Assembly (NCBI RefSeq): GCF_900107415.1
Contig: NZ_FNPX01000005.1
Span: 62,001-126,000, forward strand
Reading direction: 5' to 3'
Source: Jannaschia faecimaris
GTDB lineage: Bacteria > Pseudomonadota > Alphaproteobacteria > Rhodobacterales > Rhodobacteraceae
DNA: 64,000 nucleotides
This document shows, in pieces, positions 1 through 64,000 of the stretch (position 1 is its first letter; every line of letters begins with the position of its first letter). The position numbers and the translations under genes were made by a program. The notes beneath the pieces were generated by a model. It ran no database searches. It saw only the letters and a list, made by a program, of their open reading frames with translations, and was not told the origin of the DNA.

Positions 1-333
1 AAGACGCGCGTGGAATGTCAGGTTGTCGCGCACGCTGAGCGATGGGATCAGGTTGAACTGCTGAAAGATCAGCCCGACCGCGTCCCGCCGCAACGCCGCG
101 CGCGCTCCATCTGACATCTTGGCGATGTCGTGGCCCTCAACCTCGATCGCGCCGGTATCCGGTATATCGAGGCCCGCGACGAGGTGCAGCAGTGTAGATT
201 TGCCCGACCCGCTTTCACCAGTCAGCGCAAGCGTCTGTCCCCTGTTCAATTCAAATGACACGCCACGCAGAACTGGCTGCGGGCCATCGGTTGTCTCAAA
301 AGATTTTTCGACGGCGCGAACAGACAGGAGCAT
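1..333 (-). CDS. ABC transporter ATP-binding protein (N-terminal part, LolD/MacB-like)
   Basis: Reading the minus strand from the ATG at 333 gives 111 residues that run off the window edge. The Walker A motif GESGSGKST lies near residue 39, followed by LLHLVAGLDIPDTG and the Q-loop stretch IFQQFNLIPSLS. The FQQFNLIPSL pattern is typical of the LolD/MacB/FtsE-like subfamily of ATPases that drive lipoprotein or peptide export, but the signature and Walker B parts are outside the window, so the substrate cannot be assigned. The gene lies 91 bases downstream of the Anbu peptidase in the same direction. I see no strong ribosome binding site, so the exact start is uncertain. Confidence 0.85.
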   Translation of the reverse strand, partial: MLLSVRAVEKSFETTDGPQPVLRGVSFELNRGQTLALTGESGSGKSTLLHLVAGLDIPDTGAIEVEGHDIAKMSDGARAALRRDAVGLIFQQFNLIPSLSVRDNLTFHARL

Positions 334-424
334 GGGTGGACGGTAGCGGTCGGCCGGGCGACTTCAACAGACAAAACGCCCCGACCCCGACGGGGTCAAA
401 CCCGTATCGGCTTCCGCGGCAAGA

Positions 425-1162
425 TCAGTTGTCGAGCGTGACGTCCGGCAAGCTGTCGAAGGCGTTGCGCAATGCATCCGACCAGCCATCGGAAACGGCC
501 CGCCAGTCTGCGTCGGTATCCTCGATCCGGCGTGTAAGTCCGAGTTTAAGGCTGTCCGACTCGTAGATCTGAAGATCCAGCGGCGTGCTGACCGACAGGT
601 TGGCCCGAATGGTGGAGTCGAAGCTGACCATCAGCAGCTTCACCGCCTTGGCGAACTCCATGTCCTGATCATAGGCCCGCACAAGGATCGGACGACCGTA
701 CTTGGTTTCTCCAATCTGGAAGAACGGCGTATCGGCCTGCGCCTCGACGAAATTGCCTTCAGGATAGATCATGTAAAGCCGGGACGGCCCGCCCTTGATC
801 TGCCCACCGAAGATCATCGTGGCATTGAAGGTCGAGCCGGCGTTCGGCCCACCGTCACGCTGCTCAGCGATGACGTCCTTGAGGGTCTTGCCGATCAGTC
901 GGGCGGCCTGGAACATCGTTGGCGAACTCAGGATCGTGGGGTCGCGATCCGAGTGGTGCAGGTTGCGCTCATCCAGCAGGCTGACGACGGCCTGTGTCGT
1001 CGCAAGGTTGCCTGCGGTCATCAGCATCATCGTGCGTTCGCCGGGGACTTCCCAAGTGTGCATTTTTCGATAGGTCGAAATGTTGTCGACACCCGCATTC
1101 GTGCGCGTGTCGGACAGGAAGACGAGGCCGCGGTCAAGTTGCAGGCCAACGCAGTAGGTCAT
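425..1162 (-). CDS. Anbu-type proteasome-like peptidase
   Basis: A 245-residue protein of the 20S-proteasome/HslV superfamily, Anbu branch. Removal of Met1 exposes Thr1 in MTYCVGL; Asp17 (LSDTRTNAG) and a Lys at mature position 32 (TYRKMHTW) fit the Thr/Asp/Lys active site of Ntn hydrolases. The central GNLATTQAV and the YMIYPEGNF and DTPFFQIGETKYGRPIL stretches are typical of Anbu. Family members form open-ring or helical assemblies in the cytoplasm; the natural substrate is unknown. Its usual partners (transglutaminase-like, alpha-E and ATP-grasp proteins) lie at 2253-5618 in the same direction but are separated from it here by an opposite-strand transporter gene. Confidence 0.88.
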   Translation of the reverse strand: MTYCVGLQLDRGLVFLSDTRTNAGVDNISTYRKMHTWEVPGERTMMLMTAGNLATTQAVVSLLDERNLHHSDRDPTILSSPTMFQAARLIGKTLKDVIAEQRDGGPNAGSTFNATMIFGGQIKGGPSRLYMIYPEGNFVEAQADTPFFQIGETKYGRPILVRAYDQDMEFAKAVKLLMVSFDSTIRANLSVSTPLDLQIYESDSLKLGLTRRIEDTDADWRAVSDGWSDALRNAFDSLPDVTLDN

Positions 1163-1280
1163 GGGAAAAGTCCGATATCAGGTTGGATCACGCAGGGGAG
1201 CTGGCAACTTACAAACATAAACCTGTAGTACATTACCAATTGGTCGATTTGCGCCAACGTGCACCCCATCGCGGGGAAGA

Positions 1281-1317
1281 TTGTATATATGGTGGCCCTT
1301 GGGTGACACATATACAA
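1281..1317. promoter_or_regulatory. Candidate operator: interrupted inverted repeat upstream of the EamA transporter
   Basis: The octamer TTGTATAT at 1281-1288 is repeated in inverse as ATATACAA at 1310-1317, with 21 bases between. It lies 40 bases before the transporter start at 1358 and 119 bases before the Anbu start on the other strand, in a locally AT-richer stretch of the divergent intergenic region. It could be a regulator site or part of a promoter. Only the symmetry is seen; no regulator gene is adjacent. Confidence 0.3.
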
Positions 1318-1357
1318 GCACCCGATCCCCGAAATACCGCGCCGCCACCACGAGAGA

Positions 1358-2284
1358 ATGCTCATGATTCCATTGCGCACCGATCAACTGGCAACGATGG
1401 TTGTTGTCGCCTCGGGCGGTCTGTGGGGCTTTTACTGGATTCCCGTGCGTGCGCTCACGGATCTGGGTCTGGCCGGGGCTTGGGGGACACTGGCGATCAC
1501 CGGCGGCGCGGTTCTGGTGCTATTGCTCCTGTTGGCACGGCATCGGGCGGCCCTTTGCAACGCGGATCGTGTGGCACTCGGCTATATCGCGCTCGGCGGG
1601 GCGGCCTTTGCGCTGTATTCGATCAGCTTCGTCTACGGGCGCGTTGCAATCGTCATCCTGCTCTATTTCCTGACGCCGGTCTGGAGCGTGCTGATCGGTC
1701 GATATGTGATGGGCTGGCGGACGACACGTCTACGGCTGCTTGCCATCGCTGTCGGGCTGACTGGCCTCGCGGTCATGCTGGGAGCAGACGGCCAGGCCCC
1801 GATTCCACGCGGCTTCGGGGAATGGATTGCCCTCGCCGCCGGGGTACTGTGGTCGGTCGCGACGACGGGCATGCGGGTCAGGTCCGACCTGCCACCCCTG
1901 CCTTCGGCTTTCGTCTTTGCATTGGGGGCTACGGTCGTTGCCGCAATCATGGCCCCGATCCTGGACCCGGTTCCGGTTGATGCGCTGACCGCCGGGGCCT
2001 CGTCGTTGGCGATGGTGGCGTTACCGACGGGCGCGCTATGGTGGGGCCTGTCGACGATCGGCCTGATGTGGGCGGCGGTACGGTTGGACCCAGCACGCGT
2101 TGGCATGTTGCTGATGAGCGAGGTGCTGGTCGGGGCCGCCTCCGCCGCCCTGTTGGCGGGTGAGCATATGGCCCGGCTTGAAATCATCGGCGGAGCGCTG
2201 GTTCTTTTTGCGGGCGTGCTGGAAGTCTGGCCCGATGCCCGAGGCGGCGAAGCTACTGCTGCGCCTGCGCCACCGAAACGCTGA
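1358..2284 (+). CDS. EamA/DMT-family transporter
   Basis: A 308-residue inner-membrane protein with about ten hydrophobic segments arranged as two EamA repeats. The first opens with VVVASGGLWGFYWIPVRAL, and conserved-looking features include YFLTPVWSVLIGRYVMG at the end of repeat one and LLMSEVLVGAASAALLAGE near the end of repeat two. DMT exporters of this class move amino acids, nucleobases or other metabolites; the substrate is not readable from sequence. The start could also be the ATG at 1364. The gene is divergent from Anbu, and its 3' end overlaps the convergent transglutaminase-like gene by 32 bases. It sits inside an otherwise minus-strand Anbu locus, so it probably arrived by insertion. 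Confidence 0.9.
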   Translation: MLMIPLRTDQLATMVVVASGGLWGFYWIPVRALTDLGLAGAWGTLAITGGAVLVLLLLLARHRAALCNADRVALGYIALGGAAFALYSISFVYGRVAIVILLYFLTPVWSVLIGRYVMGWRTTRLRLLAIAVGLTGLAVMLGADGQAPIPRGFGEWIALAAGVLWSVATTGMRVRSDLPPLPSAFVFALGATVVAAIMAPILDPVPVDALTAGASSLAMVALPTGALWWGLSTIGLMWAAVRLDPARVGMLLMSEVLVGAASAALLAGEHMARLEIIGGALVLFAGVLEVWPDARGGEATAAPAPPKR

Positions 2285-3080
2285 CATCCATTGCTTCAAG
2301 CCCGGCACCGCTGCGCACGCCGGAAATCGGTGCCGCGTCGGAATAGTCCAGACCTGTCGCAACACGCACGTACCGTTCATCGGGCGAGATTCCGTTCGAC
2401 ACGTCGAACCCGACCCAGCCCAACCCTTCGATATGGGCTTCGGCCCAGGCGTGGGTGGCATCCTGATCGTCCTGCTCGTTCACCCGCAGATAGCCCGATA
2501 CGTAGCGCGCCGGCACGTCCAGAAGGCGGGCGCAGGTGACGAAGATGTGGGCGTGATCCTGGCAGACACCGATACCCGCCGCGACGGCTTCCTCGGCGGT
2601 CTGGGTGACGTCCATTTCGCCCGTGTCATATCGCACGGTCTCGCGAATTGCGGTAGCCAGTGCGTGCAGCTGATCCAAAGGCGACTCAATATCCCGTAGG
2701 TCGCGTACGAGGCCCAGCGTGCCGCTGCCCCGCCGGGTCAGGTCAGTCGCGCGCAAGAACATCCAGAGCGGCATATACCCCTGCTGCTGACCGATGACGC
2801 CCAACTGATCCGTAACCCTGACGGTGCCCTGCGCGGTGATCGTGATCTCCTGCTGGCCCGCGTTCGCGGAAACGAGTTGGGTCCGATTGTGGTGGCAGTC
2901 GTCAAATTCCAGCTCAACCTGGCCACCGTCGATCTTGGTGGTCCAGTCCAGCACCTGTTGGCCAGATCGGCTCTTGGGCGTCAGACGCAACTGTTGCAGC
3001 GCATAGCTGATCGGCGCAGTCCACCGATAGGTCGTGGAATGGCTGATCTTGAGCGTCGTCGTCTTCGGTGCATCGGTCAT
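2253..3080 (-). CDS. Transglutaminase-like cysteine protease family protein
   Basis: A 275-residue protein with an N-terminal beta-rich domain (residues about 8-90) followed by a papain-like transglutaminase core. The catalytic triad is visible: Cys in GIGVCQDHAH, His in ATHAWAE and Asp in VGFDVSNG. Proteins of this type are regular partners of Anbu, alpha-E and circularly permuted ATP-grasp proteins and have been proposed to act on peptide tags or amide-linked conjugates. Its ATG overlaps the stop of the alpha-E gene (ATGA at 3077-3080), indicating translational coupling. There is no signal peptide, so it is probably cytoplasmic. Confidence 0.9.
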   Translation of the reverse strand: MTDAPKTTTLKISHSTTYRWTAPISYALQQLRLTPKSRSGQQVLDWTTKIDGGQVELEFDDCHHNRTQLVSANAGQQEITITAQGTVRVTDQLGVIGQQQGYMPLWMFLRATDLTRRGSGTLGLVRDLRDIESPLDQLHALATAIRETVRYDTGEMDVTQTAEEAVAAGIGVCQDHAHIFVTCARLLDVPARYVSGYLRVNEQDDQDATHAWAEAHIEGLGWVGFDVSNGISPDERYVRVATGLDYSDAAPISGVRSGAGLEAMDVSVSVAQAQQ

Positions 3081-4018
3081 TGGCTGAACCTGTAATCTCG
3101 TTCGATCTGTGCGGCGAGTTGCGAGTTGCGGCGCAGGAAATCCCGCAAGAACTGGTGAAGACCCGTCTCGAATACGCTTTCTATGGTCGCATGATGAAGG
3201 TCGTTGCAGATCTCGTCAGACAAATCGTGACTGGGCATGCGGATACCGTAGTCCTTCTCCAGGTAGCCCAGATTGTCACCGATCTTGGCGTAGCAGAACG
3301 CAAGGCTCCGCGGCAGCCGACTGTCGAGCATGAGGAACCGCGCAATGTCGGTGGGCCTGCGCGTGCGCCCATGAAGCGTGCGGAAGGCACCTTCGGCAGC
3401 GACCGAGCGCAGGATCATTTCCCATTGGGCGTTATCCAGCGGTGAGCCGACGCCCGCAGCAGACGGCAGCAGCACGTAGTATTTAACATCCAACAGGCGC
3501 GCTGTGGCGTCCGCCCGTTCGATGAATGTGCCAAGGCGGGCAAAGTCATAGACATCGCGGCGAAGCATGGTCCCGTGAAGCGCCCCACGCACGAAAGCGG
3601 AGCGTTGCTTCACGATCCCAAGAACGCGCGGCAGATCCCGCGAGGCCACCTTGCGGCCAAGCTCTTCCTTCAGCGTCATCCAGCATTCGTTCACGGCTTC
3701 CCAGACCTCGCGGGTCAGGCCGGTGCGAACCAGGCGCGCATTTGTCCGGGCGTTTTCGATGCAATTGAGCACGCAGGACGGATTGTCCTTGTCGCGCAGG
3801 ACCCAATTCACCACCTGATCGCCCGTGATATCATCATGGACGGCCATGTAGGCGTCGTAGGCTGATGCAGTCTTGAGCACGCTCGCCCATTCGCCTTCGG
3901 CCCGGTCCGGACGAGTCAACGCGATACGCTGCCCCGTCTCGATCAGCCGCGCAAGGTTTTCGGAACGCTCCAGATAGCGGAACATCCACATCAGGCCACC
4001 TGCGGTCTTGCCGAGCAT
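3077..4018 (-). CDS. Alpha-E domain-containing protein
   Basis: A 313-residue, mainly helical protein of the alpha-E family. The start at 4018 gives MLGKTAGGLMWMFRYLERSE, the family's characteristic N-terminus, with GGAGGA about eight bases upstream; the frame stays open further upstream, but that extension is arginine-rich and unlike the family. Other signature stretches are AYDAYMAVHDDITG and RSAFVRGALHGTMLRRDVY. The biochemical role is unknown; the family almost always occurs with an ATP-grasp amidoligase-like protein and a transglutaminase-like protein, as here. It follows the ATP-grasp gene after a 172-base gap and is coupled to the next gene by a 4-base overlap. Confidence 0.9.
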   Translation of the reverse strand: MLGKTAGGLMWMFRYLERSENLARLIETGQRIALTRPDRAEGEWASVLKTASAYDAYMAVHDDITGDQVVNWVLRDKDNPSCVLNCIENARTNARLVRTGLTREVWEAVNECWMTLKEELGRKVASRDLPRVLGIVKQRSAFVRGALHGTMLRRDVYDFARLGTFIERADATARLLDVKYYVLLPSAAGVGSPLDNAQWEMILRSVAAEGAFRTLHGRTRRPTDIARFLMLDSRLPRSLAFCYAKIGDNLGYLEKDYGIRMPSHDLSDEICNDLHHATIESVFETGLHQFLRDFLRRNSQLAAQIERDYRFSQ

Positions 4019-4190
4019 CAGGAATATCCTCCGGTCAGGGGAATGTGGCCGAGTGCGCCGGGTTCGGCGCGCGAAACAGGCGGAACTGGTGCCATATCCG
4101 CGCGCGCAATCTGCCCGCATGAACAAACTCGGCAAGTCACGTGACGCAAAGCGAATGAATGCTCCCTTTCGGAGCCGATCGATCTCGGCA

Positions 4191-5618
4191 TCAGTCTTCC
4201 TCCAGTACCCAAGTGTCCTTGGTACCTCCGCCCTGTGACGAGTTCACCACAAGGGATCCCTTCTTAAGTGCTACGCGCGTCAGTCCACCGGGTGTAATCT
4301 CGATGCCGTCAGGTGAAACCAGCACAAAGGGGCGCAGGTCCACGTGCCGCGGCGTCAGGCCCGCCTTCGCGAAGATCGGACAGGTCGACAACGACAACGT
4401 GGGCTGCGCGATGTAGTTGCCAGGCCGGGCTTTCAGTTTCTTGCGAAACTCGGCGATGTCCTTCTTGGAGGCCGTCGGACCGATCAGCATCCCATAGCCG
4501 CCCGATCCGTGCACTTCTTTGACGACGACATCTTCCAGGTTGTCGAGCACATAGCCCAGGCTGTCCGGATCGGAACACCGCCATGTCGGCACGTTCTCCA
4601 GCAAGGCCTTCTCGCCCGTGTAGAACTCCACGATTTCCGGCATGTAGCTATAAATCGCCTTGTCATCGCTGACCCCTGTTCCGGGCGCATTGGCGATGGT
4701 AATTCCACCGGCCCGGAAGACATCAAAGATACCGGGCACGCCCAGTTGGCTGTCGGACCGGAAGTTCAGCGGATCGAGGTAGTCATCGTCCACCCGGCGA
4801 TACAACACGTCGATCGTCTTGTAGCCTTGGGTGGTGCGCATCGCGATGCGACCGTCCACGACCCGAAGATCGTGCCCCTCGACAAGTTCGACGCCCATCT
4901 GGTCGGCGAGAAAGCTGTGCTCGTAATATGCGGAGTTGTGGATACCCGGCGTAAGAACCGCGACAACCGGGTCCTGCTCGCACTTGCGCGGCGCGCATGC
5001 GGCGAGGGAGGCGTGGAGGTTCTGCGGATAGCTGCTGACGCGGCGAACCTTGTTTTGCGCGAACAACTCCGGGAACATGTGTAGCATCGTCTCGCGATTT
5101 TCGAGCATGTAGCTCACGCCCGACGGTGTGCGCGCGTTGTCTTCGAGAACGTAGAACTGATCCGGTCCGGTGCGTACAAGATCGACACCGACGATGTGGG
5201 TATAAATGCCTCCGGGCGGCTCCACCCCGATCATCTGCTGCAGAAAGGCGTCGTTGCGGGCGATCATCTCGACCGGAAGAACACCGGCGCGGACGATCTC
5301 CTGCCGATGATAGATGTCATGCAGAAAGGCGTTGAGCGCGCGCACGCGCTGCTCGATGCCCTTGGTGACCTTGGCCCATTCGCGGGCTGCGATGATACGC
5401 GGCACGATGTCGAACGGGATCAATCGCTCCGCCGCTTCGGACTGGCCGTAAACATTGAAGGTGATCCCGGTGAGGCGGAACACGGCCTCGGCTTCGCGGG
5501 CCTTGGCGCGCAGGTGGGCCGGGTCCTCTGAGGAAAACCAGGTCTCGAATGCCTGGTAGGCGTCGCGCACAGACGTATCGGGGCGCAGCATTTCGTCGAA
5601 CGGAGTATCGTTTTTCAT
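4191..5618 (-). CDS. Circularly permuted type 2 ATP-grasp protein
   Basis: A 475-residue protein. The motifs VLEDNARTPSGVSYMLENR (ATP/Mg binding) in the first half, and VVKEVHGSGGYGMLIG and YIAQPTLSLS in the second half, show the permuted ATP-grasp order. Family members are predicted to form amide or peptide bonds with ATP. It is the first gene of the leftward unit with alpha-E and transglutaminase-like proteins, and this set is the known companion of Anbu. The 172 bases between it and alpha-E are longer than usual but I see no terminator there. The cytoplasmic location is inferred from the lack of a signal peptide. Confidence 0.92.
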   Translation of the reverse strand: MKNDTPFDEMLRPDTSVRDAYQAFETWFSSEDPAHLRAKAREAEAVFRLTGITFNVYGQSEAAERLIPFDIVPRIIAAREWAKVTKGIEQRVRALNAFLHDIYHRQEIVRAGVLPVEMIARNDAFLQQMIGVEPPGGIYTHIVGVDLVRTGPDQFYVLEDNARTPSGVSYMLENRETMLHMFPELFAQNKVRRVSSYPQNLHASLAACAPRKCEQDPVVAVLTPGIHNSAYYEHSFLADQMGVELVEGHDLRVVDGRIAMRTTQGYKTIDVLYRRVDDDYLDPLNFRSDSQLGVPGIFDVFRAGGITIANAPGTGVSDDKAIYSYMPEIVEFYTGEKALLENVPTWRCSDPDSLGYVLDNLEDVVVKEVHGSGGYGMLIGPTASKKDIAEFRKKLKARPGNYIAQPTLSLSTCPIFAKAGLTPRHVDLRPFVLVSPDGIEITPGGLTRVALKKGSLVVNSSQGGGTKDTWVLEED

Positions 5619-5970
5619 CCGCCGATCCTGCGGCCTGCTTCAGCAGAACGCAACCAACCAAGCGGGCCGCCCCGTTCAACCAGCCGGCAGCGCGCAAATT
5701 TAGGGCACTTTATAAAATGACGGGCCCCAAACCGGTACACATTGTGAGAGGACGAACCAGCGCATCAACCCGAAGCGAAACGGTGAACGTCAGGCTTCGG
5801 CATGGGCCTGCGGTATCGAGACGGCAGGTCGTCATTCGGCATCCAGGCGTCGTCGCCAGCCCCATTCGCTTTGCCATCGGGACAACGGATGCTAGCTAAA
5901 CCTTAACGCAATGGGGACAGCCCTTCGATCGGCCCCGCCGGGCCAGCCTGCCATCGAATTGGACGTAAAC
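5619..5970. other. Divergent intergenic region between the ATP-grasp gene and tamA
   Basis: About 350 bases without a convincing gene. It must hold the promoters for the leftward ATP-grasp operon and for rightward tamA. An AT-rich patch near 5700-5720 is the likeliest promoter area for the leftward operon, and the stretch just before 5911 is AT-rich on the tamA side. I could not identify clean -35/-10 pairs or an operator. Confidence 0.4.
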
Positions 5971-7749
5971 GTGAGAATGATTACCGCCGCAGGGCTTGCC
6001 CTGTCCATTCTAGTCGGCCCGGTCTGGGCCGCCGAACTGAACATGATCCTGCCGCGCGATGATGGCTTGCGCGACAACCTGCGTGCAGCATCCCTGACCA
6101 AAACCGCCGTCGACGAAGGCGAAACCGAGCGCAGGAACCTCGTGGCCGCGACACAGGCCGATTACCAACGATTGTTGGCCGTACTTTTCGAGGCGGGCTA
6201 TTTCAGCCCCGTCATCACCATCCAAGTCGACGGGGTGGAAGCGGCCTCACTGCCCGCCGTCAGCGCCGCAGCGCCAGTCAACCAGATCGTCATCACGGTC
6301 GAATCCGGACCGCAATTCCTTTTCCGCCGGGCCGAGATCTCACCCGTGGCCCCCGGAACCGAAATACCCGAGGCATTTCGCAGCGGGGCCATCGCAGGCA
6401 CAGCGCCGATCAGGCAGGCGGCAACCGCCGGTGTCGAGGGCTGGCGCGCGGTGGGCCACGCCAAGGCCGATATCGCAAGCCAGCAAATCACGGCAGATCA
6501 TCCCGCGCAGCGGCTCGACGCACGCCTAACCGTCGAACCGGGCCCACGCCTTCAGTATGGTCCGACTTTCGTGGACGGCTCCGAGGACGTCCGCGCCAAT
6601 CACATCCAGCGCATCGCCAACCTGCGCCAAGGGGAGGTTTTTGACCCCGAAGAGGTCCGCGCCTCTGCCCGCAGGCTGCAACGTACCGGGGCATTCAGCA
6701 GCGTCTCCATCACCGAAAGCGAGCAGATCGGCCCGGCGAACACGTTGCCGATGACGGTCCAGGTGGTCGAACGATTGCCACGCCGGATCGGCTTCGGGGC
6801 CGAAGTTTCGACCGACGATGGCCTCTCCACCAGTGCGTTCTGGTTGCACCGAAACTTGACCGGTTATGCCGACAGCCTTCGGATCGAGGGAGAAGTCAGC
6901 GGCGTCGGCGGCAGCTCGGGCGGGGCGGATTACGGCATCAGCTTTGCCTACAACCGGCCCTCCACGTTCAACCCGGAGACCGACCTTTTCGTGAACGGCG
7001 GCATCGAAAGTCTGGATGAGCCGAATTTTAAGACTGACCGCGTGTATGTAGAGGGCGGCGCGCGTCGCATCGTCTCCGAACGGTTTCAGTACTCTTACGG
7101 CGTAGGCTACGAGTATTCGAAGGACACCGACGCTTTCGGCGAGCGTACCTTTTCGACCCTCTCGGTTCCGTTGAAGGCGACGTACGACCGACGCAACGAT
7201 GCGCTTAACCCATCGGACGGGTACTATATCGAAGCTGGCATGCGCCCCTTCGTCGGCTTTCAGGATGCTGGCTCCGGCGTGGCCTTCGACGCCGACCTGC
7301 GCGGCTATCGGGCTTTCGGAAACGATGATCGCACGGTGCTCGCCGCGCGCCTGCAACTCGGCAGCATCGTCGGCCCCGACATCGACGAAGTGCCCTCTCA
7401 TACCCTGTTCTTTTCCGGCGGCGGCGGCAGCGTCAGGGGTCAGGAGTTCCAATCCCTCGGCGTGGCCCTGCCTTCGGGCGAACTGGTGGGCGGGCGTTCC
7501 TTCGTGGGCCTATCGACGGAAATCCGGCAGCAGATCACCCAGAGCATAGGAGTCGTCGGCTTCGTCGATTTTGGTCTGGTCAGCCCGGACAGCACCTTTT
7601 CGGGCGGAGATACCCATTCCGGCGCAGGCCTCGGCGTTCGGTACAATACCGGCATCGGCCCCATCCGCTTCGACATCGGCGTGCCGCTATCGGGTCCGGG
7701 CGACCCGTCTGGCGTGGAAATCTACATCGGCATCGGGCAGGCATTCTGA
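5971..7749 (+). CDS. tamA: TamA-like outer-membrane assembly protein (BamA/TamA family)
   Basis: An Omp85-family protein of 592 residues from the chosen GTG start. That start gives a short basic N-terminus and signal peptide ending near GPVWAAE; the frame is open back to an ATG at 5911, but the extra 20 residues do not look like a signal peptide. Residues about 20-260 hold POTRA-like repeats (for example LLAVLFEAGYFSP and RRLQRTGAFSSVSITE), and the rest is a beta barrel with the lid-loop motif GGGGSVRGQEFQSLG and a C-terminal phenylalanine. With TamB it would help insert or transport envelope components. The stop overlaps the tamB start by one base (TGATG). Confidence 0.9.
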   Translation: MRMITAAGLALSILVGPVWAAELNMILPRDDGLRDNLRAASLTKTAVDEGETERRNLVAATQADYQRLLAVLFEAGYFSPVITIQVDGVEAASLPAVSAAAPVNQIVITVESGPQFLFRRAEISPVAPGTEIPEAFRSGAIAGTAPIRQAATAGVEGWRAVGHAKADIASQQITADHPAQRLDARLTVEPGPRLQYGPTFVDGSEDVRANHIQRIANLRQGEVFDPEEVRASARRLQRTGAFSSVSITESEQIGPANTLPMTVQVVERLPRRIGFGAEVSTDDGLSTSAFWLHRNLTGYADSLRIEGEVSGVGGSSGGADYGISFAYNRPSTFNPETDLFVNGGIESLDEPNFKTDRVYVEGGARRIVSERFQYSYGVGYEYSKDTDAFGERTFSTLSVPLKATYDRRNDALNPSDGYYIEAGMRPFVGFQDAGSGVAFDADLRGYRAFGNDDRTVLAARLQLGSIVGPDIDEVPSHTLFFSGGGGSVRGQEFQSLGVALPSGELVGGRSFVGLSTEIRQQITQSIGVVGFVDFGLVSPDSTFSGGDTHSGAGLGVRYNTGIGPIRFDIGVPLSGPGDPSGVEIYIGIGQAF

Positions 7750-10700
7750 TGAATCACACCGTTATTCCCCTCGCCTTTTCGGTCGCCGTTGCCACGCTTG
7801 CCGCGCCGGTCTTCGCGCAGGACGAAGAGGACCGGGACCGCGGCTTCATCGTCGGCCTGATCGAAGACAACCTGGCGGCACCCGGCCTCTCGGTCCGTCT
7901 TGAAGGTTTCGAGGGCGCGCTGTCCTCCACCGCCTCCATCGAGAGCCTGACCGTGGCCGATGACCAGGGCGTCTGGCTGAGGCTGGAAGACGTCGTTCTC
8001 GACTGGAACCGCTCTGCTTTGCTGCGCGGGCGGTTGGAAGTTCAGGAACTCTCGGCCGCGCTGATCGCCGTGGAGCGCGCGCCTCTGCCACCGGAAGGCG
8101 TCGCGGCCCTGCCGGACGCCGGGGCTTCAGGCGGTTTCTCCCTTCCGACCCTGCCCGTCGACGTAAACATAGAATCCCTTCGTGCGGAACGGATCGAACT
8201 GGGCGCGCCCCTTCTGGGTCAACAGATCGCGCTCAGCCTCGAAGCATCCGCGCAATTGGCCGACGGATCCGGCCAGGCCGTGATCGAAGCGCAGCGCATT
8301 GACGATACGACCGGAACCTTCTCCATCGCCGCATCCTACACGGCGGAGGGACAAGTCCTCTCCGTGGATGTGGACGTGAATGAAGCGGAAGGCGGGCTTG
8401 CCGCAACACTGATGCAGCTGCCCGGCGCACCCGCGATCCAGCTGGCGGTCAAGGGCGATGGGCCGCTTGATGCCTTTGCCGCGAACATCGCGCTCGCGTC
8501 CGACGGAGCGGAGCGTCTTGCAGGACAGGTCGCACTGACCGGCGTGGAGGGCGGACGCCAATTCGCCGTCGAGCTGGGCGGCGACATGACCTCCCTGTTC
8601 GCGCCGCGCTACCAAGAGTTCTTCGGCGACGGTGTCGCGCTGATTGCGCGCGGCACGCAAAGCGTCGAAGGCACGCTGGAGCTGGATACGCTGGACCTGC
8701 GCACCCGGGCGTTGACGCTGAGCGGGGCTGCGCGTCTGGGACCGAACGGTTGGCCCGAGTATCTCGACATCCAAGGTCAGGTCGCTGCCACCGATGGCTC
8801 GACCGTCCTGCTGCCCACGGCCGACAACAGCCAATTGCGGCGCGCGGAACTTACTTTGCGCCACGATGCGAGCGTTTCCGACACTTGGGCGCTGGACCTG
8901 TCACTGCTGGATTATCGCGCGCAGACACTCACCCTCGGGGACGCCACGGTGCGGGCGAGCGGCTTGCTGAGCCGGAACGGTGACGGCGTGGTAGAAACGG
9001 CCACCGCCGCGATAACCGCCGCACTGAACGAACTGGATTTCGTCGATCCTGCCCTAGCGCAGGCCGTCGGGCCACGCGTGTCACTCGAAACGGATATCGC
9101 CTGGACTTCGGGCCAGCCCGTACGCCTGTCCGACCTTGTTCTGCGCGGTCCCGGCTATGCGCTGACCGGGAACGTGGACATCGATGGCACCGACCCTGAA
9201 GCCCCGCTTGCCCTGCGGATGGATCTGGCCGCCGCCTTCGAGGACCTGGCCCGGCTGGCCGCGATTTCCGGGCAGAACCTGTCGGGCGCAGCGAATGCGG
9301 GCCTGACCGGCACGATTGCCCCAATTGCGGGGACGTTCGATCTGGACCTTGAAACGGTGACGCAGGATCTGGGCCTTGGAATCGCACAGGCCGACGCAGT
9401 GCTCAACGGCGAGACGATCCTGTCCCTCGCCGCCCGCCGCACGGTCGACGGCACCTTTGTCGACGCGCTGCGCCTGTTCAACGACCACCTGACGCTTGCC
9501 GGATCCGTCCGGCTTCTGGCGGAAGACTCCGCGCCCTATTTGCAGGGAGAACGCTCCAACGCCGATCTGACAGCCAAGTTGAACGATGGCACCTTGATCG
9601 ACCCTCGGCTGGACGGTGCAATCGATCTGGCCGTCAATGCGCTGCAAGACGAAACCGGCATGTGGCAAGGTGCGATAGACGCAATCGCACCCGAGGGCGT
9701 GACTCTGTCGGCCAGCGGGACCCTGACGGGCGAGATGCCCGACGTCCAATTCGCCGCGACCGTACCGCGCATCGAACCCTTCGCTCCCGGCATCCCCGGT
9801 GGCGCGGCGGTCACCGGACGGGCCTCAGCGCGTAACGGCATCTGGTCCGTCGACGTCGATGCCAGCGGTCCTTATGATTTGACCTCGACTGTATCGGGCC
9901 CGGTCACCGGCGCAGCCCCCCGGATCGAATTCACGGCTAACTTGCCCGACTTGACAGCCCCCGTGCCCGCCTTGGCGGCGACCGAGGCCTTGAACGGTCC
10001 GCTGTCCCTGTCGGGCACGCTGGAGCGGATCGGCGATCAGTGGGAGATAGACGCCGCCGTTGACGCCCCGGCAGACATCACGCTGCGCACGCGAGGCCCA
10101 GTTACCGGTGAGAACGCACGCGTGGAGTTCGCCGGCACCGTGCCATCGGTCGCGGATCTGGTTCCTGGTATCGAGGGTCGTCTGGACCTTGATGGCGCGG
10201 TCGCCAAACAGGGTGACGACTGGGCCGCCAGCGTATCACTACGCGGCCCTTACGATGCGCGGGTGACTGCGCAGACCGTCTTGACGCAAGCCCCGCTGGC
10301 CGTGGCGTTCACCGCGGACATCGAAGACCTCAGCCCGCTGGCACCGTTGCCGGGCGGTGTATCCGTGACGGGTCGTGCGGTTCAAACGGACAGGGGTTTC
10401 ACCATCGACATCGATGGGATCGGTCCCTACGCGGCGACCGTGGGCGCGACGATCGACCTGGTGGATGGGGCTCCGAACGTGGTGGCCCGCGGCCAGATCC
10501 CCGACAGCAGACAGTTGGCCCCGCAATTGCGCGGGCCGGTCAACTACGACGTGACCGCCCGGCAAGTGGACGGCCAGTTTCAGGTGACGGCCGACGTTGA
10601 GGGCGCGCAGGCCATCTCGGCCAGCGTGTCCGGACTTGCCACCGGACCGGAGGCCGATCTCGATTTCCAGGTGAACGTCGGCAACGTCGCCCCCTTCGCC

Positions 10701-12314
10701 CCCGGAATTTCGGGAGCTTTGCGCGCGACGGGGCGCATCTTTCAGCAGGGTGGCAACTGGGCCGTCGATGTCGATGCAGGTGGTCCGCTGGGGGCCACCT
10801 TGGTTGCCAACGGTGTCGTGACCGGGCCCGCTCCACAAGCCCGCTTCACCCTTGCGGTACCGGATATCGGGCCCCTTGTGCCGGACATCTCGGGCCCGCT
10901 GCGCGTCGAGGGCACGGCGGAGCAGCGCGGAGACGCATGGGGTATTGATATCGACGTGGACGGCCCGTCAGGGACCGCCGCGGCTGTCGTGGGCGACGTT
11001 GGAACCGACGGAACTCTGAACATTTCCGTCGACGGCTCCGCGCCGCTCGGGCTCGCAAACGGGGCGCTTGCGCCACAACGCCTGGCCGGTGTCGCGCAGT
11101 TTGACCTGGCCGTGAACGGCGCGTCCGGCCTCGACGCGGTTTCGGGTACAATCACCACAAGCGGGGCCGCGCTCACCATCCCTTCGATCCAGAACGGGCT
11201 GAAGGAGATCGACGCCACGATCCAGCTACGCGGCGGTGCCGCCCAAATCGCGCTGACGGCCACGCCCGAATCTGGTGGTCGCATATCGGTGGACGGGCCG
11301 GTCACGCTTTCGGGGGCCTTGGACGCGAACCTTGGCATCGACTTCGACATACGCCTGGAAGACCCGAAGCTTTACACTGCGGACCTCGACGGCGCGCTTC
11401 GGATCAGCGGACCGCTGACCGGGGGGGCGAACATCGGCGGCACGATCAACATCGACGGGGCAGAAATTGCCGTTCCGTCTTCGGGCCTTACGGCAATCGG
11501 GGACCTGCCCCCGATCGAGCACATCCGCAGCCCACGCCCCGTGCAGCGCACTTTGGAGCGTGCGGGCCAGACGCTGGACGGTCGCGACCCGGCGGCCAAC
11601 GGAGGCGGTGGTGGGCCGGCTTACGGTCTGGACCTGACGATCAACGCGCCGGGCCGCGTTTTCGTGCGGGGGCGCGGCCTTGACGCGGAATTGGGCGGAA
11701 CACTGCGGCTTACAGGTACTACGGCCAATCCAATCACCGCTGGCGGCTTTGAGCTGATCCGGGGACGTCTCGACATTCTGGAACAGCGTTTTGACCTCGA
11801 CGAGGGGCTGATCAGTTTTCAGGGCGGCCTTATCCCCTTCATCCGGCTGGTGGCCGTGACCCAGACCGACACGATTGAGGCAGCCATAGTGGTCGAGGGG
11901 CCGGCAGATGCCATTGAGGTCACGTTTGAGTCCACGCCGGAAGTCCCACAGGAGGAAATCGTCGCCCAGATCTTCTTTGGGCGCGGGCTGGATCAACTCT
12001 CACCACTTCAGGCCCTGCAACTCGCCAATTCGGTTGCGGTGCTGGCGGGACGCAGCAGCGGGGGCCTGCTGGCGTCATTGCGCGGCAGTGCGGGACTGGA
12101 CGATCTGGACGTCACCACCGACGCGGACGGGAACGTCGGCGTACGGGCGGGGAAATACATTTCCGACAACGTTTATACCGACGTCGAGGTAAATCAAGCC
12201 GGCGAGGCGACCATCAGCCTGAACCTGGACGTGACACCAAGCCTGACAGTACGCGGATCCACCGGGGCCACCGGCGGCTCCTCGGTGGGTCTGTTCTTTG
12301 AGAAGGACTACTGA
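7749..12314 (+). CDS. tamB: TamB-like translocation and assembly module protein
   Basis: A 1521-residue protein with an N-terminal hydrophobic signal/anchor (LAFSVAVATLAAPVFA) and the conserved TamB/DUF490 domain over roughly the last 330 residues, which ends in GLFFEKDY. The rest is a long beta-rich region of the kind that forms a periplasm-spanning groove used to carry lipids or outer-membrane proteins. Residues about 660-1085 contain roughly seven degenerate repeats of about 60 residues with a shared pattern (phenylalanine-rich strand, PFAPGI-like proline turn, W-x-VDVDA-x-GP, then G-x-VTG). It is translationally coupled to tamA and directly precedes the pqi genes, forming an envelope-maintenance cluster. 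Confidence 0.92.
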   Translation: MNHTVIPLAFSVAVATLAAPVFAQDEEDRDRGFIVGLIEDNLAAPGLSVRLEGFEGALSSTASIESLTVADDQGVWLRLEDVVLDWNRSALLRGRLEVQELSAALIAVERAPLPPEGVAALPDAGASGGFSLPTLPVDVNIESLRAERIELGAPLLGQQIALSLEASAQLADGSGQAVIEAQRIDDTTGTFSIAASYTAEGQVLSVDVDVNEAEGGLAATLMQLPGAPAIQLAVKGDGPLDAFAANIALASDGAERLAGQVALTGVEGGRQFAVELGGDMTSLFAPRYQEFFGDGVALIARGTQSVEGTLELDTLDLRTRALTLSGAARLGPNGWPEYLDIQGQVAATDGSTVLLPTADNSQLRRAELTLRHDASVSDTWALDLSLLDYRAQTLTLGDATVRASGLLSRNGDGVVETATAAITAALNELDFVDPALAQAVGPRVSLETDIAWTSGQPVRLSDLVLRGPGYALTGNVDIDGTDPEAPLALRMDLAAAFEDLARLAAISGQNLSGAANAGLTGTIAPIAGTFDLDLETVTQDLGLGIAQADAVLNGETILSLAARRTVDGTFVDALRLFNDHLTLAGSVRLLAEDSAPYLQGERSNADLTAKLNDGTLIDPRLDGAIDLAVNALQDETGMWQGAIDAIAPEGVTLSASGTLTGEMPDVQFAATVPRIEPFAPGIPGGAAVTGRASARNGIWSVDVDASGPYDLTSTVSGPVTGAAPRIEFTANLPDLTAPVPALAATEALNGPLSLSGTLERIGDQWEIDAAVDAPADITLRTRGPVTGENARVEFAGTVPSVADLVPGIEGRLDLDGAVAKQGDDWAASVSLRGPYDARVTAQTVLTQAPLAVAFTADIEDLSPLAPLPGGVSVTGRAVQTDRGFTIDIDGIGPYAATVGATIDLVDGAPNVVARGQIPDSRQLAPQLRGPVNYDVTARQVDGQFQVTADVEGAQAISASVSGLATGPEADLDFQVNVGNVAPFAPGISGALRATGRIFQQGGNWAVDVDAGGPLGATLVANGVVTGPAPQARFTLAVPDIGPLVPDISGPLRVEGTAEQRGDAWGIDIDVDGPSGTAAAVVGDVGTDGTLNISVDGSAPLGLANGALAPQRLAGVAQFDLAVNGASGLDAVSGTITTSGAALTIPSIQNGLKEIDATIQLRGGAAQIALTATPESGGRISVDGPVTLSGALDANLGIDFDIRLEDPKLYTADLDGALRISGPLTGGANIGGTINIDGAEIAVPSSGLTAIGDLPPIEHIRSPRPVQRTLERAGQTLDGRDPAANGGGGGPAYGLDLTINAPGRVFVRGRGLDAELGGTLRLTGTTANPITAGGFELIRGRLDILEQRFDLDEGLISFQGGLIPFIRLVAVTQTDTIEAAIVVEGPADAIEVTFESTPEVPQEEIVAQIFFGRGLDQLSPLQALQLANSVAVLAGRSSGGLLASLRGSAGLDDLDVTTDADGNVGVRAGKYISDNVYTDVEVNQAGEATISLNLDVTPSLTVRGSTGATGGSSVGLFFEKDY

Positions 12315-12315
12315 G

Positions 12316-12933
12316 TTGGAAGCCTCCGAAGATCTGGTCTGCTGCCCAGTTTGTGACGCACTGCACGAGGTCGGCGAGGTGGAGGAGCACACCCGCCTGC
12401 GCTGCGTTCGCTGCCATACCGTGATCGCGGTGGGCCGGCCGGAGGCGATCCTGCGGATCGTGGTGCTCGCCTCCACGGCGATGGTGCTGATGACGATCGT
12501 CGTATTCTATCCGTTCCTGCAACTTCGAAACGGCGTCTTCACCAGCCGGGCTTCTGTCTTCGAGACGGTGATGAGCTTTTCCGAGGGGGTCATGGCCCCC
12601 CTTTCCGTCGCAGTCGCTCTCTTCGTGATCGTCTTGCCAATCACCCGGCTGGGGGCGATCATCTGGGCGCTTGGTCCGCTTTCCGTCAATAGGAGCCCGC
12701 TTCCGGGTGCCGCGTTTGCGTTGAGATGGGCGGAGATCCTGAAACCTTGGGCAATGGCCGAAATCTTCATGGTCGGCGTCGCCGTCGCCCTGATCAAACT
12801 TGCCGATCTGGCCACCCTGTCGATGGGGCCCGCGTTCTGGTCCTTTGCCTCCATCGTCTTCATAACCGCGCTTCAGGACACGCAGATGAGCAAACATTCG
12901 ATATGGTCGGCACTGGACACCGCGAAAACCTGA
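12316..12933 (+). CDS. PqiA-like membrane protein, first half (paraquat-inducible protein A)
   Basis: About 205 residues from a TTG start at 12316, which is preceded by GAGAAGGA and sits one base after the tamB stop; a TTG at 12298 is the alternative. The N-terminus carries a zinc ribbon (CCPVC ... CVRC) followed by about four membrane segments, matching one half of the two-domain PqiA of Escherichia coli. PqiA works with the MCE protein PqiB and lipoprotein PqiC in lipid transport between the membranes. The 3' end overlaps the second half-gene by 31 bases in another frame, so this is a split PqiA rather than a frameshifted one: each half has its own zinc ribbon and start. Confidence 0.85.
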   Translation: MEASEDLVCCPVCDALHEVGEVEEHTRLRCVRCHTVIAVGRPEAILRIVVLASTAMVLMTIVVFYPFLQLRNGVFTSRASVFETVMSFSEGVMAPLSVAVALFVIVLPITRLGAIIWALGPLSVNRSPLPGAAFALRWAEILKPWAMAEIFMVGVAVALIKLADLATLSMGPAFWSFASIVFITALQDTQMSKHSIWSALDTAKT

Positions 12934-13562
12934 ACGCGCTTACGGCGCGGGAGGCGGGGCTTGTCGGCTGCCGCCACTGCACCCGCGTCTGGCCCGCGGA
13001 TACCGAAGTCTGCGCGCGCTGTGGGGGGCGCCTAGAAAGCCGTGATAGGACATCGCTTCAACGGGTTTGGGCCTGGGGCCTCGTGGGATTGCTGTTCTAC
13101 ATTCCGGCAAATCTCTATCCGATGCTGCTGACAAGTACGGTCGGACGCGCCTCGGAAAGTACGATCGTCGGCGGCTCGATCGAGCTTGCACAACACGGGG
13201 CCTACGGCGTGGCGTTTATCGTTTTCTTTGCCTCCGTGATGATTCCGGTCGGGAAATTTGTCGCTATCGGATATCTCGCCATCGCGGTACGAAAGCCCCA
13301 TGGGATCAAACCCAAGCGCCTGCTTCACCTTTTCGAAGTCGTCGAATGGATCGGTCGCTGGTCCATGATCGACGTATTCGTCGTTGCCATCCTAGTTGCC
13401 CTGGTTCAGTTCAATCTGCTGGCGACGATCAATCCCGGCATTGCTGCCGTCTGTTTCGCCCTTTCGGTCGTGTTCACGATGCTATCCGCGCTGAGCTTCG
13501 ACAGCCGCCGTATATGGGACGAGATCGAAACACTCGCCGACGAAGGTATACATGACCGATAA
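12903..13562 (+). CDS. PqiA-like membrane protein, second half
   Basis: A 219-residue protein starting at ATG 12903 inside the preceding gene. It has its own zinc ribbon (CRHC ... CARC, residues about 20-40) and four hydrophobic segments, including VGLLFYIPANLYPM, the conserved P-x-N-x-YP membrane motif of PqiA proteins. It would pair with the first half to rebuild the full PqiA membrane unit. The frame is open further upstream but that part is the shadow of the previous gene. Its 3' end overlaps the pqiB start by 11 bases, so the four pqi genes form one tightly packed transcription unit. Confidence 0.87.
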   Translation: MVGTGHRENLNALTAREAGLVGCRHCTRVWPADTEVCARCGGRLESRDRTSLQRVWAWGLVGLLFYIPANLYPMLLTSTVGRASESTIVGGSIELAQHGAYGVAFIVFFASVMIPVGKFVAIGYLAIAVRKPHGIKPKRLLHLFEVVEWIGRWSMIDVFVVAILVALVQFNLLATINPGIAAVCFALSVVFTMLSALSFDSRRIWDEIETLADEGIHDR

Positions 13563-16299
13563 TTCCGATCCGACCGTCCCTGCCAAACCACTGTCAGAGC
13601 CCACCAAGGGCAAGAACCGCCGCGGCGTCATAAGCGCGGTATGGCTGGTGCCGATCCTGGCCGTCGTGATCGCGCTGGCGATTGGATATCAATCGTGGTC
13701 GCAACGCGGCGTTCTGATCTCGGTGGCCTTCCCCGACGCGTCGGGTGTTACCGCCGGACAGACGACCCTTCGCTACCGCGAGGTGACGGTCGGGGTCGTG
13801 GAGGACGTCGGTTTCACCGCCGACCTGACGCAGGTCAACGTCTACATCCGCGTCAACAAGGAGATCGCCCCCTATCTGGACGGCGATGCCAGCTTCTGGG
13901 TCGTGCAGCCCGAAGTAAGCGCACGTGGCGTGCAAGGACTGAACACGATCCTGTCGGGCACCTACATTCAGGGAACCTGGGACAACGAACTTGGTCCCGC
14001 GCAACTCAGCTTCGTGGGCGATGAGCGTGCGCCGATCGTACCGCCAGGGGTCGAGGGCACGGCAATCGTATTACGCGCCAAAGACAGCAGCCGATTGGGT
14101 CCGGGCGCGCCGATCCTTTATCGCGGAATCGAGGTCGGCGAAGTCGCAGCGCCGCGCCTCTCGCCGGATGGAACCGAAGTGCGTGTGGATGCCTTCATCC
14201 TTTCCCCGTACGACCGGCAGCTGTCGACGGCCACGCGGTTCTGGGACGCGTCCGGCATCTCGGCGACGCTGGGAGCGGGCGGCGTGGACCTGCGCATCGG
14301 CTCAATAGCGTCGATCTTGGAAGGCGGCGTGCATTTCGATACGTTGATTTCCGGCGGGAGGGCCATCAGCACGGGCCATCTCTATGACATTTTCGACGAT
14401 GAGGATTCGGCGCGCGTCTCTACATTCGAGGTGGCCTCCGACCGCACGGTCCGTTTGTCAGCTCTCTTCCCGACAGCCGCCGCTGGCCTGAGCCAAGGCG
14501 CAAATGTGCGGTACCGGGGCATTACCGTCGGGACGGTAGCCGAAATCACCGGTTTCATTCGCCCTGACAGCCCCGAGCAAGGTGTCGAACTTCTGGCCGT
14601 CATGGCATTGCGTCCAAGCAAGATGGGACTTGAGGGGATCGACGACGATCTTGCGGCGATCGATTTCATTGATGACCTTGTTGCATCGGGGATGCGCGCC
14701 AAGTTGGTCTCGAACTCGCTGTTCGGCAGCGACCTGTCCATCGAACTGGTGAACGACCCGGAAGCGGGCAACACCGGGCGGCTGGAAATCGGCATAGCGG
14801 CAAACCCGCTCATCCCGACCATTCCGGCCGATATTCAGGGCCTGACGGCGAGTGCGGAATCCGTGCTGACCCGGATCAATGACTTGCCGATCGAAGAGCT
14901 TCTGGCCGCAGCTACCGACCTGTTGAACAACGTCAACCTGATCGCCGGCGACGAGGACACGCGCGCAATCCCGAGCGAGCTCCTCGCCCTTCTGGAGGAT
15001 GGGCGCGGTCTTGTTCGCGACGGGCGTAACATCATCGCGTCCCCGCAGGTGGCCTCGGTGCTGCTGGATGTCGAAACGATCACGGGCGACCTGCGCGGCA
15101 TCACCCAGAGCATCGCCGAACGCGAGATGGTCGCCACGCTGGATGCGGCGTTGGCGTCCGCGACCGCCGCCGCGAACAATATCGCAACCGGCACCGAGAA
15201 CCTGGGCGAACTGACGGCTGCAGCGCAAACGACGTTGGAAGGCGTCGGAGCCTTGGTCAACGACCCCGCCACGACAGAAATTCCGGCCTTGGCCCGCGAC
15301 ACGCTGTCGGGCGCGTCGGAGTTGGTCAACGCGCCGGAACTGGACGCGATCCTGACAGATCTGGCGGCTGTGGCCGAAGATGTGCGGGCGCTTGTCGCCC
15401 CCTTCGAAGGGACGGCCATCGCTGACACGGTGGCAAGGGCGCTGACCTCGATTGAGGCGACGGCGGAAAACGTCGCCGCCGGCACCGCCGACCTCGACAC
15501 CCTGCGGCGTCAGATCGACGGGGTCGTCGGTGCCGCCGAAGCCCTGCTGGCCTCTGCGGATACGCAGGCCTTGCCGGGGGCGGCGCGCGGGCTGTTGGAA
15601 GACGGTCGCGAACTGATCACGTCGCCCGAGGTGGAAGCAATCCTGTCGAACCTCAACGAGGTGACCAGCCAGGTCCGCACCATCACGGCCGAAATCACCC
15701 GTCAAGGAGCCGTCGCCAGTCTGACGCAGGCACTGGATGCGGCGGCCGACGCCGCCACCAGCATTGCCGAGGGGACCGAAAACCTGCCCGAGATCTCGGC
15801 CTCGACCGAGCGCGTTCTGGCGCAGGCCGAAACGCTGGGTGCGAACCTGAACGTGCTGTCCGCCAAGGCGAACGAGCTGGCGCTGGAGGAGTTGGTCAAC
15901 GCCACGACCGACCTGATGACCACGGCGGATGCCTTCCTGTCCTCCGACGAGGCCGACGACGTGCCAGTCGTTCTGGCCGAAACTCTGGAAGAGTTGCGCC
16001 TGACGATAGAGACGGTGCGTACGGGCGGCACGTTGGACAACCTGAACGCAACGCTCCGCTCGGCATCAGGCGCGGCCGACAGTATTCGCGCCGCGGCGCA
16101 AGACCTGCCGGCGCTAGTGAACCGCCTTGAGACGCTGACCCGCGATGCAAGTGGCCTGCTCAGCACCTATGGCGAGGGCAGCCGCGTCAATACTGAACTC
16201 TATCAGGCGCTTCGCGCTGCCACGCGGGCCGCCGAAGACGTATCTTCGCTGTCGCGGACAATTGAACGCAATCCGAATTCCTTGCTGCTAGGACGCTGA
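13552..16299 (+). CDS. pqiB: PqiB-like MCE (MlaD) domain protein with long C-terminal helical extension
   Basis: A 915-residue protein with a short cytoplasmic tail, one membrane segment (residues about 25-45) and three MCE domains at roughly 48-140, 165-265 and 295-400. Each MCE domain has the LRYRE/LYRGI/RYRGITVGTV type strand. E. coli PqiB is about 546 residues; here the C-terminal part after residue 420 is some 500 residues, is predicted helical and contains repeated modules (for example LLALLEDGRGLV and ARGLLEDGRELI). MCE proteins form periplasmic hexameric tunnels for lipids, and in PqiB the C-terminal helices form the needle, so a longer needle is inferred. It is followed after two bases by pqiC. 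Confidence 0.92.
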   Translation: MTDNSDPTVPAKPLSEPTKGKNRRGVISAVWLVPILAVVIALAIGYQSWSQRGVLISVAFPDASGVTAGQTTLRYREVTVGVVEDVGFTADLTQVNVYIRVNKEIAPYLDGDASFWVVQPEVSARGVQGLNTILSGTYIQGTWDNELGPAQLSFVGDERAPIVPPGVEGTAIVLRAKDSSRLGPGAPILYRGIEVGEVAAPRLSPDGTEVRVDAFILSPYDRQLSTATRFWDASGISATLGAGGVDLRIGSIASILEGGVHFDTLISGGRAISTGHLYDIFDDEDSARVSTFEVASDRTVRLSALFPTAAAGLSQGANVRYRGITVGTVAEITGFIRPDSPEQGVELLAVMALRPSKMGLEGIDDDLAAIDFIDDLVASGMRAKLVSNSLFGSDLSIELVNDPEAGNTGRLEIGIAANPLIPTIPADIQGLTASAESVLTRINDLPIEELLAAATDLLNNVNLIAGDEDTRAIPSELLALLEDGRGLVRDGRNIIASPQVASVLLDVETITGDLRGITQSIAEREMVATLDAALASATAAANNIATGTENLGELTAAAQTTLEGVGALVNDPATTEIPALARDTLSGASELVNAPELDAILTDLAAVAEDVRALVAPFEGTAIADTVARALTSIEATAENVAAGTADLDTLRRQIDGVVGAAEALLASADTQALPGAARGLLEDGRELITSPEVEAILSNLNEVTSQVRTITAEITRQGAVASLTQALDAAADAATSIAEGTENLPEISASTERVLAQAETLGANLNVLSAKANELALEELVNATTDLMTTADAFLSSDEADDVPVVLAETLEELRLTIETVRTGGTLDNLNATLRSASGAADSIRAAAQDLPALVNRLETLTRDASGLLSTYGEGSRVNTELYQALRAATRAAEDVSSLSRTIERNPNSLLLGR

Positions 16300-16301
16300 T
16301 C

Positions 16302-16853
16302 ATGCTCTCGTTTTGTACTCGCCTCACACCTCTTGTCCTGATTCTGGGTGCCTGTTCCCAGACGGAGTATTTCTCACCTGTTCCGATGGAATCGGATCTT
16401 CGGGTGAACGTGCGCGCCCAGACCGTGCAGGTGAACGAGATTTCGATCCCAGAGTACGCAATCAATCAGGAAATTCCTGTGCAGCAGTTGGACGGAAGCC
16501 TGACGACGGACACCGATAAGCTCTGGGCTGACCTGCCGGACCGCTCGATGCAGGGGGCCCTCACCCGGCACCTGAACACGATCACCGACGCACGGGTCGC
16601 CGCCGAGCCTTGGCCTCTGTCCGGGTTTCCCGAAGTGGAATTGTCGATCTTTGTGGATGACATGATCGTGCAGGCCAACAGCTCGCTTCGTCTGACGGGA
16701 ACCTATGCGATGAGATCCGAACAGGGCCGCGACCGCGTCGGAAGTTTCGCGATCATCGCGCCGGTCACTGACCTTGATAGCTATTCCTCCATCATTGCTG
16801 CCCACGAGATCGCCTGGCAGCAACTAGCCGAGGAACTGGCCCGCAGTCTCTAG
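16302..16853 (+). CDS. pqiC: PqiC-like ABC-transport auxiliary lipoprotein
   Basis: A 183-residue protein with a lipoprotein signal peptide: basic start, hydrophobic core and lipobox LGAC with the lipidated cysteine at residue 18. The mature part fits the PqiC/DUF330 family, including the region SLTTDTDKLWADLPDRSMQGAL and the C-terminal EIAWQQLAEELARSL helix. It would sit in the outer membrane as the docking partner for the PqiB needle. It closes the split pqiA-pqiB-pqiC unit, two bases behind pqiB. I see no clear hairpin terminator in the 95 bases that follow. Confidence 0.85.
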   Translation: MLSFCTRLTPLVLILGACSQTEYFSPVPMESDLRVNVRAQTVQVNEISIPEYAINQEIPVQQLDGSLTTDTDKLWADLPDRSMQGALTRHLNTITDARVAAEPWPLSGFPEVELSIFVDDMIVQANSSLRLTGTYAMRSEQGRDRVGSFAIIAPVTDLDSYSSIIAAHEIAWQQLAEELARSL

Positions 16854-16948
16854 ATAAGGATCCGGCCCGCCGCCCGATAACACAATGCCGGAAGTGTGAA
16901 GGTGACTTTTCCAGTCCGGTTCCTATTTGCTCGTAGACTGAGTACGGA

Positions 16949-17728
16949 ATGGTCATGCTGAAATTCGTTATCTTTTGCGCGACGGCTATCGCGTCGCCGC
17001 TCTGGGCCCAAGTGACCAGCGAGGATTTCGTCCGCGATGTTTACGGCCAGATTACCCGAGCGCTGGACCTCTCCGGCGAAATGACAGCCACGATGCCGGC
17101 AGACACCTCGGACGAACCTATTGCCGAGATCCTGCGCTTCGAGCCATGGCAGATGCTTGACGACCTGTTTCGCGATGACATCGTCCTGCTGATGCGTCAC
17201 GGCCCGACCGACTGGTCCAAGCGTGACGCGACCGACGTGGCCCCGACCGATTGCGGCAACCAGCGTGTGATGACAGCCCTCGGACAGCGTCAGATGCAAG
17301 AATTGGGCACACTTTTGGTCGCAAACGACATGACGCCGGGACGGATCGTCGCGAGCGAATGGTGCCGCAACCAACAGACCCTTGCCGCCATGCTTACAGG
17401 GATGGACAGGGTCGACCCCTTCATGATGCGCGGCGTCCCTGTGGAGACATTCTCGGAGGCTAACTTGCTGTTGTCGTTGCAGGGCGCGCCAAATGTTACC
17501 GCACTGCGAGAGCTGATTTCAAGTTGGGATGGCGGCGACGGAATGGGTCCGATGCTGGTCATCACACATTACACCAACATCGAGGAATTGACGGAGTTCA
17601 GTGTTTACGAAGGTGAGATCCTGGTGATCGACCCGAGGCGCGACAATCGTGTTCTGGGCTATCTTCGCCTGAAGTCATCGGGCCCCGACGTAGGCCATTT
17701 CGACCCGGAAGTCGTGAAAGCCGATTGA
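16949..17728 (+). CDS. Secreted histidine phosphatase family protein
   Basis: A 259-residue protein with a signal peptide (MLKFVIFCATAIASPLWAQ) and a histidine phosphatase core. The catalytic motif is IVLLMRHGPTDWSK, where the usual RHG is intact; the second conserved part is ASEWCRNQQTLAAM, and the second active-site histidine is likely in VITHYTNIEEL. Periplasmic members dephosphorylate sugar phosphates or lipopolysaccharide heptose phosphate, but the substrate here is unknown. The start could instead be the ATG at 16955, with GGAATGG just upstream. It lies 95 bases after pqiC in the same direction, and about 570 bases without a gene follow. Confidence 0.85.
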   Translation: MVMLKFVIFCATAIASPLWAQVTSEDFVRDVYGQITRALDLSGEMTATMPADTSDEPIAEILRFEPWQMLDDLFRDDIVLLMRHGPTDWSKRDATDVAPTDCGNQRVMTALGQRQMQELGTLLVANDMTPGRIVASEWCRNQQTLAAMLTGMDRVDPFMMRGVPVETFSEANLLLSLQGAPNVTALRELISSWDGGDGMGPMLVITHYTNIEELTEFSVYEGEILVIDPRRDNRVLGYLRLKSSGPDVGHFDPEVVKAD

Positions 17729-18302
17729 CGGAGCGTTGATCCACTAGGGCAGGATCGCTGGCCAGAGCGCTGTCGGACAGGGGGGAGCACCTGGCCCAAA
17801 GCCCGAAGCACACTTTCCCCGGTACCCAAGGGTTTCCCCGGTGCCCAACGGATAGGCATGTTTCAACGGATGAGTGCATCTGCCATGAGGCGGTTTGCCG
17901 AACCATGTCCCGATAACCTCAACACAATTTTGCGGACATCGGGATGGAAATCAAACCATCACTGCCACCAGCGCGGCACGATCCCCTACTTTGATCAGGC
18001 CCGGACTGTGCCGGGCATCCAGAACACCGTCGCAAAGAGCCCTACAAACATTGGGTTTCTGGCCAGTTCGGTCGCCGGTCCAAATGTAGGCGATTCGTTG
18101 GTCCGTCTTCACATCGTCGCCAAGATCAACAACATATTCGACCAGCTAGCAGTTTCGGCGAAAACGGAACAGCGGTCGTCTGGCATGTCCAGTTCAATAC
18201 CGCCATCCAAGGTTCTCCGGTGTGATCATTCAAGCTGGTTGTTGTCAAAGCGCCTGACACCTGATTAGCCTCGACATGTCACTGAGGAGTGTTCGAGAAA
18301 CA
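17729..18302. other. Gene-poor region before the polyamine-type transporter operon
   Basis: About 570 bases with no recognisable gene; a 136-codon open frame on the plus strand has no family resemblance and no good ribosome binding site. The region contains a short tandem repeat (17814-17848) and must include the promoter for the transporter operon that starts at 18303. I could not fix a promoter or a terminator for the phosphatase gene. Confidence 0.4.
17814..17848. repeat. Short tandem direct repeat (two 16-base copies, period 19)
   Basis: TTTCCCCGGTACCCAA at 17814-17829 is followed, three bases later, by the same sequence with one change (GGTG for GGTA) at 17833-17848. It is intergenic and unlike the surrounding sequence. 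It may be a duplicated regulator site or a simple local duplication. Confidence 0.6.
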
Positions 18303-19397
18303 ATGAACGATTTCGGATCAGAGACCTTCTTGCGTTTCGACAACGTCAAGAAAAGCTACGACCAGACGAACCTGGTCGTCAAAGGCTTCGACATGGACGT
18401 ACGCAAGGGGGAGTTTATCACTCTGCTCGGGCCGTCCGGTTCGGGCAAAACCACGGTATTGATGATGCTTGCCGGATTCGAGAGCGTCACTTCAGGCGAC
18501 ATTGCCATCGCGGGAAAGTCTATCAATAGGACCGCCCCGAATAAGCGCAATATCGGCATGGTCTTTCAGAACTACGCTCTGTTTCCGCATATGACAGTCG
18601 CAGAAAACTTGGCTTATCCGCTAACGGTGCGGAAGATGCCCAAGGCACAAATCAAGGAGCGGGTCGCCGAGTACCTCGAACTGGTTGAACTGTCGGACTT
18701 TGGCAACCGCCGGCCGGGTCAGTTGTCAGGTGGACAGCGCCAGCGTGTGGCCCTCGCGCGCGCCATGATTTTCCAGCCAACGTTGATCCTGATGGACGAG
18801 CCCCTTGGTGCGCTGGACAAGAACTTGCGTGAACAGATGCAGTTCGAAATCACACGCTTGCATAAGCAGTTCGGGTTTACGGTCATCTACGTCACCCACG
18901 ACCAGACCGAAGCCCTATCGATGTCAGACCGGATCGCCGTGTTCAACGATGGTGTGGTGCAGCAGTGCGCACCGCCCGCAGAACTCTATGAGCGGCCGGT
19001 GAATTCTTTCGTCGCGGATTTTATCGGCGAGAACAATTTCATCCCCGGCACGGTCACGTCGCTGGAAGGGTCCGCTGCAAAAGTGCAGACCGACGGCGGC
19101 ACCATCGTCGCGCAAGTGGCGGATGGGTTGATGGAAGGACAAGCCTGTCGCGTTGCGATCCGGCCGGAAAAGCTCTTCATTCCGCCAACGACACATGCCT
19201 ATGACAACGCCCTTACGGTACGGTTCACCACGCGAATCTACGTGGGCGATTTCATTCGCTACTATTTCGACCTCGCCGACGGGACGACCGTTGTTGTCAA
19301 GGTTCTGAACGACTTGTCTGCACCCGACTTTGAAGACGGCGCGGAGGCACAGCTGCTTTGGCTGGCATCCGATTGTGTCGCCTTCCCGGCCGGTTAG
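18303..19397 (+). CDS. Polyamine-type ABC transporter ATP-binding protein (PotA-like)
   Basis: A 364-residue ATPase from ATG 18303; an in-frame ATG at 18276 is possible, and the GAGGAG at 18284 lies between the two. Walker A (GPSGSGKTT), Q-loop (VFQNYALFPHMTV), signature (LSGGQRQRVALARAM), Walker B (LILMDEPLGALD) and the switch histidine (YVTHDQTEAL) are all intact. The C-terminal third is a TOBE regulatory domain (FIGENNFIPGTV onward), as in PotA/FbpC-type importers. It energises the two permeases encoded at 20548-22641, fed by the binding protein at 19452. Operon order is ATPase, binding protein, permease, permease. Confidence 0.92.
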   Translation: MNDFGSETFLRFDNVKKSYDQTNLVVKGFDMDVRKGEFITLLGPSGSGKTTVLMMLAGFESVTSGDIAIAGKSINRTAPNKRNIGMVFQNYALFPHMTVAENLAYPLTVRKMPKAQIKERVAEYLELVELSDFGNRRPGQLSGGQRQRVALARAMIFQPTLILMDEPLGALDKNLREQMQFEITRLHKQFGFTVIYVTHDQTEALSMSDRIAVFNDGVVQQCAPPAELYERPVNSFVADFIGENNFIPGTVTSLEGSAAKVQTDGGTIVAQVADGLMEGQACRVAIRPEKLFIPPTTHAYDNALTVRFTTRIYVGDFIRYYFDLADGTTVVVKVLNDLSAPDFEDGAEAQLLWLASDCVAFPAG

Positions 19398-19451
19398 GCG
19401 AAAAGGGCAAACCGGGGTCCTGCAAAAACCCGGCCTGACAAGGAGAGACCG

Positions 19452-20495
19452 ATGAAAAAGCATTTGACGTTAATTGCCACTCTGGCGCTGACTGCCAGTC
19501 CCCTTGCGGCACAAGATCTGACTGTAACATCGTTTGGCGGCGCTTACGGTGCCGCGCAAAAAGAGCACATGATCGACCCCTTCGTGGCCGCGTCCGGCAC
19601 GAATATCCTGTTCGAAGACTACGGCGGCGGCATCGCCGAGATGAAGGCCCAAGTGGAGGCCGGCAACATCCAGTGGGACGTGGTCGACATCGAGGTCATC
19701 GACCTTGAGCGCGCCTGTGCCGAAGGATATCTGGAAGTCATCGACCAAAGCACATTGCCCGACGGCGACGATGGCACGCCCGCGGCGGAAGACTTCATTC
19801 CCGCCGCGCTGGCTAATGAATGCGGCGTCGGCAACATCGTCTGGTCCGTTGTATTTGCGACCAACAACGAAAACGGGCCTGGTCCGCAGACCATTGCCGA
19901 GTTCTTCGACACCGAAGCCTTCCCCGGCAAGCGTGGCCTGCGCAAGCGGCCACAGGTCAATATGGAATGGGCGTTGATCGCCGATGGTGTGGCACCCGAG
20001 GACGTCTATGAGACGCTGTCGACCGAAGAAGGTCAGGCGCAGGCCTTTGCCAAGCTGGCGACCATCAAAGACGACATCGTCTGGTTCGACAGCTGGTCGC
20101 AGGCCCCCGTCCTGCTGAACGACGGCGGCGCACAAATGGTGCAATCCGCCAACGGTCGCATCTTTTCTGCCATCCAGGACGAAGGCGCACCGTTCAGCAT
20201 TATCTGGGACAGCCACGTCTATGACCTGGACGTCTGGGCGATCATGAAGGGGTCGCCGAACAAGGAAAAGGCGATGGAATTCATCCAGTTCTCGACGCAG
20301 ACGGTTCCGCTTTCGGGGATGCAGGACGTAGCCTACGGCCCGACCCGCATTTCGGCTCAGGCGCTTCTGCCCGAAGCCGTGAAGCAGGACTTGCCAACGG
20401 CCCACCTCGACGTCGGCCTGAAAGCTGACGGCATCTTCTGGGCAGACTACGGTGAGACCCTTGGCGAGAAGTTCAACGAGTGGCTCCTTCAGTAA
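19452..20495 (+). CDS. Extracellular solute-binding protein (PotD/PotF-like)
   Basis: A 347-residue periplasmic binding protein with a Sec signal peptide (cleavage near LAAQD) and a strong ribosome binding site (AAGGAGAG). The mature N-terminus LTVTSFGGAYGAAQKEH and the later FEDYGGGIAEMKAQVEAGN are typical of the polyamine/opine-type family 1 binding proteins. It would capture a small cationic or amino-acid-like solute and deliver it to the permeases downstream. The exact ligand cannot be read. A hairpin terminator directly after the gene suggests that this component is made in excess over the membrane subunits. Confidence 0.92.
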   Translation: MKKHLTLIATLALTASPLAAQDLTVTSFGGAYGAAQKEHMIDPFVAASGTNILFEDYGGGIAEMKAQVEAGNIQWDVVDIEVIDLERACAEGYLEVIDQSTLPDGDDGTPAAEDFIPAALANECGVGNIVWSVVFATNNENGPGPQTIAEFFDTEAFPGKRGLRKRPQVNMEWALIADGVAPEDVYETLSTEEGQAQAFAKLATIKDDIVWFDSWSQAPVLLNDGGAQMVQSANGRIFSAIQDEGAPFSIIWDSHVYDLDVWAIMKGSPNKEKAMEFIQFSTQTVPLSGMQDVAYGPTRISAQALLPEAVKQDLPTAHLDVGLKADGIFWADYGETLGEKFNEWLLQ

Positions 20496-20504
20496 GGCAT
20501 ATTT

Positions 20505-20536
20505 CCCCGCGCCGTTTCCCGGCGCGGGGGTTTTTT
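20505..20536 (+). terminator. Rho-independent terminator between binding-protein and permease genes
   Basis: CCCCGCGCC (20505-20513) pairs with GGCGCGGGG (20521-20529) around a 7-base loop, followed by a run of six T. It lies inside the transporter operon, so it probably acts as a partial terminator that lowers permease expression relative to the binding protein. Confidence 0.88.
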
Positions 20537-20547
20537 GAAAGCACGCG

Positions 20548-21789
20548 ATGACCGACGTCACAACAGGCCTGAACACCAACGATGCACGCAACGCGGCGCG
20601 CGACGTCCGTATGCGCAAACTGCAGGCCTTCCTGTTCGTGGTGCCCTTGTTGGTGTTTATCGTTTTCGCCTTCGTGGCACCCATAGCGACGATGCTATTT
20701 CGCAGCGTCCACAACCCGACCGTCGCGAATTTGGTGCCGGAGACATTGGCGGCCTTGGAGGACTGGTCCGGCGACGGTCGGCCCGAAGACGCAATCCTGA
20801 TCCAGTTTGCCAAAGATATGAAACGGACGGCGAACGACCGCACCTCCGGCCAAATTGCGGACGAAATCAACAGAACCCTTCCCGGTATGTCCAGTGTAGT
20901 GAAATCCACCGCGCGGGCACTGCGCCGAGTTGACGACGCCGAACTTGCCGCGGACGGCGCTGCTCTTCTGCTGGCGACAAACGACCGTTGGGGGGAACCG
21001 GCAACATGGAACGCGCTTAAAGCGGCCGGGCAGGTTTATTCGTCCAGCTACTATCTCACCGCTGTCGATCTTGAACGGGCTGAGGATGGCAGCATTGTCC
21101 AACGGGACACGCAAATCTACGTCCAGCTTTACACAAAGACCCTGCGCATGGCCCTGATCATCACGGTGCTGACGATCCTTCTGGGCTATCCGCTGGCGTT
21201 CTTCATGGCGCATTCGTCAGACGCGGTGGGCAACTTCCTGATGGTCTTCGTTCTGCTTCCATTCTGGACATCCCTGCTGGTGCGGACAACCGCTTGGATC
21301 GCGTTGTTGCAAACGAACGGTGTTGTGAATTCGACTCTCATGGGCGTGGGTATCACCGATGAGCCGCTTGAGTTGCTCTACACTGAATTCTCGACGATCC
21401 TTGCCATGACCCATATCCTGCTGCCGTTTATGGTCCTGCCGCTCTATGCTGTCATGCGCGGCATCGATAGCAGCTTCATGCGGGCCGCGATTTCCATGGG
21501 CAGTCAGCCGCTTGGTGCCTGGTACAAGATCTATCTTCCGATGAGCTTACCGGGCTTGTCCGCCGGGGCGCTGCTCGTGTTCATCATCTCGGTCGGCTAC
21601 TACATCACACCGGCTCTGGTCGGCGGTGTGGAAGGGCAGATGATTTCAAACATCATCGCGTTCCACATGCAGCAGTCCAACAATTGGGAGCTGGCTGCCG
21701 CCCTCGGATCGCTTTTGCTGGTGCTCATCCTCTTACTTTACTGGCTGTTCGACCGCTTTGTCGGCACCGACAACCTCAAGTTGGGATAG
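20548..21789 (+). CDS. ABC transporter permease (PotB-like) with enlarged first periplasmic loop
   Basis: A 413-residue inner-membrane protein. The first membrane segment (residues about 28-52, FLFVVPLLVFIVFAFVAPIA) is followed by about 135 hydrophilic residues before the remaining five to six segments, which carry the permease core. The conserved EAA loop, which contacts the ATPase, is in the stretch MRAAISMGSQPLGAWYKIYLP. Classical PotB is about 275 residues, so the size difference is due to the loop after segment one. It starts 12 bases after the internal terminator and is followed three bases later by the second permease. Confidence 0.9.
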   Translation: MTDVTTGLNTNDARNAARDVRMRKLQAFLFVVPLLVFIVFAFVAPIATMLFRSVHNPTVANLVPETLAALEDWSGDGRPEDAILIQFAKDMKRTANDRTSGQIADEINRTLPGMSSVVKSTARALRRVDDAELAADGAALLLATNDRWGEPATWNALKAAGQVYSSSYYLTAVDLERAEDGSIVQRDTQIYVQLYTKTLRMALIITVLTILLGYPLAFFMAHSSDAVGNFLMVFVLLPFWTSLLVRTTAWIALLQTNGVVNSTLMGVGITDEPLELLYTEFSTILAMTHILLPFMVLPLYAVMRGIDSSFMRAAISMGSQPLGAWYKIYLPMSLPGLSAGALLVFIISVGYYITPALVGGVEGQMISNIIAFHMQQSNNWELAAALGSLLLVLILLLYWLFDRFVGTDNLKLG

Positions 21790-21792
21790 ACG

Positions 21793-22641
21793 ATGAAACG
21801 CTTGCCCGAATATTACGCGATCTGGCACATCTCTGGCCACTATGGCCTAAGGGTCTTCGCGCTTCTGGTATTGATCTTCCTGATGTTGCCGATCTTGGTG
21901 ATCATGCCCTTGTCGTTCAACGTGGAGCCCTTCTTCACCTTCACCAAAGGCATGTTGTCGCTGGACCCCGACGCCTATTCTCTGCGGTGGTATCAGGAGT
22001 TTATGGATGACCCAAATTGGCGCCTGGCAATCCGTAACAGCTTTATTGTCGGTATACTCGCCGCCCTCATTGCCACGCTTCTGGGCACGCTGGCCGCCGT
22101 CGGGCTGTCGTCTCCGTGGATGCCCTACAAACGGCTGATCACCGCATTGCTGCTGTCGCCGATGATTGTGCCGCTAATCATTATCGCCGCGGGCATGTTC
22201 TTCTTCTACACCAGGTTCAATCTGGTCGGCACGTTTCCGGGTCTGATCATCGCCCACGCGGCCCTCGGCGTACCGTTTGTGATCATCACGGTTACCGCCA
22301 CGCTGAGCGGATTTGATCGCTCCCTATTCGTCGCAGGCCTCAGTCTGGGAGCCAGCCCGATCAAAGTCTTCTGGGACGTCGTAATTCCGTTAATCCGGCC
22401 CGGCGTTATTTCGGGCGGGCTTTTCGCCTTCGTGACATCGTTCGACGAAGTGGTGTTGGTCTTGTTCCTGGCCGGGCCAGAACAACGAACAATTCCAAGA
22501 CAGATGTTCTCGGGGCTGCGCGAACAGATCAATCCCACGATCCTTGCTGTGGCGACCTTGCTGGTCGTCCTGTCGGCGGCCCTACTGTTCACTCTTGAAG
22601 CCTTGCGCAGAAGATCTGTGCGGCTGAGCGGCTCCGGTTAA
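21793..22641 (+). CDS. ABC transporter permease (PotC-like)
   Basis: A 282-residue inner-membrane protein with six predicted membrane segments. The EAA loop is visible in FVAGLSLGASPIKVFWDVVIPLIRPG. It is the second permease of the heterodimeric channel, paired with the product of the gene ending three bases upstream. The sequence FNVEPFFTFTKGMLSLDP after segment one is common in this family. It ends the transporter operon; I see no strong hairpin terminator in the following gene-poor region. Confidence 0.92.
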   Translation: MKRLPEYYAIWHISGHYGLRVFALLVLIFLMLPILVIMPLSFNVEPFFTFTKGMLSLDPDAYSLRWYQEFMDDPNWRLAIRNSFIVGILAALIATLLGTLAAVGLSSPWMPYKRLITALLLSPMIVPLIIIAAGMFFFYTRFNLVGTFPGLIIAHAALGVPFVIITVTATLSGFDRSLFVAGLSLGASPIKVFWDVVIPLIRPGVISGGLFAFVTSFDEVVLVLFLAGPEQRTIPRQMFSGLREQINPTILAVATLLVVLSAALLFTLEALRRRSVRLSGSG

Positions 22642-23125
22642 GACGCTCATCTCGCACATGCCTAAGGCAGTCCGATAAAGCGAACCCGAAGCAGGCTCAG
22701 ACCGTTACCAATCACTGGCTCAGTCAATACAATAACAAGCCAGCAGAGGTTCGCATCCATTCATGCATCCGTCAGCAACCACATCAGCCGGGACGGCCGC
22801 TCATCGGGTCAGGACAACTTCAACCTCAGCCGCGCCCTCGCTCTGCCTGCGAGCAGCGGACTTTACGTGGCATATCAGACAGCAGGCCTGTCATGGCTGA
22901 GACAGATCTTATTTGTCTGACAGTACATCGAACCGGTTTCATCTGAAAAAAACTGCCAAATGATTCCGAAAAAGCCGCAGGAGCATTGATGTGAAGATCG
23001 TGTACAAGCCGCTACAGCGCCACAAACTGTCCACACTTTTGAAACTCTAATCGGGTCTTCGCGATCTAATCAATGAGCCGGAAGATTGATACTGCGGCAC
23101 TTTTACAACGGCCAGGCTTGCGGCG
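22642..23125. other. Gene-poor region between the transporter operon and the chaC pseudogene
   Basis: About 480 bases with no supported gene. A weak imperfect hairpin (AGACAGATC / TTGTCTGA) is visible near 22900-22922 followed by AT-rich sequence; it may be a leftover regulatory or terminator structure. Base composition is lower in GC than the neighbouring operon, in line with decaying sequence. Confidence 0.4.
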
Positions 23126-23743
23126 ATGGCACGCGAGAATGGAACACCGCAGTGGTGGTATTCGGACAAGGAACGTGAGGCTATGCAGGCCAAAGCCCTC
23201 GCAGAACATAGCATTGGCGACCTCTGGGCCTTCGCCTAAGTATCGCTGATGTGGAATCCGCGCCTCTATTTTGAGGAGGTTCGCCGCGCATGGCTGCCGG
23301 ACCACGCCCAACGGTTCATCGTAATGAATATCTACAGGGCTCGCGGCACTGCCGAAGCGCCGGGCCCAATGGCCGCGATCGATCGGGGCGGAACCGGATA
23401 CCGCAGTCTGGCCTTCCGGATTGCAGACGCGAAGATCGAGACGGGAACCGACGTGCTCTGGCAGCGCGAGGGAATCGGACCGGGCTACTGGCACGTCATC
23501 GTCGACGCCCGGATCGGTGACGAGCAGATCACAGCGCTCACTTTCATCGCGAACCATAATGCGGACCTGATCGACAGCGAGATGAGCCGCGACGGGCAGA
23601 TCGGTTACTTGGTCGCCGGCACCAGCATCGACTATCTGCGCAACCTAGTTTGCCGTCTCTGTGCTGTCGGTATCCGGGACGCCGATGTCGAGGACCTGCT
23701 GCACGATGGCGAGGCTTCTTTCAGTGAGACAGCATGGGCGTAA
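23126..23743 (+). pseudogene. chaC-like gamma-glutamylcyclotransferase pseudogene (in-frame stop)
   Basis: In one frame from ATG 23126 the sequence reads as a ChaC protein: DLWAFA, then TAA at 23237-23239, then VSLMWNP, where the family has WVFGYGSLMWNP. The stop replaces the tyrosine, and the next glycine is a valine, so the YGSL substrate-binding loop is destroyed. The remainder is well preserved: RGTAEAPGPMAAIDRGGTGY, SLAFRIAD, LWQREG (containing the likely catalytic glutamate), ALTFIANH and YLRNLVCRLCAVGIRD. ChaC degrades glutathione to 5-oxoproline and Cys-Gly. A 164-residue product starting at the MWNP methionine could be translated but would lack the binding loop. No other frameshift is needed, so the inactivation looks recent. 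Confidence 0.82.
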
Positions 23744-24100
23744 CCCTGCGCGGATCGGACAAAAAAACGGTTGGCCGTGAGGGGTCGTGCAGCACGCCTT
23801 GCCGCACTTCGGCTATGTTAACCGCTTATTGCATAGTGCGCTGGCTGCACCAAACTCGGCAAACCCGGGCATACCCCACCCCAAGCACGGGTGCTTGAGC
23901 TACTGGCTTGCAGCGTCCTCCCGGTCCACCTTCTCTTTGCGAGCGACATTTGTCCCCCACTAGTGCGGCGCATGGGCGGGGCGTATCTCCACTCCTTGCG
24001 GTGTTCAGGTTGCAGCCCACCCCTCCAATCCTGAGCTGTGTCTACTGACAGATCAGTTACACGGACGTCGACTCCAGCAACATTCAGCAAAAAAGCCGGC
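23744..24100. other. Gene-poor region between the chaC pseudogene and the flavodoxin-like gene
   Basis: About 355 bases; open frames here have no family resemblance. A short AAGCCGGCTTTTTT motif on the minus strand directly at the end of the flavodoxin-like gene could be a weak terminator, but its stem has almost no loop. Nothing else is recognised. Confidence 0.35.
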
Positions 24101-24586
24101 TTAAAAGACCCCAAGGCTCAGCCCGGCACCCATGCCTGTACCGAGGTCGCGACACTTAGTGAGATCGTCTTCTGAAATAGTCTTCGCCGCCAAAATCTCC
24201 TCGGGCGTCTGCGCGTGGGTGCAAATGATGAGCGGGGGCTGGACCTCACGAAGCCGCCAACCTTGGGCAATTCGAGCTGTTTGGCGTGCTGCGTTTTCGC
24301 CGTCAGACCCCGCACAAACCATCTGCGCATAGGGACGGCCTTCAATGTGTCCTAGGGCCGGATAATAACAGCGGTCGAAGAAGTCCTTCATGATCCCCGC
24401 GATCGCCGCCAGGTTTTCCGGACCGCAGAAGATATAGCCATCAGCCTGGAGCAGATGTTCGGGCTCAGCCTCGTGGGCAGGCTTTAGGATAGTCTCAACT
24501 TCGTCACGTGCCGCCGTCGCCGCCGCCTCGGCCATTTGCCGACTGCCGCCAGTCTTTGAGTGATATACCATGAGAAGCTGTGCCAT
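24101..24586 (-). CDS. Flavodoxin/NAD(P)H-dependent oxidoreductase family protein
   Basis: A 161-residue flavodoxin-fold protein from ATG 24586. The FMN phosphate-binding loop is in MVYHSKTGGSRQMAEAA, and the second flavin-contact loop is GPENLAAIAGIMKDFFDR, typical of small NAD(P)H:quinone or azo-reductase-like flavoproteins; it would carry out two-electron reduction of an unknown acceptor. The frame is open upstream to 24721 but the extra residues have no flavodoxin character. The upstream bases show TATACT nine bases before the ATG, so the message may be nearly leaderless. The gene stands alone between the chaC pseudogene and the insertion sequence. Confidence 0.82.
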   Translation of the reverse strand: MAQLLMVYHSKTGGSRQMAEAAATAARDEVETILKPAHEAEPEHLLQADGYIFCGPENLAAIAGIMKDFFDRCYYPALGHIEGRPYAQMVCAGSDGENAARQTARIAQGWRLREVQPPLIICTHAQTPEEILAAKTISEDDLTKCRDLGTGMGAGLSLGVF

Positions 24587-25137
24587 TCCGAAACAAGTAT
24601 ACTGTGTGGGGGGTGTGTCCAGAAGGCATGGTGCACCCCACCGCATCGACGGGACTGGGCCGCAGGACCAGACAAGCTCCCTCGGTCCAGGCCCGATTGG
24701 GAGCCATTTTGACCCCGACAAGAGCGCCGGTAAAAAATCCGAAGAGCGATCAGCGACAGTTATTGCTTTGTCTACTGATGCCGCTGAACTTGCCTACGCA
24801 CGGGAGCAAAGGACAGATCTGGATAACGCTGTTCCATTGCCGGGGCTGTGGCCTGCCCGTGCGACGAAATGCGCGTTCTGGATAATCTAAGAGGCTCGAC
24901 GGGCGGTCTCAGCCTCCGGGCACTAAGGGGCCCGGTGCCAGCGTCAGGTCGACCAAGTATAGAATTTCTTGGACGTGCCGATACGAATGGCCTATTCGAC
25001 TTTGTTGCGAAACACCAAGCGAACTATCGGGACGTAAAACGCGAACATCAATTTTCGCAGAAATGGCACACAGAGTTAGTCACAGGTCGTCGGCACAACG
25101 GTCACTGGTGATCATCGCCGCGAAGGGCAACTTGGAG
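24587..25137. other. Gene-poor region between the flavodoxin-like gene and the insertion sequence
   Basis: About 550 bases with several short open frames but none with protein-like features or a credible ribosome binding site. TATACT (24596-24601, minus strand) is a probable -10 box for the flavodoxin-like gene. The rest appears to be non-coding or decayed. Confidence 0.35.
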
Positions 25138-25776
25138 CCGATTCTGTGGAAAGGGGACCTTTGCAAGCGCAGCAAAGTTGGTCTGATTGAGGCCGAGCGG
25201 CCTTCTCCATCAGGGTGTTGCGGCTTTCGGCGGTGCCGGGAAGATATTAGCTGGTTTCCGGAGGTTCTGGGCGGTTGCTGCGAGGAGGAATTCATCGTTT
25301 GCGCCGTTCGGTTCGCGTAACCGGAGCCGTCCCAGGCCGAGGATACGTTTGAGGTGTGCGAAGAGCATCTCGACCTTCTTCCGCAGCCGCATCGAGATCA
25401 CGTAAGCGTCCGTTTTTGCGATGTCGCGGGCGACCTGGCGGGCGTCCTCATGTTCCTCGCGGGTGATCTTTCGGGTGTCGGCGTTCGGGCAGCATTTGGG
25501 CTTCCACGGGCAGGCCTGGCAGACCCCCTTGAGGGCCCGGTAGCGGGCGGTGCCCTTATCACTCGGGCCGCGGTTCGGGTCGGAGTAGTTGCGGCGGAAC
25601 TGCTTGAGGTCCTGGCCCTCGGGGCAGACGTAGCGGTCGTTCTCCGGGTCCCACTCGAAGTCAGCACGTGACCAGGTGCCGTCGGTCCGACCCGACTTAT
25701 CGACGACCGGGATATGCGGCGCAATCTTGCGATCCACTAGCCATCCGAGCATCGGACCGGTGCCGTAGGCGGTGTC

Positions 25777-25817
25777 CACTGCCCGGCAGTGCATCGCGTA
25801 GCGATGTCACGAGAGGG
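25777..25817 (-). repeat. 41-nt double-hairpin palindromic element, copy A
   Basis: Read on the minus strand it starts CCCTCTCGTGA, then a perfect hairpin CATCGC-TAC-GCGATG and a second hairpin CACTGCC-G-GGCAGTG. It sits between the transposase codons for RAIA and DTAYG and shifts the frame. Removing exactly 41 bases restores the family sequence, so no target duplication is apparent. Confidence 0.85.
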
Positions 25818-26003
25818 GGCGATCGCGCGCCCTGGGTGGAGATCGAAGCGCGCCTTCACCCGCTCGAGCATGGTTTTTGTGGACCCGACCTCCGCCTGGC
25901 GGATCGACCTCGTCGTCTCGACGTCGAGGATCACGCCGTGGTCGGTGTCGACGAGATAGTTGTCGGAATAGCTGAAGAACGCCGGACCCTTGCGCGCCGC
26001 AGT

Positions 26004-26044
26004 CTATTACCGCAGGGCACTGCGCAGCAGTGTCCCGAGAGGCA
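26004..26044 (-). repeat. 41-nt palindromic element, copy B (variant 3' end)
   Basis: Read on the minus strand it has CCTCTCGGGA followed by the hairpin CACTGC-TGC-GCAGTG and CCCTGC; its last bases (GGTAATAG) differ from copies A and C, so the second hairpin is lost. It lies after the codons for SDPASQ, before TAARKGP. The family usually has a tryptophan at this point, so the inserted length may be 38 rather than 41 bases. Confidence 0.8.
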
Positions 26045-26224
26045 CTGGCTAGCCGGATCGGAGAAGGAGGTGAACTTTCGCTCCACCTCCGAGGCCGCGC
26101 CGAAGGCCGCCTCGTCGAGAACCTCCAGATACTCACGCACGGCACGCGGCGCGGTCTCCGCGTCGATCCGCGCCGGATCCCAGTCTTCCGTCGCCGCAGA
26201 GTACTGCATGTTGGCGTCCGCCTC

Positions 26225-26265
26225 CCCTCTCGGAACATTGCTGTGCAATGCCCTGCCGGGCAGTG
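26225..26265 (+). repeat. 41-nt double-hairpin palindromic element, copy C (opposite orientation)
   Basis: Read on the plus strand it has CCCTCTCGGAA, then CATTGC-TGT-GCAATG and CCCTGCCGGGCAGTG. It is inserted in the opposite orientation to copies A and B, between the codons for ARLI and EADAN of the transposase. Both arms of its first hairpin differ from copies A and B in matched positions. Confidence 0.85.
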
Positions 26266-26982
26266 GATGAGGCGCGCGTCGATGGCCATCCGTTGCCCGC
26301 TGACCAATCCTTCGGCGATGCAGCGCGCGACGACCGTCTCGAACAGATGCCGCAGCAGTTCGCTGTCGCGGAAGCGCCCATAACGGTTCTTGGAGAAGGT
26401 CGAGTGGTCTGGCACCCGGTCGGTCAGGTCGAGCCGACAGAACCAGCGATATGCGAGGTTCAGATGCACCTCCTTGCAGAGCCGTCGCTCGGACCGGATG
26501 CCAAGGCAATAGCCGACCAGCAGCATCCGGATCAGCAGCTCCGGGTTGATCGAGGGGCGGCCGGTATTGCTGTAGAACGGTGCCAGATGCTGACGGATGC
26601 TGGACAGCTCGACGAAGCGATCGATGGATCGCAGCAGGTGATCCTGAGGGACGTGATCCTCTATCGAGAACTCGTAAAACAGAGCGCCCTGCGCCTCCTG
26701 CCTCGACCCCAACATCGCAGATCCCCCCTCATCACTACGAAAAGTGAACCAGCGACCAGGCCCCAAATCAACAAGAGTCCTTCAACGGAATAAGCCCAAA
26801 CTCGCCGATGCTTCAGGATGGACAAATGGCTGCTTTCGATGGCCCGCTCATCACGGCAACATGAAACGTTTTCGAGCTGTGCTTTGCACGAAAGTCCAAT
26901 CTCGCGACTTGGGTCAAATAATAGGCAGACTCGCATAATGTGTTACGCTGGCTCAATATCGCAGCGAAAAGGGAGGACTGAA

Positions 26983-28782
26983 ATGCTCGACACCACCGTT
27001 TCTGATCAAACTCAGGCGTTCTTGGACGAATTTGGCGGGGCGCTATCAAGAGGGGATATTGCCGTCGCAAGTGACATGTTCGAAGACGATTGTTATTGGC
27101 GTGATCTTGTCAGTTTTACTTGGAACATCAAGACTGTCGAAGGAAAAGAACAGGTTGCAGATATGCTGTCCCATCAGCTTGCTACAACGCAGCCCAGCGG
27201 ATGGAAAATTGCCGAGGGCGAAGTTCCAACAGAAGAAGGTGGCGTAACGACAGCTTGGATTGAATTCGAAACAGAGGTCGCGCGGGGTTACGGTCTAATG
27301 CGCCTAAAGGGCGACAAGATCTGGACCCTTCTTACGACTATGACGGAGCTGAAGGGTCATGAGGAGCCAGCCGGCGATAATCGGTCGATGGGTGCCAAGC
27401 ACGGGGCGGGAAAAAACAAGGCGACTTGGGCCGAAGAACGCGCCCGCGAAGCGGCCGAGCTTGGCTACGAAGTGCAGCCCTATTGTGTCATCATCGGCGG
27501 TGGGCAGGGTGGCATTGCGATGGGCGCGCGGTTACGCCAGCTTGGCGTACCGACGATTATTGTCGAACGTAACGAGCGGCCCGGCGACAGCTGGCGTAAC
27601 CGCTACAAGTCGCTCTGCTTGCATGACCCGGTCTGGTACGACCACCTCCCCTACTTGAAATTTCCCGAGAATTGGCCGGTGTTTTCGCCCAAGGACAAGC
27701 TTGGCGATTGGCTGGAGATGTACACCAATGTGATGGAGCTGAATTATTGGACACGCACCACAGCCAAATCTGCCAAGTTTGACGAGGCATCCGGCGAATG
27801 GACCATTGTGGTGGACCGCGACGGTGAAGAGGTTGTTCTAAAGCCCAAGCAGCTTGTTATGGCAACCGGCATGTCGGGCAAAAAGCGGATGCCAGACTTT
27901 CCCGGGATGGAGGCGTTCCAAGGCGTTCAACAGCATTCGTCGGAACATGATGGGCCTGATGCTTGGTCCGGCAAGAAGGTTGTTGTTGTGGGGTCAAACA
28001 ACTCAGCACATGATATCTGCGCCGCGCTTTGGGAACATGACGCCGACGTCACGATGGTACAAAGGTCTTCAACTCATATAGTGCGTTCAGACACCTTGAT
28101 GGAGGTGGGGCTTGGCGATCTGTACTCCGAACGAGCGGTTGCGGCGGGTGTGACGACGGAAAAGGCGGACCTGATCTTCGCGTCGTTGCCGTATCGCATC
28201 TTACACGAGTTCCAGATCCCGGCTTATGCGGCCATGAAAGAGCAAGACAAAGAGTTCTACGACGGGCTGGAAAAGGCCGGCTTCTGGCTGGATTGGGGCG
28301 ACGACGAAAGTGGGCTGTTCATGAAATATCTGCGGCGTGGGTCGGGGTATTACATTGATGTTGGTGCAAGCCAGTTGATTATCGACGGAGAGGTCAAGCT
28401 GAAGCGCGGTCAGGTCACAGCCTTGGATGAGACCGGTGTGATCCTGGATGACGGAACACATCTGGATGCGGATCTGGTGGTTTACGCAACTGGCTACAAC
28501 TCAATGAATGGTTGGGTCGCTGATCTGATGGGTCAGGAGAAGGCTGACCAGCTTGGCAAGTGTTGGGGACTTGGGTCTGATACAACCAAGGACCCCGGAC
28601 CATGGGAAGGTGAGCAGCGGAACATGTGGAAACCGACACAGGTTCCAAACCTTTGGATGCATGGCGGCAACCTGCACCAGTCGCGGCACTACTCTCAGTT
28701 TCTGTCGTTGCAGATCAAGGCGCGGATGGAGAGCATTTCAACACCCGTCTATGGGTTACAGGAGGTTCATCACCTCTCCTAG
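26983..28782 (+). CDS. NTF2-like domain fused to a flavin-containing monooxygenase
   Basis: A 599-residue protein from ATG 26983, with GGGAGGA six bases upstream. Residues about 1-130 form a SnoaL/NTF2-like domain (FLDEFGGALSRGDIAVASDM). The rest is a class B flavoprotein monooxygenase: FAD-binding VIIGGGQGGIAMGARL near residue 170, an FMO/Baeyer-Villiger-like motif FQGVQQHSSEHDGPDAW, NADPH-binding VVVVGSNNSAHDICAAL, and a late YATGYNS motif. It would oxygenate a small substrate with NADPH and O2; the substrate is unknown. Third positions are richer in A/T than in neighbouring genes, and it abuts the insertion sequence, which suggests horizontal acquisition. CATAAT at 26934 may be its -10 box. 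A hairpin terminator follows at 28804. Confidence 0.9.
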   Translation: MLDTTVSDQTQAFLDEFGGALSRGDIAVASDMFEDDCYWRDLVSFTWNIKTVEGKEQVADMLSHQLATTQPSGWKIAEGEVPTEEGGVTTAWIEFETEVARGYGLMRLKGDKIWTLLTTMTELKGHEEPAGDNRSMGAKHGAGKNKATWAEERAREAAELGYEVQPYCVIIGGGQGGIAMGARLRQLGVPTIIVERNERPGDSWRNRYKSLCLHDPVWYDHLPYLKFPENWPVFSPKDKLGDWLEMYTNVMELNYWTRTTAKSAKFDEASGEWTIVVDRDGEEVVLKPKQLVMATGMSGKKRMPDFPGMEAFQGVQQHSSEHDGPDAWSGKKVVVVGSNNSAHDICAALWEHDADVTMVQRSSTHIVRSDTLMEVGLGDLYSERAVAAGVTTEKADLIFASLPYRILHEFQIPAYAAMKEQDKEFYDGLEKAGFWLDWGDDESGLFMKYLRRGSGYYIDVGASQLIIDGEVKLKRGQVTALDETGVILDDGTHLDADLVVYATGYNSMNGWVADLMGQEKADQLGKCWGLGSDTTKDPGPWEGEQRNMWKPTQVPNLWMHGGNLHQSRHYSQFLSLQIKARMESISTPVYGLQEVHHLS

Positions 28783-28803
28783 GGACCGTCGCTGAAATTC
28801 AAA

Positions 28804-28839
28804 GCGGGCCTTCGCGTTTGATCACCGATGGCCCGTTTT
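28804..28839 (+). terminator. Probable terminator after the monooxygenase gene
   Basis: CGGGCC (28805-28810) pairs with GGCCCG (28830-28835), followed by TTTT. The loop of 19 bases is long, but the position 22 bases after the monooxygenase stop fits a terminator. Confidence 0.6.
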
Positions 28840-29066
28840 GTCCGCATAGCAGACCTTGATAGCAAGCACAGCGAAGATCCACTGTCTGCCCTTCCTGCAC
28901 GATACCGCGACCGATGCACTTACAGAACGAATGTCGAGTTTGAACCTTCTCCGGACCTCACCCGCGCTTGGCGAGAGGCTCCGGTAAGAGCCGTGACCGC
29001 GAAAGACGGCTGTCTGGCCAGATCCAGCGACGGAAATTCAATAACCGTTTGATATTCAGAGAAGAA

Positions 29067-29142
29067 TGGTGCCGCTGATAGGACTCGAACCTACGACCCC
29101 ATCATTACGAATGACGTGCTCTACCAGCTGAGCTACAGCGGC
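29067..29142 (-). tRNA. tRNA-Thr (anticodon CGU)
   Basis: On the minus strand the acceptor arm GCCGCTG (from 29142) pairs with CAGCGGC, followed by discriminator A and an encoded CCA. The D arm (GCTC/GAGC), anticodon stem CGTCA/TGATG with loop TTCGTAA, and a GGTTCGAGTCC T-arm are all present. The anticodon CGT reads ACG threonine codons. A 5'-half copy lies about 85 bases upstream of its 5' end. Confidence 0.95.
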
Positions 29143-29226
29143 ACTCTTCTCTTCCTAGGCCCTACAAGTTCATCTCGTTTGCCGCGAAGCTTTTGGTTTT
29201 GCAAGCCATTCTGGCGGGGACCCGCT

Positions 29227-29267
29227 AATTACGAATGACGTACTCCACCAGCTGAGCTACAGCGGCG
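29227..29267 (-). pseudogene. tRNA-Thr remnant (5' half)
   Basis: Read on the minus strand from 29267 the first about 40 bases match the intact tRNA-Thr through the anticodon loop with two changes, then the similarity stops. The variable region, T arm and acceptor 3' strand are missing, so no functional tRNA can form. It is most likely the remains of a tandem duplication. Confidence 0.85.
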
Positions 29268-29321
29268 ACCGTGGCGGCGTCCTAGCAGGGGTCCGAGGCC
29301 GTTTCCAGCCCCGAAATGCAA

Positions 29322-30911
29322 TCATTTCTTCGCCTGGCCCGAGGTCCCGTCCATGTCACGGGTTGTCCCTACGATCGTCGGATCCATCGCTTCTGGGGCA
29401 CCTGCATTGTCGACTACTTCCGCTTCCGGGTCGGGGTCAGACGGCGAGTCGGATGACGTCTCGGCGTCCTCCACTGTGGCGACATCTTCGGCCAGAACAG
29501 CAGGCACCACGGCCTCCGGCGCGGCGGCGGCTGTCGAGGGCCCCATAAGCAACGGCAGCATCTCCGACGGCAGGGTCGTAGATGCGGAACCGACCGGAGC
29601 CGATTTCCACGATAGGCTGTCGAAGGCCTCGCAACTTGTACAGACAGGCAACCAATCGGCATGCACAGTCCCGCACGTATCACATATCCATTGTGGGCCG
29701 CGCGGCGCACTGATGGCCTTTGCCAGCCAGCCGCGCACCACGGCTTCGGAGCCGCCTTCACCGCGTTCGATCGCCGCCATCAACGTCAGAGACCGTGTCG
29801 TCGGCTCGGTCTCATAGAGCTTGCCCAGCGCGCGCCGCGCACCCGGAAAGTCTTCGGCAGCCAGGTAAAGCTCCGTCTCCAGCAGCTTCGATTCGTGGGC
29901 CTGCGGTGCGACCTTCAGGAACGGCTGGAACCGCTTGATACGGGCCTCGGGCGTCTCTTCTGGCTCGATTTCCGCAAAGATCGCCGCCAGATCCGGGTGG
30001 GGCGTCTTCAGGCGGGCGGCCTTCAGAACTTTCGCTGCCCTTCGCTTCTCACCGTTCTTGATATGCAGGCGGGCCGCCATGACCGCGGCGGGAACCAGTT
30101 CGGGCGAAAGTCGGTTGGCCTCGAGGATTTCGGCGCGCGCCTTTTCCTCATTGCCGTCGGCCAGTTGATTGCGCGCATCGGCCAGCGACAGCACCGCTTC
30201 CCGGCGCTTGTAGACATCTTTCGGGAGCGCGCCGGACTTCAGTTTGGCCGACAGGACCTTGCGGGCCCCGTCCCAGTTCTCATCCCGCGCTTGAAGGCGC
30301 AGCAGGGTGTCTTGGGTTTCGACGTGGCGAGGTTTGAGCGCAAAGGCCTTCTCGGCCAGCTTCATTGCCATCGCGGTATCGCCCTGCTCCAGCTTTTGGC
30401 GCATCAGGCCGCGAATGCCGACAAATCGGGTCTTGTCGTGGGTGACCAGCGTCTTCCATGCCTCCTTGGCGCGCTCCGTCTCTCCGGCGGCCTCGGAGGC
30501 CTGCGCGACAATCAGGGTCGTAACTTCAGGTTTTTGGAGATATTTCTCTGCCTTCTGGGCCTTTGCAGCCGCGTCACGTGCCTCCCCGGAGGCAAGCGCA
30601 ATCAGACTGTCGGACAGCGCGGCGTAGCCTTTGCGTTCACGGTTGCGGTCAAAATATGCGCCCAGTGCGGTATCGTCGCCGTTGATGAACTTCAGCGTCG
30701 CGATCAGCAGACCGGTCAATTTGAACACCACCCAAAGCAAAAGCATCAGTACCAGGGCACCGAGGACCACGACCAGCGGCGGGAGCACGTACTCGGCACC
30801 ATTGAAGGTAACAAGCACTTGGCCCGATACGTCCATCAACCACTGAACGCCGAAGGCGAGTGCCGCGACAAGCGCGACGAAAAGGAGGATCTTGAAAAGC
30901 GACCAGAGCAT
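29322..30911 (-). CDS. HemY-domain TPR membrane protein with C-terminal zinc ribbon
   Basis: A 529-residue protein annotated in this family as HemY (not the eukaryotic-type protoporphyrinogen oxidase). Two N-terminal membrane segments (residues about 1-30 and 43-70) precede tetratricopeptide-like helices to about residue 400 (for example AMKLAEKAFALKPRH and AEILEANRLSPELVPAAVMA). A rubredoxin-like zinc ribbon follows, CDTCG ... CTSCEAFDSLSWKSA, like the C-terminal metal domain of LapB. The last about 90 residues are acidic and low-complexity. It is the last gene of the hemD, mitofilin-like, HemY unit, nine bases after the middle gene. Its exact role in heme or envelope biology is unresolved. 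Confidence 0.85.
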   Translation of the reverse strand: MLWSLFKILLFVALVAALAFGVQWLMDVSGQVLVTFNGAEYVLPPLVVVLGALVLMLLLWVVFKLTGLLIATLKFINGDDTALGAYFDRNRERKGYAALSDSLIALASGEARDAAAKAQKAEKYLQKPEVTTLIVAQASEAAGETERAKEAWKTLVTHDKTRFVGIRGLMRQKLEQGDTAMAMKLAEKAFALKPRHVETQDTLLRLQARDENWDGARKVLSAKLKSGALPKDVYKRREAVLSLADARNQLADGNEEKARAEILEANRLSPELVPAAVMAARLHIKNGEKRRAAKVLKAARLKTPHPDLAAIFAEIEPEETPEARIKRFQPFLKVAPQAHESKLLETELYLAAEDFPGARRALGKLYETEPTTRSLTLMAAIERGEGGSEAVVRGWLAKAISAPRGPQWICDTCGTVHADWLPVCTSCEAFDSLSWKSAPVGSASTTLPSEMLPLLMGPSTAAAAPEAVVPAVLAEDVATVEDAETSSDSPSDPDPEAEVVDNAGAPEAMDPTIVGTTRDMDGTSGQAKK

Positions 30912-30919
30912 TTAAATCC

Positions 30920-32140
30920 TCACCCGTCCTGAAGGTAGTTATCGGCGGCCAACAAAGCCGCGGCGCGGGCGTTTGCCCGCGCGATCCAAGGGTCGAGAAC
31001 CACCTTCGCCTCGTCCGGCAGGCCGTCGATCTCGGTCAGTGCCATCGCCAGATCCCCTTCGCGCACGGCGGCTTCCGCCCGGCTGAGCACGGCGTCCGGG
31101 TCATCACCCTCGCGCGGCTCAAGACTTCTGGGGTTGAAAGCGTTCGTGAACAGCGAACCGACACCCGCCGCCGGAGCCGCGGCACGCGCTGCGCGGAGAG
31201 CCTCGCGCGACAGGTCTGGGAACGCCGAAATCAGGCTTGCCTGCGGGGCCACGCCCGTCTGTGCATGGGACGCAAGCGCCTCGGGCGCATCATCGCCCAG
31301 AACTGACAGGGCTTCGGCATAGGGAGCGCCAGATTGAAGCGCCATGCGAACCTGATTGCGCGCCGCCTCCAGGGCACGCGCCTCGGCTTCCGACTCGACG
31401 GATGCGGCCAAGGTGTTGGCCTGCGCCAGGTCAGTCTCCAACGCGGACACCCGTGGGGTCAGATCGTCGCGCAGGGTTCCGATATCATCGCTCAAAGTTT
31501 GAATATCGGCGCGCAGCGCATCTGTCGCCCCTGCTGTGGGCGTTTCTGCGACTGCGGCTGTGCCACCGCCTTGCCCAGTTTCAAGCGCATCGACGCGAGT
31601 CGTCAAAGCGTCGATCCGCATGGCCAAGTCAGCCTGAACCGCTTCAACGCCCGAAAAATCGACGACGGGCGCATCCGACGCCTTCAACGCATCCAATTCA
31701 GCGGCCAGCGCATCCACCCGCGACATATCCATGGTCGGTGTTTCCGGTGTGGACGCGCCGAAAAAGGCGATCGCAAACCCGATCCCACCGGCAGCGACAC
31801 CTCCCAGCAGTAAAGGAAGGAACGCCGGCCCCTTGCCGCTCCCCTCTTCAACCCGCGACTGAGCCGCGGAAGACAGCGCGCCGTCCATAGCTGCCGAAGA
31901 CGTGGGCGCGGCTCTCTTTATTGCAGGCGCTTCGGACGCAGGGGCGGCTTTTGGTGCCGACGCGTCCTTGGCGGCAGGCGCAGTCGGGCGCGGCGCGCCG
32001 GGCGTGACGATGCTGGCCCCGGTCGGATCGGCCGGTCGTGCGTCTTTGGGCGCGACAGCCTTCGCAGCCTTCGGCGCGGGCGTCTTCGCACCGCTCGGTG
32101 ACCTGGAAGCCTTCGTGTTGGTCTTAGTTGTGCGCGCCAA
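30920..32140 (-). CDS. Mitofilin-family (HemX-like) membrane protein
   Basis: About 406 residues from a TTG start at 32140 that has GGGAGGG five bases upstream; a TTG at 32197 overlapping the hemD stop is possible but poorly placed. The N-terminal 120 residues are rich in Ala, Pro and Lys, followed by one membrane segment (FLPLLLGGVAAGGIGFAIAF) and a coiled-coil region with heptad-like LAAELDAL and MRIDALTTRVDALE. The C-terminal part is helical. Alphaproteobacterial proteins of this kind are distant relatives of mitochondrial mitofilin/Mic60 and are encoded next to hem genes, as here between hemD and HemY. Confidence 0.85.
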   Translation of the reverse strand: MARTTKTNTKASRSPSGAKTPAPKAAKAVAPKDARPADPTGASIVTPGAPRPTAPAAKDASAPKAAPASEAPAIKRAAPTSSAAMDGALSSAAQSRVEEGSGKGPAFLPLLLGGVAAGGIGFAIAFFGASTPETPTMDMSRVDALAAELDALKASDAPVVDFSGVEAVQADLAMRIDALTTRVDALETGQGGGTAAVAETPTAGATDALRADIQTLSDDIGTLRDDLTPRVSALETDLAQANTLAASVESEAEARALEAARNQVRMALQSGAPYAEALSVLGDDAPEALASHAQTGVAPQASLISAFPDLSREALRAARAAAPAAGVGSLFTNAFNPRSLEPREGDDPDAVLSRAEAAVREGDLAMALTEIDGLPDEAKVVLDPWIARANARAAALLAADNYLQDG

Positions 32141-32193
32141 GGCGTGCCCTCCCAGCAGATTCTGATTACACCTAGACCGTAGACCCGTCTCCC

Positions 32194-32880
32194 TCAACCG
32201 CCGATCGCGGGCAGGCTGTCCCGGATCAGGGCCAACATCCCTTCACCGTCAGGTGTTTCACTGATTGCAAGCGGGCAAACGGGGCAAGCTTTGGCGACCG
32301 CGGGGCTGAGTGCGAGGAGGCGCAGATGATCAAGCGCCTCGGTGGGGCAGGCATCCGCAAAAAGGCTTGCGCTGCGCGGGGAGTAAAGCGGAACGAGGAC
32401 GGGACCGCGCCGCAGCAGCGAAATCGCCGCGGGCGTCAGGGGTTGCGGCGCTTGGCGATACGTCACCGCTTCCGTCACCCGCAAACCACGCGCTGACAGG
32501 CGCGCCGCCAGATCGCCCCGCGTTACGACCCCACGCAGATGGACCAGCGCAGGCGCATCTTCCGGCACCATATCCACGAGCGCTTCGACGTTCGGCGCAA
32601 CGGCTCGCACATGAAACCCGGCTTTGACCGCCTCTGCGGCGGTGCCGGGCCCAACCACCCAAGCGGGCAGGCCCGGTGCCCCCTGCCCGGCAACAAAGGC
32701 CGCGACTGCATTTCGTGAGGTCAGCAATACGCCACCGGCTATCGGCGGCAGTGCAGCGTCCACCTCCAGGCGCATCAAGGGGGCGATGACCACCTCCTGC
32801 GCCCCAAACCGGCGAAGTTGTGTCGCCAGCCGGAGCGAATCCTCGGCGGGGCGGGTCAAGAGGACGGGCAGCGCGTGCAT
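32194..32880 (-). CDS. hemD: Uroporphyrinogen-III synthase
   Basis: A 228-residue protein from ATG 32880 (GGGGGAAC upstream). It closes hydroxymethylbilane to uroporphyrinogen III in heme and, in this group, bacteriochlorophyll or cobalamin supply. Recognisable family parts are [20 protein letters not shown] at the N-terminus, [27 protein letters not shown] and [16 protein letters not shown]. Sequence similarity in this family is low, so the call also rests on the hemD, mitofilin-like, HemY order that is standard in Rhodobacteraceae. It is divergent from tsaD, with only 56 bases between the two starts. Confidence 0.88.
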
Positions 32881-32936
32881 TGTTCCCCCGGGTTGCAGTG
32901 CGTAGATGTGAGTCAAGGATTGGACCGGCGGACACC

Positions 32937-34013
32937 ATGGCACAAGAGCTGACGATACTGGGGCTGGAAAGCTCCTGCGATGACACAGCTGCTGCCGTGG
33001 TCCGCCGATCGGGTGACAGGGGTACAATCCTGTCGAACGTGGTCATCGGTCAGGACGAGTTGCACTCGGCCTTTGGCGGTGTGGTCCCCGAAATCGCCGC
33101 CCGCGCCCACGCCGAGAAGATTGACCTGGCGGTGGAGGCCGCCCTGGACCAGGCGGATGTCGCATTGACCGATGTCGATGCCATAGCAGTGACTGCCGGC
33201 CCCGGCCTGATCGGAGGAGTCCTGGCTGGGGTGATGTGCGCCAAGGGGCTTGCGGCGGCGACAGGAAAACCCTTGGTCGGCGTGAACCATCTGGCAGGTC
33301 ACGCCCTGACCCCGCGCCTTACCCATGGACTACGCTTTCCTTATCTGATGCTGCTGGTGTCAGGTGGCCATTGCCTCTTCCTGCGGGTTGAGGGTGCGGA
33401 GGACTTCACCCGGCTCGGAGGCACCATCGACGACGCCCCCGGAGAGGCCTTCGACAAGGTCGCGCGGCTTCTGGGCCTGCCGCAACCGGGCGGTCCGGCG
33501 GTGGAAGCCTGCGCCAACAGGGTGGTCGGGACCATCAGCCTGCCCCGCCCGCTTCTGGACCGGCCGGGCTTCGATATGTCATTTTCTGGCCTGAAGACCG
33601 CGGTTCTGCGGGCACGCGATGCCATTGTCGCCGAACATGGCGGCCTGCCTGTCGCGCTGCGCGCTGACCTTTGCGCCAGCTTCCAGGCGGCGACCCGCGA
33701 TGTTCTTGCTGAAAAGTCGCGCCGCGCGCTGGCGGCAGCACCCGTGACCGCCTTTGCCGTCGCCGGGGGCGTCGCCGCCAACCGCACGCTGCGAACCGCC
33801 CTGGAAGCCGTGGCAACGGAGGCCGGGATGCCCTTCGTCGCCCCGCCGCTGGCACTTTGCACGGACAACGCGGCAATGATCGCCTGGGCCGGGGGGGAGC
33901 GGTTGGCCACCGGTCAGGCAGACGATCTGACTCTGGCCGCGCGCCCCCGCTGGCCGCTGGACGCGCGTGCGGTGCCGATGCTCGGGTCGGGTAAGCGCGG
34001 GGCCAAGGCATGA
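32937..34013 (+). CDS. tsaD: tRNA N6-adenosine threonylcarbamoyltransferase
   Basis: A 358-residue protein from ATG 32937, opening with [18 protein letters not shown], the ASKHA phosphate-binding motif. The metal-binding histidines are in [12 protein letters not shown], followed by [10 protein letters not shown]. Later conserved parts are [18 protein letters not shown] and [11 protein letters not shown]. It transfers the threonylcarbamoyl group to A37 of ANN-decoding tRNAs, with TsaB and TsaE. The open frame continues upstream but that part is the shadow of the hemD region. The stop overlaps the gpsA start by four bases. Confidence 0.97.
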
Positions 34014-34960
34014 TCGGCGTCCTTGGGGCCGGGGCATTCGGCACTGCTTTGGCCGTTTGCTTCGCAAAGGCCGGGCACTCGGTTGTTCTCTGGGGGCGCG
34101 ATGTAGCAACAATGGCGCGGGCACACGATATCCGACGGCTACCACGTCTTCCCGATGTCATGCTGCCCGCGTCGATCATGCCAACGGCCGATGTCGGGGA
34201 TCTGACGCGGTGCGACGTCCTTATCCTCGCCGTTCCGATGCAACAGCTGAACACCCTGCTCTCTAGCCTGCCGCTCCACCCGCGCTGCGCGGTTGCAGCC
34301 TGCAAGGGGGTCGATCTGAGCACATTGCGCGGCCCGACCGAGGTGGTCGCCGGTGCCCTGCCTGACAGTATCCCTGCCATAATCTCCGGTCCCAGTTTCG
34401 CCGCCGACATCGCGCGGGGTCTGCCGACGGCGCTGTCGCTCGGTTGTGCTGATGATGCGGCGGGTCAGCACTTACAGTCTGCCTTGTCGACGCCGACGCT
34501 GCGGCTTTATCGGACGACCGACGTGGTCGGTGTGGAATTGGGCGGCGCATTGAAGAACGTGATTGCCATAGCCTGTGGGGCAGCCATCGGAGCGGGTTTG
34601 GGCGAGTCGGCCCGCGCGGCGTTGATGACACGGGGCATGGCCGAGATGTTGCGTTTGGCCCCCGCTTTGGGCGCGCGTCCTGAAACGCTGATGGGGCTGT
34701 CGGGGCTGGGCGATCTGGCGCTGACCTGTGCATCGACGCAGTCGCGCAATTTCGCGCTCGGGCTCGCCATCGGCGGGAACACCCCCCGCCCCACCGCCAC
34801 CACCGAAGGGGCGGCAACCGCCGAAGCGGCGCTCCGTCTGGCGGCACGCCACGGGGTCGAAATGCCCATCACCGAGGTCGTTGCCGCCCTTGTCGGCGGT
34901 CAAGCAAGCGTCGAAGATGCGGTGAGACACCTGCTGGATCGCGACCTGACTGAAGAATGA
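34010..34960 (+). CDS. gpsA: NAD(P)H-dependent glycerol-3-phosphate dehydrogenase
   Basis: A 316-residue cytoplasmic enzyme making sn-glycerol 3-phosphate from dihydroxyacetone phosphate for phospholipid synthesis. The Rossmann motif is [15 protein letters not shown], with VVLWGRD next to it; the catalytic-domain motif [19 protein letters not shown] holds the active-site lysine, and [16 protein letters not shown] follows. It is coupled to tsaD by an ATGA overlap and followed, 25 bases later, by a YciI-like gene; the tsaD-gpsA-yciI-EVE order recurs in Rhodobacteraceae. Confidence 0.96.
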
Positions 34961-34985
34961 CAAACCAAACGCACAAGGAATTCCA

Positions 34986-35261
34986 ATGCTTCATGCCCTG
35001 ATTTGCACCGACAAGCCCGGCCACCTTGAGGTGCGCAAATCCAACCGCGATGCCCACCTGGCTCACCTGAAGGCCGATCCGCATGTCATACAGGCAGGAC
35101 CGTTCGTGAACGCCGCGGGCGAAATGTCAGGATCGCTCATCATTTTTGGCACCGATGACCGCGCCCACGTCGAGGCATTTGCCGTCGCCGACCCCTATGC
35201 AGTTGCCGGCCTGTTCGAGAATGTACGGATCGAAACCTGGAACCGGGTGATCGGCGGGTGA
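34986..35261 (+). CDS. YciI family protein
   Basis: A 91-residue protein with the YciI/dimeric alpha-beta barrel fold: MLHALICTDKPG at the start, a His in LAHLKADPHVIQAGPF, and DPYAVAGLFENVRIETW at the end. Some YciI proteins have a His-Asp pair that cleaves chlorinated or similar compounds, but the function of this one is unknown. AAGGAA lies seven bases before the start. Its stop overlaps the GTG start of the EVE-domain gene by four bases (GTGA). Confidence 0.88.
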   Translation: MLHALICTDKPGHLEVRKSNRDAHLAHLKADPHVIQAGPFVNAAGEMSGSLIIFGTDDRAHVEAFAVADPYAVAGLFENVRIETWNRVIGG

Positions 35262-35677
35262 AATACTGGCTGTTCAAATCCGAACCCTCCACCTGGTCGT
35301 GGGACGATCAGGTCGCAAAGGGCAACGCGGGCGAGGAATGGGACGGTGTGCGAAACTACCAAGCGCGGAACTTCATGCGCGAAATGGCCTTGGGCGACCG
35401 GGGCTTCTTCTACCACTCGCAATCCGAAAAGGCGGTCGTCGGCATTGTGGAGGTCTGCGCAAAGGCTCACCCCGACTCCACCACCGACGACGACCGCTGG
35501 GAGTGCGTCGACATCCGGGCCGTCGAGCCACTGGCCTCACCGGTCACGCTGGCCACGATCAAGGCACGACCGGAACTTGCGGACATGCCACTCGTGCGTA
35601 GCCCCCGACTGTCCGTCCAACCGGTCAGCGCGTCGGAGTGGCAGGTGATCTGCCAGCTGGGCGGGGTCGAAGTTTAA
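35258..35677 (+). CDS. EVE domain-containing protein
   Basis: A 139-residue protein that is almost entirely an EVE (PUA-like) domain: MKYWLFKSEPSTWSWDDQ, WDGVRNYQARNFMREM, and GDRGFFYHSQSEKAVVGI. EVE domains, as in human THYN1, bind modified cytosine in DNA or modified RNA bases, and bacterial copies are linked to modified-base sensing or tRNA/rRNA methylation. The GTG start at 35258 is coupled to the YciI gene. No partner restriction or methyltransferase gene is adjacent, so this is probably a housekeeping copy. Confidence 0.9.
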   Translation: MKYWLFKSEPSTWSWDDQVAKGNAGEEWDGVRNYQARNFMREMALGDRGFFYHSQSEKAVVGIVEVCAKAHPDSTTDDDRWECVDIRAVEPLASPVTLATIKARPELADMPLVRSPRLSVQPVSASEWQVICQLGGVEV

Positions 35678-35730
35678 AAAAGTTTGGAACCGAAAGCCCC
35701 CCGTTGACGTAAGGTCTAAAGGGGTTTGCG

Positions 35731-35943
35731 ATGTCCAACTTGAGAGTCCTTCGAATTGAGAACGTCAGGTTCGATTATCTTCAATCCTTCGTCGAGGGCA
35801 TCGCAGTGTGCTGCGGAGCCGACGGCAAGGTAGACCGCCGACGACTTTCCATTCAAGCCGACCCCTACTGGTGCCATGAGACGGCGTCGTCCGCGTTGCG
35901 ACAGGTTGCCAGCAATATTTTCCTGACGAACCGCCCGCGCTGA
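35731..35943 (+). CDS. Possible small hypothetical protein
   Basis: A 70-codon frame preceded by AAAGGGG six bases before the ATG, which is a credible ribosome binding site. The product has no signal peptide, membrane segment or family motif that I recognise. Third-position GC is moderate, lower than in the neighbouring genes. It lies between the EVE gene and pyrF with no other gene on either strand, so it may be real, but the evidence is limited to the ribosome binding site. Confidence 0.3.
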   Translation: MSNLRVLRIENVRFDYLQSFVEGIAVCCGADGKVDRRRLSIQADPYWCHETASSALRQVASNIFLTNRPR

Positions 35944-36047
35944 CAGCCCGGGCACGAACACACTTCCAGAAACCGATGTCCAACTGGCTGGACAAAACAG
36001 GCACCGGCGGCATAGGCGACGCCACCGTCAGTTCCCAGGAGACCGCC

Positions 36048-36740
36048 ATGTCAGCCCCCGCAGATGACCGCCTGATCGTCGCACTTGACGTGCCGAATGC
36101 ACTTGAAGGGCTGCAAATGGCCGAGCGGCTGGGCGACGCCGTATCGTTCTACAAGATCGGACTGGGTATGCTTACGGGTGGCGGCCTTGCTCTTGCCAAC
36201 GAATTGAAGAGCGACCACGGCAAGCGTATCTTTCTCGACATGAAACTGTTCGACATCGGCGCGACCATTGAGGCAGCGGTCGGCGGCCTTTCGCAATTTG
36301 ATCTGGATTTCCTGACAGTGCACGGCGACCCTCATGTGGTCCGCGCCGCCGCGCAGGCAAAGCGTGACATGAAGATCCTGGCCGTGACGATCCTGACGTC
36401 CTTGGACAGGGCAGATCTGGATGCCGGGCTTATGGTTCCGGGCGATATCAAGGACCTGGTGCAGACACGGGCCGCCCGGGCGCTGGAAGCGGGAGCTGAT
36501 GGCGTCATCGCATCCCCCCAAGAAGCCGCCTTGATACGTGCTCTGCCCGAGGCGGCGGGCAAGCTGATCGTTACGCCGGGCGTGCGCCCTGCCGGGGCCG
36601 CCCTCGGAGATCAGAAGCGCGTCATGACACCGCGCGAAGCCGTGGCAGCTGGCGCGGATCACATTGTTGTTGGCCGTCCGATCCATGCCGCCGCCGACCC
36701 GCGTGCGGCGGCCCAGGCGATATTGTCCGAGTTGATCTAG
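36048..36740 (+). CDS. pyrF: Orotidine 5'-phosphate decarboxylase
   Basis: A 230-residue TIM-barrel enzyme that makes UMP in the last step of de novo pyrimidine synthesis. ATG 36048 has CAGGAG eight bases upstream. Conserved parts are LIVALDVPNALEGLQM, FYKIGLGML, the catalytic FLDMKLFDIGATIEAAV with its Lys-Asp network, FLTVHGDP, and the phosphate-binding VVGRPIHAAADPR. It stands alone, transcribed toward the convergent NfeD/SPFH pair. Confidence 0.96.
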   Translation: MSAPADDRLIVALDVPNALEGLQMAERLGDAVSFYKIGLGMLTGGGLALANELKSDHGKRIFLDMKLFDIGATIEAAVGGLSQFDLDFLTVHGDPHVVRAAAQAKRDMKILAVTILTSLDRADLDAGLMVPGDIKDLVQTRAARALEAGADGVIASPQEAALIRALPEAAGKLIVTPGVRPAGAALGDQKRVMTPREAVAAGADHIVVGRPIHAAADPRAAAQAILSELI

Positions 36741-36933
36741 CACAGTCGGGAGACATCTGCTGATAGCCCATCAGCACCCGAGCCTTGGTGGTGGAGGTCT
36801 CCGGCGCGCGATCGTACGACTGAAACCACGCGGGAATGGTCTGACATCATTCGACGGGGGCGCGATCCGCCCCGGCCCGAATTCAGTACTGCGACAGCAG
36901 TGCCTGCGTCGATACCCGTCCGGCGAGAAGCCG

Positions 36934-37218
36934 TCAGTCGTTAACATCTTTGTCGAAAGTCGTGACGCCACCGCCCTGTTTGCCGAACAAGGCGCGCAGG
37001 GCCAGCCACGCCACGAGCGACAGAAGCGCGAAGATGATCCCCAGCCACGCGATCCCGTAGGTCGTCGCGACCAAACCATCCAGAAGGCCGACAATCAGGC
37101 CTAGAGAGACAAGCCCGGCCCCGATGGCAAAGCCAAGCAGGATGTACGTTGGCGCGACGACCTCCAGAATTCCGAGAACCACTGCTGCCAGCGCCCAGAC
37201 CCACCAAGTCGCAAACAT
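36934..37218 (-). CDS. NfeD family membrane protein (short form)
   Basis: A 94-residue protein with three hydrophobic segments and a short charged tail; WVWALAAVVLGILEVVAPTYI with its Glu-x-x-x-Pro signature marks the NfeD family. It lacks the C-terminal OB-fold and protease domain of long NfeD proteins. Short NfeD proteins act with SPFH proteins of the stomatin/QmcA type in membrane organisation. Its start overlaps the stop of the upstream SPFH gene by one base (TGATG), so the two are co-translated. Confidence 0.88.
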   Translation of the reverse strand: MFATWWVWALAAVVLGILEVVAPTYILLGFAIGAGLVSLGLIVGLLDGLVATTYGIAWLGIIFALLSLVAWLALRALFGKQGGGVTTFDKDVND

Positions 37219-38114
37219 CAGCCACGCCCTTTCAGCATCTTGAACGCCTCGCCAAAGGCATCCATCGCGGACGCCGGAACGACGATCGTCTGCGAACCAC
37301 CCTTACCGCCCAATGCGACCAACGCCTCAACTTGCTTGAGGGCGACTTGGTACTGCGCCGCCTCAAGGCCATTATCGGCGATCGCCTGCGCCACCACGCC
37401 GGTGGCATATGCTTCTGCGTCGGCGGCGATACGGCGCGCCTTGGCGGTCTGTTCAGCCGCGTACAGCTCTGCATCCGCAGCCAGCTCAACGGCACGGCGG
37501 CTTCCTTCGGCCTCGGTGACCTGCGCACGGCGGGCCCGTTCTGCGTTGAGTTGCTGCATCATCGCTTCGCGCGTCTGCGCATCCAGATCGACGTCCAGGA
37601 TTTCGGCGCGCGTCACTTCGATCCCCCAGTCATCGACGGCGTCGGCCACCTGCGACTTGATCTTGGCAATCACCTCGGACCGATTGGACTGCACCTCGTC
37701 CAACTCCATCATGCCGATCTCGGCCCGTACGATACCCGCGACAGTGGTCGAAATGGCGGCATCCACATCCCGAATGCGGTAGACCGTCTTCTCGGGGTGC
37801 AGAATGCGATAGAAAACGCTGGTCTCGATCTGCACCAGCACGTTGTCGCGCGTGATTGCATCCTGGTTCGCGTTGGGCAACTGACGCTCCAGAATGGAGA
37901 TTTTGTGCGCCACCTTGTCCAAGAATGGGACGATCAGGTTGATGCCCGGCCCCAGAACGCTGCGCAGTCGCCCAAAGCGTTCGACTACGAATTTTTCGGA
38001 CTGTGGCACGATGCGGACGCCCAGCAGGATGCAGACGATGACGAAAACCGAAATGCCGATCAGCACCGCGTTCTCGCCAGCGAAATTCAGCAGGTCTTGT
38101 TCCAGGTTCATCAT
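37218..38114 (-). CDS. SPFH/band 7 domain protein (stomatin/QmcA-like)
   Basis: A 298-residue protein with an N-terminal membrane segment (NAVLIGISVFVIVCILLGV), then an SPFH domain from about residue 30 to 190: RIVPQSEKFVVERFGRL, GPGINLIVPFLDKV, VLVQIETSVFYRI, and LDAQTREAMMQQLNAERARRA. The region after about 190 is Ala/Glu-rich coiled coil ending in the amphipathic stretch VVPASAMDAFGEAFKML. Such proteins form membrane scaffolds and control proteases or local lipid order. It is paired with NfeD and divergent from dinB. Confidence 0.93.
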   Translation of the reverse strand: MMNLEQDLLNFAGENAVLIGISVFVIVCILLGVRIVPQSEKFVVERFGRLRSVLGPGINLIVPFLDKVAHKISILERQLPNANQDAITRDNVLVQIETSVFYRILHPEKTVYRIRDVDAAISTTVAGIVRAEIGMMELDEVQSNRSEVIAKIKSQVADAVDDWGIEVTRAEILDVDLDAQTREAMMQQLNAERARRAQVTEAEGSRRAVELAADAELYAAEQTAKARRIAADAEAYATGVVAQAIADNGLEAAQYQVALKQVEALVALGGKGGSQTIVVPASAMDAFGEAFKMLKGRG

Positions 38115-38260
38115 TGTCGCTCCAGCCGTGTGATTACAGACCGTTATAGGATCTGGACGGCCCTTACGGCATGGTCTGTCGTACCAAAGACCACGACCTG
38201 TGTCCGCCGGGTCGCAGAGTGGGGCATTTCCACGGCGGGCCGGGCGGCTTACACCAAAGC

Positions 38261-39514
38261 ATGCCCGCCATGTGCCGCCACTGTCTTACAACCTTCGAGA
38301 AAGGCACGCGGTGCCCGTCGTGCCGCAGTCCGCGCGTGACCGCGCATCCCGAGCTGTTTGACCTGTCGATCGCACACATGGACTGCGATGCCTTCTATGC
38401 CAGCGTCGAAAAGCGCGACCGACCGGAGCTGGCCGACAAACCGGTCATCATCGGCGGCGGCCGAAGGGGCGTCGTCTCGACCTGCTGCTACGTGGCACGC
38501 ATACGGGGCGTGCGGTCGGCCATGCCGATGTTCAAGGCTCTGGAACTTTGCCCCGATGCGGTCGTGCTCAAGGGCCGTATGGATCTCTACGTCGAGGTAT
38601 CGAAGCAGGTCCGCGCCCTGATGGAGGAGCTGACCCCCGCGATCGAGCCGCTCTCGCTGGACGAAGCGTTTCTCGACCTGACCGGCACGGCCCGACTGCA
38701 CGGTGCGCCACCGGCGGTCATGTTGGCGCGGCTGACAAAACGGATGCGCGAAGAAATCGGTATCACCGGTTCCATCGGTCTGAGCCATAACAAGTTCCTC
38801 GCCAAGATCGCCTCCGACCTGGACAAACCGCGCGGGTTCGCCGTTATCGGAAGGGCCGAGACCGAAGCCTTCCTCACCCCACAACCGGTGAGCATCATCT
38901 GGGGCGTTGGCGTTGTGGGACAAGAATCGCTCAAGAAGGCAGGCATCAACACCATTGGCGACCTCAAGCGATGGGACCGGGCCGACCTGTCCCGGCGCTT
39001 CGGGTCGATGGGGGATCGGCTCTGGCATCTTGCGCGGGGCGAAGATCGGCGCGCGGTCAACGCCCGCCGCCCGGTCAAATCCATCTCCAAGGAAACGACG
39101 TTCCACGAAAACACCGCCGACGCCGATGCGTTGGACGGGCATTTGTGGCGGCTGTCGGAACAGGTCTCGGCGCGGGCCAAGGCCAAGGACGTCGCTGGGC
39201 GCGTTGTCACGCTGAAGTTCAAGCGCGCCGATTTCTCGACCATCACGCGGCGACACGCGCTGTCCGACCCAACGCAACTGGCCGACCGCATCTATCGGGA
39301 GGCGCGCGCCTTGCTTGATGCAACGGGCGAACGCGGACCGGCGCGGCTGATCGGGGTCGGCATCGCCGACCTTGTGCGCGCCGAGGAGGCGGACAGGGGA
39401 AATGACCTGCTTGATCCCAATGCCGAAAAGCGACGCGAGGCAGAGCGCGCTACCGATGCAATCCGCGCCAGGTTCGGTGTTGATGCGATTCGAAAGGGCC
39501 GCGCCTTGCGGTAA
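38261..39514 (+). CDS. dinB: DNA polymerase IV with N-terminal zinc ribbon
   Basis: A 417-residue Y-family polymerase. ATG 38261 gives MPAMCRHCL with two CxxC pairs (CRHC ... CPSC), a zinc-ribbon extension seen in Rhodobacteraceae DinB; the frame is open further upstream but without homology. The palm motif is AHMDCDAFYASVEKRD, and the catalytic SLDEAFLDLTG holds the second acidic pair. GLSHNKFLAKIASDLDKP and a helix-hairpin-helix region follow, then the little-finger domain. It performs error-prone translesion synthesis. No LexA-type box is obvious in the short divergent region shared with the SPFH gene. Confidence 0.94.
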   Translation: MPAMCRHCLTTFEKGTRCPSCRSPRVTAHPELFDLSIAHMDCDAFYASVEKRDRPELADKPVIIGGGRRGVVSTCCYVARIRGVRSAMPMFKALELCPDAVVLKGRMDLYVEVSKQVRALMEELTPAIEPLSLDEAFLDLTGTARLHGAPPAVMLARLTKRMREEIGITGSIGLSHNKFLAKIASDLDKPRGFAVIGRAETEAFLTPQPVSIIWGVGVVGQESLKKAGINTIGDLKRWDRADLSRRFGSMGDRLWHLARGEDRRAVNARRPVKSISKETTFHENTADADALDGHLWRLSEQVSARAKAKDVAGRVVTLKFKRADFSTITRRHALSDPTQLADRIYREARALLDATGERGPARLIGVGIADLVRAEEADRGNDLLDPNAEKRREAERATDAIRARFGVDAIRKGRALR

Positions 39515-39517
39515 CGC

Positions 39518-40375
39518 CTATTCGGCTGCCAGACTACGCGGCTGGCCAATATGCAGACAGAACTGCGCCACGGCCTCGGTCATCAGATCGCGGATCGCGT
39601 CGAAGTTCGTCGTCCGCTCGATCAGGTCTTCGTTGAGGTATAGCGCGCGGTCGATCTCGATCTGGATCGCATGACGCCCGCGATCCGGCTGACCATAGGC
39701 CTGAGTGACATAGGCTCCTGCGAAGGGAGCATTGCGTGCCACGCGCAAGCCGAGCCCCTCGAATACCGCTTCTAGCGTGTCGACGAGATCTGTCGCCGCC
39801 GAAGACCCGAATCGGTCCCCGAGCACGACCTCGGCGTGACGCCCCTTCCCGCCAGTCGTGGCAATCGCCTCGTGCGGCATGGAATGGCAATCCAGCAGGA
39901 TCGCCTGCCCGAATTGCTGATGGGCCGACGACAGAAGCGCGTGCAATTGGTCGTGATAGGGCCGCCAGTATGTTTCGATCCGGTGTTGTGCCTCTTCTTG
40001 CGTGATCTTGCCACGGTAGATCGCGCGGCCTTGCGCGACGACACGGGGAATCACGCCAAGGCCGGAACTGATCCGCGGATTCATCGCGCCGCGCGGTACG
40101 TCCTGAACAACGGCGGGGTCCAGCTCTTCGGCGGCTCGGTTGAGGTCAAGAAACGCCCTTGGCATCCCCGCCGTCAGGAGCGGCACCCCCAGTTGCGGCA
40201 CGCGCTCGATCAGAAGATCAACATAGGCATCCTCCGACGACCGGATACGCTCCTCGTCCAGCACGGTCGTATCCAGGAACGCCGCGTCGTAACCGCGGCC
40301 CGAGTGCGGTGACGCCACCACGACGGGCGTGGTGACGTGCTTGGGCATCGTCAACTGGAATGGCTGCCTGGACAT
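39518..40375 (-). CDS. N-formylglutamate amidohydrolase
   Basis: A 285-residue hydrolase. ATG 40375 has GGAGGAG about 11 bases upstream; the frame continues to 40585 but that part runs through the tRNA-Val gene and is not coding. Family motifs: VVVASPHSGRGY at the start, RSSEDAYVDLLIERVP, ILLDCHSMPHEA with likely metal ligands, and GRHAIQIEIDRALYLNE. The enzyme releases glutamate and formate in histidine breakdown, or acts on similar N-formyl/N-acyl substrates; no hut genes are nearby, so the pathway is unconfirmed. It is convergent with dinB, four bases away. Confidence 0.9.
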   Translation of the reverse strand: MSRQPFQLTMPKHVTTPVVVASPHSGRGYDAAFLDTTVLDEERIRSSEDAYVDLLIERVPQLGVPLLTAGMPRAFLDLNRAAEELDPAVVQDVPRGAMNPRISSGLGVIPRVVAQGRAIYRGKITQEEAQHRIETYWRPYHDQLHALLSSAHQQFGQAILLDCHSMPHEAIATTGGKGRHAEVVLGDRFGSSAATDLVDTLEAVFEGLGLRVARNAPFAGAYVTQAYGQPDRGRHAIQIEIDRALYLNEDLIERTTNFDAIRDLMTEAVAQFCLHIGQPRSLAAE

Positions 40376-40510
40376 GGGCGACAAGTGCTCCTCCAAGAAC
40401 ACGATAGTGCTTTGCGGAAACTGCCGAAAGCCCCCTTGCGCGCCATTGTGAAAGACACTATCCACCGCGCACCAATCGGCGGGTCGGACTTGTTCAGGCT
40501 TGTTGTGACG

Positions 40511-40585
40511 GGTGATTAGCTCAGCGGTAGAGCACTTCGTTGACATCGAAGGGGTCACTGGTTCGATCCCAGTATCGCCCACCAT
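40511..40585 (+). tRNA. tRNA-Val (anticodon GAC)
   Basis: The acceptor GGGTGAT pairs with ATCGCCC, followed by A and an encoded CCA. The D arm (GCTC/GAGC), anticodon stem CTTCG/CGAAG with loop TTGACAT, and T-arm CACTGGTTCGATCCCAGT are complete. The anticodon GAC reads GUC and GUU valine codons. It lies divergent from the amidohydrolase gene and upstream of rpmJ. Confidence 0.96.
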
Positions 40586-40653
40586 TCACCGCCCCCGTCG
40601 GGGGCATACACCAACCCGGGGCGTCACCCCCGCAGGCATCAGGAGCGCTTACC

Positions 40654-40779
40654 ATGAAGGTTCGCAATTCCCTCCGGTCGCTGAAGAACCGCCATCGCGA
40701 CTGCCGCGTCGTGCGCCGCAAGGGCCGGGTCTACGTGATCAACAAGACGCAGCGCCGCTTCAAGGCCCGTCAGGGCTGA
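40654..40779 (+). CDS. rpmJ: 50S ribosomal protein L36, zinc-free form
   Basis: A 41-residue basic protein, [20 protein letters not shown] then [21 protein letters not shown], which is the whole L36 sequence. The zinc form has Cys-x2-Cys ... Cys ... His; here only one cysteine remains, so this is the C-minus paralogue used under zinc limitation or as the sole copy in some alphaproteobacteria. AGGAG lies 9 bases before the ATG. A strong terminator follows at 40827. Confidence 0.95.
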
Positions 40780-40826
40780 GGCACCGGACCCTCTTCGGGG
40801 GCCGACACCGCGTCAAGCATAGAAAG

Positions 40827-40852
40827 GCCGCTCCTCCGGGGGCGGCTTTTTT
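40827..40852 (+). terminator. Rho-independent terminator after rpmJ
   Basis: GCCGCTCC pairs with GGGGCGGC around a short loop (40827-40846), followed by six T. It ends the rpmJ transcript, 47 bases after the stop. Confidence 0.9.
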
Positions 40853-41011
40853 CATGTCGGGGTCCCTGCTTATCACGCCAGAAAGCCGCGTTCGACTTTC
40901 ATGGAGGAGATCAAGGACTGTCTAGGACACCTCATTTCCAGTTCTTCGCACTCGTCATTGAAAGAAAAGCAATACAGGATCCTGACAAGCATTCAGCCGC
41001 AGGAGGCACCA

Positions 41012-41437
41012 ATGGCGGACGTCGAGGCATTGATCGGGTCGTGGCGGATGAAGGCGTGGACCCGCACATCGGTGGCGACGGGCGAGACCACCGACGCCTT
41101 GGGCCCCTCTCCGATTGGCTTTATCGCCTACCATCGATGCGGTCGGATGATGGCATCGGTCTTCCGCCGCGATCGTTTCCCGCCCAAGGACCAGGCTTGG
41201 ACGATGGAGGAGAAAGCCAGGCTGTTCGATGACATGCTCGCGTATGTCGCCTCCTACCGTATCGAGGGGAATCGGGTCATCCACGAGGTCGACGGATCCT
41301 GGAACCCGAGTTGGCAGGGCGCGCTGCAGCGCCCGTTCACCCTCGAAGGTGATCGATTGGTCATCAGTGGCGCTCCGGGCGTCGATCCCGCCACAGGAGA
41401 GAATGTCATATACCGAATGGAGTTCACCAAGGACTGA
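41012..41437 (+). CDS. Lipocalin-like domain protein
   Basis: A 141-residue protein from ATG 41012, preceded by GCAGGAGG at eight bases; the open frame extends upstream to 40901 but the extra residues look random. ALIGSWRMKAWTRTSVATGE and GFIAYHRCGRMMASVFRRD followed by a beta-rich body ending VIYRMEF mark the lipocalin-like (DUF1348/lipocalin_5-like) fold that binds small hydrophobic ligands. No signal peptide is present, so it is probably cytoplasmic. Ligand and role are unknown. A MarR-family regulator follows 139 bases downstream. Confidence 0.8.
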   Translation: MADVEALIGSWRMKAWTRTSVATGETTDALGPSPIGFIAYHRCGRMMASVFRRDRFPPKDQAWTMEEKARLFDDMLAYVASYRIEGNRVIHEVDGSWNPSWQGALQRPFTLEGDRLVISGAPGVDPATGENVIYRMEFTKD

Positions 41438-41576
41438 CCTTTCAAACGCGCCGGAGTGGTTGACGCGGACGGAACGGATGCAAGCCGAAACGGTCAGCGC
41501 ACACCATTGTTCATTTCCCTGCGCGACCGGTTCTCAATCACTTGACGTCTCGTCGCCGCAGCTTCAGCCTGCGGTC

Positions 41577-41993
41577 ATGGCAAAACCCTCTTCGCCCAAG
41601 GCGCTGGCTGATCTTATCGACCGTCTTGCGCCCGCCCTGCGCCGCACCCAAGGCAGCGGTGCGGATCGGGGCCCCCGCGTGGCGCTCATGGCCGAATTAT
41701 CCGACAACGGCCCCGCGACGATGCGCGATCTGGCGTCACATCTTCACGTCTCGCCACAGGCCGTCACCGGCCTCGTCGACCAGTTGGAGGCCGAGGGACT
41801 TCTGGCGCGCGAGAGACACCCGACCGACCGGCGCAAGACGGTGATCCGTCTGAACGATCACGCACGCGAAAACGTTAAGGCCGCCCGCGCTGCGCGCACG
41901 GACGGTCTCTCCAGTTTGTTTGCAGACATTCCCAAGGAAGATAGGGCCGCGTTTGCCCGCGTCGCCCGAACCCTCCTTGATCGCCTCTCCTGA
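41577..41993 (+). CDS. MarR-family transcriptional regulator
   Basis: A 138-residue winged-helix protein from ATG 41577. The DNA-binding part is MRDLASHLHVSPQAVTGLVD followed by QLEAEGLLARERHPTDRRKT, the wing, with dimerisation helices at both ends. It is separated by two bases from the convergent peroxiredoxin gene and downstream of the lipocalin-like gene. MarR proteins of this kind often sense oxidants or phenolics; a link to the peroxiredoxin is possible by position only. The longer upstream open frame is a shadow of the preceding gene. Confidence 0.88.
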   Translation: MAKPSSPKALADLIDRLAPALRRTQGSGADRGPRVALMAELSDNGPATMRDLASHLHVSPQAVTGLVDQLEAEGLLARERHPTDRRKTVIRLNDHARENVKAARAARTDGLSSLFADIPKEDRAAFARVARTLLDRLS

Positions 41994-41995
41994 AA

Positions 41996-42655
41996 TCAGG
42001 CCGAGGACGGGTCCTTCGTGGTGCGCAGATAGGGGAAATGGGTCGTGAACTCCCCGAACTTGGCCTTGGCATCCTCGTTCGACACGGTCGCCGGTATGAC
42101 CACATCGCGGCCCTTTTCCCAATTGGCGGGCATCGCTATGCCGTGCTTGGCGGCGGCCTGCAACGCGTCCGTCGCGCGCAGAATCTCGGCGAAGTTGCGA
42201 CCGACATTCATCGGGTAAGTCATCGACAGCTTCAGCTGCTTGTCCGGCCCGATAATGTAGACCGAACGTACGGTCGCCGTATCGTTCGGCGTGCGCCCGT
42301 CGGGCAGGTAGGCATCGGCGGGCAGCATGTCATAGGCCTTGGAAATCTCCAGGCTTTCGTCCGCGATGATCGGAAAGGTCGCCTCGGCCCCGGCGAATTT
42401 GCCGATATCACCTTTCCACTTGCGATGATCCTCGACGCCGTCGACCGAGATGCCGATGACCTTCACGCCACGCTTGGCCCATTCGTCGGCCAGCTGCGCG
42501 ACGGCACCGAACTCGGTGGTGCAAACTGGGGTGAAATCCTTGGGGTGGCTGAACAGGATCGTCCAGCTGTCGCCGATCCAGTCATGGAAGCTGATCGGTC
42601 CCTCGCTCGTCTCCGCCTTGAAATCGGGAACGACCTGGTTGATGCGCAGGCTCAT
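41996..42655 (-). CDS. 1-Cys peroxiredoxin (Prx6 type)
   Basis: A 219-residue peroxiredoxin from ATG 42655. The peroxidatic cysteine lies in HPKDFTPVCTTE, preceded by TILFS. The Prx6-type C-terminus includes ADAYLPDGRTPNDTATVRSV and PANWEKGRDVVIPATVSNED, absent from short Prx proteins. It reduces hydrogen peroxide and organic hydroperoxides in the cytoplasm, with glutathione or another thiol as reductant. It is convergent with the MarR gene and divergent from the hypothetical gene at 42719. Confidence 0.93.
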   Translation of the reverse strand: MSLRINQVVPDFKAETSEGPISFHDWIGDSWTILFSHPKDFTPVCTTEFGAVAQLADEWAKRGVKVIGISVDGVEDHRKWKGDIGKFAGAEATFPIIADESLEISKAYDMLPADAYLPDGRTPNDTATVRSVYIIGPDKQLKLSMTYPMNVGRNFAEILRATDALQAAAKHGIAMPANWEKGRDVVIPATVSNEDAKAKFGEFTTHFPYLRTTKDPSSA

Positions 42656-42718
42656 GTCGGGTCTCCTTGCTTTTGCTTGACGTAACCTAATGTCGCGGAG
42701 GGCGCGGTACCAGACGGG

Positions 42719-43126
42719 ATGGGCGAAGACGTGAACAAATCGCTGACGGGCCAATGGATCGGCCGCTTTGATTACGATGACGGCGAGGCCTCCGTCCCGT
42801 TCGAGGCCGATATGATCCAGAGCGGCATGACTCTGCGGGCGCAGACGGTCGAGCCCAATACGTTCCATCCCGGTGCCATGAAGGAATTGCGCGGATTTCT
42901 AACCGGCTGGATCGTGGGTTCGGAAGTGCGTCTGACAAAGACCTATACCTTTGATCAGGTCGCCGATCCCGAATACGTCGGGCGGGTCGACGCCGATGCG
43001 CGGCGCATCACCGGATGCTGGAGCTTCGAGGACATGCCCGCGAACACGGGTCGTTTCACCATGACGCGCCGCCCCGCCGCCAAGGCGCTTGCCGAGCGAC
43101 GGATTGCGGCGGAAACGGAGGTCTGA
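42719..43126 (+). CDS. Hypothetical protein, beta-rich
   Basis: A 135-residue protein, divergent from the peroxiredoxin gene with 63 bases between starts. It starts MGEDVNKSLTGQWIGRFDYD and contains the stretch GCWSFEDMPANTGRFTMTRR; alternating polar and hydrophobic residues suggest a small beta barrel or lipocalin-like fold. It has no signal peptide or membrane segment. A GTG at 42731 is an alternative start. I do not recognise the family. High GC in third positions and the lack of anything else here make it a real gene. Confidence 0.7.
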   Translation: MGEDVNKSLTGQWIGRFDYDDGEASVPFEADMIQSGMTLRAQTVEPNTFHPGAMKELRGFLTGWIVGSEVRLTKTYTFDQVADPEYVGRVDADARRITGCWSFEDMPANTGRFTMTRRPAAKALAERRIAAETEV

Positions 43127-43146
43127 CCGTCAGAACCGCCCAATCT

Positions 43147-43803
43147 TCAGAACGGACAGGGTGCCTCCAGACGCATGACCTGGCCGGTGATCGGGTGTTC
43201 GAACTTCAGCCCCTCGGCGTGCAACATCATGCGTGGAAAATCCTGTGCGGCTCCATCGGCGTAAAACGGGTCGCCCAAGATTGGATGCCCTAGTTGTTGC
43301 ATGTGCACGCGCAACTGGTGGCTGCGCCCCGTGCGCGGCATCAGCTTCATGCGAGTCGTCCCGTCCTCGCGCGCCATCCGCTGCCAATCGGTGACGGCGG
43401 GCTTTCCCGTCTCATGGTTCACATGCTGCAAGGGCCGGTTCGGCCAATCCACAATCAGGGGCAGGTCGATGGTACCCTTCTCTTCGACCACCTCGCCCCA
43501 AACACGTGCGATATAGCGCTTCTTGATGCGCTTCACCTCGAACATGCGCCCGATCTTGCGCTGCCCCTCCTTGGTCAATGCAAAGATCATGATACCCGAC
43601 GTATCGCGGTCCAGCCGGTGACACAGCAGCACCTCCGGGTATTTCACAGCCAGCCGCGACAAGACGCAATCGGCCAGATGATCCCCGCGTCCGGGCACCG
43701 ACAGCAATCCCTCCGGCTTGTCCACCACCAGCAGGTGATCGTCGCGATAAATAACGGGGATCGGCCGGGTCGGCGGGTTATAAGGAGTGGACGGTCCGGT
43801 CAT
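43147..43803 (-). CDS. RluA-family pseudouridine synthase
   Basis: A 218-residue enzyme. The catalytic motif is LLCHRLDRDTSGIMIFAL, in which the Asp after Leu attacks the uridine; VIYRDDHLLVVDKPEGLLSV opens the domain and GRSHQLRVHMQQLGHPILGD closes it. It lacks an N-terminal S4 domain and matches the short RluA type that modifies 23S rRNA U746 and tRNA U32. It could also be an RluA paralogue with a different target. It precedes a small membrane protein gene on the same strand (upstream at 43843). Confidence 0.9.
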   Translation of the reverse strand: MTGPSTPYNPPTRPIPVIYRDDHLLVVDKPEGLLSVPGRGDHLADCVLSRLAVKYPEVLLCHRLDRDTSGIMIFALTKEGQRKIGRMFEVKRIKKRYIARVWGEVVEEKGTIDLPLIVDWPNRPLQHVNHETGKPAVTDWQRMAREDGTTRMKLMPRTGRSHQLRVHMQQLGHPILGDPFYADGAAQDFPRMMLHAEGLKFEHPITGQVMRLEAPCPF

Positions 43804-43842
43804 GGCACGCGCCCTAGCGCGCTGCGCGCTCCAACGCCAGTG

Positions 43843-44103
43843 TCACAGCCGGGTGAAGACAATGCCTGAGATGGCGGCGCAGATCAGCAGGGCCGGTGTC
43901 AGGCCAAGCCAGACCCGCCGCCGGAACTGGTTAACAGGGTCAGACAGGTAATTTCGGACTGCACCCGCCTGCGCATCTACCTCCTGCAGATCCGGATCGC
44001 TGGACACAGCACGTCCGAATATCCCCAGCAGGATACTGAGTGATACAATCGCCCAAGCCGCAAAGATCAGCGCCTGCACGGCAAGAAATACGACCAACAT
44101 CAT
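43843..44103 (-). CDS. Small membrane protein, unknown function
   Basis: An 86-residue protein from ATG 44103 with two hydrophobic segments: LVVFLAVQALIFAAWAIVSL near the start and LTPALLICAAISGIVF at the end, linked by about 35 polar residues. The open frame runs further upstream, but that part does not look coding. I do not recognise the family. It lies between the dienelactone hydrolase and RluA-type genes, on the same strand as both. Confidence 0.6.
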   Translation of the reverse strand: MMLVVFLAVQALIFAAWAIVSLSILLGIFGRAVSSDPDLQEVDAQAGAVRNYLSDPVNQFRRRVWLGLTPALLICAAISGIVFTRL

Positions 44104-44153
44104 GGGGAGCAAGTCAGCATGGACCCGCTCCCGGATCAAGGCGCAGGTTCGAA

Positions 44154-45050
44154 TTATGCAAGATAGACGCGGAACCAGCCGATTGTCTTCTCCCAAGCGG
44201 CTTCCGCCGTCTCGGCATCGTACCGTGGGGTCGTGTCGTTGTGAAAGCCGTGGTTCACGTCTGGCCAGATCAATGCCTCATAGATCTTGTCGTTCGCCTC
44301 CAGTGCCTTCTGCATATCAGCCCAGCCCGCGTTGATACGGGTGTCGAGCGCGGCATACTGGAACAGCAAGGGGGCCTCGATCTTCAGGACATCCGCCGCG
44401 GCGGCCTGCCGGCCGTAGAACGGGACTCCGGCCGAAAGTTCCGGATAGGCCACGGCCAGCGCGTTCACCACGCCCCCGCCATAGCAAAACCCGGTCGCGC
44501 CGACCTTGCCGTTCGTGCCCTCAAGTGCGGCAAGATACTCATAGCCGGCGAAAAAATCGTTCATCAGCTTTTCGCCATCGACGCTGCGCTGCAATTCGCG
44601 CCCCTCGTCGTCGTTCCCGGGATATCCGCCAACGGAAGTGAGCCCGTCCGGGGCCAGGGCGATGAACCCGGCCTTGGCCACACGACGCGCCACGTCGCGG
44701 ATATAGGGGTTCAGGCCGCGGTTTTCATGCACGACCAAGACAGCGGCAGGCGGATTTTCACTCGCAGCGGGACGCACAAGATATCCGTTGACCGACCCGT
44801 GGCCGTTCGGGCTGTCGTAGGCGATATCCTCGCCCACGATGTCGGCATCGTCCTCGGCCACCTGCTGCGCCAGCGCATAGTTCGGCGACATCGACGACAG
44901 GATCGCGGCAGCGGTCAACCCGCCGACGGCCCATTTGCCCGCGCGGTCCAGGAACTCCCGCTTTGTGATCTTCCCGTGGGCGTAGTAGTCGTAAAGATCC
45001 AGAAGTTCCTGATCGAAGTCCTTGGCAGTCATGCGTGTCATGTCATTCAT
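44154..45050 (-). CDS. Dienelactone hydrolase family protein with Tat-like N-terminus
   Basis: A 298-residue alpha/beta hydrolase. The triad is Cys in ATGFCYGGG, Asp in ALDTRINAG and His in NHGFHND. Residues about 25-60 (TKREFLDRAGKWAVGGLTAA and following) resemble a twin-arginine-type signal, but with KR instead of RR, so export is likely rather than proven; the mature protein would begin near ALAQQ. Members hydrolyse dienelactone or related esters; the substrate here is unknown. Starts at 45050 or 45038 are both possible. It is divergent from creA, 81 bases away. Confidence 0.87.
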   Translation of the reverse strand: MNDMTRMTAKDFDQELLDLYDYYAHGKITKREFLDRAGKWAVGGLTAAAILSSMSPNYALAQQVAEDDADIVGEDIAYDSPNGHGSVNGYLVRPAASENPPAAVLVVHENRGLNPYIRDVARRVAKAGFIALAPDGLTSVGGYPGNDDEGRELQRSVDGEKLMNDFFAGYEYLAALEGTNGKVGATGFCYGGGVVNALAVAYPELSAGVPFYGRQAAAADVLKIEAPLLFQYAALDTRINAGWADMQKALEANDKIYEALIWPDVNHGFHNDTTPRYDAETAEAAWEKTIGWFRVYLA

Positions 45051-45131
45051 CCCTGTTGTAACATGGAAGAATAATAGACCGATTGCGACCGACGTCAGGT
45101 AACTTCGCAATCAAAGATCGCGTTTGGAAAC

Positions 45132-45593
45132 ATGAAACACATCGCACTTCTCGCCTTCCTGCTGACCGCACCTTTTTCCATCGCCGCCGAACAAGTCGGC
45201 GAAGTGGGTGTGGACTGGGTCGGCAACGACATCGTCATCGACGCCATCTCCGACCCGAAGGTCGAGGGCGTGACCTGCCATATCGCGTATTTCGACCGAT
45301 CGCTGATCGACCGGCTGTCGCAGGGCAACTGGTTCGAAGATCCGTCGAACGCGTCCATCGCCTGTCGCCAGACCGGGCCGATCAAGGTGGGCGATATCGA
45401 TAGGTCACAGGACGGGGAGCAGGTGTTCCGCGAAAGCCGGTCGATCATCCTGAAAAGCCTTCGGATCAAGCGCATCTTCGACGAGGCGAACCAGACCCTG
45501 ATTTATCTGGCCCACGCGCAGGAACTGACTGAAGGATCGGCCAAGATGTCGATATCGACCGTACCGCTCTATGGCGCAACCATGGCCGACTAA
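45132..45593 (+). CDS. creA: CreA family periplasmic protein
   Basis: A 153-residue protein with a Sec signal peptide (LLAFLLTAPFSIAAEQ). The body fits CreA: VGNDIVIDAISDPKVEGVTC, HIAYFDRS, NWFEDPSNASIACRQTGPI and VFRESRSIILKSLRIKRIFD. The cellular role of CreA is unknown, and the creBCD genes that name it are not here. The C-terminal end overlaps the convergent LysE-family gene by four bases. It is divergent from the dienelactone hydrolase gene. Confidence 0.92.
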   Translation: MKHIALLAFLLTAPFSIAAEQVGEVGVDWVGNDIVIDAISDPKVEGVTCHIAYFDRSLIDRLSQGNWFEDPSNASIACRQTGPIKVGDIDRSQDGEQVFRESRSIILKSLRIKRIFDEANQTLIYLAHAQELTEGSAKMSISTVPLYGATMAD

Positions 45594-46192
45594 AGCATCA
45601 GAAGCGCCACCCCGTAAATCACGAAACACCCCGCCAGCACGCGTCGCAAAGCCGTGCTGGCGACCACGCCCAATGCGCGACCGCCCAGCCACGCGCCCAG
45701 CGCACACCAACCGGAATAGCTGAGGGTAGTGAGCGTCAGCGCCGTCGGTACGATGATCCACATCTGCGTCGAGATGGGCACATCGGTGGCAACGAACTGC
45801 GTAAATGCTGCGAGGTATCCCGCCACGGACTTGGCGTTCAGGGTGGCGATGGCAAAGGCCCGCAGGAATATCCCCGAGGCGGGCGGGGCCGTGGTCTTGA
45901 CCGGTTTACCCGCAGTCAGCCAAGCCCGCGCGCCCAGCGCAATCAGCACAAGGGCACCCGCAACCCTGAGCGCGCCAAAAGCACCGGGTGCCGAGACCAG
46001 CAACGCCGTGACGCCAGATGCAGCCAAACCCAAGAATAGCATCGCCTGACACAGGATCGCCGCAACGCACCACAGAGCCCGAAAATACCCCGCGCTCCAC
46101 GCCGTCAGGATGCAATTCACAGCGTTCGGTCCCGGCGAGGTGACGAACACCGTCCAAAACCCCGCAAAAACCAGCCATTCGAAAAAGGTCAC
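45590..46192 (-). CDS. LysE-family translocator
   Basis: A 200-residue inner-membrane protein with five to six hydrophobic segments. TSPGPNAVNCILTAWSAGYF at residues about 18-38 matches the LysE/RhtB signature, where the family has SPGPN. Members export amino acids or small metabolites; the substrate is not known. It starts one base after the stop of the chrR-like gene, so it is the third gene of the rpoE-chrR unit and probably part of the stress response controlled by the sigma factor. Confidence 0.88.
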   Translation of the reverse strand: MTFFEWLVFAGFWTVFVTSPGPNAVNCILTAWSAGYFRALWCVAAILCQAMLFLGLAASGVTALLVSAPGAFGALRVAGALVLIALGARAWLTAGKPVKTTAPPASGIFLRAFAIATLNAKSVAGYLAAFTQFVATDVPISTQMWIIVPTALTLTTLSYSGWCALGAWLGGRALGVVASTALRRVLAGCFVIYGVALLML

Positions 46193-46193
46193 G

Positions 46194-46838
46194 TCAGATT
46201 TTCAGGAACCGTTGTGCGATCCGTGGCAGCAGGCCCGAGAATTTCAGCGGCGCATCGGTGACGACCAGACAGATGCAATCCTCACCGTCATCCGCGATGG
46301 GCTGATGCTCGGTCGAAGCATCGGCGACTTCCAGGTCGCCGCGCGCGAACCGCTGCCCCCCGTCGACGAAGGCCCCCTTCAGGACCAGCGTGAACTCCGC
46401 ACCATGATGCCCGTGGTCCGGCATCGTCTGCCCCGCCGGGATCGACAACAGGCGTACCGTGCCGCCTTCATCGCTGCCCAGGATGGCCTGCTTCACGCCC
46501 ATTCCAGCCGATTTCCAGCGCACCGCGTTCAGATCGCCGCCGACCGCATCGCGCAGTGGGGCCGGAAATGTCGCCGTCGTTCCGACGGGTGCGTCCACCG
46601 CGACGGGCTTGGCCCCACGAATCCGCGCCATGACCGCGTCGAGCGACCCATCCGAGACCGTCGTTTCATCGCCCTTGTCCAAAAGAGCACCACCCAGAGC
46701 TTCGAATCCGGCGAGTCGCGCGCGCGCGTCGTCGTCCAACGACACCGTCGTCGCCACCATCAAGTCGTGCGTCGGTGGAAGATGGCCCGCCGCGTACCCC
46801 ATCAAGAGGTCGTCGGGTATCGGATGTCGGATCGTCAT
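46194..46838 (-). CDS. ChrR-like cupin anti-sigma factor lacking the zinc-binding N-terminal ligands
   Basis: A 214-residue homologue of ChrR, the zinc-dependent anti-sigma factor of RpoE in Rhodobacter sphaeroides. From ATG 46838 the frame MTIRHPIPDDLLMGYAAGHL aligns with it residue for residue. In R. sphaeroides the N-terminal zinc is bound by His6, His31, Cys35 and Cys38; here these are Pro6, Thr31, Asp35 and Ala38. The C-terminal cupin is kept, with PDHGHHGAEFTLVL and EHQP supplying its metal ligands. It begins one base after the rpoE stop. Loss of the first site implies altered binding or release of the sigma factor. Confidence 0.9.
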   Translation of the reverse strand: MTIRHPIPDDLLMGYAAGHLPPTHDLMVATTVSLDDDARARLAGFEALGGALLDKGDETTVSDGSLDAVMARIRGAKPVAVDAPVGTTATFPAPLRDAVGGDLNAVRWKSAGMGVKQAILGSDEGGTVRLLSIPAGQTMPDHGHHGAEFTLVLKGAFVDGGQRFARGDLEVADASTEHQPIADDGEDCICLVVTDAPLKFSGLLPRIAQRFLKI

Positions 46839-46839
46839 A

Positions 46840-47496
46840 TCAGTCCCTTCCCATTTTCTTGTTCCGACCGTCGGCAAAGCCCGATGCCCCGGAGACATCT
46901 GCTTGAAGGCTGTGGCGTAGCCGATCTATCGCCAGCCGGATCCGGGATTTAATCGTGCCGAGCGGCAAACCAGTGGCGGCCGCGATTTCAGAATGTGTCG
47001 CGTCACCGAAATAGGCCCTCTCCACCAAGTCCCGCTGCTTGGGTGGCAATTCGGCGACGGCCATCGCCAAGCGATCCGACTCCTGAAGCATACCAAGCGC
47101 GTCTGCCTGATCCGGCTCTGGTTCGGGGCCCCAAGGCAGGTCTTCGGGTTCGGACCGTTGGGCGCGGCGGATCAGGTCGATCTTCCGGTTGCGCGCGATC
47201 GTGAAAAGCCATGTCGACACCGCCGCGCGCGTCGGATCGTAGAGGTGAGCCTTGCGCCAAAGGGTGACCATGACGTCCTGCATGCAATCTTCGGCCATCG
47301 CCGCCGTGAGCCCCGTGCGCATCAAGTAGGCCTTCACGCGCGGCGCATAATAGCGAAACAGCGCTTCGAAAGCGTCGGTGTCGCGCTCGGCACCGACCGC
47401 GACCAGCAATCTGGCCCAGTGATGGCCGTCATCGGACGCCGTGATCGCCACGGGAATCTCCGGTTTGGGGGCGATATGATAACCGAGCTGGTTCAT
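46840..47496 (-). CDS. rpoE: ECF sigma factor, RpoE/ChrR type (ECF11-like)
   Basis: A 218-residue extracytoplasmic-function sigma factor from ATG 47496 (GAAAGG seven bases upstream). Region 2 includes EALFRYYAPRVKAYLMRTGL, QDVMVTLWRKAHLYDP and STWLFTIARNRKIDLIRR; region 4 includes LPPKQRDLVERAYFGDATHS and IAAATGLPLGTIKSRIRLAI. In R. sphaeroides its counterpart directs the response to singlet oxygen when ChrR lets it go. It is followed by chrR-like and lysE genes and preceded by its own TGATCC-type promoter, so it is autoregulated. Confidence 0.94.
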   Translation of the reverse strand: MNQLGYHIAPKPEIPVAITASDDGHHWARLLVAVGAERDTDAFEALFRYYAPRVKAYLMRTGLTAAMAEDCMQDVMVTLWRKAHLYDPTRAAVSTWLFTIARNRKIDLIRRAQRSEPEDLPWGPEPEPDQADALGMLQESDRLAMAVAELPPKQRDLVERAYFGDATHSEIAAATGLPLGTIKSRIRLAIDRLRHSLQADVSGASGFADGRNKKMGRD

Positions 47497-47556
47497 ATGA
47501 GCCTTTCGCAGTGGTCCCGTTATCGGGATCTGGTCCCGTGCATGCAAGTTCTGTCC

Positions 47557-47586
47557 TGTCTACGATCATCGTATTTGCCCGGATCA
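47557..47586 (-). promoter_or_regulatory. RpoE-type promoter of rpoE-chrR-lysE
   Basis: On the minus strand TGATCC (47586-47581) and TAGACA (47562-47557) are separated by exactly 18 bases. This matches the R. sphaeroides RpoE consensus TGATCC-N18-TAnnA/T. The rpoE start lies about 61 bases downstream of the -10 element. Confidence 0.82.
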
Positions 47587-47626
47587 CATTTCATGCCATG
47601 TCACCCATAATGTTTGGATGCGCGAC

Positions 47627-47656
47627 TGATCCCAAAACCCTTGGGGTGCGTAAACG
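47627..47656 (+). promoter_or_regulatory. RpoE-type promoter of the amine oxidase operon
   Basis: TGATCC at 47627-47632 and TAAACG at 47651-47656 are separated by exactly 18 bases, the same arrangement as the promoter on the other strand. It lies about 31 bases before the proposed TTG start at 47688, which argues against start codons upstream of about 47660. Confidence 0.82.
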
Positions 47657-47687
47657 ACCTAACGACAAGAAACGAACAGGATACAGG

Positions 47688-48983
47688 TTGCTTCATTCGA
47701 TACCTTCGACCCCGCCCCGCCGTATTGCAGTCATCGGTGGAGGGATCAGCGGCATGGCCGCCGCTCAGGCGCTGGCCACCGACAACCAGGTCACTCTGAT
47801 CGAGGCCGAGCCCCGCTTGGGCGGCCACGCACGCACCGTGCTTGCGGGCAAACGGGGAGATCAGCCGGTCGATACCGGGTTCATCGTCTTCAACAAGGTG
47901 AACTATCCCAATCTGTTGCAGATGTTCACCGATCTGGACGTTCCGATCGCCGACAGCGACATGTCCTTCGCCGCATCGCTGGACGGGGGGCGCGTGGAAT
48001 ACTCGCTGCAAACCGCCGACACGATGTTCGCGCAGCGTCGCAATCTTGTCTCCCCGCGGTTCCTGCGGATGGTGCGCGACATATTCCGCTTTAACGCCCG
48101 CGCCGCCGATGCCGCCCACGACCCGGATCTGCCCCTGCGTGATTTCCTTTCACAGATGGGCTTGGGTCAGGCCTTCTGTGACTGGTACCTTGGGCCCATC
48201 TCGGGCGCGATCTGGTCCACGCCCAGCCAAAACGTGATGGATTTCCCGGCGCAGGCGATGGTGCGGTTCTTCGAGAACCACGCGCTGCTCGGCCATACTG
48301 GCCAACACGATTGGTTCACCGTGCAGGGTGGATCGGTCGAATACGTTCGCCGCCTTCAGGGACACATGACGAGGCTGGGCGTCGATCTGCGCCTTGGCGC
48401 GCCCGTGCAAGGTGTGCGCCGCACCGAATTCGGAGCCGATATCCGCATCAACGGCGACGAATGGGAGGCCTTCGACGATGTGGTGCTGGCCACCCATTCC
48501 GACGTTTCCCTGCGGCTTCTGTCCGACGCGACCGAGGCGGAGACCGCGCTTTTGTCCAACGTCCGCTATCAGGATAATGATGCGGTTCTCCATGCGGATG
48601 CCTCGGTCATGCCCAAGCTGAAGAAGGTCTGGGCGTCGTGGAACTATGCGGAACAGGCGGCCCGCCCCGACCGTATCGGCCTGACCTACTGGATGAACCG
48701 CCTGCAGCCGATTCCGCAGGACGACCCCCTGTTCTCGACCCTCAACGCCCAGCAGCCCATTCGTGAAGAACTGATCTACGATCAAAAGACCTTCCGCCAT
48801 CCGGTCTATGATCTGGCGATGATGGCTGCGGTCAACGGGATCAAGGAACGCAATGGCACGGACAATACTTGGTTCTGCGGGGCCTGGATGAAGAACGGCT
48901 TCCACGAAGACGGCTTTGCCAGCGCACTTGACGTGGTGGACGGCATGGCTCGACGACAAGCCTTGGCCGTCGCTGCGGAGTGA
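47688..48983 (+). CDS. FAD-dependent amine oxidase-like protein (RSP1091/UfaD type)
   Basis: A 431-residue flavoprotein. The proposed start is TTG 47688, chosen because the RpoE-type promoter ends just before it; open frame upstream to 47511 is not coding. IAVIGGGISGMAAAQALA is the FAD-binding Rossmann loop, followed by LIEAEPRLGGHARTV and DTGFIVFN, and WFTVQGGSVEYVRRLQ lies in the substrate domain. It resembles the flavin amine oxidase of the R. sphaeroides singlet-oxygen operon, one of the proteins linked to furan or methylated fatty acid formation; that role is inferred from resemblance. Its stop overlaps the next gene by four bases. Confidence 0.88.
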   Translation: MLHSIPSTPPRRIAVIGGGISGMAAAQALATDNQVTLIEAEPRLGGHARTVLAGKRGDQPVDTGFIVFNKVNYPNLLQMFTDLDVPIADSDMSFAASLDGGRVEYSLQTADTMFAQRRNLVSPRFLRMVRDIFRFNARAADAAHDPDLPLRDFLSQMGLGQAFCDWYLGPISGAIWSTPSQNVMDFPAQAMVRFFENHALLGHTGQHDWFTVQGGSVEYVRRLQGHMTRLGVDLRLGAPVQGVRRTEFGADIRINGDEWEAFDDVVLATHSDVSLRLLSDATEAETALLSNVRYQDNDAVLHADASVMPKLKKVWASWNYAEQAARPDRIGLTYWMNRLQPIPQDDPLFSTLNAQQPIREELIYDQKTFRHPVYDLAMMAAVNGIKERNGTDNTWFCGAWMKNGFHEDGFASALDVVDGMARRQALAVAAE

Positions 48984-49759
48984 GCCGGGTTCTGGATCAT
49001 ATCCCGGGGACGACGTTCCACGGGCGAACAGCCGAAGGCGTATCGAACCGGTTCAGCTATGGCGTGGATTACGTTCTTCTGGATCCAGCGGACGATGGCC
49101 CCCTTCCCGCCCTGTTCGCGCGCAATCGGCGTGGGTTTGCGCAAGTCCGGGATCGCGACCACGGCGGCCCGGCTGATCAGGGACGGGGCGTCGCTTGGGT
49201 TCACGACGTTCTGGCCGAAGCACTGCCGTCTTTTACGCCTGGTCGCATCCTGTTGCTGGCCCAACCCCGCGTGTTGGGCCACGTGTTCAATCCGGTCAGT
49301 TTCTGGCTGATCCATGATGACATGGATGACCTCGTCGCCGTCATCGCCGAGGTGACGAATACCTACGGTGATCGCCACTCCTACCTGTGCCATGGCGACG
49401 ATCTGTCCCCTATCACCGCAAGAACTGAGCTTGCCGCACGCAAATTGATGCATGTTTCCCCCTTCCAGCCGGTCGAAGGCGGCTACCGGTTTCACTTCGA
49501 CATCCGCCCTGACCGCATCTCGATCCGCATCGACTACAGGCAGGGCAACGGCACTCTGGTTGCCACGCTGACCGGACACCGCGTGCCGTTGACCAATACC
49601 GCGCTGCTTCGCGCGGCGCTGCGGCGGCCCTTCGGAACCCGGAGGGTTCTGACGCTGATTCACTGGCAGGCCCTGAAGCTATGGTGGAAGGGCGCGCGTT
49701 TCCGCAGTCGCCCGACACCCCCCGCAACCGAGATATCCGGCCCGGACAATCCGGCATGA
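48980..49759 (+). CDS. DUF1365 family protein
   Basis: A 259-residue protein from a GTG start coupled to the amine oxidase gene (GTGA). Family features: GTTFHGRTAEGVSNRFSYGV near the start, LLLAQPRVLGHVFNPVSFWL in the middle, and HVSPFQPVEGGYRFHFDI later. Its biochemical role is unknown, but DUF1365 proteins consistently sit beside flavin amine oxidases and cyclopropane-fatty-acid-synthase-like methyltransferases in lipid modification loci. It is the second gene of the RpoE-controlled operon and overlaps the MFS gene by four bases (ATGA). Confidence 0.9.
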   Translation: MSRVLDHIPGTTFHGRTAEGVSNRFSYGVDYVLLDPADDGPLPALFARNRRGFAQVRDRDHGGPADQGRGVAWVHDVLAEALPSFTPGRILLLAQPRVLGHVFNPVSFWLIHDDMDDLVAVIAEVTNTYGDRHSYLCHGDDLSPITARTELAARKLMHVSPFQPVEGGYRFHFDIRPDRISIRIDYRQGNGTLVATLTGHRVPLTNTALLRAALRRPFGTRRVLTLIHWQALKLWWKGARFRSRPTPPATEISGPDNPA

Positions 49760-50982
49760 CCACCGTCACGGGCTTGCCGCGCTACGCCACGTTTGCGGCC
49801 GTGCTGGCGGCGGCAGGCCTGCCAATCTATATTCATGCGCCCAAGTTCTATGTGGACAGCTACGGCGTGACGCTGGCGCAGTTGTCGGTCGCGCTGTTTC
49901 TGCTGCGACTGATCGATCTCGTGCAGGATCCGCTGCTGGGTCGACTCGCGGAAATCACGCGTCAGCAACGCGGCCCGATGGTTCTGGGCGCGGGGGTCAT
50001 CATGGCCGGTGCGATGCTGATGCTTTTTGCCGTGCCCCCGATGCTGCCGCCGGTCTGGTGGTTTGCGCTGTCCCTGGCCGCGCTCTTCTCCGCGTTTTCC
50101 TTCCTGACGATCTGTTTCTACGCCCAGGGCGTCGCCAAGGCCGGTGCGGCTCCAAACGGGCATGTCCGGCTGGCCAGTTGGCGCGAGACCGGCTCGCTCA
50201 TCGGCGTCTGCATCGCCGCCGCCCTGCCCAGCATTCTGGCCAATACCGGCGCACCATTCCTGTGGTATGCTATTTTGTTCGCTGCCGCGGCCGCGGTGGC
50301 CCTGCTGTCGATGGAGCCTGAGTGGTCGCCTCGCGGCGCAGCCCCCACGTCGAACGGGTTGCGTGTAGTTCTGTCCGATGCAACGGCGCGACGGCTCCTG
50401 CTGATTGCACTGGTCAATGCCACACCCGTGGCCGTCACCTCGACCCTGTTTCTGTTTTTCGTGGCCGACCGGCTGGGCGCGCCGGGACAGGAAGGCCCTT
50501 TGCTTTTGCTGTTCTTTTTATCAGCGGCGGTCGCAGTCCCCGTTTGGGGCCGACTTGCAACTCGATTAGGTGCGCGGCGCACGCTGATGGTTGCAATGGT
50601 TCTGGCGATCGTGACCTTTGCATTCGCGCTGCCGCTGGGCACGGGGGATGTCTGGCTTTTCGCTGGGATCTGCATCGGCTCGGGGGCCGCCGTCGGCGCG
50701 GATCTGTCGCTGCTGCCCGCGCTCTTCGCCCGCCGGATGCAGATGATCGCCCCAACCGCCGCCGACGGATTCGGCCTGTGGTCCTTTGTGAACAAGGCAA
50801 CATTGGCTGTCGCTGCGATCGCACTATTTCCCATCCTTGATATCGCAGGCTTCCGACCGGGGGAACAAAATGCTCCCGCCGCGCTTTGGTCTATTACGAT
50901 CCTCTACGCCGGGGTGCCGCTCGCTTTGAAAGCCTTGGCCCTGATCCTGATTGCCCGCACCGGACCGGAAATGGACACATGA
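49756..50982 (+). CDS. MFS transporter (GPH cation-symporter-like)
   Basis: A 408-residue, twelve-segment inner-membrane protein from ATG 49756, which overlaps the DUF1365 stop by four bases. LRLIDLVQDPLLGRLAEITR after the second segment matches the glycoside-pentoside-hexuronide family loop with its conserved D-x-x-x-D-P pattern; a similar loop appears at the middle of the protein. Substrate is unknown; in this operon a lipid or lipid precursor is as likely as a sugar. The stop overlaps the DUF3833 start by four bases. Confidence 0.9.
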   Translation: MTTVTGLPRYATFAAVLAAAGLPIYIHAPKFYVDSYGVTLAQLSVALFLLRLIDLVQDPLLGRLAEITRQQRGPMVLGAGVIMAGAMLMLFAVPPMLPPVWWFALSLAALFSAFSFLTICFYAQGVAKAGAAPNGHVRLASWRETGSLIGVCIAAALPSILANTGAPFLWYAILFAAAAAVALLSMEPEWSPRGAAPTSNGLRVVLSDATARRLLLIALVNATPVAVTSTLFLFFVADRLGAPGQEGPLLLLFFLSAAVAVPVWGRLATRLGARRTLMVAMVLAIVTFAFALPLGTGDVWLFAGICIGSGAAVGADLSLLPALFARRMQMIAPTAADGFGLWSFVNKATLAVAAIALFPILDIAGFRPGEQNAPAALWSITILYAGVPLALKALALILIARTGPEMDT

Positions 50983-51548
50983 CAAACGTTTTACTTTTTC
51001 TCGCCAGCACGGGCCTCGCCCTCGCGATTTTTGCTGCGATCCGCCATTTCACGGGCTTCGTGTCACAGAAGGCGTCAGAATATGCCGACAACGTACCCTC
51101 CCTGGTCCTGCCGCAGCACCTGCGCGGGGACATGAGCTGCGAAGGAATGATCTTCGGGCCGACCGGGCGGGTGACGTCGCGGTTCCAGGCCGACATTGTG
51201 GTCACATGGGATGGGCCGGAGGGGGTGATGAAAGAACATTTTCTCTACGACGATGGCACAACGCAAGACCGCGCATGGCACCTGCACGTCGCAACTGACG
51301 GCAGCGTTCGGGCCGAGGCGAGCGACGTCGTCGGGGCCGGGACAGGCCGGGTCGAGGGCAATGCCGTCAATCTGCGCTATAAAATTCGCCTGCCGGTCGA
51401 GAACGGAGGTCATGTTCTGGATGCTGTCGACTGGATGTACCTGCAACAGGACGGCGTGATCCTCAATCGCAGCCAGTTTCGCAAGTTCGGCATCAAGGTA
51501 GCAGAGCTTTTCTGTATCATCCGACCCAAGGAGAGACCCGATGCGTAA
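50979..51548 (+). CDS. DUF3833 family protein
   Basis: A 189-residue protein from ATG 50979 (ATGA overlap with the MFS gene), with an N-terminal membrane segment or signal (VLLFLASTGLALAIFAAI) and a beta-rich body: GDMSCEGMIFGPTGRV, FQADIVVTWDG, and VDWMYLQQDGVILNRSQFRK. The family is of unknown function and lies in the conserved RpoE-controlled operon of this group. Its C-terminus overlaps the SDR gene by eight bases. Confidence 0.9.
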   Translation: MTNVLLFLASTGLALAIFAAIRHFTGFVSQKASEYADNVPSLVLPQHLRGDMSCEGMIFGPTGRVTSRFQADIVVTWDGPEGVMKEHFLYDDGTTQDRAWHLHVATDGSVRAEASDVVGAGTGRVEGNAVNLRYKIRLPVENGGHVLDAVDWMYLQQDGVILNRSQFRKFGIKVAELFCIIRPKERPDA

Positions 51549-52281
51549 CTGGACCCGTAAACGCTACTGGCTGATCGGAGCCTCCGAAGGACTGGGAGCA
51601 GCGCTGGCGCGAAAACTGTCGAAGGCGGGGGCCGAGGTCATCCTGTCAGCCCGCTCCAAAGATAAGCTGGAGGCCCTTTCGGCGGACTTGCCGGGCAAAA
51701 GCTCAGTGGTCACGTGCGACGCCGCAGACCGCGCATCGGTCGAAGCCGCCGCAGCCGAGATCGGTGAGATCGACGGGATGGTCTATCTCGCCGGCGTATA
51801 CTGGCCGCAGAAAGCGCAGCAGTGGAACGCCGAAGAGGTCGAGGCCATGTGCGACGTCAATTTCACCGGGGCCGCCCGCGCGGTCGGTGCGGTGATCGGC
51901 GGGATGGTGGAGCGCGATGCGGGCCACATCGTCCTGACCGGCTCTCTCTCGGGGTTTCGTGGTTTGCCGGGCGCGACCGGCTACGGCGCATCCAAGGCCG
52001 GTGTCATGTGGCTAGCCGAAGGGATGTACGCCGACCTGCGCCACACTGGCGTGAAGGTGCAGATCGCCAATCCCGGCTTCATCAAGACGCGGCTGACCGA
52101 CAAGAACGATTTCGACATGCCGTTCCTGATGACACCGGAAGATGCCGCTTCACACATGTTCGACCTGATGAACGGCGACGGGTTCAAGAGCAGCTTCCCG
52201 ACGGTTTTTTCCTGGCTCTTCCGGGGCGGTCAATTCCTGCCCGATTGGCTCTGGTACGGGCTGTTTGCGCGCAAGGGCTGA
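51541..52281 (+). CDS. Short-chain dehydrogenase/reductase
   Basis: A 246-residue Rossmann enzyme. Its cofactor loop is YWLIGASEGLGAALARKLS, and the catalytic Ser-Tyr-Lys set is in VLTGSLSGFRGLPGATGYGASKAG. Late parts NPGFIKTRLTDKNDFDMPF suit fatty-acid or polyketide-like substrates. It is the last gene of the operon that opens at 47688 and overlaps the DUF3833 gene by eight bases. The substrate is unknown, but the operon context suggests a lipid or lipid-derived aldehyde. Confidence 0.92.
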   Translation: MRNWTRKRYWLIGASEGLGAALARKLSKAGAEVILSARSKDKLEALSADLPGKSSVVTCDAADRASVEAAAAEIGEIDGMVYLAGVYWPQKAQQWNAEEVEAMCDVNFTGAARAVGAVIGGMVERDAGHIVLTGSLSGFRGLPGATGYGASKAGVMWLAEGMYADLRHTGVKVQIANPGFIKTRLTDKNDFDMPFLMTPEDAASHMFDLMNGDGFKSSFPTVFSWLFRGGQFLPDWLWYGLFARKG

Positions 52282-52444
52282 CACGGCCGAAACCAGAGCC
52301 GGCCCTTGGCCATTCCGACGCGAGAAAGCCCCAAAGGCCATCATCGGAAACCTTGGCGGTCGTTTCAGGAAGGTGTCTTGTCGGGCATGGGCTTTCAGAC
52401 AGCTGCCGGCCCACCTAGCATCGCGTCAAAGGGAAGGCACGGTC

Positions 52445-55222
52445 ATGTCCGAAACCATCATCTTCACGCTCGACGGCAAACAGGTCACGGCGCAGCCCGG
52501 CGAAACCATCTGGGAGGTGGCGAACGGCCGTGGCCTGGTAATTCCGCACCTGTGCCACAAGCCCGCCCCCGGATACCGCCCCGACGGCAACTGTCGCGCC
52601 TGCATGGTCGAGATCAAGGGCGAGCGTACCCTTGCCGCATCCTGCATTCGCGAACCCGAGGACGGCATGGTCGTGACCACCGACAGCGCGCGGGCCAAGG
52701 GTGCCCGCAAAATGGTGATCGAAATGCTGGTCGCCGACCAGCCCGAGCGTGACGCGGCCCACGACAAATCGTCGCACCTGTGGGATATGGCCGAGGCGAT
52801 CGGCGTATCGGAGAGCCGCCTGCCCACGCTGGAGGCGGAACGGATTCCCCTGCTCGACGACAGCCACGTAGCCATGCAGGTCAATCTGGATGCCTGCATC
52901 CAGTGCGGGCTGTGCGTTCGGGCCTGCCGCGAAGTGCAGGTCAACGACGTGATCGGCATGGCCGGGCGCGGGCAAGACGCCTACCCGGTGTTCGACTTTG
53001 ACGACCCGATGGGCGCATCCTCCTGCGTGGCCTGCGGCGAATGCGTGCAGGCCTGCCCGACCGGCGCGCTGATGCCCGCCACGATGGTCGGCGCGGACCA
53101 GATCGGCGACAGTAAGGATTTCGACCGCGAGGTGAAGTCCATCTGCCCGTTCTGCGGCGTCGGATGCCAGGTTTCACTGAAGGTGAAGGACAACAAGATC
53201 GTCAAGGTAGACGGCATCAACGGGCCAGCCAACGAAGGGCGGCTGTGCGTCAAGGGACGTTTTGGCTTCGACTACATCAACCATCCGCACCGCATCACCA
53301 AGCCGATGATCCGGCGCAACGACGCACCGGAAAAAGGCCTCAACGTCGACCCTGCAAATCCGTGGACCCACTTCCGCGAGGCGACCTGGGACGAGGCATT
53401 GGATTTGGCGTCGAACGGGCTTGTCGATCTGCGCTCGCTTTACGGGGGCAAGGCCGTCGCAGGCTTCGGCAGCGCGAAATGCACGAACGAGGAAGCCTAC
53501 CTGTTTCAGAAATTGATCCGGCAGGGCTTCGGGCACAACAATGTCGATCACTGCACCCGCCTGTGCCATGCCTCCTCGGTCGCCGCCCTGATGGAGAACG
53601 TGGGTTCAGGCGCAGTCACCGCCAGCTTCAACGAGATCGAGGCCGCCGATCTGGCCATCGTTATCGGGGCCAACCCGACCGAGAACCACCCCGTCGCGGC
53701 CACGTTTCTCAAGCAATTCGCCAAGCGCGGGGGCGAGCTGATCATCATGGACCCGCGCGGCACCGCGATGAAGCGGCACGCCAAGCATATGCTGCAATTC
53801 CGGCCCGGCACGGACGTGGCGCTTCTGAACGCGATTATGAACGTGATTGTCGAAGAGAAACTCTACGACCGGCAGTACATCGAGGGTTTCACGGAGGGCT
53901 TCTTCGAGTTCCGCGACCATATCCGCGCGTTCACGCCCGATCGCATGGCTGAACTTTGCGGTATCGATGCAGAAACGATCCGGGCGGTCGCGCGCGATTT
54001 CGCGGGGGCGCAGAAGGCGATGATCTTCTGGGGCATGGGCGTGAGCCAGCACATCCACGGCACCGACAACGCGCGCTGCCTGATCAGCCTTGCCCTGCTT
54101 TGCGGTCAGATCGGGCGGCCCGGCACCGGCCTGCATCCACTGCGCGGACAGAACAACGTCCAGGGTGCGTCCGACGCGGGGCTGATCCCGCATGTCATGC
54201 CCAACTACCAGTCAGTCACCGATGAAGCGGTGCGCGAACTGTTCCGCCACATCTGGGACGGCACCGAGATCGATCCGACTCCGGGGCTGACGGTCGTAGA
54301 GATCATGGACCGGGTCTATCGGGGCGAGATCAAGGGGATGTATATCCTGGGCGAAAATCCCGCCATGTCAGACCCGGACGTGGACCATGCGCGCAAGGCC
54401 CTGGCCCATCTGGATCATCTGGTGGTGCAGGACATCTTCGTGACCGAAACCGCGAATTTCGCCGACGTCATCCTGCCCGCCGGGGCCTTCCCCGAGAAAT
54501 CCGGCACAGTGACCAATACCAACCGCCAGGTGCAGATGGCCCGTCAAGCCGTACCGACGCCCGGTGAGGCGCGCGAGGATTGGCGCATACTTATCGAACT
54601 GGCGAACCGGATCGGGCTGGACTGGGATTACGACCACCCGCGTGAGGTTTTCAACGAAATGAAGATGTCGATGCGCAGCCTGCATCACATCACGTGGAAC
54701 CGGCTGGAGACGGAATCCGCCGTCACTTATCCCAGTCTGTCCAACGAAGATCCGGGTCAGTCCGTGGTTTTCGGCGACGGCTTCCCGCGCCGCGCCGGCC
54801 GTGCCAAGTTCACGCCGGCCCGCTTTACGCCGCCCGCCGAAATGCCGGATGACCGCTTCCCCATGATCCTGATTACCGGGCGGCAGTTAGAGCATTGGCA
54901 CACCGGGTCGATGACGCGGCGGTCCAAGGTTCTGGATGCGGTTGAGCCCGAGGCGAATTGCTCACTCCACCCCGCCACCCTTCGCAAGCTGGGCGTGCCC
55001 CCCGGCGGATGGGTTCGTCTTTCCACTCGACGTGGAAGCGTAACCCTGATGGCGCGTGCCGACCGGTCCGTTGCGACAGACATGGTGTTCCTGCCGTTCG
55101 CCTTTGTCGAAGCCGCAGCGAACCTGCTGACCAATCCGGCGCTGGACCCGGTGGGTAAGATACCCGAATTCAAGTTCAGCGCGGTAAAGGTGGAATCCGC
55201 CGAGGCGGTTGCGGCAGAATAG
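52445..55222 (+). CDS. Formate dehydrogenase alpha subunit (FdsA/FdhF-type, Cys-containing)
   Basis: A 925-residue molybdoenzyme from ATG 52445 (GGGAAGG eight bases upstream). The N-terminal 2Fe-2S domain uses C37, C50, C53 and C67. Two 4Fe-4S clusters follow (CIQCGLCVRAC near 152, CVACGECVQACP near 196), then the 4Fe-4S of the Mo domain (CPFCGVGC near 234). The Mo ligand is a cysteine, not selenocysteine, in NVDHCTRLCHAS near residue 370. It oxidises formate to CO2. The usual partners fdsG, fdsB, fdsC and fdsD are not next to it: the SDR operon ends 163 bases upstream and the convergent rnj gene is downstream. Confidence 0.93.
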   Translation: MSETIIFTLDGKQVTAQPGETIWEVANGRGLVIPHLCHKPAPGYRPDGNCRACMVEIKGERTLAASCIREPEDGMVVTTDSARAKGARKMVIEMLVADQPERDAAHDKSSHLWDMAEAIGVSESRLPTLEAERIPLLDDSHVAMQVNLDACIQCGLCVRACREVQVNDVIGMAGRGQDAYPVFDFDDPMGASSCVACGECVQACPTGALMPATMVGADQIGDSKDFDREVKSICPFCGVGCQVSLKVKDNKIVKVDGINGPANEGRLCVKGRFGFDYINHPHRITKPMIRRNDAPEKGLNVDPANPWTHFREATWDEALDLASNGLVDLRSLYGGKAVAGFGSAKCTNEEAYLFQKLIRQGFGHNNVDHCTRLCHASSVAALMENVGSGAVTASFNEIEAADLAIVIGANPTENHPVAATFLKQFAKRGGELIIMDPRGTAMKRHAKHMLQFRPGTDVALLNAIMNVIVEEKLYDRQYIEGFTEGFFEFRDHIRAFTPDRMAELCGIDAETIRAVARDFAGAQKAMIFWGMGVSQHIHGTDNARCLISLALLCGQIGRPGTGLHPLRGQNNVQGASDAGLIPHVMPNYQSVTDEAVRELFRHIWDGTEIDPTPGLTVVEIMDRVYRGEIKGMYILGENPAMSDPDVDHARKALAHLDHLVVQDIFVTETANFADVILPAGAFPEKSGTVTNTNRQVQMARQAVPTPGEAREDWRILIELANRIGLDWDYDHPREVFNEMKMSMRSLHHITWNRLETESAVTYPSLSNEDPGQSVVFGDGFPRRAGRAKFTPARFTPPAEMPDDRFPMILITGRQLEHWHTGSMTRRSKVLDAVEPEANCSLHPATLRKLGVPPGGWVRLSTRRGSVTLMARADRSVATDMVFLPFAFVEAAANLLTNPALDPVGKIPEFKFSAVKVESAEAVAAE

Positions 55223-55249
55223 CCGCTGAGTCGAACCACCAAAACGAAA

Positions 55250-55274
55250 GGAGGGGACGCATTGCATCCCCTCC
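55250..55274. terminator. Hairpin terminator between the formate dehydrogenase gene and rnj
   Basis: GGAGGGGA-C-GC (55250-55260) pairs with GC-A-TCCCCTCC (55264-55274) around ATT. The minus-strand side is followed by TTTCGTTTTGG, so it most likely stops transcripts of the rnj operon, 120 bases after its end; the plus-strand side lacks a T run but the hairpin lies 28 bases after the formate dehydrogenase stop, so both directions are possible. Confidence 0.75.
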
Positions 55275-55393
55275 GCCCGTAAAAATCTGCCTGCCGTCAA
55301 TGCTTGGGTTGATGCCTCGTCACCCTATGACTAGAAGCTTTATATTGTGGCTGCCCGAAAATCCATAACTAAATTTCGTGGCAAAGCACATAT

Positions 55394-57070
55394 TTACTCC
55401 GCAGTCAGACGCGTGATCAGCACGGTCACTTCGGGACGTTTCCCGATCTCGTCCTGCGCAACCTTTCGGATGCCTTTTACAATAAGGGCTTCCAGCTTTT
55501 CATCATCGTTTGCGGTACGCGTATCGACACGGGCCAGTTGACCGGCCAGATGCTCTTCCATGATTTCCGACAGGGAGGCCGAACCGCGAACGACTTCGGG
55601 CAGACCCCGAATGTCGACCCAGGTATCTTCCAGAACCTCGTTGTCGTCGTCCACCATCACGGCAACCACGACATGACCGTTCAACGCCATGCGGATCCGA
55701 TCGCGCACTACGCCGTCGAATTGCCCGACAAGAGCCGAGCCATCAAGGTACGTGCGCCCCGTCTCGATATGATCGACGACCTTGGGCTGATTGCCCGTAA
55801 GCTCGATCATCGTGCCATTGGGGGCCACGACACCAACTCGACCCGCCGCATCCGCGACCTTGGCGTGCTCGCGCAGGTGCCGGTGTTCGCCGTGCATCGG
55901 GATGACTATCTGCGGATTGGTAATTTTGTGCACCGCTTCCAGATCGGGCCGATTCGCATGGCCCGACACGTGGTAGAGACCGTCATCGTCCGTGACGACA
56001 TCCACGCCCTGTTCGGACAGGTTGTTCATGATGCGCGCGACGTCTTTCTCGTTGCCCGGGATCGTCTTGGAGGAGAACAGGAATGTGTCGCCATTCTTCA
56101 GTTCCATGCCGAAGTACTTGCCCCGCGACAGTTGCGCCGAGGCGGCGCGGCGCTCCCCTTGGCTGCCGGTGACGATCAGCATCAGGTTCTCGCGCGGGAT
56201 GTCGGCGGCTTCCTCCGGGGAAATCGTCTTCGGGAAATCCGTCAGGATCCCCTCTTCGCGCGCGGCTTCGGTCATGCGGCGCATCGCGCGGCCCATCAGG
56301 CAGATTGATCGTCCGGCTGCTTCGCCCGCGATGGCCAGCGATTGCAGACGCGCGACGTTCGACGCGAATGTCGTAGCCACGAACATACCCTTGGCCGCCT
56401 TCACCAGCGGCTTCAGGTTGGGCGCGACTTCGGATTCCGAACGACCCTCGTGCTTGGAAAAGACGTTGGTCGAATCGCAAACAAGCGCCCGCACACCGGG
56501 TTTGGAGGCTTCGGCCCAGAGGGCATCGTCGAACGGTTCACCCACGACAGGACTGCGGTCGATCTTGAAGTCACCCGTGTGGATGATCCGACCTGCAGGT
56601 GAGTCGATGACAAGCGCGTTGGATTCCGGAATTGAATGCGACACCGGCAGGAATCCCACCGTGAAAGGACCCGCGTTGATCATGGCCGGGAAGGGTGCGG
56701 CGGTCGTCACGACCTTGGGGTCCAGCCCCTTCTCCTGCAACTTGCGCCGCGCCAGGTTCGCGGTAAAGCCCCGCGCGTGGATCGGCTTCTTGATCTGCGG
56801 GTACAGATGGCCGACGCCGCCGACGTGGTCTTCGTGACCATGGGTGATGAACACCGCTTCCAGCCGATCAATATTTTCGGTCAGCCAGGTAATGTCGGGT
56901 ACGATGATGTCGACGCCGGGTGTCGTGTCCATATCCGGGAAAGCAATGCCCAGATCCACAAGGATCAGGCGCTCCTTGCCGGGTTTTCCGTAGCCGTAAA
57001 CGTAGGCATTCATGCCAATTTCACCTGCCCCGCCAAGGGGAAGGTAGATAAGGCGGTCTTGTCCGCTCAT
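55394..57070 (-). CDS. rnj: Ribonuclease J
   Basis: A 558-residue metallo-beta-lactamase/beta-CASP RNase. The signature FITHGHEDHVGG holds the metal ligands, YLPLGGAGEIGMNAYVYGYG opens the domain, and HTGDFKIDRSPVVGEPFD follows. The beta-CASP part includes ESEVAPN and FVATTFASNVARLQSLA, then MLIVTGSQGERRAASAQLSRG. It works as a 5'-3' exonuclease and endonuclease in mRNA decay and rRNA processing. It overlaps the coaX stop by four bases, as the last gene of the nuo-birA-coaX-rnj run. Confidence 0.96.
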   Translation of the reverse strand: MSGQDRLIYLPLGGAGEIGMNAYVYGYGKPGKERLILVDLGIAFPDMDTTPGVDIIVPDITWLTENIDRLEAVFITHGHEDHVGGVGHLYPQIKKPIHARGFTANLARRKLQEKGLDPKVVTTAAPFPAMINAGPFTVGFLPVSHSIPESNALVIDSPAGRIIHTGDFKIDRSPVVGEPFDDALWAEASKPGVRALVCDSTNVFSKHEGRSESEVAPNLKPLVKAAKGMFVATTFASNVARLQSLAIAGEAAGRSICLMGRAMRRMTEAAREEGILTDFPKTISPEEAADIPRENLMLIVTGSQGERRAASAQLSRGKYFGMELKNGDTFLFSSKTIPGNEKDVARIMNNLSEQGVDVVTDDDGLYHVSGHANRPDLEAVHKITNPQIVIPMHGEHRHLREHAKVADAAGRVGVVAPNGTMIELTGNQPKVVDHIETGRTYLDGSALVGQFDGVVRDRIRMALNGHVVVAVMVDDDNEVLEDTWVDIRGLPEVVRGSASLSEIMEEHLAGQLARVDTRTANDDEKLEALIVKGIRKVAQDEIGKRPEVTVLITRLTAE

Positions 57071-57840
57071 GGATTATCCTTGTTGTACTGATGGATGACG
57101 GTCAGACCGTGCATCGTCAAATCGTCCTCGAAGGCGTCGAAAAGCTCTTCGGCTTGCTGAAACAAGGGCGCAAGCCCCCCGGTCGCGATGACTTTCATCG
57201 GGCGATCGCGCTCAGCCCGTATTCTTGCAGTGATTTCCTTGATGAGGCCGACATAGCCCCAGAAGATGCCCGATTGCATGCAAGCAACGGTGTTGGTGCC
57301 CACTACCTTCTGCGGCTGGGTAATGTCCACATGCGGAAGTGCCGCAGCGGCCATGTGCAGCGCCTCAAGCGAAAGGTTCACGCCCGGTGCGATCACTCCA
57401 CCGATATAGGCACCATCCGTGTCGGCCACATCAAAGGTTGTTGCTGTGCCGAAGTCGACCACGATGATATCGCCGCCATGCCGGTCAAACCCGGCGACGG
57501 TGTTGACCAGCCGGTCCGGCCCAACGGCCGTACCCGCATCGACACGCACACCGACCGGCAGCTTGGTCTCGGGCTTGCCCACGACCAAGGGGCGGGTATC
57601 GAAGTACCGATCGCACAGAACACGCAGGTTGAACACGACCCGCGGAACCGTGGAGGAGATGATGCAATCCGTGATTGCCACGTCGATGTTCTGCAAGTTC
57701 ATCGATGTGCGCAGCCAAGTGTAGTATTCATCCGCCGTGCTCTGAGGGTTTGTCGCACGCCGCCAGGAATTCACGAGTTCTGTCCCGTCCCAAATCGCGA
57801 AAACGGTGTTGGTATTGCCGCAGTCGATCGTCAAGAGCAT
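57067..57840 (-). CDS. coaX: Type III pantothenate kinase
   Basis: A 257-residue kinase of the ASKHA fold that phosphorylates pantothenate in the first step of coenzyme A synthesis. MLLTIDCGNTNTVFAIWDG is the phosphate-binding loop, followed by GPDRLVNTVAGFDRHGGDII and VVDFGTATTFDV. KVIATGGLAPLF closes the active site. It begins one base after the birA stop and overlaps rnj by four bases. No riboswitch is visible. Confidence 0.96.
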   Translation of the reverse strand: MLLTIDCGNTNTVFAIWDGTELVNSWRRATNPQSTADEYYTWLRTSMNLQNIDVAITDCIISSTVPRVVFNLRVLCDRYFDTRPLVVGKPETKLPVGVRVDAGTAVGPDRLVNTVAGFDRHGGDIIVVDFGTATTFDVADTDGAYIGGVIAPGVNLSLEALHMAAAALPHVDITQPQKVVGTNTVACMQSGIFWGYVGLIKEITARIRAERDRPMKVIATGGLAPLFQQAEELFDAFEDDLTMHGLTVIHQYNKDNP

Positions 57841-57841
57841 G

Positions 57842-58594
57842 TCAGCCCCTCCCGAAGAAAACGTCGCCCGCCGTTATTCGGCGCACGCCCTGCTCAGTTT
57901 CCAATACAAGACGACCGTCGTCGTCCACGTCGACAAAGAGGCCCTCCACGACCTCGTTTACCAGACGGGCCGTGATTGGTTGGCCCACGCGGGCAGCATG
58001 CTTCATCCATTCAGTGCGGATAGGGGCAAAGCCCCATGTCGTCAGCTGCGCCTCCCGTTCGGCAAAGGCCGGGGCAAGCACATCCAACAAGGCGGTCGCC
58101 TCAACCCGCAGCCCGCTTGCGGACAGCAGGGATATGGGAGCGACCGCGCCCGGCTCCAACTGGGCGACGTCAGGGGCCGCAATTAGGTTGAGCCCGATGC
58201 CAAGCACCAAGAGGCCCGGCACGGGGGCTTCAAGCAGAATGCCAGCCAGCTTCCGGTCGTCGAGCAGCACATCGTTCGGCCATTTCAGCGACAGCCCCTC
58301 TACGCCGAGCGCCCGTAGGGCGTCGTACAGGGCAAGCGAGGCGGTGAAGCTCCGCAAAGGCAGGCTCGCGGGGTCGCCCGCCGGTCGCCAGACGAGGGAT
58401 GCGGCGAAATTCCCCTCGGGCATCGACCACGCGCGCCCGCGTCGCCCCTTGGCCGCACTTTGACGGCGAGCGAGGATCCACGTCGGCGTGGTGGGTGCCC
58501 GGCGCGCCGCCTCGAGAGAGGTGCTGTCTACCTCTTCCAGGATCACTCGGTCGACACCCGCCGGCCAATTGGACGGCGGGGCGGTTTGCCCCAT
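57842..58594 (-). CDS. birA: Biotin-[acetyl-CoA-carboxylase] ligase
   Basis: A 250-residue ligase without an N-terminal DNA-binding domain, so it does not act as a repressor. VILEEVDSTSLEAARRA, ARRQSAAKGRRGRAWSMPEG (the biotin-AMP loop with the GRxGR-like motif) and LKWPNDVLLDDRKLAGILLE are the family signatures. It attaches biotin to carboxylase subunits. It overlaps the nuoN stop by one base and is one base from coaX, so it depends on the complex I operon for expression unless internal promoters exist. Confidence 0.95.
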   Translation of the reverse strand: MGQTAPPSNWPAGVDRVILEEVDSTSLEAARRAPTTPTWILARRQSAAKGRRGRAWSMPEGNFAASLVWRPAGDPASLPLRSFTASLALYDALRALGVEGLSLKWPNDVLLDDRKLAGILLEAPVPGLLVLGIGLNLIAAPDVAQLEPGAVAPISLLSASGLRVEATALLDVLAPAFAEREAQLTTWGFAPIRTEWMKHAARVGQPITARLVNEVVEGLFVDVDDDGRLVLETEQGVRRITAGDVFFGRG

Positions 58595-60024
58595 CAGTTC
58601 ACCAGGGAGTCGGCGGCCAGTGCGGCCAGAGGCTCAAGCCCCAGAAGTTCGGGCAGAAGCGCCAGCATCAGAATGGCGGAACCCGCCAGCGCGACCATCT
58701 GGATCAACGGTATCTCCGGGGCGAAAGGTTCATCCGACTCACCGAAGTACATGTAGAAGACGATGCGAAGGTAGTAGAATGCCCCGATGACCGAAGCGAC
58801 GACCCCCAGTACCGCAAGCCAGATCAGATCGGCATCAACCGCCGCCTGCAGCACACCGTACTTGGCGAAGAACCCCAAGGTCGGCGGGATGCCAGCCAGA
58901 CTGAACATCAGCACTAGCAGGGCAAGGGCCGCACCGGGGCGCGTCTTGGAAAGTAGCTTGAGCGAGGCGATATCCGTGACATCGCGTCCGTCCCGGCTCA
59001 TCGACAGGATGAACGCGAAAGTACCGATGTTCATCACAACATAGATCGCCATGTAGAGCAGCATGGCCTGAACCCCGCCCGCCGTGCCCGCGGCAAGTCC
59101 CATCAGGGCGTAGCCCATGTGTGCGATCGACGAATACGCCATCAGACGCTTGATGTCCTTCTGGCCGATAGCGGCAAAGGCCCCTAGGAACATCGACAGC
59201 ACCGACAGCAGTGCAACGATCTGTTGCCAATCGCTGACGATTCCACCGAACGCATCGTGCACGACGCGCGCGAACATCGCCATCGCCGCCATCTTGGGTG
59301 CCGTGGCGAAGAAAGATGTTACCGGCGTGGGGGACCCTTCGTATACGTCGGGCGTCCACATGTGAAACGGCGCGGCGGATACCTTGAAGGCCAGTCCCGA
59401 TATCATGAAGACCAGACCGAACAGCAGACCCAGCGGGGCCTCCCCGGACGCCACCTGGATCACCCCCGAGAAAGACAGCGTACCAGCATAACCATAGGTC
59501 AGCGATATGCCGTAAAGCAGCAGGCCCGAAGACAAGGCACCCAAAACAAAATACTTCAGGCCCGCTTCGGTCGACTTGGTGTTATCTCGGCGCATCGAGG
59601 CGACCACGTAAAGCGCCAGCGACTGCAACTCCAATCCCATGTAGATCGTCAAAAGATTGCCCGACGCCACCATGACCATCATACCGATCACCGACAGGGT
59701 GATCAGAAGCGGATACTCGAACTTCAGCATGTCACTGCGGGACATGTAGTCCTGACCGATGACCAGAACCGCGGCAGCCGACAGCAGGATCGTGACCTGC
59801 GCGAAGCGGGCAAAGCTGTCCTTAACGATCATCCCGTCGAAGGCCGTGCCCGATCCGGCGGAGAGCGCGACCCAGAGCCCCACCAGCGTCAGAACACCGG
59901 CAGTCAGCCAGATCAGCGGCCGCGCCAGCGCGTCCTTGCCTGTGTAGACCGCCGCCAGCAGCGCGACCATGGCGAAGACCGCCAAGACGATTTCGGGCAG
60001 GATGAGGGTCAGATCGGCACTCAT
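58594..60024 (-). CDS. nuoN: NADH-quinone oxidoreductase subunit N
   Basis: A 476-residue membrane protein of complex I with about fourteen segments. ATG 60024 ([19 protein letters not shown]) follows nuoM after ten bases. Conserved features: [34 protein letters not shown]-type helices, [20 protein letters not shown] and [20 protein letters not shown] with the proton-channel lysine and histidine. It is one of three antiporter-like subunits that pump protons. Its stop overlaps birA by one base. Confidence 0.97.
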
Positions 60025-60034
60025 GGCGGGAACC

Positions 60035-61582
60035 TCAGTGATCGGCCGCGGCGACATCGTGCGTCAGCACGATCTCGGCGGTGGCAACGTCATAATTCTC
60101 GACAAGATCGGCCACGGAGGGGCTGATGATGTCGGTGATCAGGCTGGGATAGACGCCCAGCAGGATGGTGAAGAAGATTAACGGGGCAAAGATCGCCCGC
60201 TCCCGACCGGACATGTCTGTGATCGAGCGCAGGCTTTCCTTGATCAGATCGCCGAAAACAACCCGGCGATAAAGCCAGAGCGCATAGCAGGCCGACAGAA
60301 TGACGCCCGACGTGGCGACCAGCGCAACCCAGGTATTGACCTGGAACACGCCCATGAGCGTCAGGAATTCCCCAACGAAACCGGACGTCCCCGGCAGGCC
60401 GACATTGGCCATCGTGAACAGCATGAACACCAGCGCATAGGCGGGCATCCGGTTCACAAGACCGCCGTAGGCGTCGATGTCGCGGGTGTGCATCCGGTCG
60501 TAGACAACGCCCACACACAGGAACAGCGCCCCCGAGATGAAGCCGTGGCTGATCATCTGGAAGATTGCGCCGTCAACACCCTGCTGATTGGCCGCGAAGA
60601 TGCCCATCGTCACGAAGCCCATGTGCGCAACCGAGGAATACGCGATGAGCTTCTTCATGTCGTCCTGCATCATCGCCACGAGCGAGGCGTAGACGATGGC
60701 GATCGCCGAGAGCCAGAGCACCATTGGCCCGAGAACTTCGGAGCCTACCGGGAACATCGGCAGGGAGAAGCGTAGGAAACCATAGCCCCCCATCTTCAAT
60801 AGGATCGCCGCCAGTACCACGGACCCTGCAGTCGGGGCCTGCACGTGCGCATCGGGAAGCCAGGTGTGCACCGGCCACATCGGCATCTTGACGGCGAAGC
60901 TGGCAAAGAAGGCCAGCCACATCAGGGTCTGCATCCCACCCACGACGTTGATACCCAGCACGTTCAGCGGTGCGTAGCTGAACTGATGCGTGAGCAGCGT
61001 CGGGATATCGGTCGTGCCCGCGTCCACATACATCGCGATCATCGCAACCAGCATCAGGACCGAGCCCAGAAGCGTGTAGAGGAAGAACTTGAACGACGCA
61101 TAGATGCGGTTCGCCCCGCCCCAGATGCCGATGATCAGGAACATCGGGATCAGGCCGGCCTCGAAGAAGAGATAGAACAGGATCAGGTCGAGCGCGCAGA
61201 ACACACCGATCATCAGCGCCTCAAGCGCGAGCAGCGCGACCATGTAATCCTTCACCCGGTGTGTGACATCCCAGCACGACGCGATGACCAACGGCATAAG
61301 GAAAGTCGTCAGCATCACGAACAGAACCGAAATCCCGTCAACGCCCATCTTGTACTGCAATCCGAAGACCCAGGACCGCTCTTCCACGAACTGGAAGCCC
61401 GTGTTGGATGGGTCAAACCCAGTCAGTATGAAGATCGAGACCAGAAACGTGAACGTCGTCGCGCCAAGCGCCAGCCACTTGGCATTGCGCTGCGCGGCCG
61501 CGTCATCGCCCCGCAGGAATACCGCCAGGATTGCTGCGGCCACCAGTGGCGTGAAGGTGACGATGGAAAGAAGGTTATCCAT
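60035..61582 (-). CDS. nuoM: NADH-quinone oxidoreductase subunit M
   Basis: A 515-residue antiporter-like membrane subunit of complex I. Its core includes [40 protein letters not shown] with the essential glutamate, [20 protein letters not shown] with lysine and histidine of the proton channel, and [20 protein letters not shown]. It sits between nuoL, five bases upstream, and nuoN, ten bases downstream, in the usual order. Confidence 0.97.
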
Positions 61583-61586
61583 GGTC

Positions 61587-63656
61587 TCAGTTCCCCGATC
61601 CGATCGTCGTCCACGAGATCAGGACAACGATCCCGATCACCATCGCGAAGGCGTAGGTAAAGATGTAGCCGGACTGCGCCTTGTTCAGCCATTTCGTGGC
61701 GAAAGGAACGATCCCCATGGCAAGTCCATTGATCGACCCGTCGATAACGGTCCCGTCGCCCTTCTTCCACAGGAATGTTCCAAGCCGCTTGGCCGGGCGG
61801 ACGAACAGGAAGTCGTAGATCTCGTCGAAGTACCACTTGTTGAGCAGGAAGCGGTACAACGGCGCGACAGTCTCCGCCCATTGGCGTGGCAGGGATGGCT
61901 GGCGAATATAGAATAGCCAGGCCGTCCCAAGACCCAGCAGCATCGCTATGAAGGGCGAAACCTTGACCCATTTAGGCACGAGGTGCGCTTCGTGGATCAC
62001 GTCATTGTTCGCACCTACGTAGATCGCCCCCTCGCCCGGCGTCTGGGGCGCGCGCTCGTGCGCCTCCTCGCCCTCAGTGGCGGCGTTGGCCGCACCGATC
62101 AGGCCGCCCTCGACCGAGGCATGTGCCTCGACATCGGAAATGCCGAAGAACCGATCAACCTGTTCCTGGCTGCCGAAAAACGGGCCATAGAAGACCATCC
62201 CGGCCAGAACCGACCCGACGGCCAGAACACCCAAGGGGGCCGTCATAGTCAGCGGGCTTTCGTGGGCATGGTCGTGCGTGTGCTTGTCACCACGCGGCTT
62301 GCCGTAGAACGTCAGAAACATCAGGCGCCAGCTGTAGAAGCTGGTGAAGGCTGCGGCGACCACCAGGAGCCAGAACGCGCCCGTGCTCCCGACGAAGGCC
62401 ACCTCGATCACGGCGTCCTTGGACAAGAAGCCCGCGAACCCGATATGCGTCAGCGGAATCCCGACACCCGTAATGGCCAGCGTGCCGATCATCATTGCCC
62501 AGAACGTCAGCGGGATCTTTTTGCGCAGTCCGCCGTAGTTCCGCATATCCTGTTCGTGGTGCATCGCATGAATGACCGAACCGGCCCCGAGGAACAGCAT
62601 CGCCTTGAAGAAAGCATGTGTCAGCAGGTGGAACATGGCAACCGAATAGGCCCCAAGACCAGCCGCCACGAACATGTAGCCCAACTGCGACATCGTTGAA
62701 TACGCGATGACACGCTTGATGTCGTTCTGAACCAGTCCGACCGTCGCGGCCATGAAGGCAGTTGCCGCGCCCACGGCGACGACGATGACCATCGCCCCGT
62801 CGGCATATTCCATCAGCGGTGACATGCGGCAGACCAGAAAGACACCCGCCGTGACCATCGTCGCCGCGTGGATCAGGGCGGACACCGGGGTCGGGCCTTC
62901 CATCGCGTCCGGCAGCCAGGTGTGCAGACCCAGCTGTGCCGATTTACCCATCGCGCCGATGAACAAGAGGAAAGCCAGCAGGTTCGCCGCATTCCAGTCG
63001 GTCCACAGGAAGTGGATCGTGGTTTCAGCCAACTGCGGCGTTGCCGCGAAGACGTCGTCCAGATTGATCGAGTCGGTCATGTAGAACAGACCGAAGATGC
63101 CGAGCGCGAAGCCGAAATCGCCAACGCGGTTGACGATGAACGCCTTCATCGCCGCGGCCGATGCCGAAGGTTTGCGCCAGTAGAACCCGATCAGGAGATA
63201 CGACGCAACGCCCACGCCTTCCCATCCGAAGAACATCTGCAGCAGGTTGTCGGAAGTCACCAACGCCAGCATGGAGAAGGTGAAGAACGACAGGTACGCG
63301 AAGAAACGCGGCTTGTAGACCTCCCCCTCCTGCCACTGCGGATCGTGATCCATGTAGCCAAAGGAATAGAGGTGGACGAGCGACGAAACCGTCGTCACCA
63401 CGATCAGCATGATCGCCGTCAGACGATCCAGCCGGATACCCCAGTCGGTAGCGAGCGTGCCCGATTCCACCCAAGTCATCAGCGGGATCTGCTGCGTCGT
63501 GCCGTCGTGACCCAAAAAGACAATCCACGACAGGATCGCGGCCAGGAACAGCAAGCCGGTCGCGACGACCATGGCTGCCTTCTGGCCGATGAATTTCCAG
63601 CCGAAGCCGCAGATCAGCGCACCGACCAGCGGGGCGAGGAGGATGATCGTTGTCAT
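61587..63656 (-). CDS. nuoL: NADH-quinone oxidoreductase subunit L
   Basis: A 689-residue antiporter-like subunit with a long C-terminal lateral helix, in line with the usual size. [39 protein letters not shown] with the conserved glutamate, [40 protein letters not shown] and [20 protein letters not shown] mark the proton channel. The charged loop around residue 545 (a Glu/His-rich stretch) is larger than in E. coli and typical of alphaproteobacteria. It is five bases behind nuoK. Confidence 0.97.
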
Positions 63657-63661
63657 GTCTC

Positions 63662-63967
63662 TCAGCCCTTCATCACGTTGACGTCTTCGACATCGATGGT
63701 GCCCCGGTTACGGAAGAAGCAGACCAGGATCGCGAGGCCGATCGCGGCCTCGGCAGCGGCGACCGTCAAGACGAAGAGCGTGAACACCTGCCCCGATAGA
63801 TCGCCCAGGAAGCCCGAGAAGGCGACGAAGTTGATGTTCACGGCCAGCAGCATCAGTTCTATCGACATCAGAATGACGATCACGTTCTTTCGATTCAGGA
63901 AGATCCCGAAAATCCCGATGACGAACAGCGCCGCAGCCACCGTCAGATAATGTTCAAGTCCGATCAT
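63662..63967 (-). CDS. nuoK: NADH-quinone oxidoreductase subunit K
   Basis: A 101-residue, three-segment membrane subunit. [20 protein letters not shown] opens it, [20 protein letters not shown] holds the conserved glutamate used in proton transfer, and [20 protein letters not shown] the second. Its ATG overlaps the stop of the upstream gene (ATGA), presumably nuoJ, which leaves the window. Confidence 0.97.
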
Positions 63968-64000
63968 ATCGTCCCTCCGGAGCGCTTTGGCCCCTTGTCG
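63964..64000 (-). CDS. nuoJ: End of nuoJ (probable, C-terminal 11 codons)
   Basis: The minus-strand bases before nuoK read [11 protein letters not shown] and then TGA, overlapping the nuoK ATG. The stop, its overlap and the nuo gene order suggest the end of nuoJ, but the visible peptide is too short to identify on its own. Confidence 0.6.

Follow-up and report, generated by a model that had tools for sequence, protein, structure and literature searches.

A family of hairpin elements of about 41 nt in Rhodobacterales that lies almost only in transposase genes

In either orientation, a hairpin element of about 41 nt was found almost only in transposase genes, which belonged to many unrelated IS families. 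The element inserts between two target bases at Y^GAYRR with nothing duplicated or lost, and identical nucleotide positions were occupied repeatedly in diverged ISs. The best reading is that it represents a new, orphan mobile hairpin of REP-like character that has transposase genes as its target. The full explanation, in which the element forms a family of non-autonomous insertion elements of about 41 nt belonging to the Rhodobacterales, is one that we consider somewhat probable.

The window, which is the whole analysed stretch of 64,000 nt from Jannaschia faecimaris, contains an IS1182-family transposase gene that a sequence-only reading had described as interrupted three times by such an element (Table 1). 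The gene was aligned with intact IS1182 genes from Jannaschia sp. M317, Yoonia and Thioclava. None of the three carried the inserted residues, and the inserts were the only difference in length, which confirmed that all three copies are real. The first and third copies had the proposed length, whereas the middle copy was shorter than proposed and degraded at its 3′ end. With lengths that all equal 2 mod 3, the copies shift the frame equally, and excision left the single open frame of about 460 codons that had been expected, with no further stop or indel. The inversion of one copy relative to the other two was as described, and family-like junctions without target duplication, claimed for two of the sites, were found at all three. 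An Rfam search of positions 24500–27500 of the window gave no match. Compared to the Jannaschia sp. M317 gene, the gene in the window had an omega of 0.079, and because this value falls among those of intact pairs, the inserts are probably young relative to the divergence of the two genes.

Table 1. The interrupted transposase gene of the window and its three hairpin copies
Feature	Position in the window	Strand	Description and evidence
Hairpin copy 1	25777..25817 (25778-25818 equivalent, one base ambiguous)	-	41 nt, at IA^DTAYG; alignment with three intact IS1182 genes; R1 E=1.1e-16
Hairpin copy 2	26005..26042	-	38 nt, degraded 3′ end, at ASQW^TAARKG; same alignment; R1 E=4.6e-7
Hairpin copy 3	26225..26265	+	41 nt, at RLI^EADAN; same alignment; R1 E=5.5e-16
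IS1182-family transposase gene with three inserts	25210..26715	-	NCBIfam NF033551 on 3 of 4 pieces; 461 codons after excision and translation

A covariance model was built from six copies, and it found 140 copies in 80 fetched regions, which together with 19 copies in the genome of the window gave 159. Exactly 41 nt was the length of 122 of these, and by the bounds of the model 11 of the 159 had a length divisible by three. The compensating base changes that had been noticed between the arms of the first stem recurred throughout the family, with 97.1% of the cells in this stem paired and 122 double-change cells compared to 32.1 in shuffles, a result favoured by an alignment that was fitted to the structure. 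The description of the element as a double hairpin had to be abandoned. A second hairpin was not supported by the pairs 28:40 and 29:39, which were formed in just 15 and in 65 of 101 distinct 41-mers, respectively. Instead, the same 101 sequences showed that the stem extends, with positions 1–3 pairing with 34–36 and positions 8–10 with 27–29. Pair 1:36, which lies past the internal loop, was CG in 80 sequences, GC in 6 and AT in 4; pair 9:28 was GC in 79 and TA in 17; and pair 10:27 was GC in 82 and CG in 12. Because the stem continues in this way and the pairs 28:40 and 29:39 fail, the predicted fold is a single long bulged hairpin followed by an unpaired tail of 5 nt. On the strand read here, the consensus runs N-CC, TCTC, GKG, a bulged A, a 6-bp stem with a 3-nt loop, CMC, TGCC, GG-N′ and the tail, where the end base N pairs with N′ and the tail is mostly of the CARYG type among the distinct 41-mers.

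In the genome of the window, the model found 17 copies at E≤0.001 and 19 below 0.01. The lowest E-value was 5.1e-17, obtained with a model that includes copies from this genome, and because the E-values reach this level a chance origin of the matches is, on these scores, excluded. Further copies were found far beyond the gene in the window. The element was present in 21 of 40 searched genomes, including that of the window, and two genomes had 59 copies each. Within the bacterial family of the window, the Rhodobacteraceae, 73 of 248 genomes carried it (E≤1e-6), and in a class-wide sample it was found in 5 of 289 genomes, three of the five belonging to the same family. On plasmids, 163 places in 92 records matched the element; ten genera are named in this tally, which we take to be roseobacters and their kin, and five more are unnamed. 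A search of phage records gave no match, and three putative viral contigs matched the pattern (IMGVR_UViG_647533124_000002, IMGVR_UViG_3300029259_000663 and IMGVR_UViG_2836636626_000001). A pattern scan of species genomes returned at least 119 stretches, with titles that were nearly all Rhodobacteraceae or Rhodobacterales. The element was also seen in two records titled as other taxa, NZ_JAHVKE010000004.1 (Maritalea mobilis DP3N28-3) and JAFKDC010000007.1 (Enemella evansiae TN21-6), the latter title probably being wrong. Partial elements were observed at contig ends in the genome of the window (G000:C11:258984-258998 and G000:C35:19278-19292), beside residues 120–310 of an IS5 gene. The copies may be undercounted, because the assembly seems to break at multicopy ISs that carry the element.

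The genes that host the element were examined from the flanks. When the flanks of the copies in the genome of the window were joined, 18 of 19 matched transposases in tblastn (IS1182, IS481, IS3 and IS5; a few of the matches were weak), and the nineteenth copy (L067) had the same insertion site as L062, an IS5. In the first set of copies, 61 of 78 site clusters had at least one member that matched a small transposase reference. Fragments for 9 of the remaining 17 clusters gave Pfam transposase domains over the cut-off (IS256, IS66, IS240/IS6 and IS5 types), and the last 8 were covered by weaker matches, HTH domains or assignment by reading. In the species-genome scan, 109 of 121 copies had transposase-matching flanks among the matches listed, and 7 of the other 12 were read by eye as transposases or recombinases (IS5, IS256, IS91, an IS91-type integrase and IS3). 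This left 5 of the 121 outside recognisable transposase genes, four in one repeated Sulfitobacter block and one without an assignment. As a control, 424 other positions of these loci were put through this test, and 21 matched a transposase. The pattern scan demands the exact pattern, which biases element identities upwards (6.3% of different-site pairs were identical), and its set overlaps with the first one, so that the 268 copies with enough flank were merged to 254.

The insertions were exact. In L185, L189, L339 and L345 all 933 reference positions were kept, with L185 and L345 carrying further lesions besides the insert, and no target duplication was seen at the junctions between intact and interrupted sequences in these four loci or in the gene of the window. 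Over 96 sites, the element was preferentially preceded by Y and followed by GAYRR, and the bases farther out showed little preference on either side; on the opposite strand this places the insertion just after YYRTC.

Within the ISPpa8 group of IS5, five positions recurred as insertion sites, at nucleotides 87, ~182, 360, 582 and ~792. Two of these five main sites lie directly before Asp codons that we take to be catalytic. Position 360 (site c, at the codon boundary LLI^DSTGIK) was occupied in 14 of 32 tips of the tree, with L111 and L340 being one physical copy. The distribution at site c required 10 changes compared to a mean of 10.6 with shuffled labels, for which the least was 7, and intact copies were interleaved with interrupted ones. 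The pattern was similar at site a (3 tips, 3 changes) and site d (7 tips, 6 changes), so that intact and interrupted copies were interleaved at three of the four mapped sites. Site b was grouped, with 2 changes in 6 tips compared to 5.7 when shuffled, and its insert may be inherited. Site c elements with flanks less than 75% alike had a mean of 7.75 differences, compared to 9.39 between different sites, and because they differ nearly as much as elements from different sites, many of the site c insertions look independent. A simple target preference was considered as the cause of the hot sites. It was left unsupported by a ranking according to the 6-nt preference, in which the hot sites, instead of leading the 1840 positions, ranged from rank 4 to past rank 149.

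Several other observations were made in IS genes. Copies L175, L178, L124, L149 and L158 had the left flank of one insertion site and the right flank of another; they probably arose by deletion, when two elements within a single IS recombined. A second, unrelated hairpin family with a GGAATTGATCC...GGATCAATTC core interrupts an IS5 gene as an insert of ~61 nt in L185 (2540-2605) and recurs in other roseobacter loci (L211, L242, L244, L222, L300 and L167). A third hairpin type of ~45 nt, AGGATCAGAAAAGGATC...GATCCTTTTC, was seen in L190 and L389 near residue 264 of an ISPpa8-like gene, at or next to a hot site used by the 41-nt element. The habit of interrupting IS genes may thus extend past one hairpin family.

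The repeated use of sites could also be explained by homology, which we think possible but not likely. The hairpin would then pass from IS to IS at one position by strand annealing or gene conversion, in addition to IS transposition, and new sites would be rare; the hairpin would loop out and might evade repair. This account would explain why the element is confined to multicopy DNA. In agreement with this, 26–32% of same-site pairs with flanks 60–80% alike had at most two element differences in the first set, compared to 1.8% of different-site pairs. One exact 41-mer, looked up on plasmids at 7 of 8 places, pointed the same way, as all five placed copies (four on plasmids and one in G004) were at site c of IS5 genes and one of them had flanks only ~60% like the others. 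Among its weaker matches, one of 92.7% in Sagittula was at site c and two others were in IS3 and IS21 genes. The IS481 pair L052 (G000:C3:4822) and L053 (C7:59558) has two inserts in common, one identical over 40 nt, together with a 2-nt flank deletion, at a dS of 1.1, and this looks like copying between the two. The omega of this pair (0.114) mostly reflects the time before insertion, because L053 has a closer relative in an intact copy than in L052. However, the 109 site clusters in many unrelated IS families require many new insertions, different variants occupy one and the same site at site c, and a co-conversion test found raised near-flank identity in only two of three divergence bins. 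The diverse elements at site c favour insertion with a site preference, and the one dominant variant at other sites favours copying between ISs.

The consequences for the host gene were followed through substitution rates. In L117, L138 and L139, whose inserts are apparently common by descent, omega was 0.58–0.65 at a dS of 0.04–0.10, compared to 0.054–0.138 in intact pairs, which suggests that the interrupted gene is no longer kept. That the insert puts the transposase out of use is supported by this one lineage, with one pair (L116 and L123) against it. Inactivation might itself be the purpose of a dedicated system, in which frame-breaking hairpins would be placed at fixed positions of transposase genes by the cell or by a selfish agent. 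A homing-like or guided single-strand process would recognise such genes across many families. IS silencing of this kind would amount to an insertional defence against transposons, and we regard it as doubtful.

Removable inserts, which the sequence-only reading had offered as its second explanation, appear improbable. Here the element would be spliced from the mRNA or skipped by the ribosome and the interrupted transposases would be working. In its favour, the gene in the window has three inserts and no other lesion. This idea was mostly contradicted by the omega values of the L117/L138/L139 lineage and by the interleaving of intact and interrupted copies at three of four sites; the grouping at site b and the pair L116 and L123, each with a site b insert, agree with it. 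This pair had an omega of 0.165 at a dS of 0.71, a value compatible with a gene that stays under selection while carrying the insert, if the insert was inherited. However, the two site b elements differ at 2 of 41 bases, and the inserts may be younger than the split of the two genes. No repeated take-off or landing codon was found at the element ends in the sites read by eye, and many of the interrupted copies carry additional lesions.

An IS may still be copied after interruption, and identical pairs of such ISs are also a point in favour of working transposases. L339 and L350, each 1092 bp long, are identical IS5 copies located 1.27 and 1.64 Mb along the same contig; they have terminal repeats, their flanks differ, and the frame-shifting insert is the only lesion in each. 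An element also lies between orfA and orfB in two IS3 copies of Sulfitobacter pontiacus that are identical to each other. For the interrupted IS5, the simplest account would be movement in trans by an intact relative, and the same genome contains such a relative, L330, which is 78–81% identical in the aligned pieces.

A search for a mover was centred on Y1_Tnp (PF01797). Any match was found in 3 of 23 genomes, and there was none in the genome of the window or in G009 and G017, which have 26 and 59 copies of the element, respectively. G012 (59 copies) had a partial match and G018 (25 copies) a broken one. Among the family genomes, apparently one draw of 248, Y1 was found in 21 and the element in 73, and 11 had both compared to 6.2 expected, so a weak link between the two is possible; 62 of the 73 element-bearing genomes had no Y1 match at E≤1e-8. 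When 33 Y1 loci were scanned with R1, full-score copies turned up only in L359 and L192, where they lay near the ends and did not coincide with them (for L192 from the coordinates alone). The hairpin in L359 was rejected as an IS200 end, because sister Y1 loci put the end of the IS ~110 bp before the degenerate hairpin. A RAYT as the mover was left unsupported, as Y1 is lacking in the genome of the window and most element-bearing genomes. A longer version with an internal gene was sought among half-matches in the fetched loci and none was seen, and a MITE of a DDE IS was rejected on this ground and because there is no target duplication. That a resident RAYT/TnpA-REP moves these elements as ordinary REPs is thus very unlikely: the bulged palindrome of REP size, the one-sided target without duplication and the excess of genomes with both element and Y1 would suit it, but the Y1 searches and the scan of Y1 loci do not, and REPs are mostly intergenic according to the available text of PMC8266576.

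We return to the preferred reading of a mobile hairpin that targets transposase genes. The mobile palindrome with the IS as landing pad, as first proposed, is strongly supported as a distribution by the location in transposase genes of many IS families, the precise insertion and the repeated sites; its movement and its mover we infer from these sequence patterns. The element would move as a folded single strand, with cutting and joining done in trans by an HUH-type enzyme, a mechanism suggested by the reading of one target side and the lack of duplication, as in IS200/IS605. The restriction to transposase genes would then come from targeting together with the spread of the ISs themselves, which can apparently be copied even after interruption, probably through intact relatives.

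Short palindromic repeats are usually regarded as intergenic and moved by RAYTs. IS200/IS605 elements recognise a short one-sided motif beside the insertion and make no target duplication. Rickettsia palindromic elements are palindromes inside protein genes that are in-frame and tolerated, and the double-hairpin and bypassing elements of fungal mitochondria are short hairpins in genes that are skipped or tolerated. Against this background, the present elements form an orphan hairpin family that is at home in the transposase genes of unrelated IS families and hits the same nucleotide repeatedly. The pattern requires either recognition of transposase genes or homology-driven copying of hairpins, both of which are testable in culturable Rhodobacterales, and the family would be a large natural record of IS inactivation. 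A literature search over the titles and abstract openings listed, with most subscription papers outside its scope, gave no account of the 41-nt element.

Among the orphan repeats already described, the nearest are the CGTC REPs of alphaproteobacteria. The available text of PMC3733652 presents these as small palindromes without a dedicated transposase, some of them inside coding regions, with a CGTC (TGTC, CCTC) tag, a stem of 8–9 bp, a loop of 4–5 nt and mostly a CCA tail. For the 41-nt element, the Y1 searches and the fetched loci gave no dedicated transposase. In contrast to the CGTC REPs as presented there, it has a longer bulged stem, a 3-nt loop, a CARYG-type tail, no CGTC tag and a location almost confined to transposase genes. 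The main text of PMC3733652 does not contain the words Rhodobacter, Roseobacter, Dinoroseobacter and Jannaschia. GTAG REPs are described in the available part of PMC8266576 as bulged imperfect hairpins of 20–50 nt that follow a single-strand logic and are moved by RAYT/TnpA-REP. The 41-nt element is likewise an imperfect bulged palindrome in this size range, but unlike the GTAG REPs of that account it has no GTAG tag and is not extragenic, and no cognate Y1/RAYT was found. The earlier label REP-like therefore holds for the bulged hairpin and not for membership, with neither a GTAG nor a CGTC tag present. Like IS200/IS605 (also in the available text of PMC8266576), the element reads one side of the target and duplicates nothing; unlike IS200/IS605, it has no transposase gene, no partner was found, and its ends match no Y1-encoding element among the 33 Y1 loci. 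The suggested likeness to the Rickettsia palindromic elements, which are named in the available text of PMC3733652, extends to both being palindromes within protein genes and is otherwise a poor fit, as the 41-nt element breaks the frame and lies in transposase genes, with 11 of 159 lengths divisible by three and an omega of 0.58–0.65 in one lineage. With the double-hairpin and bypassing elements of fungal mitochondria it shares the form of a short hairpin inserted in a gene, and it differs from them in that one host lineage drifts after the insertion.
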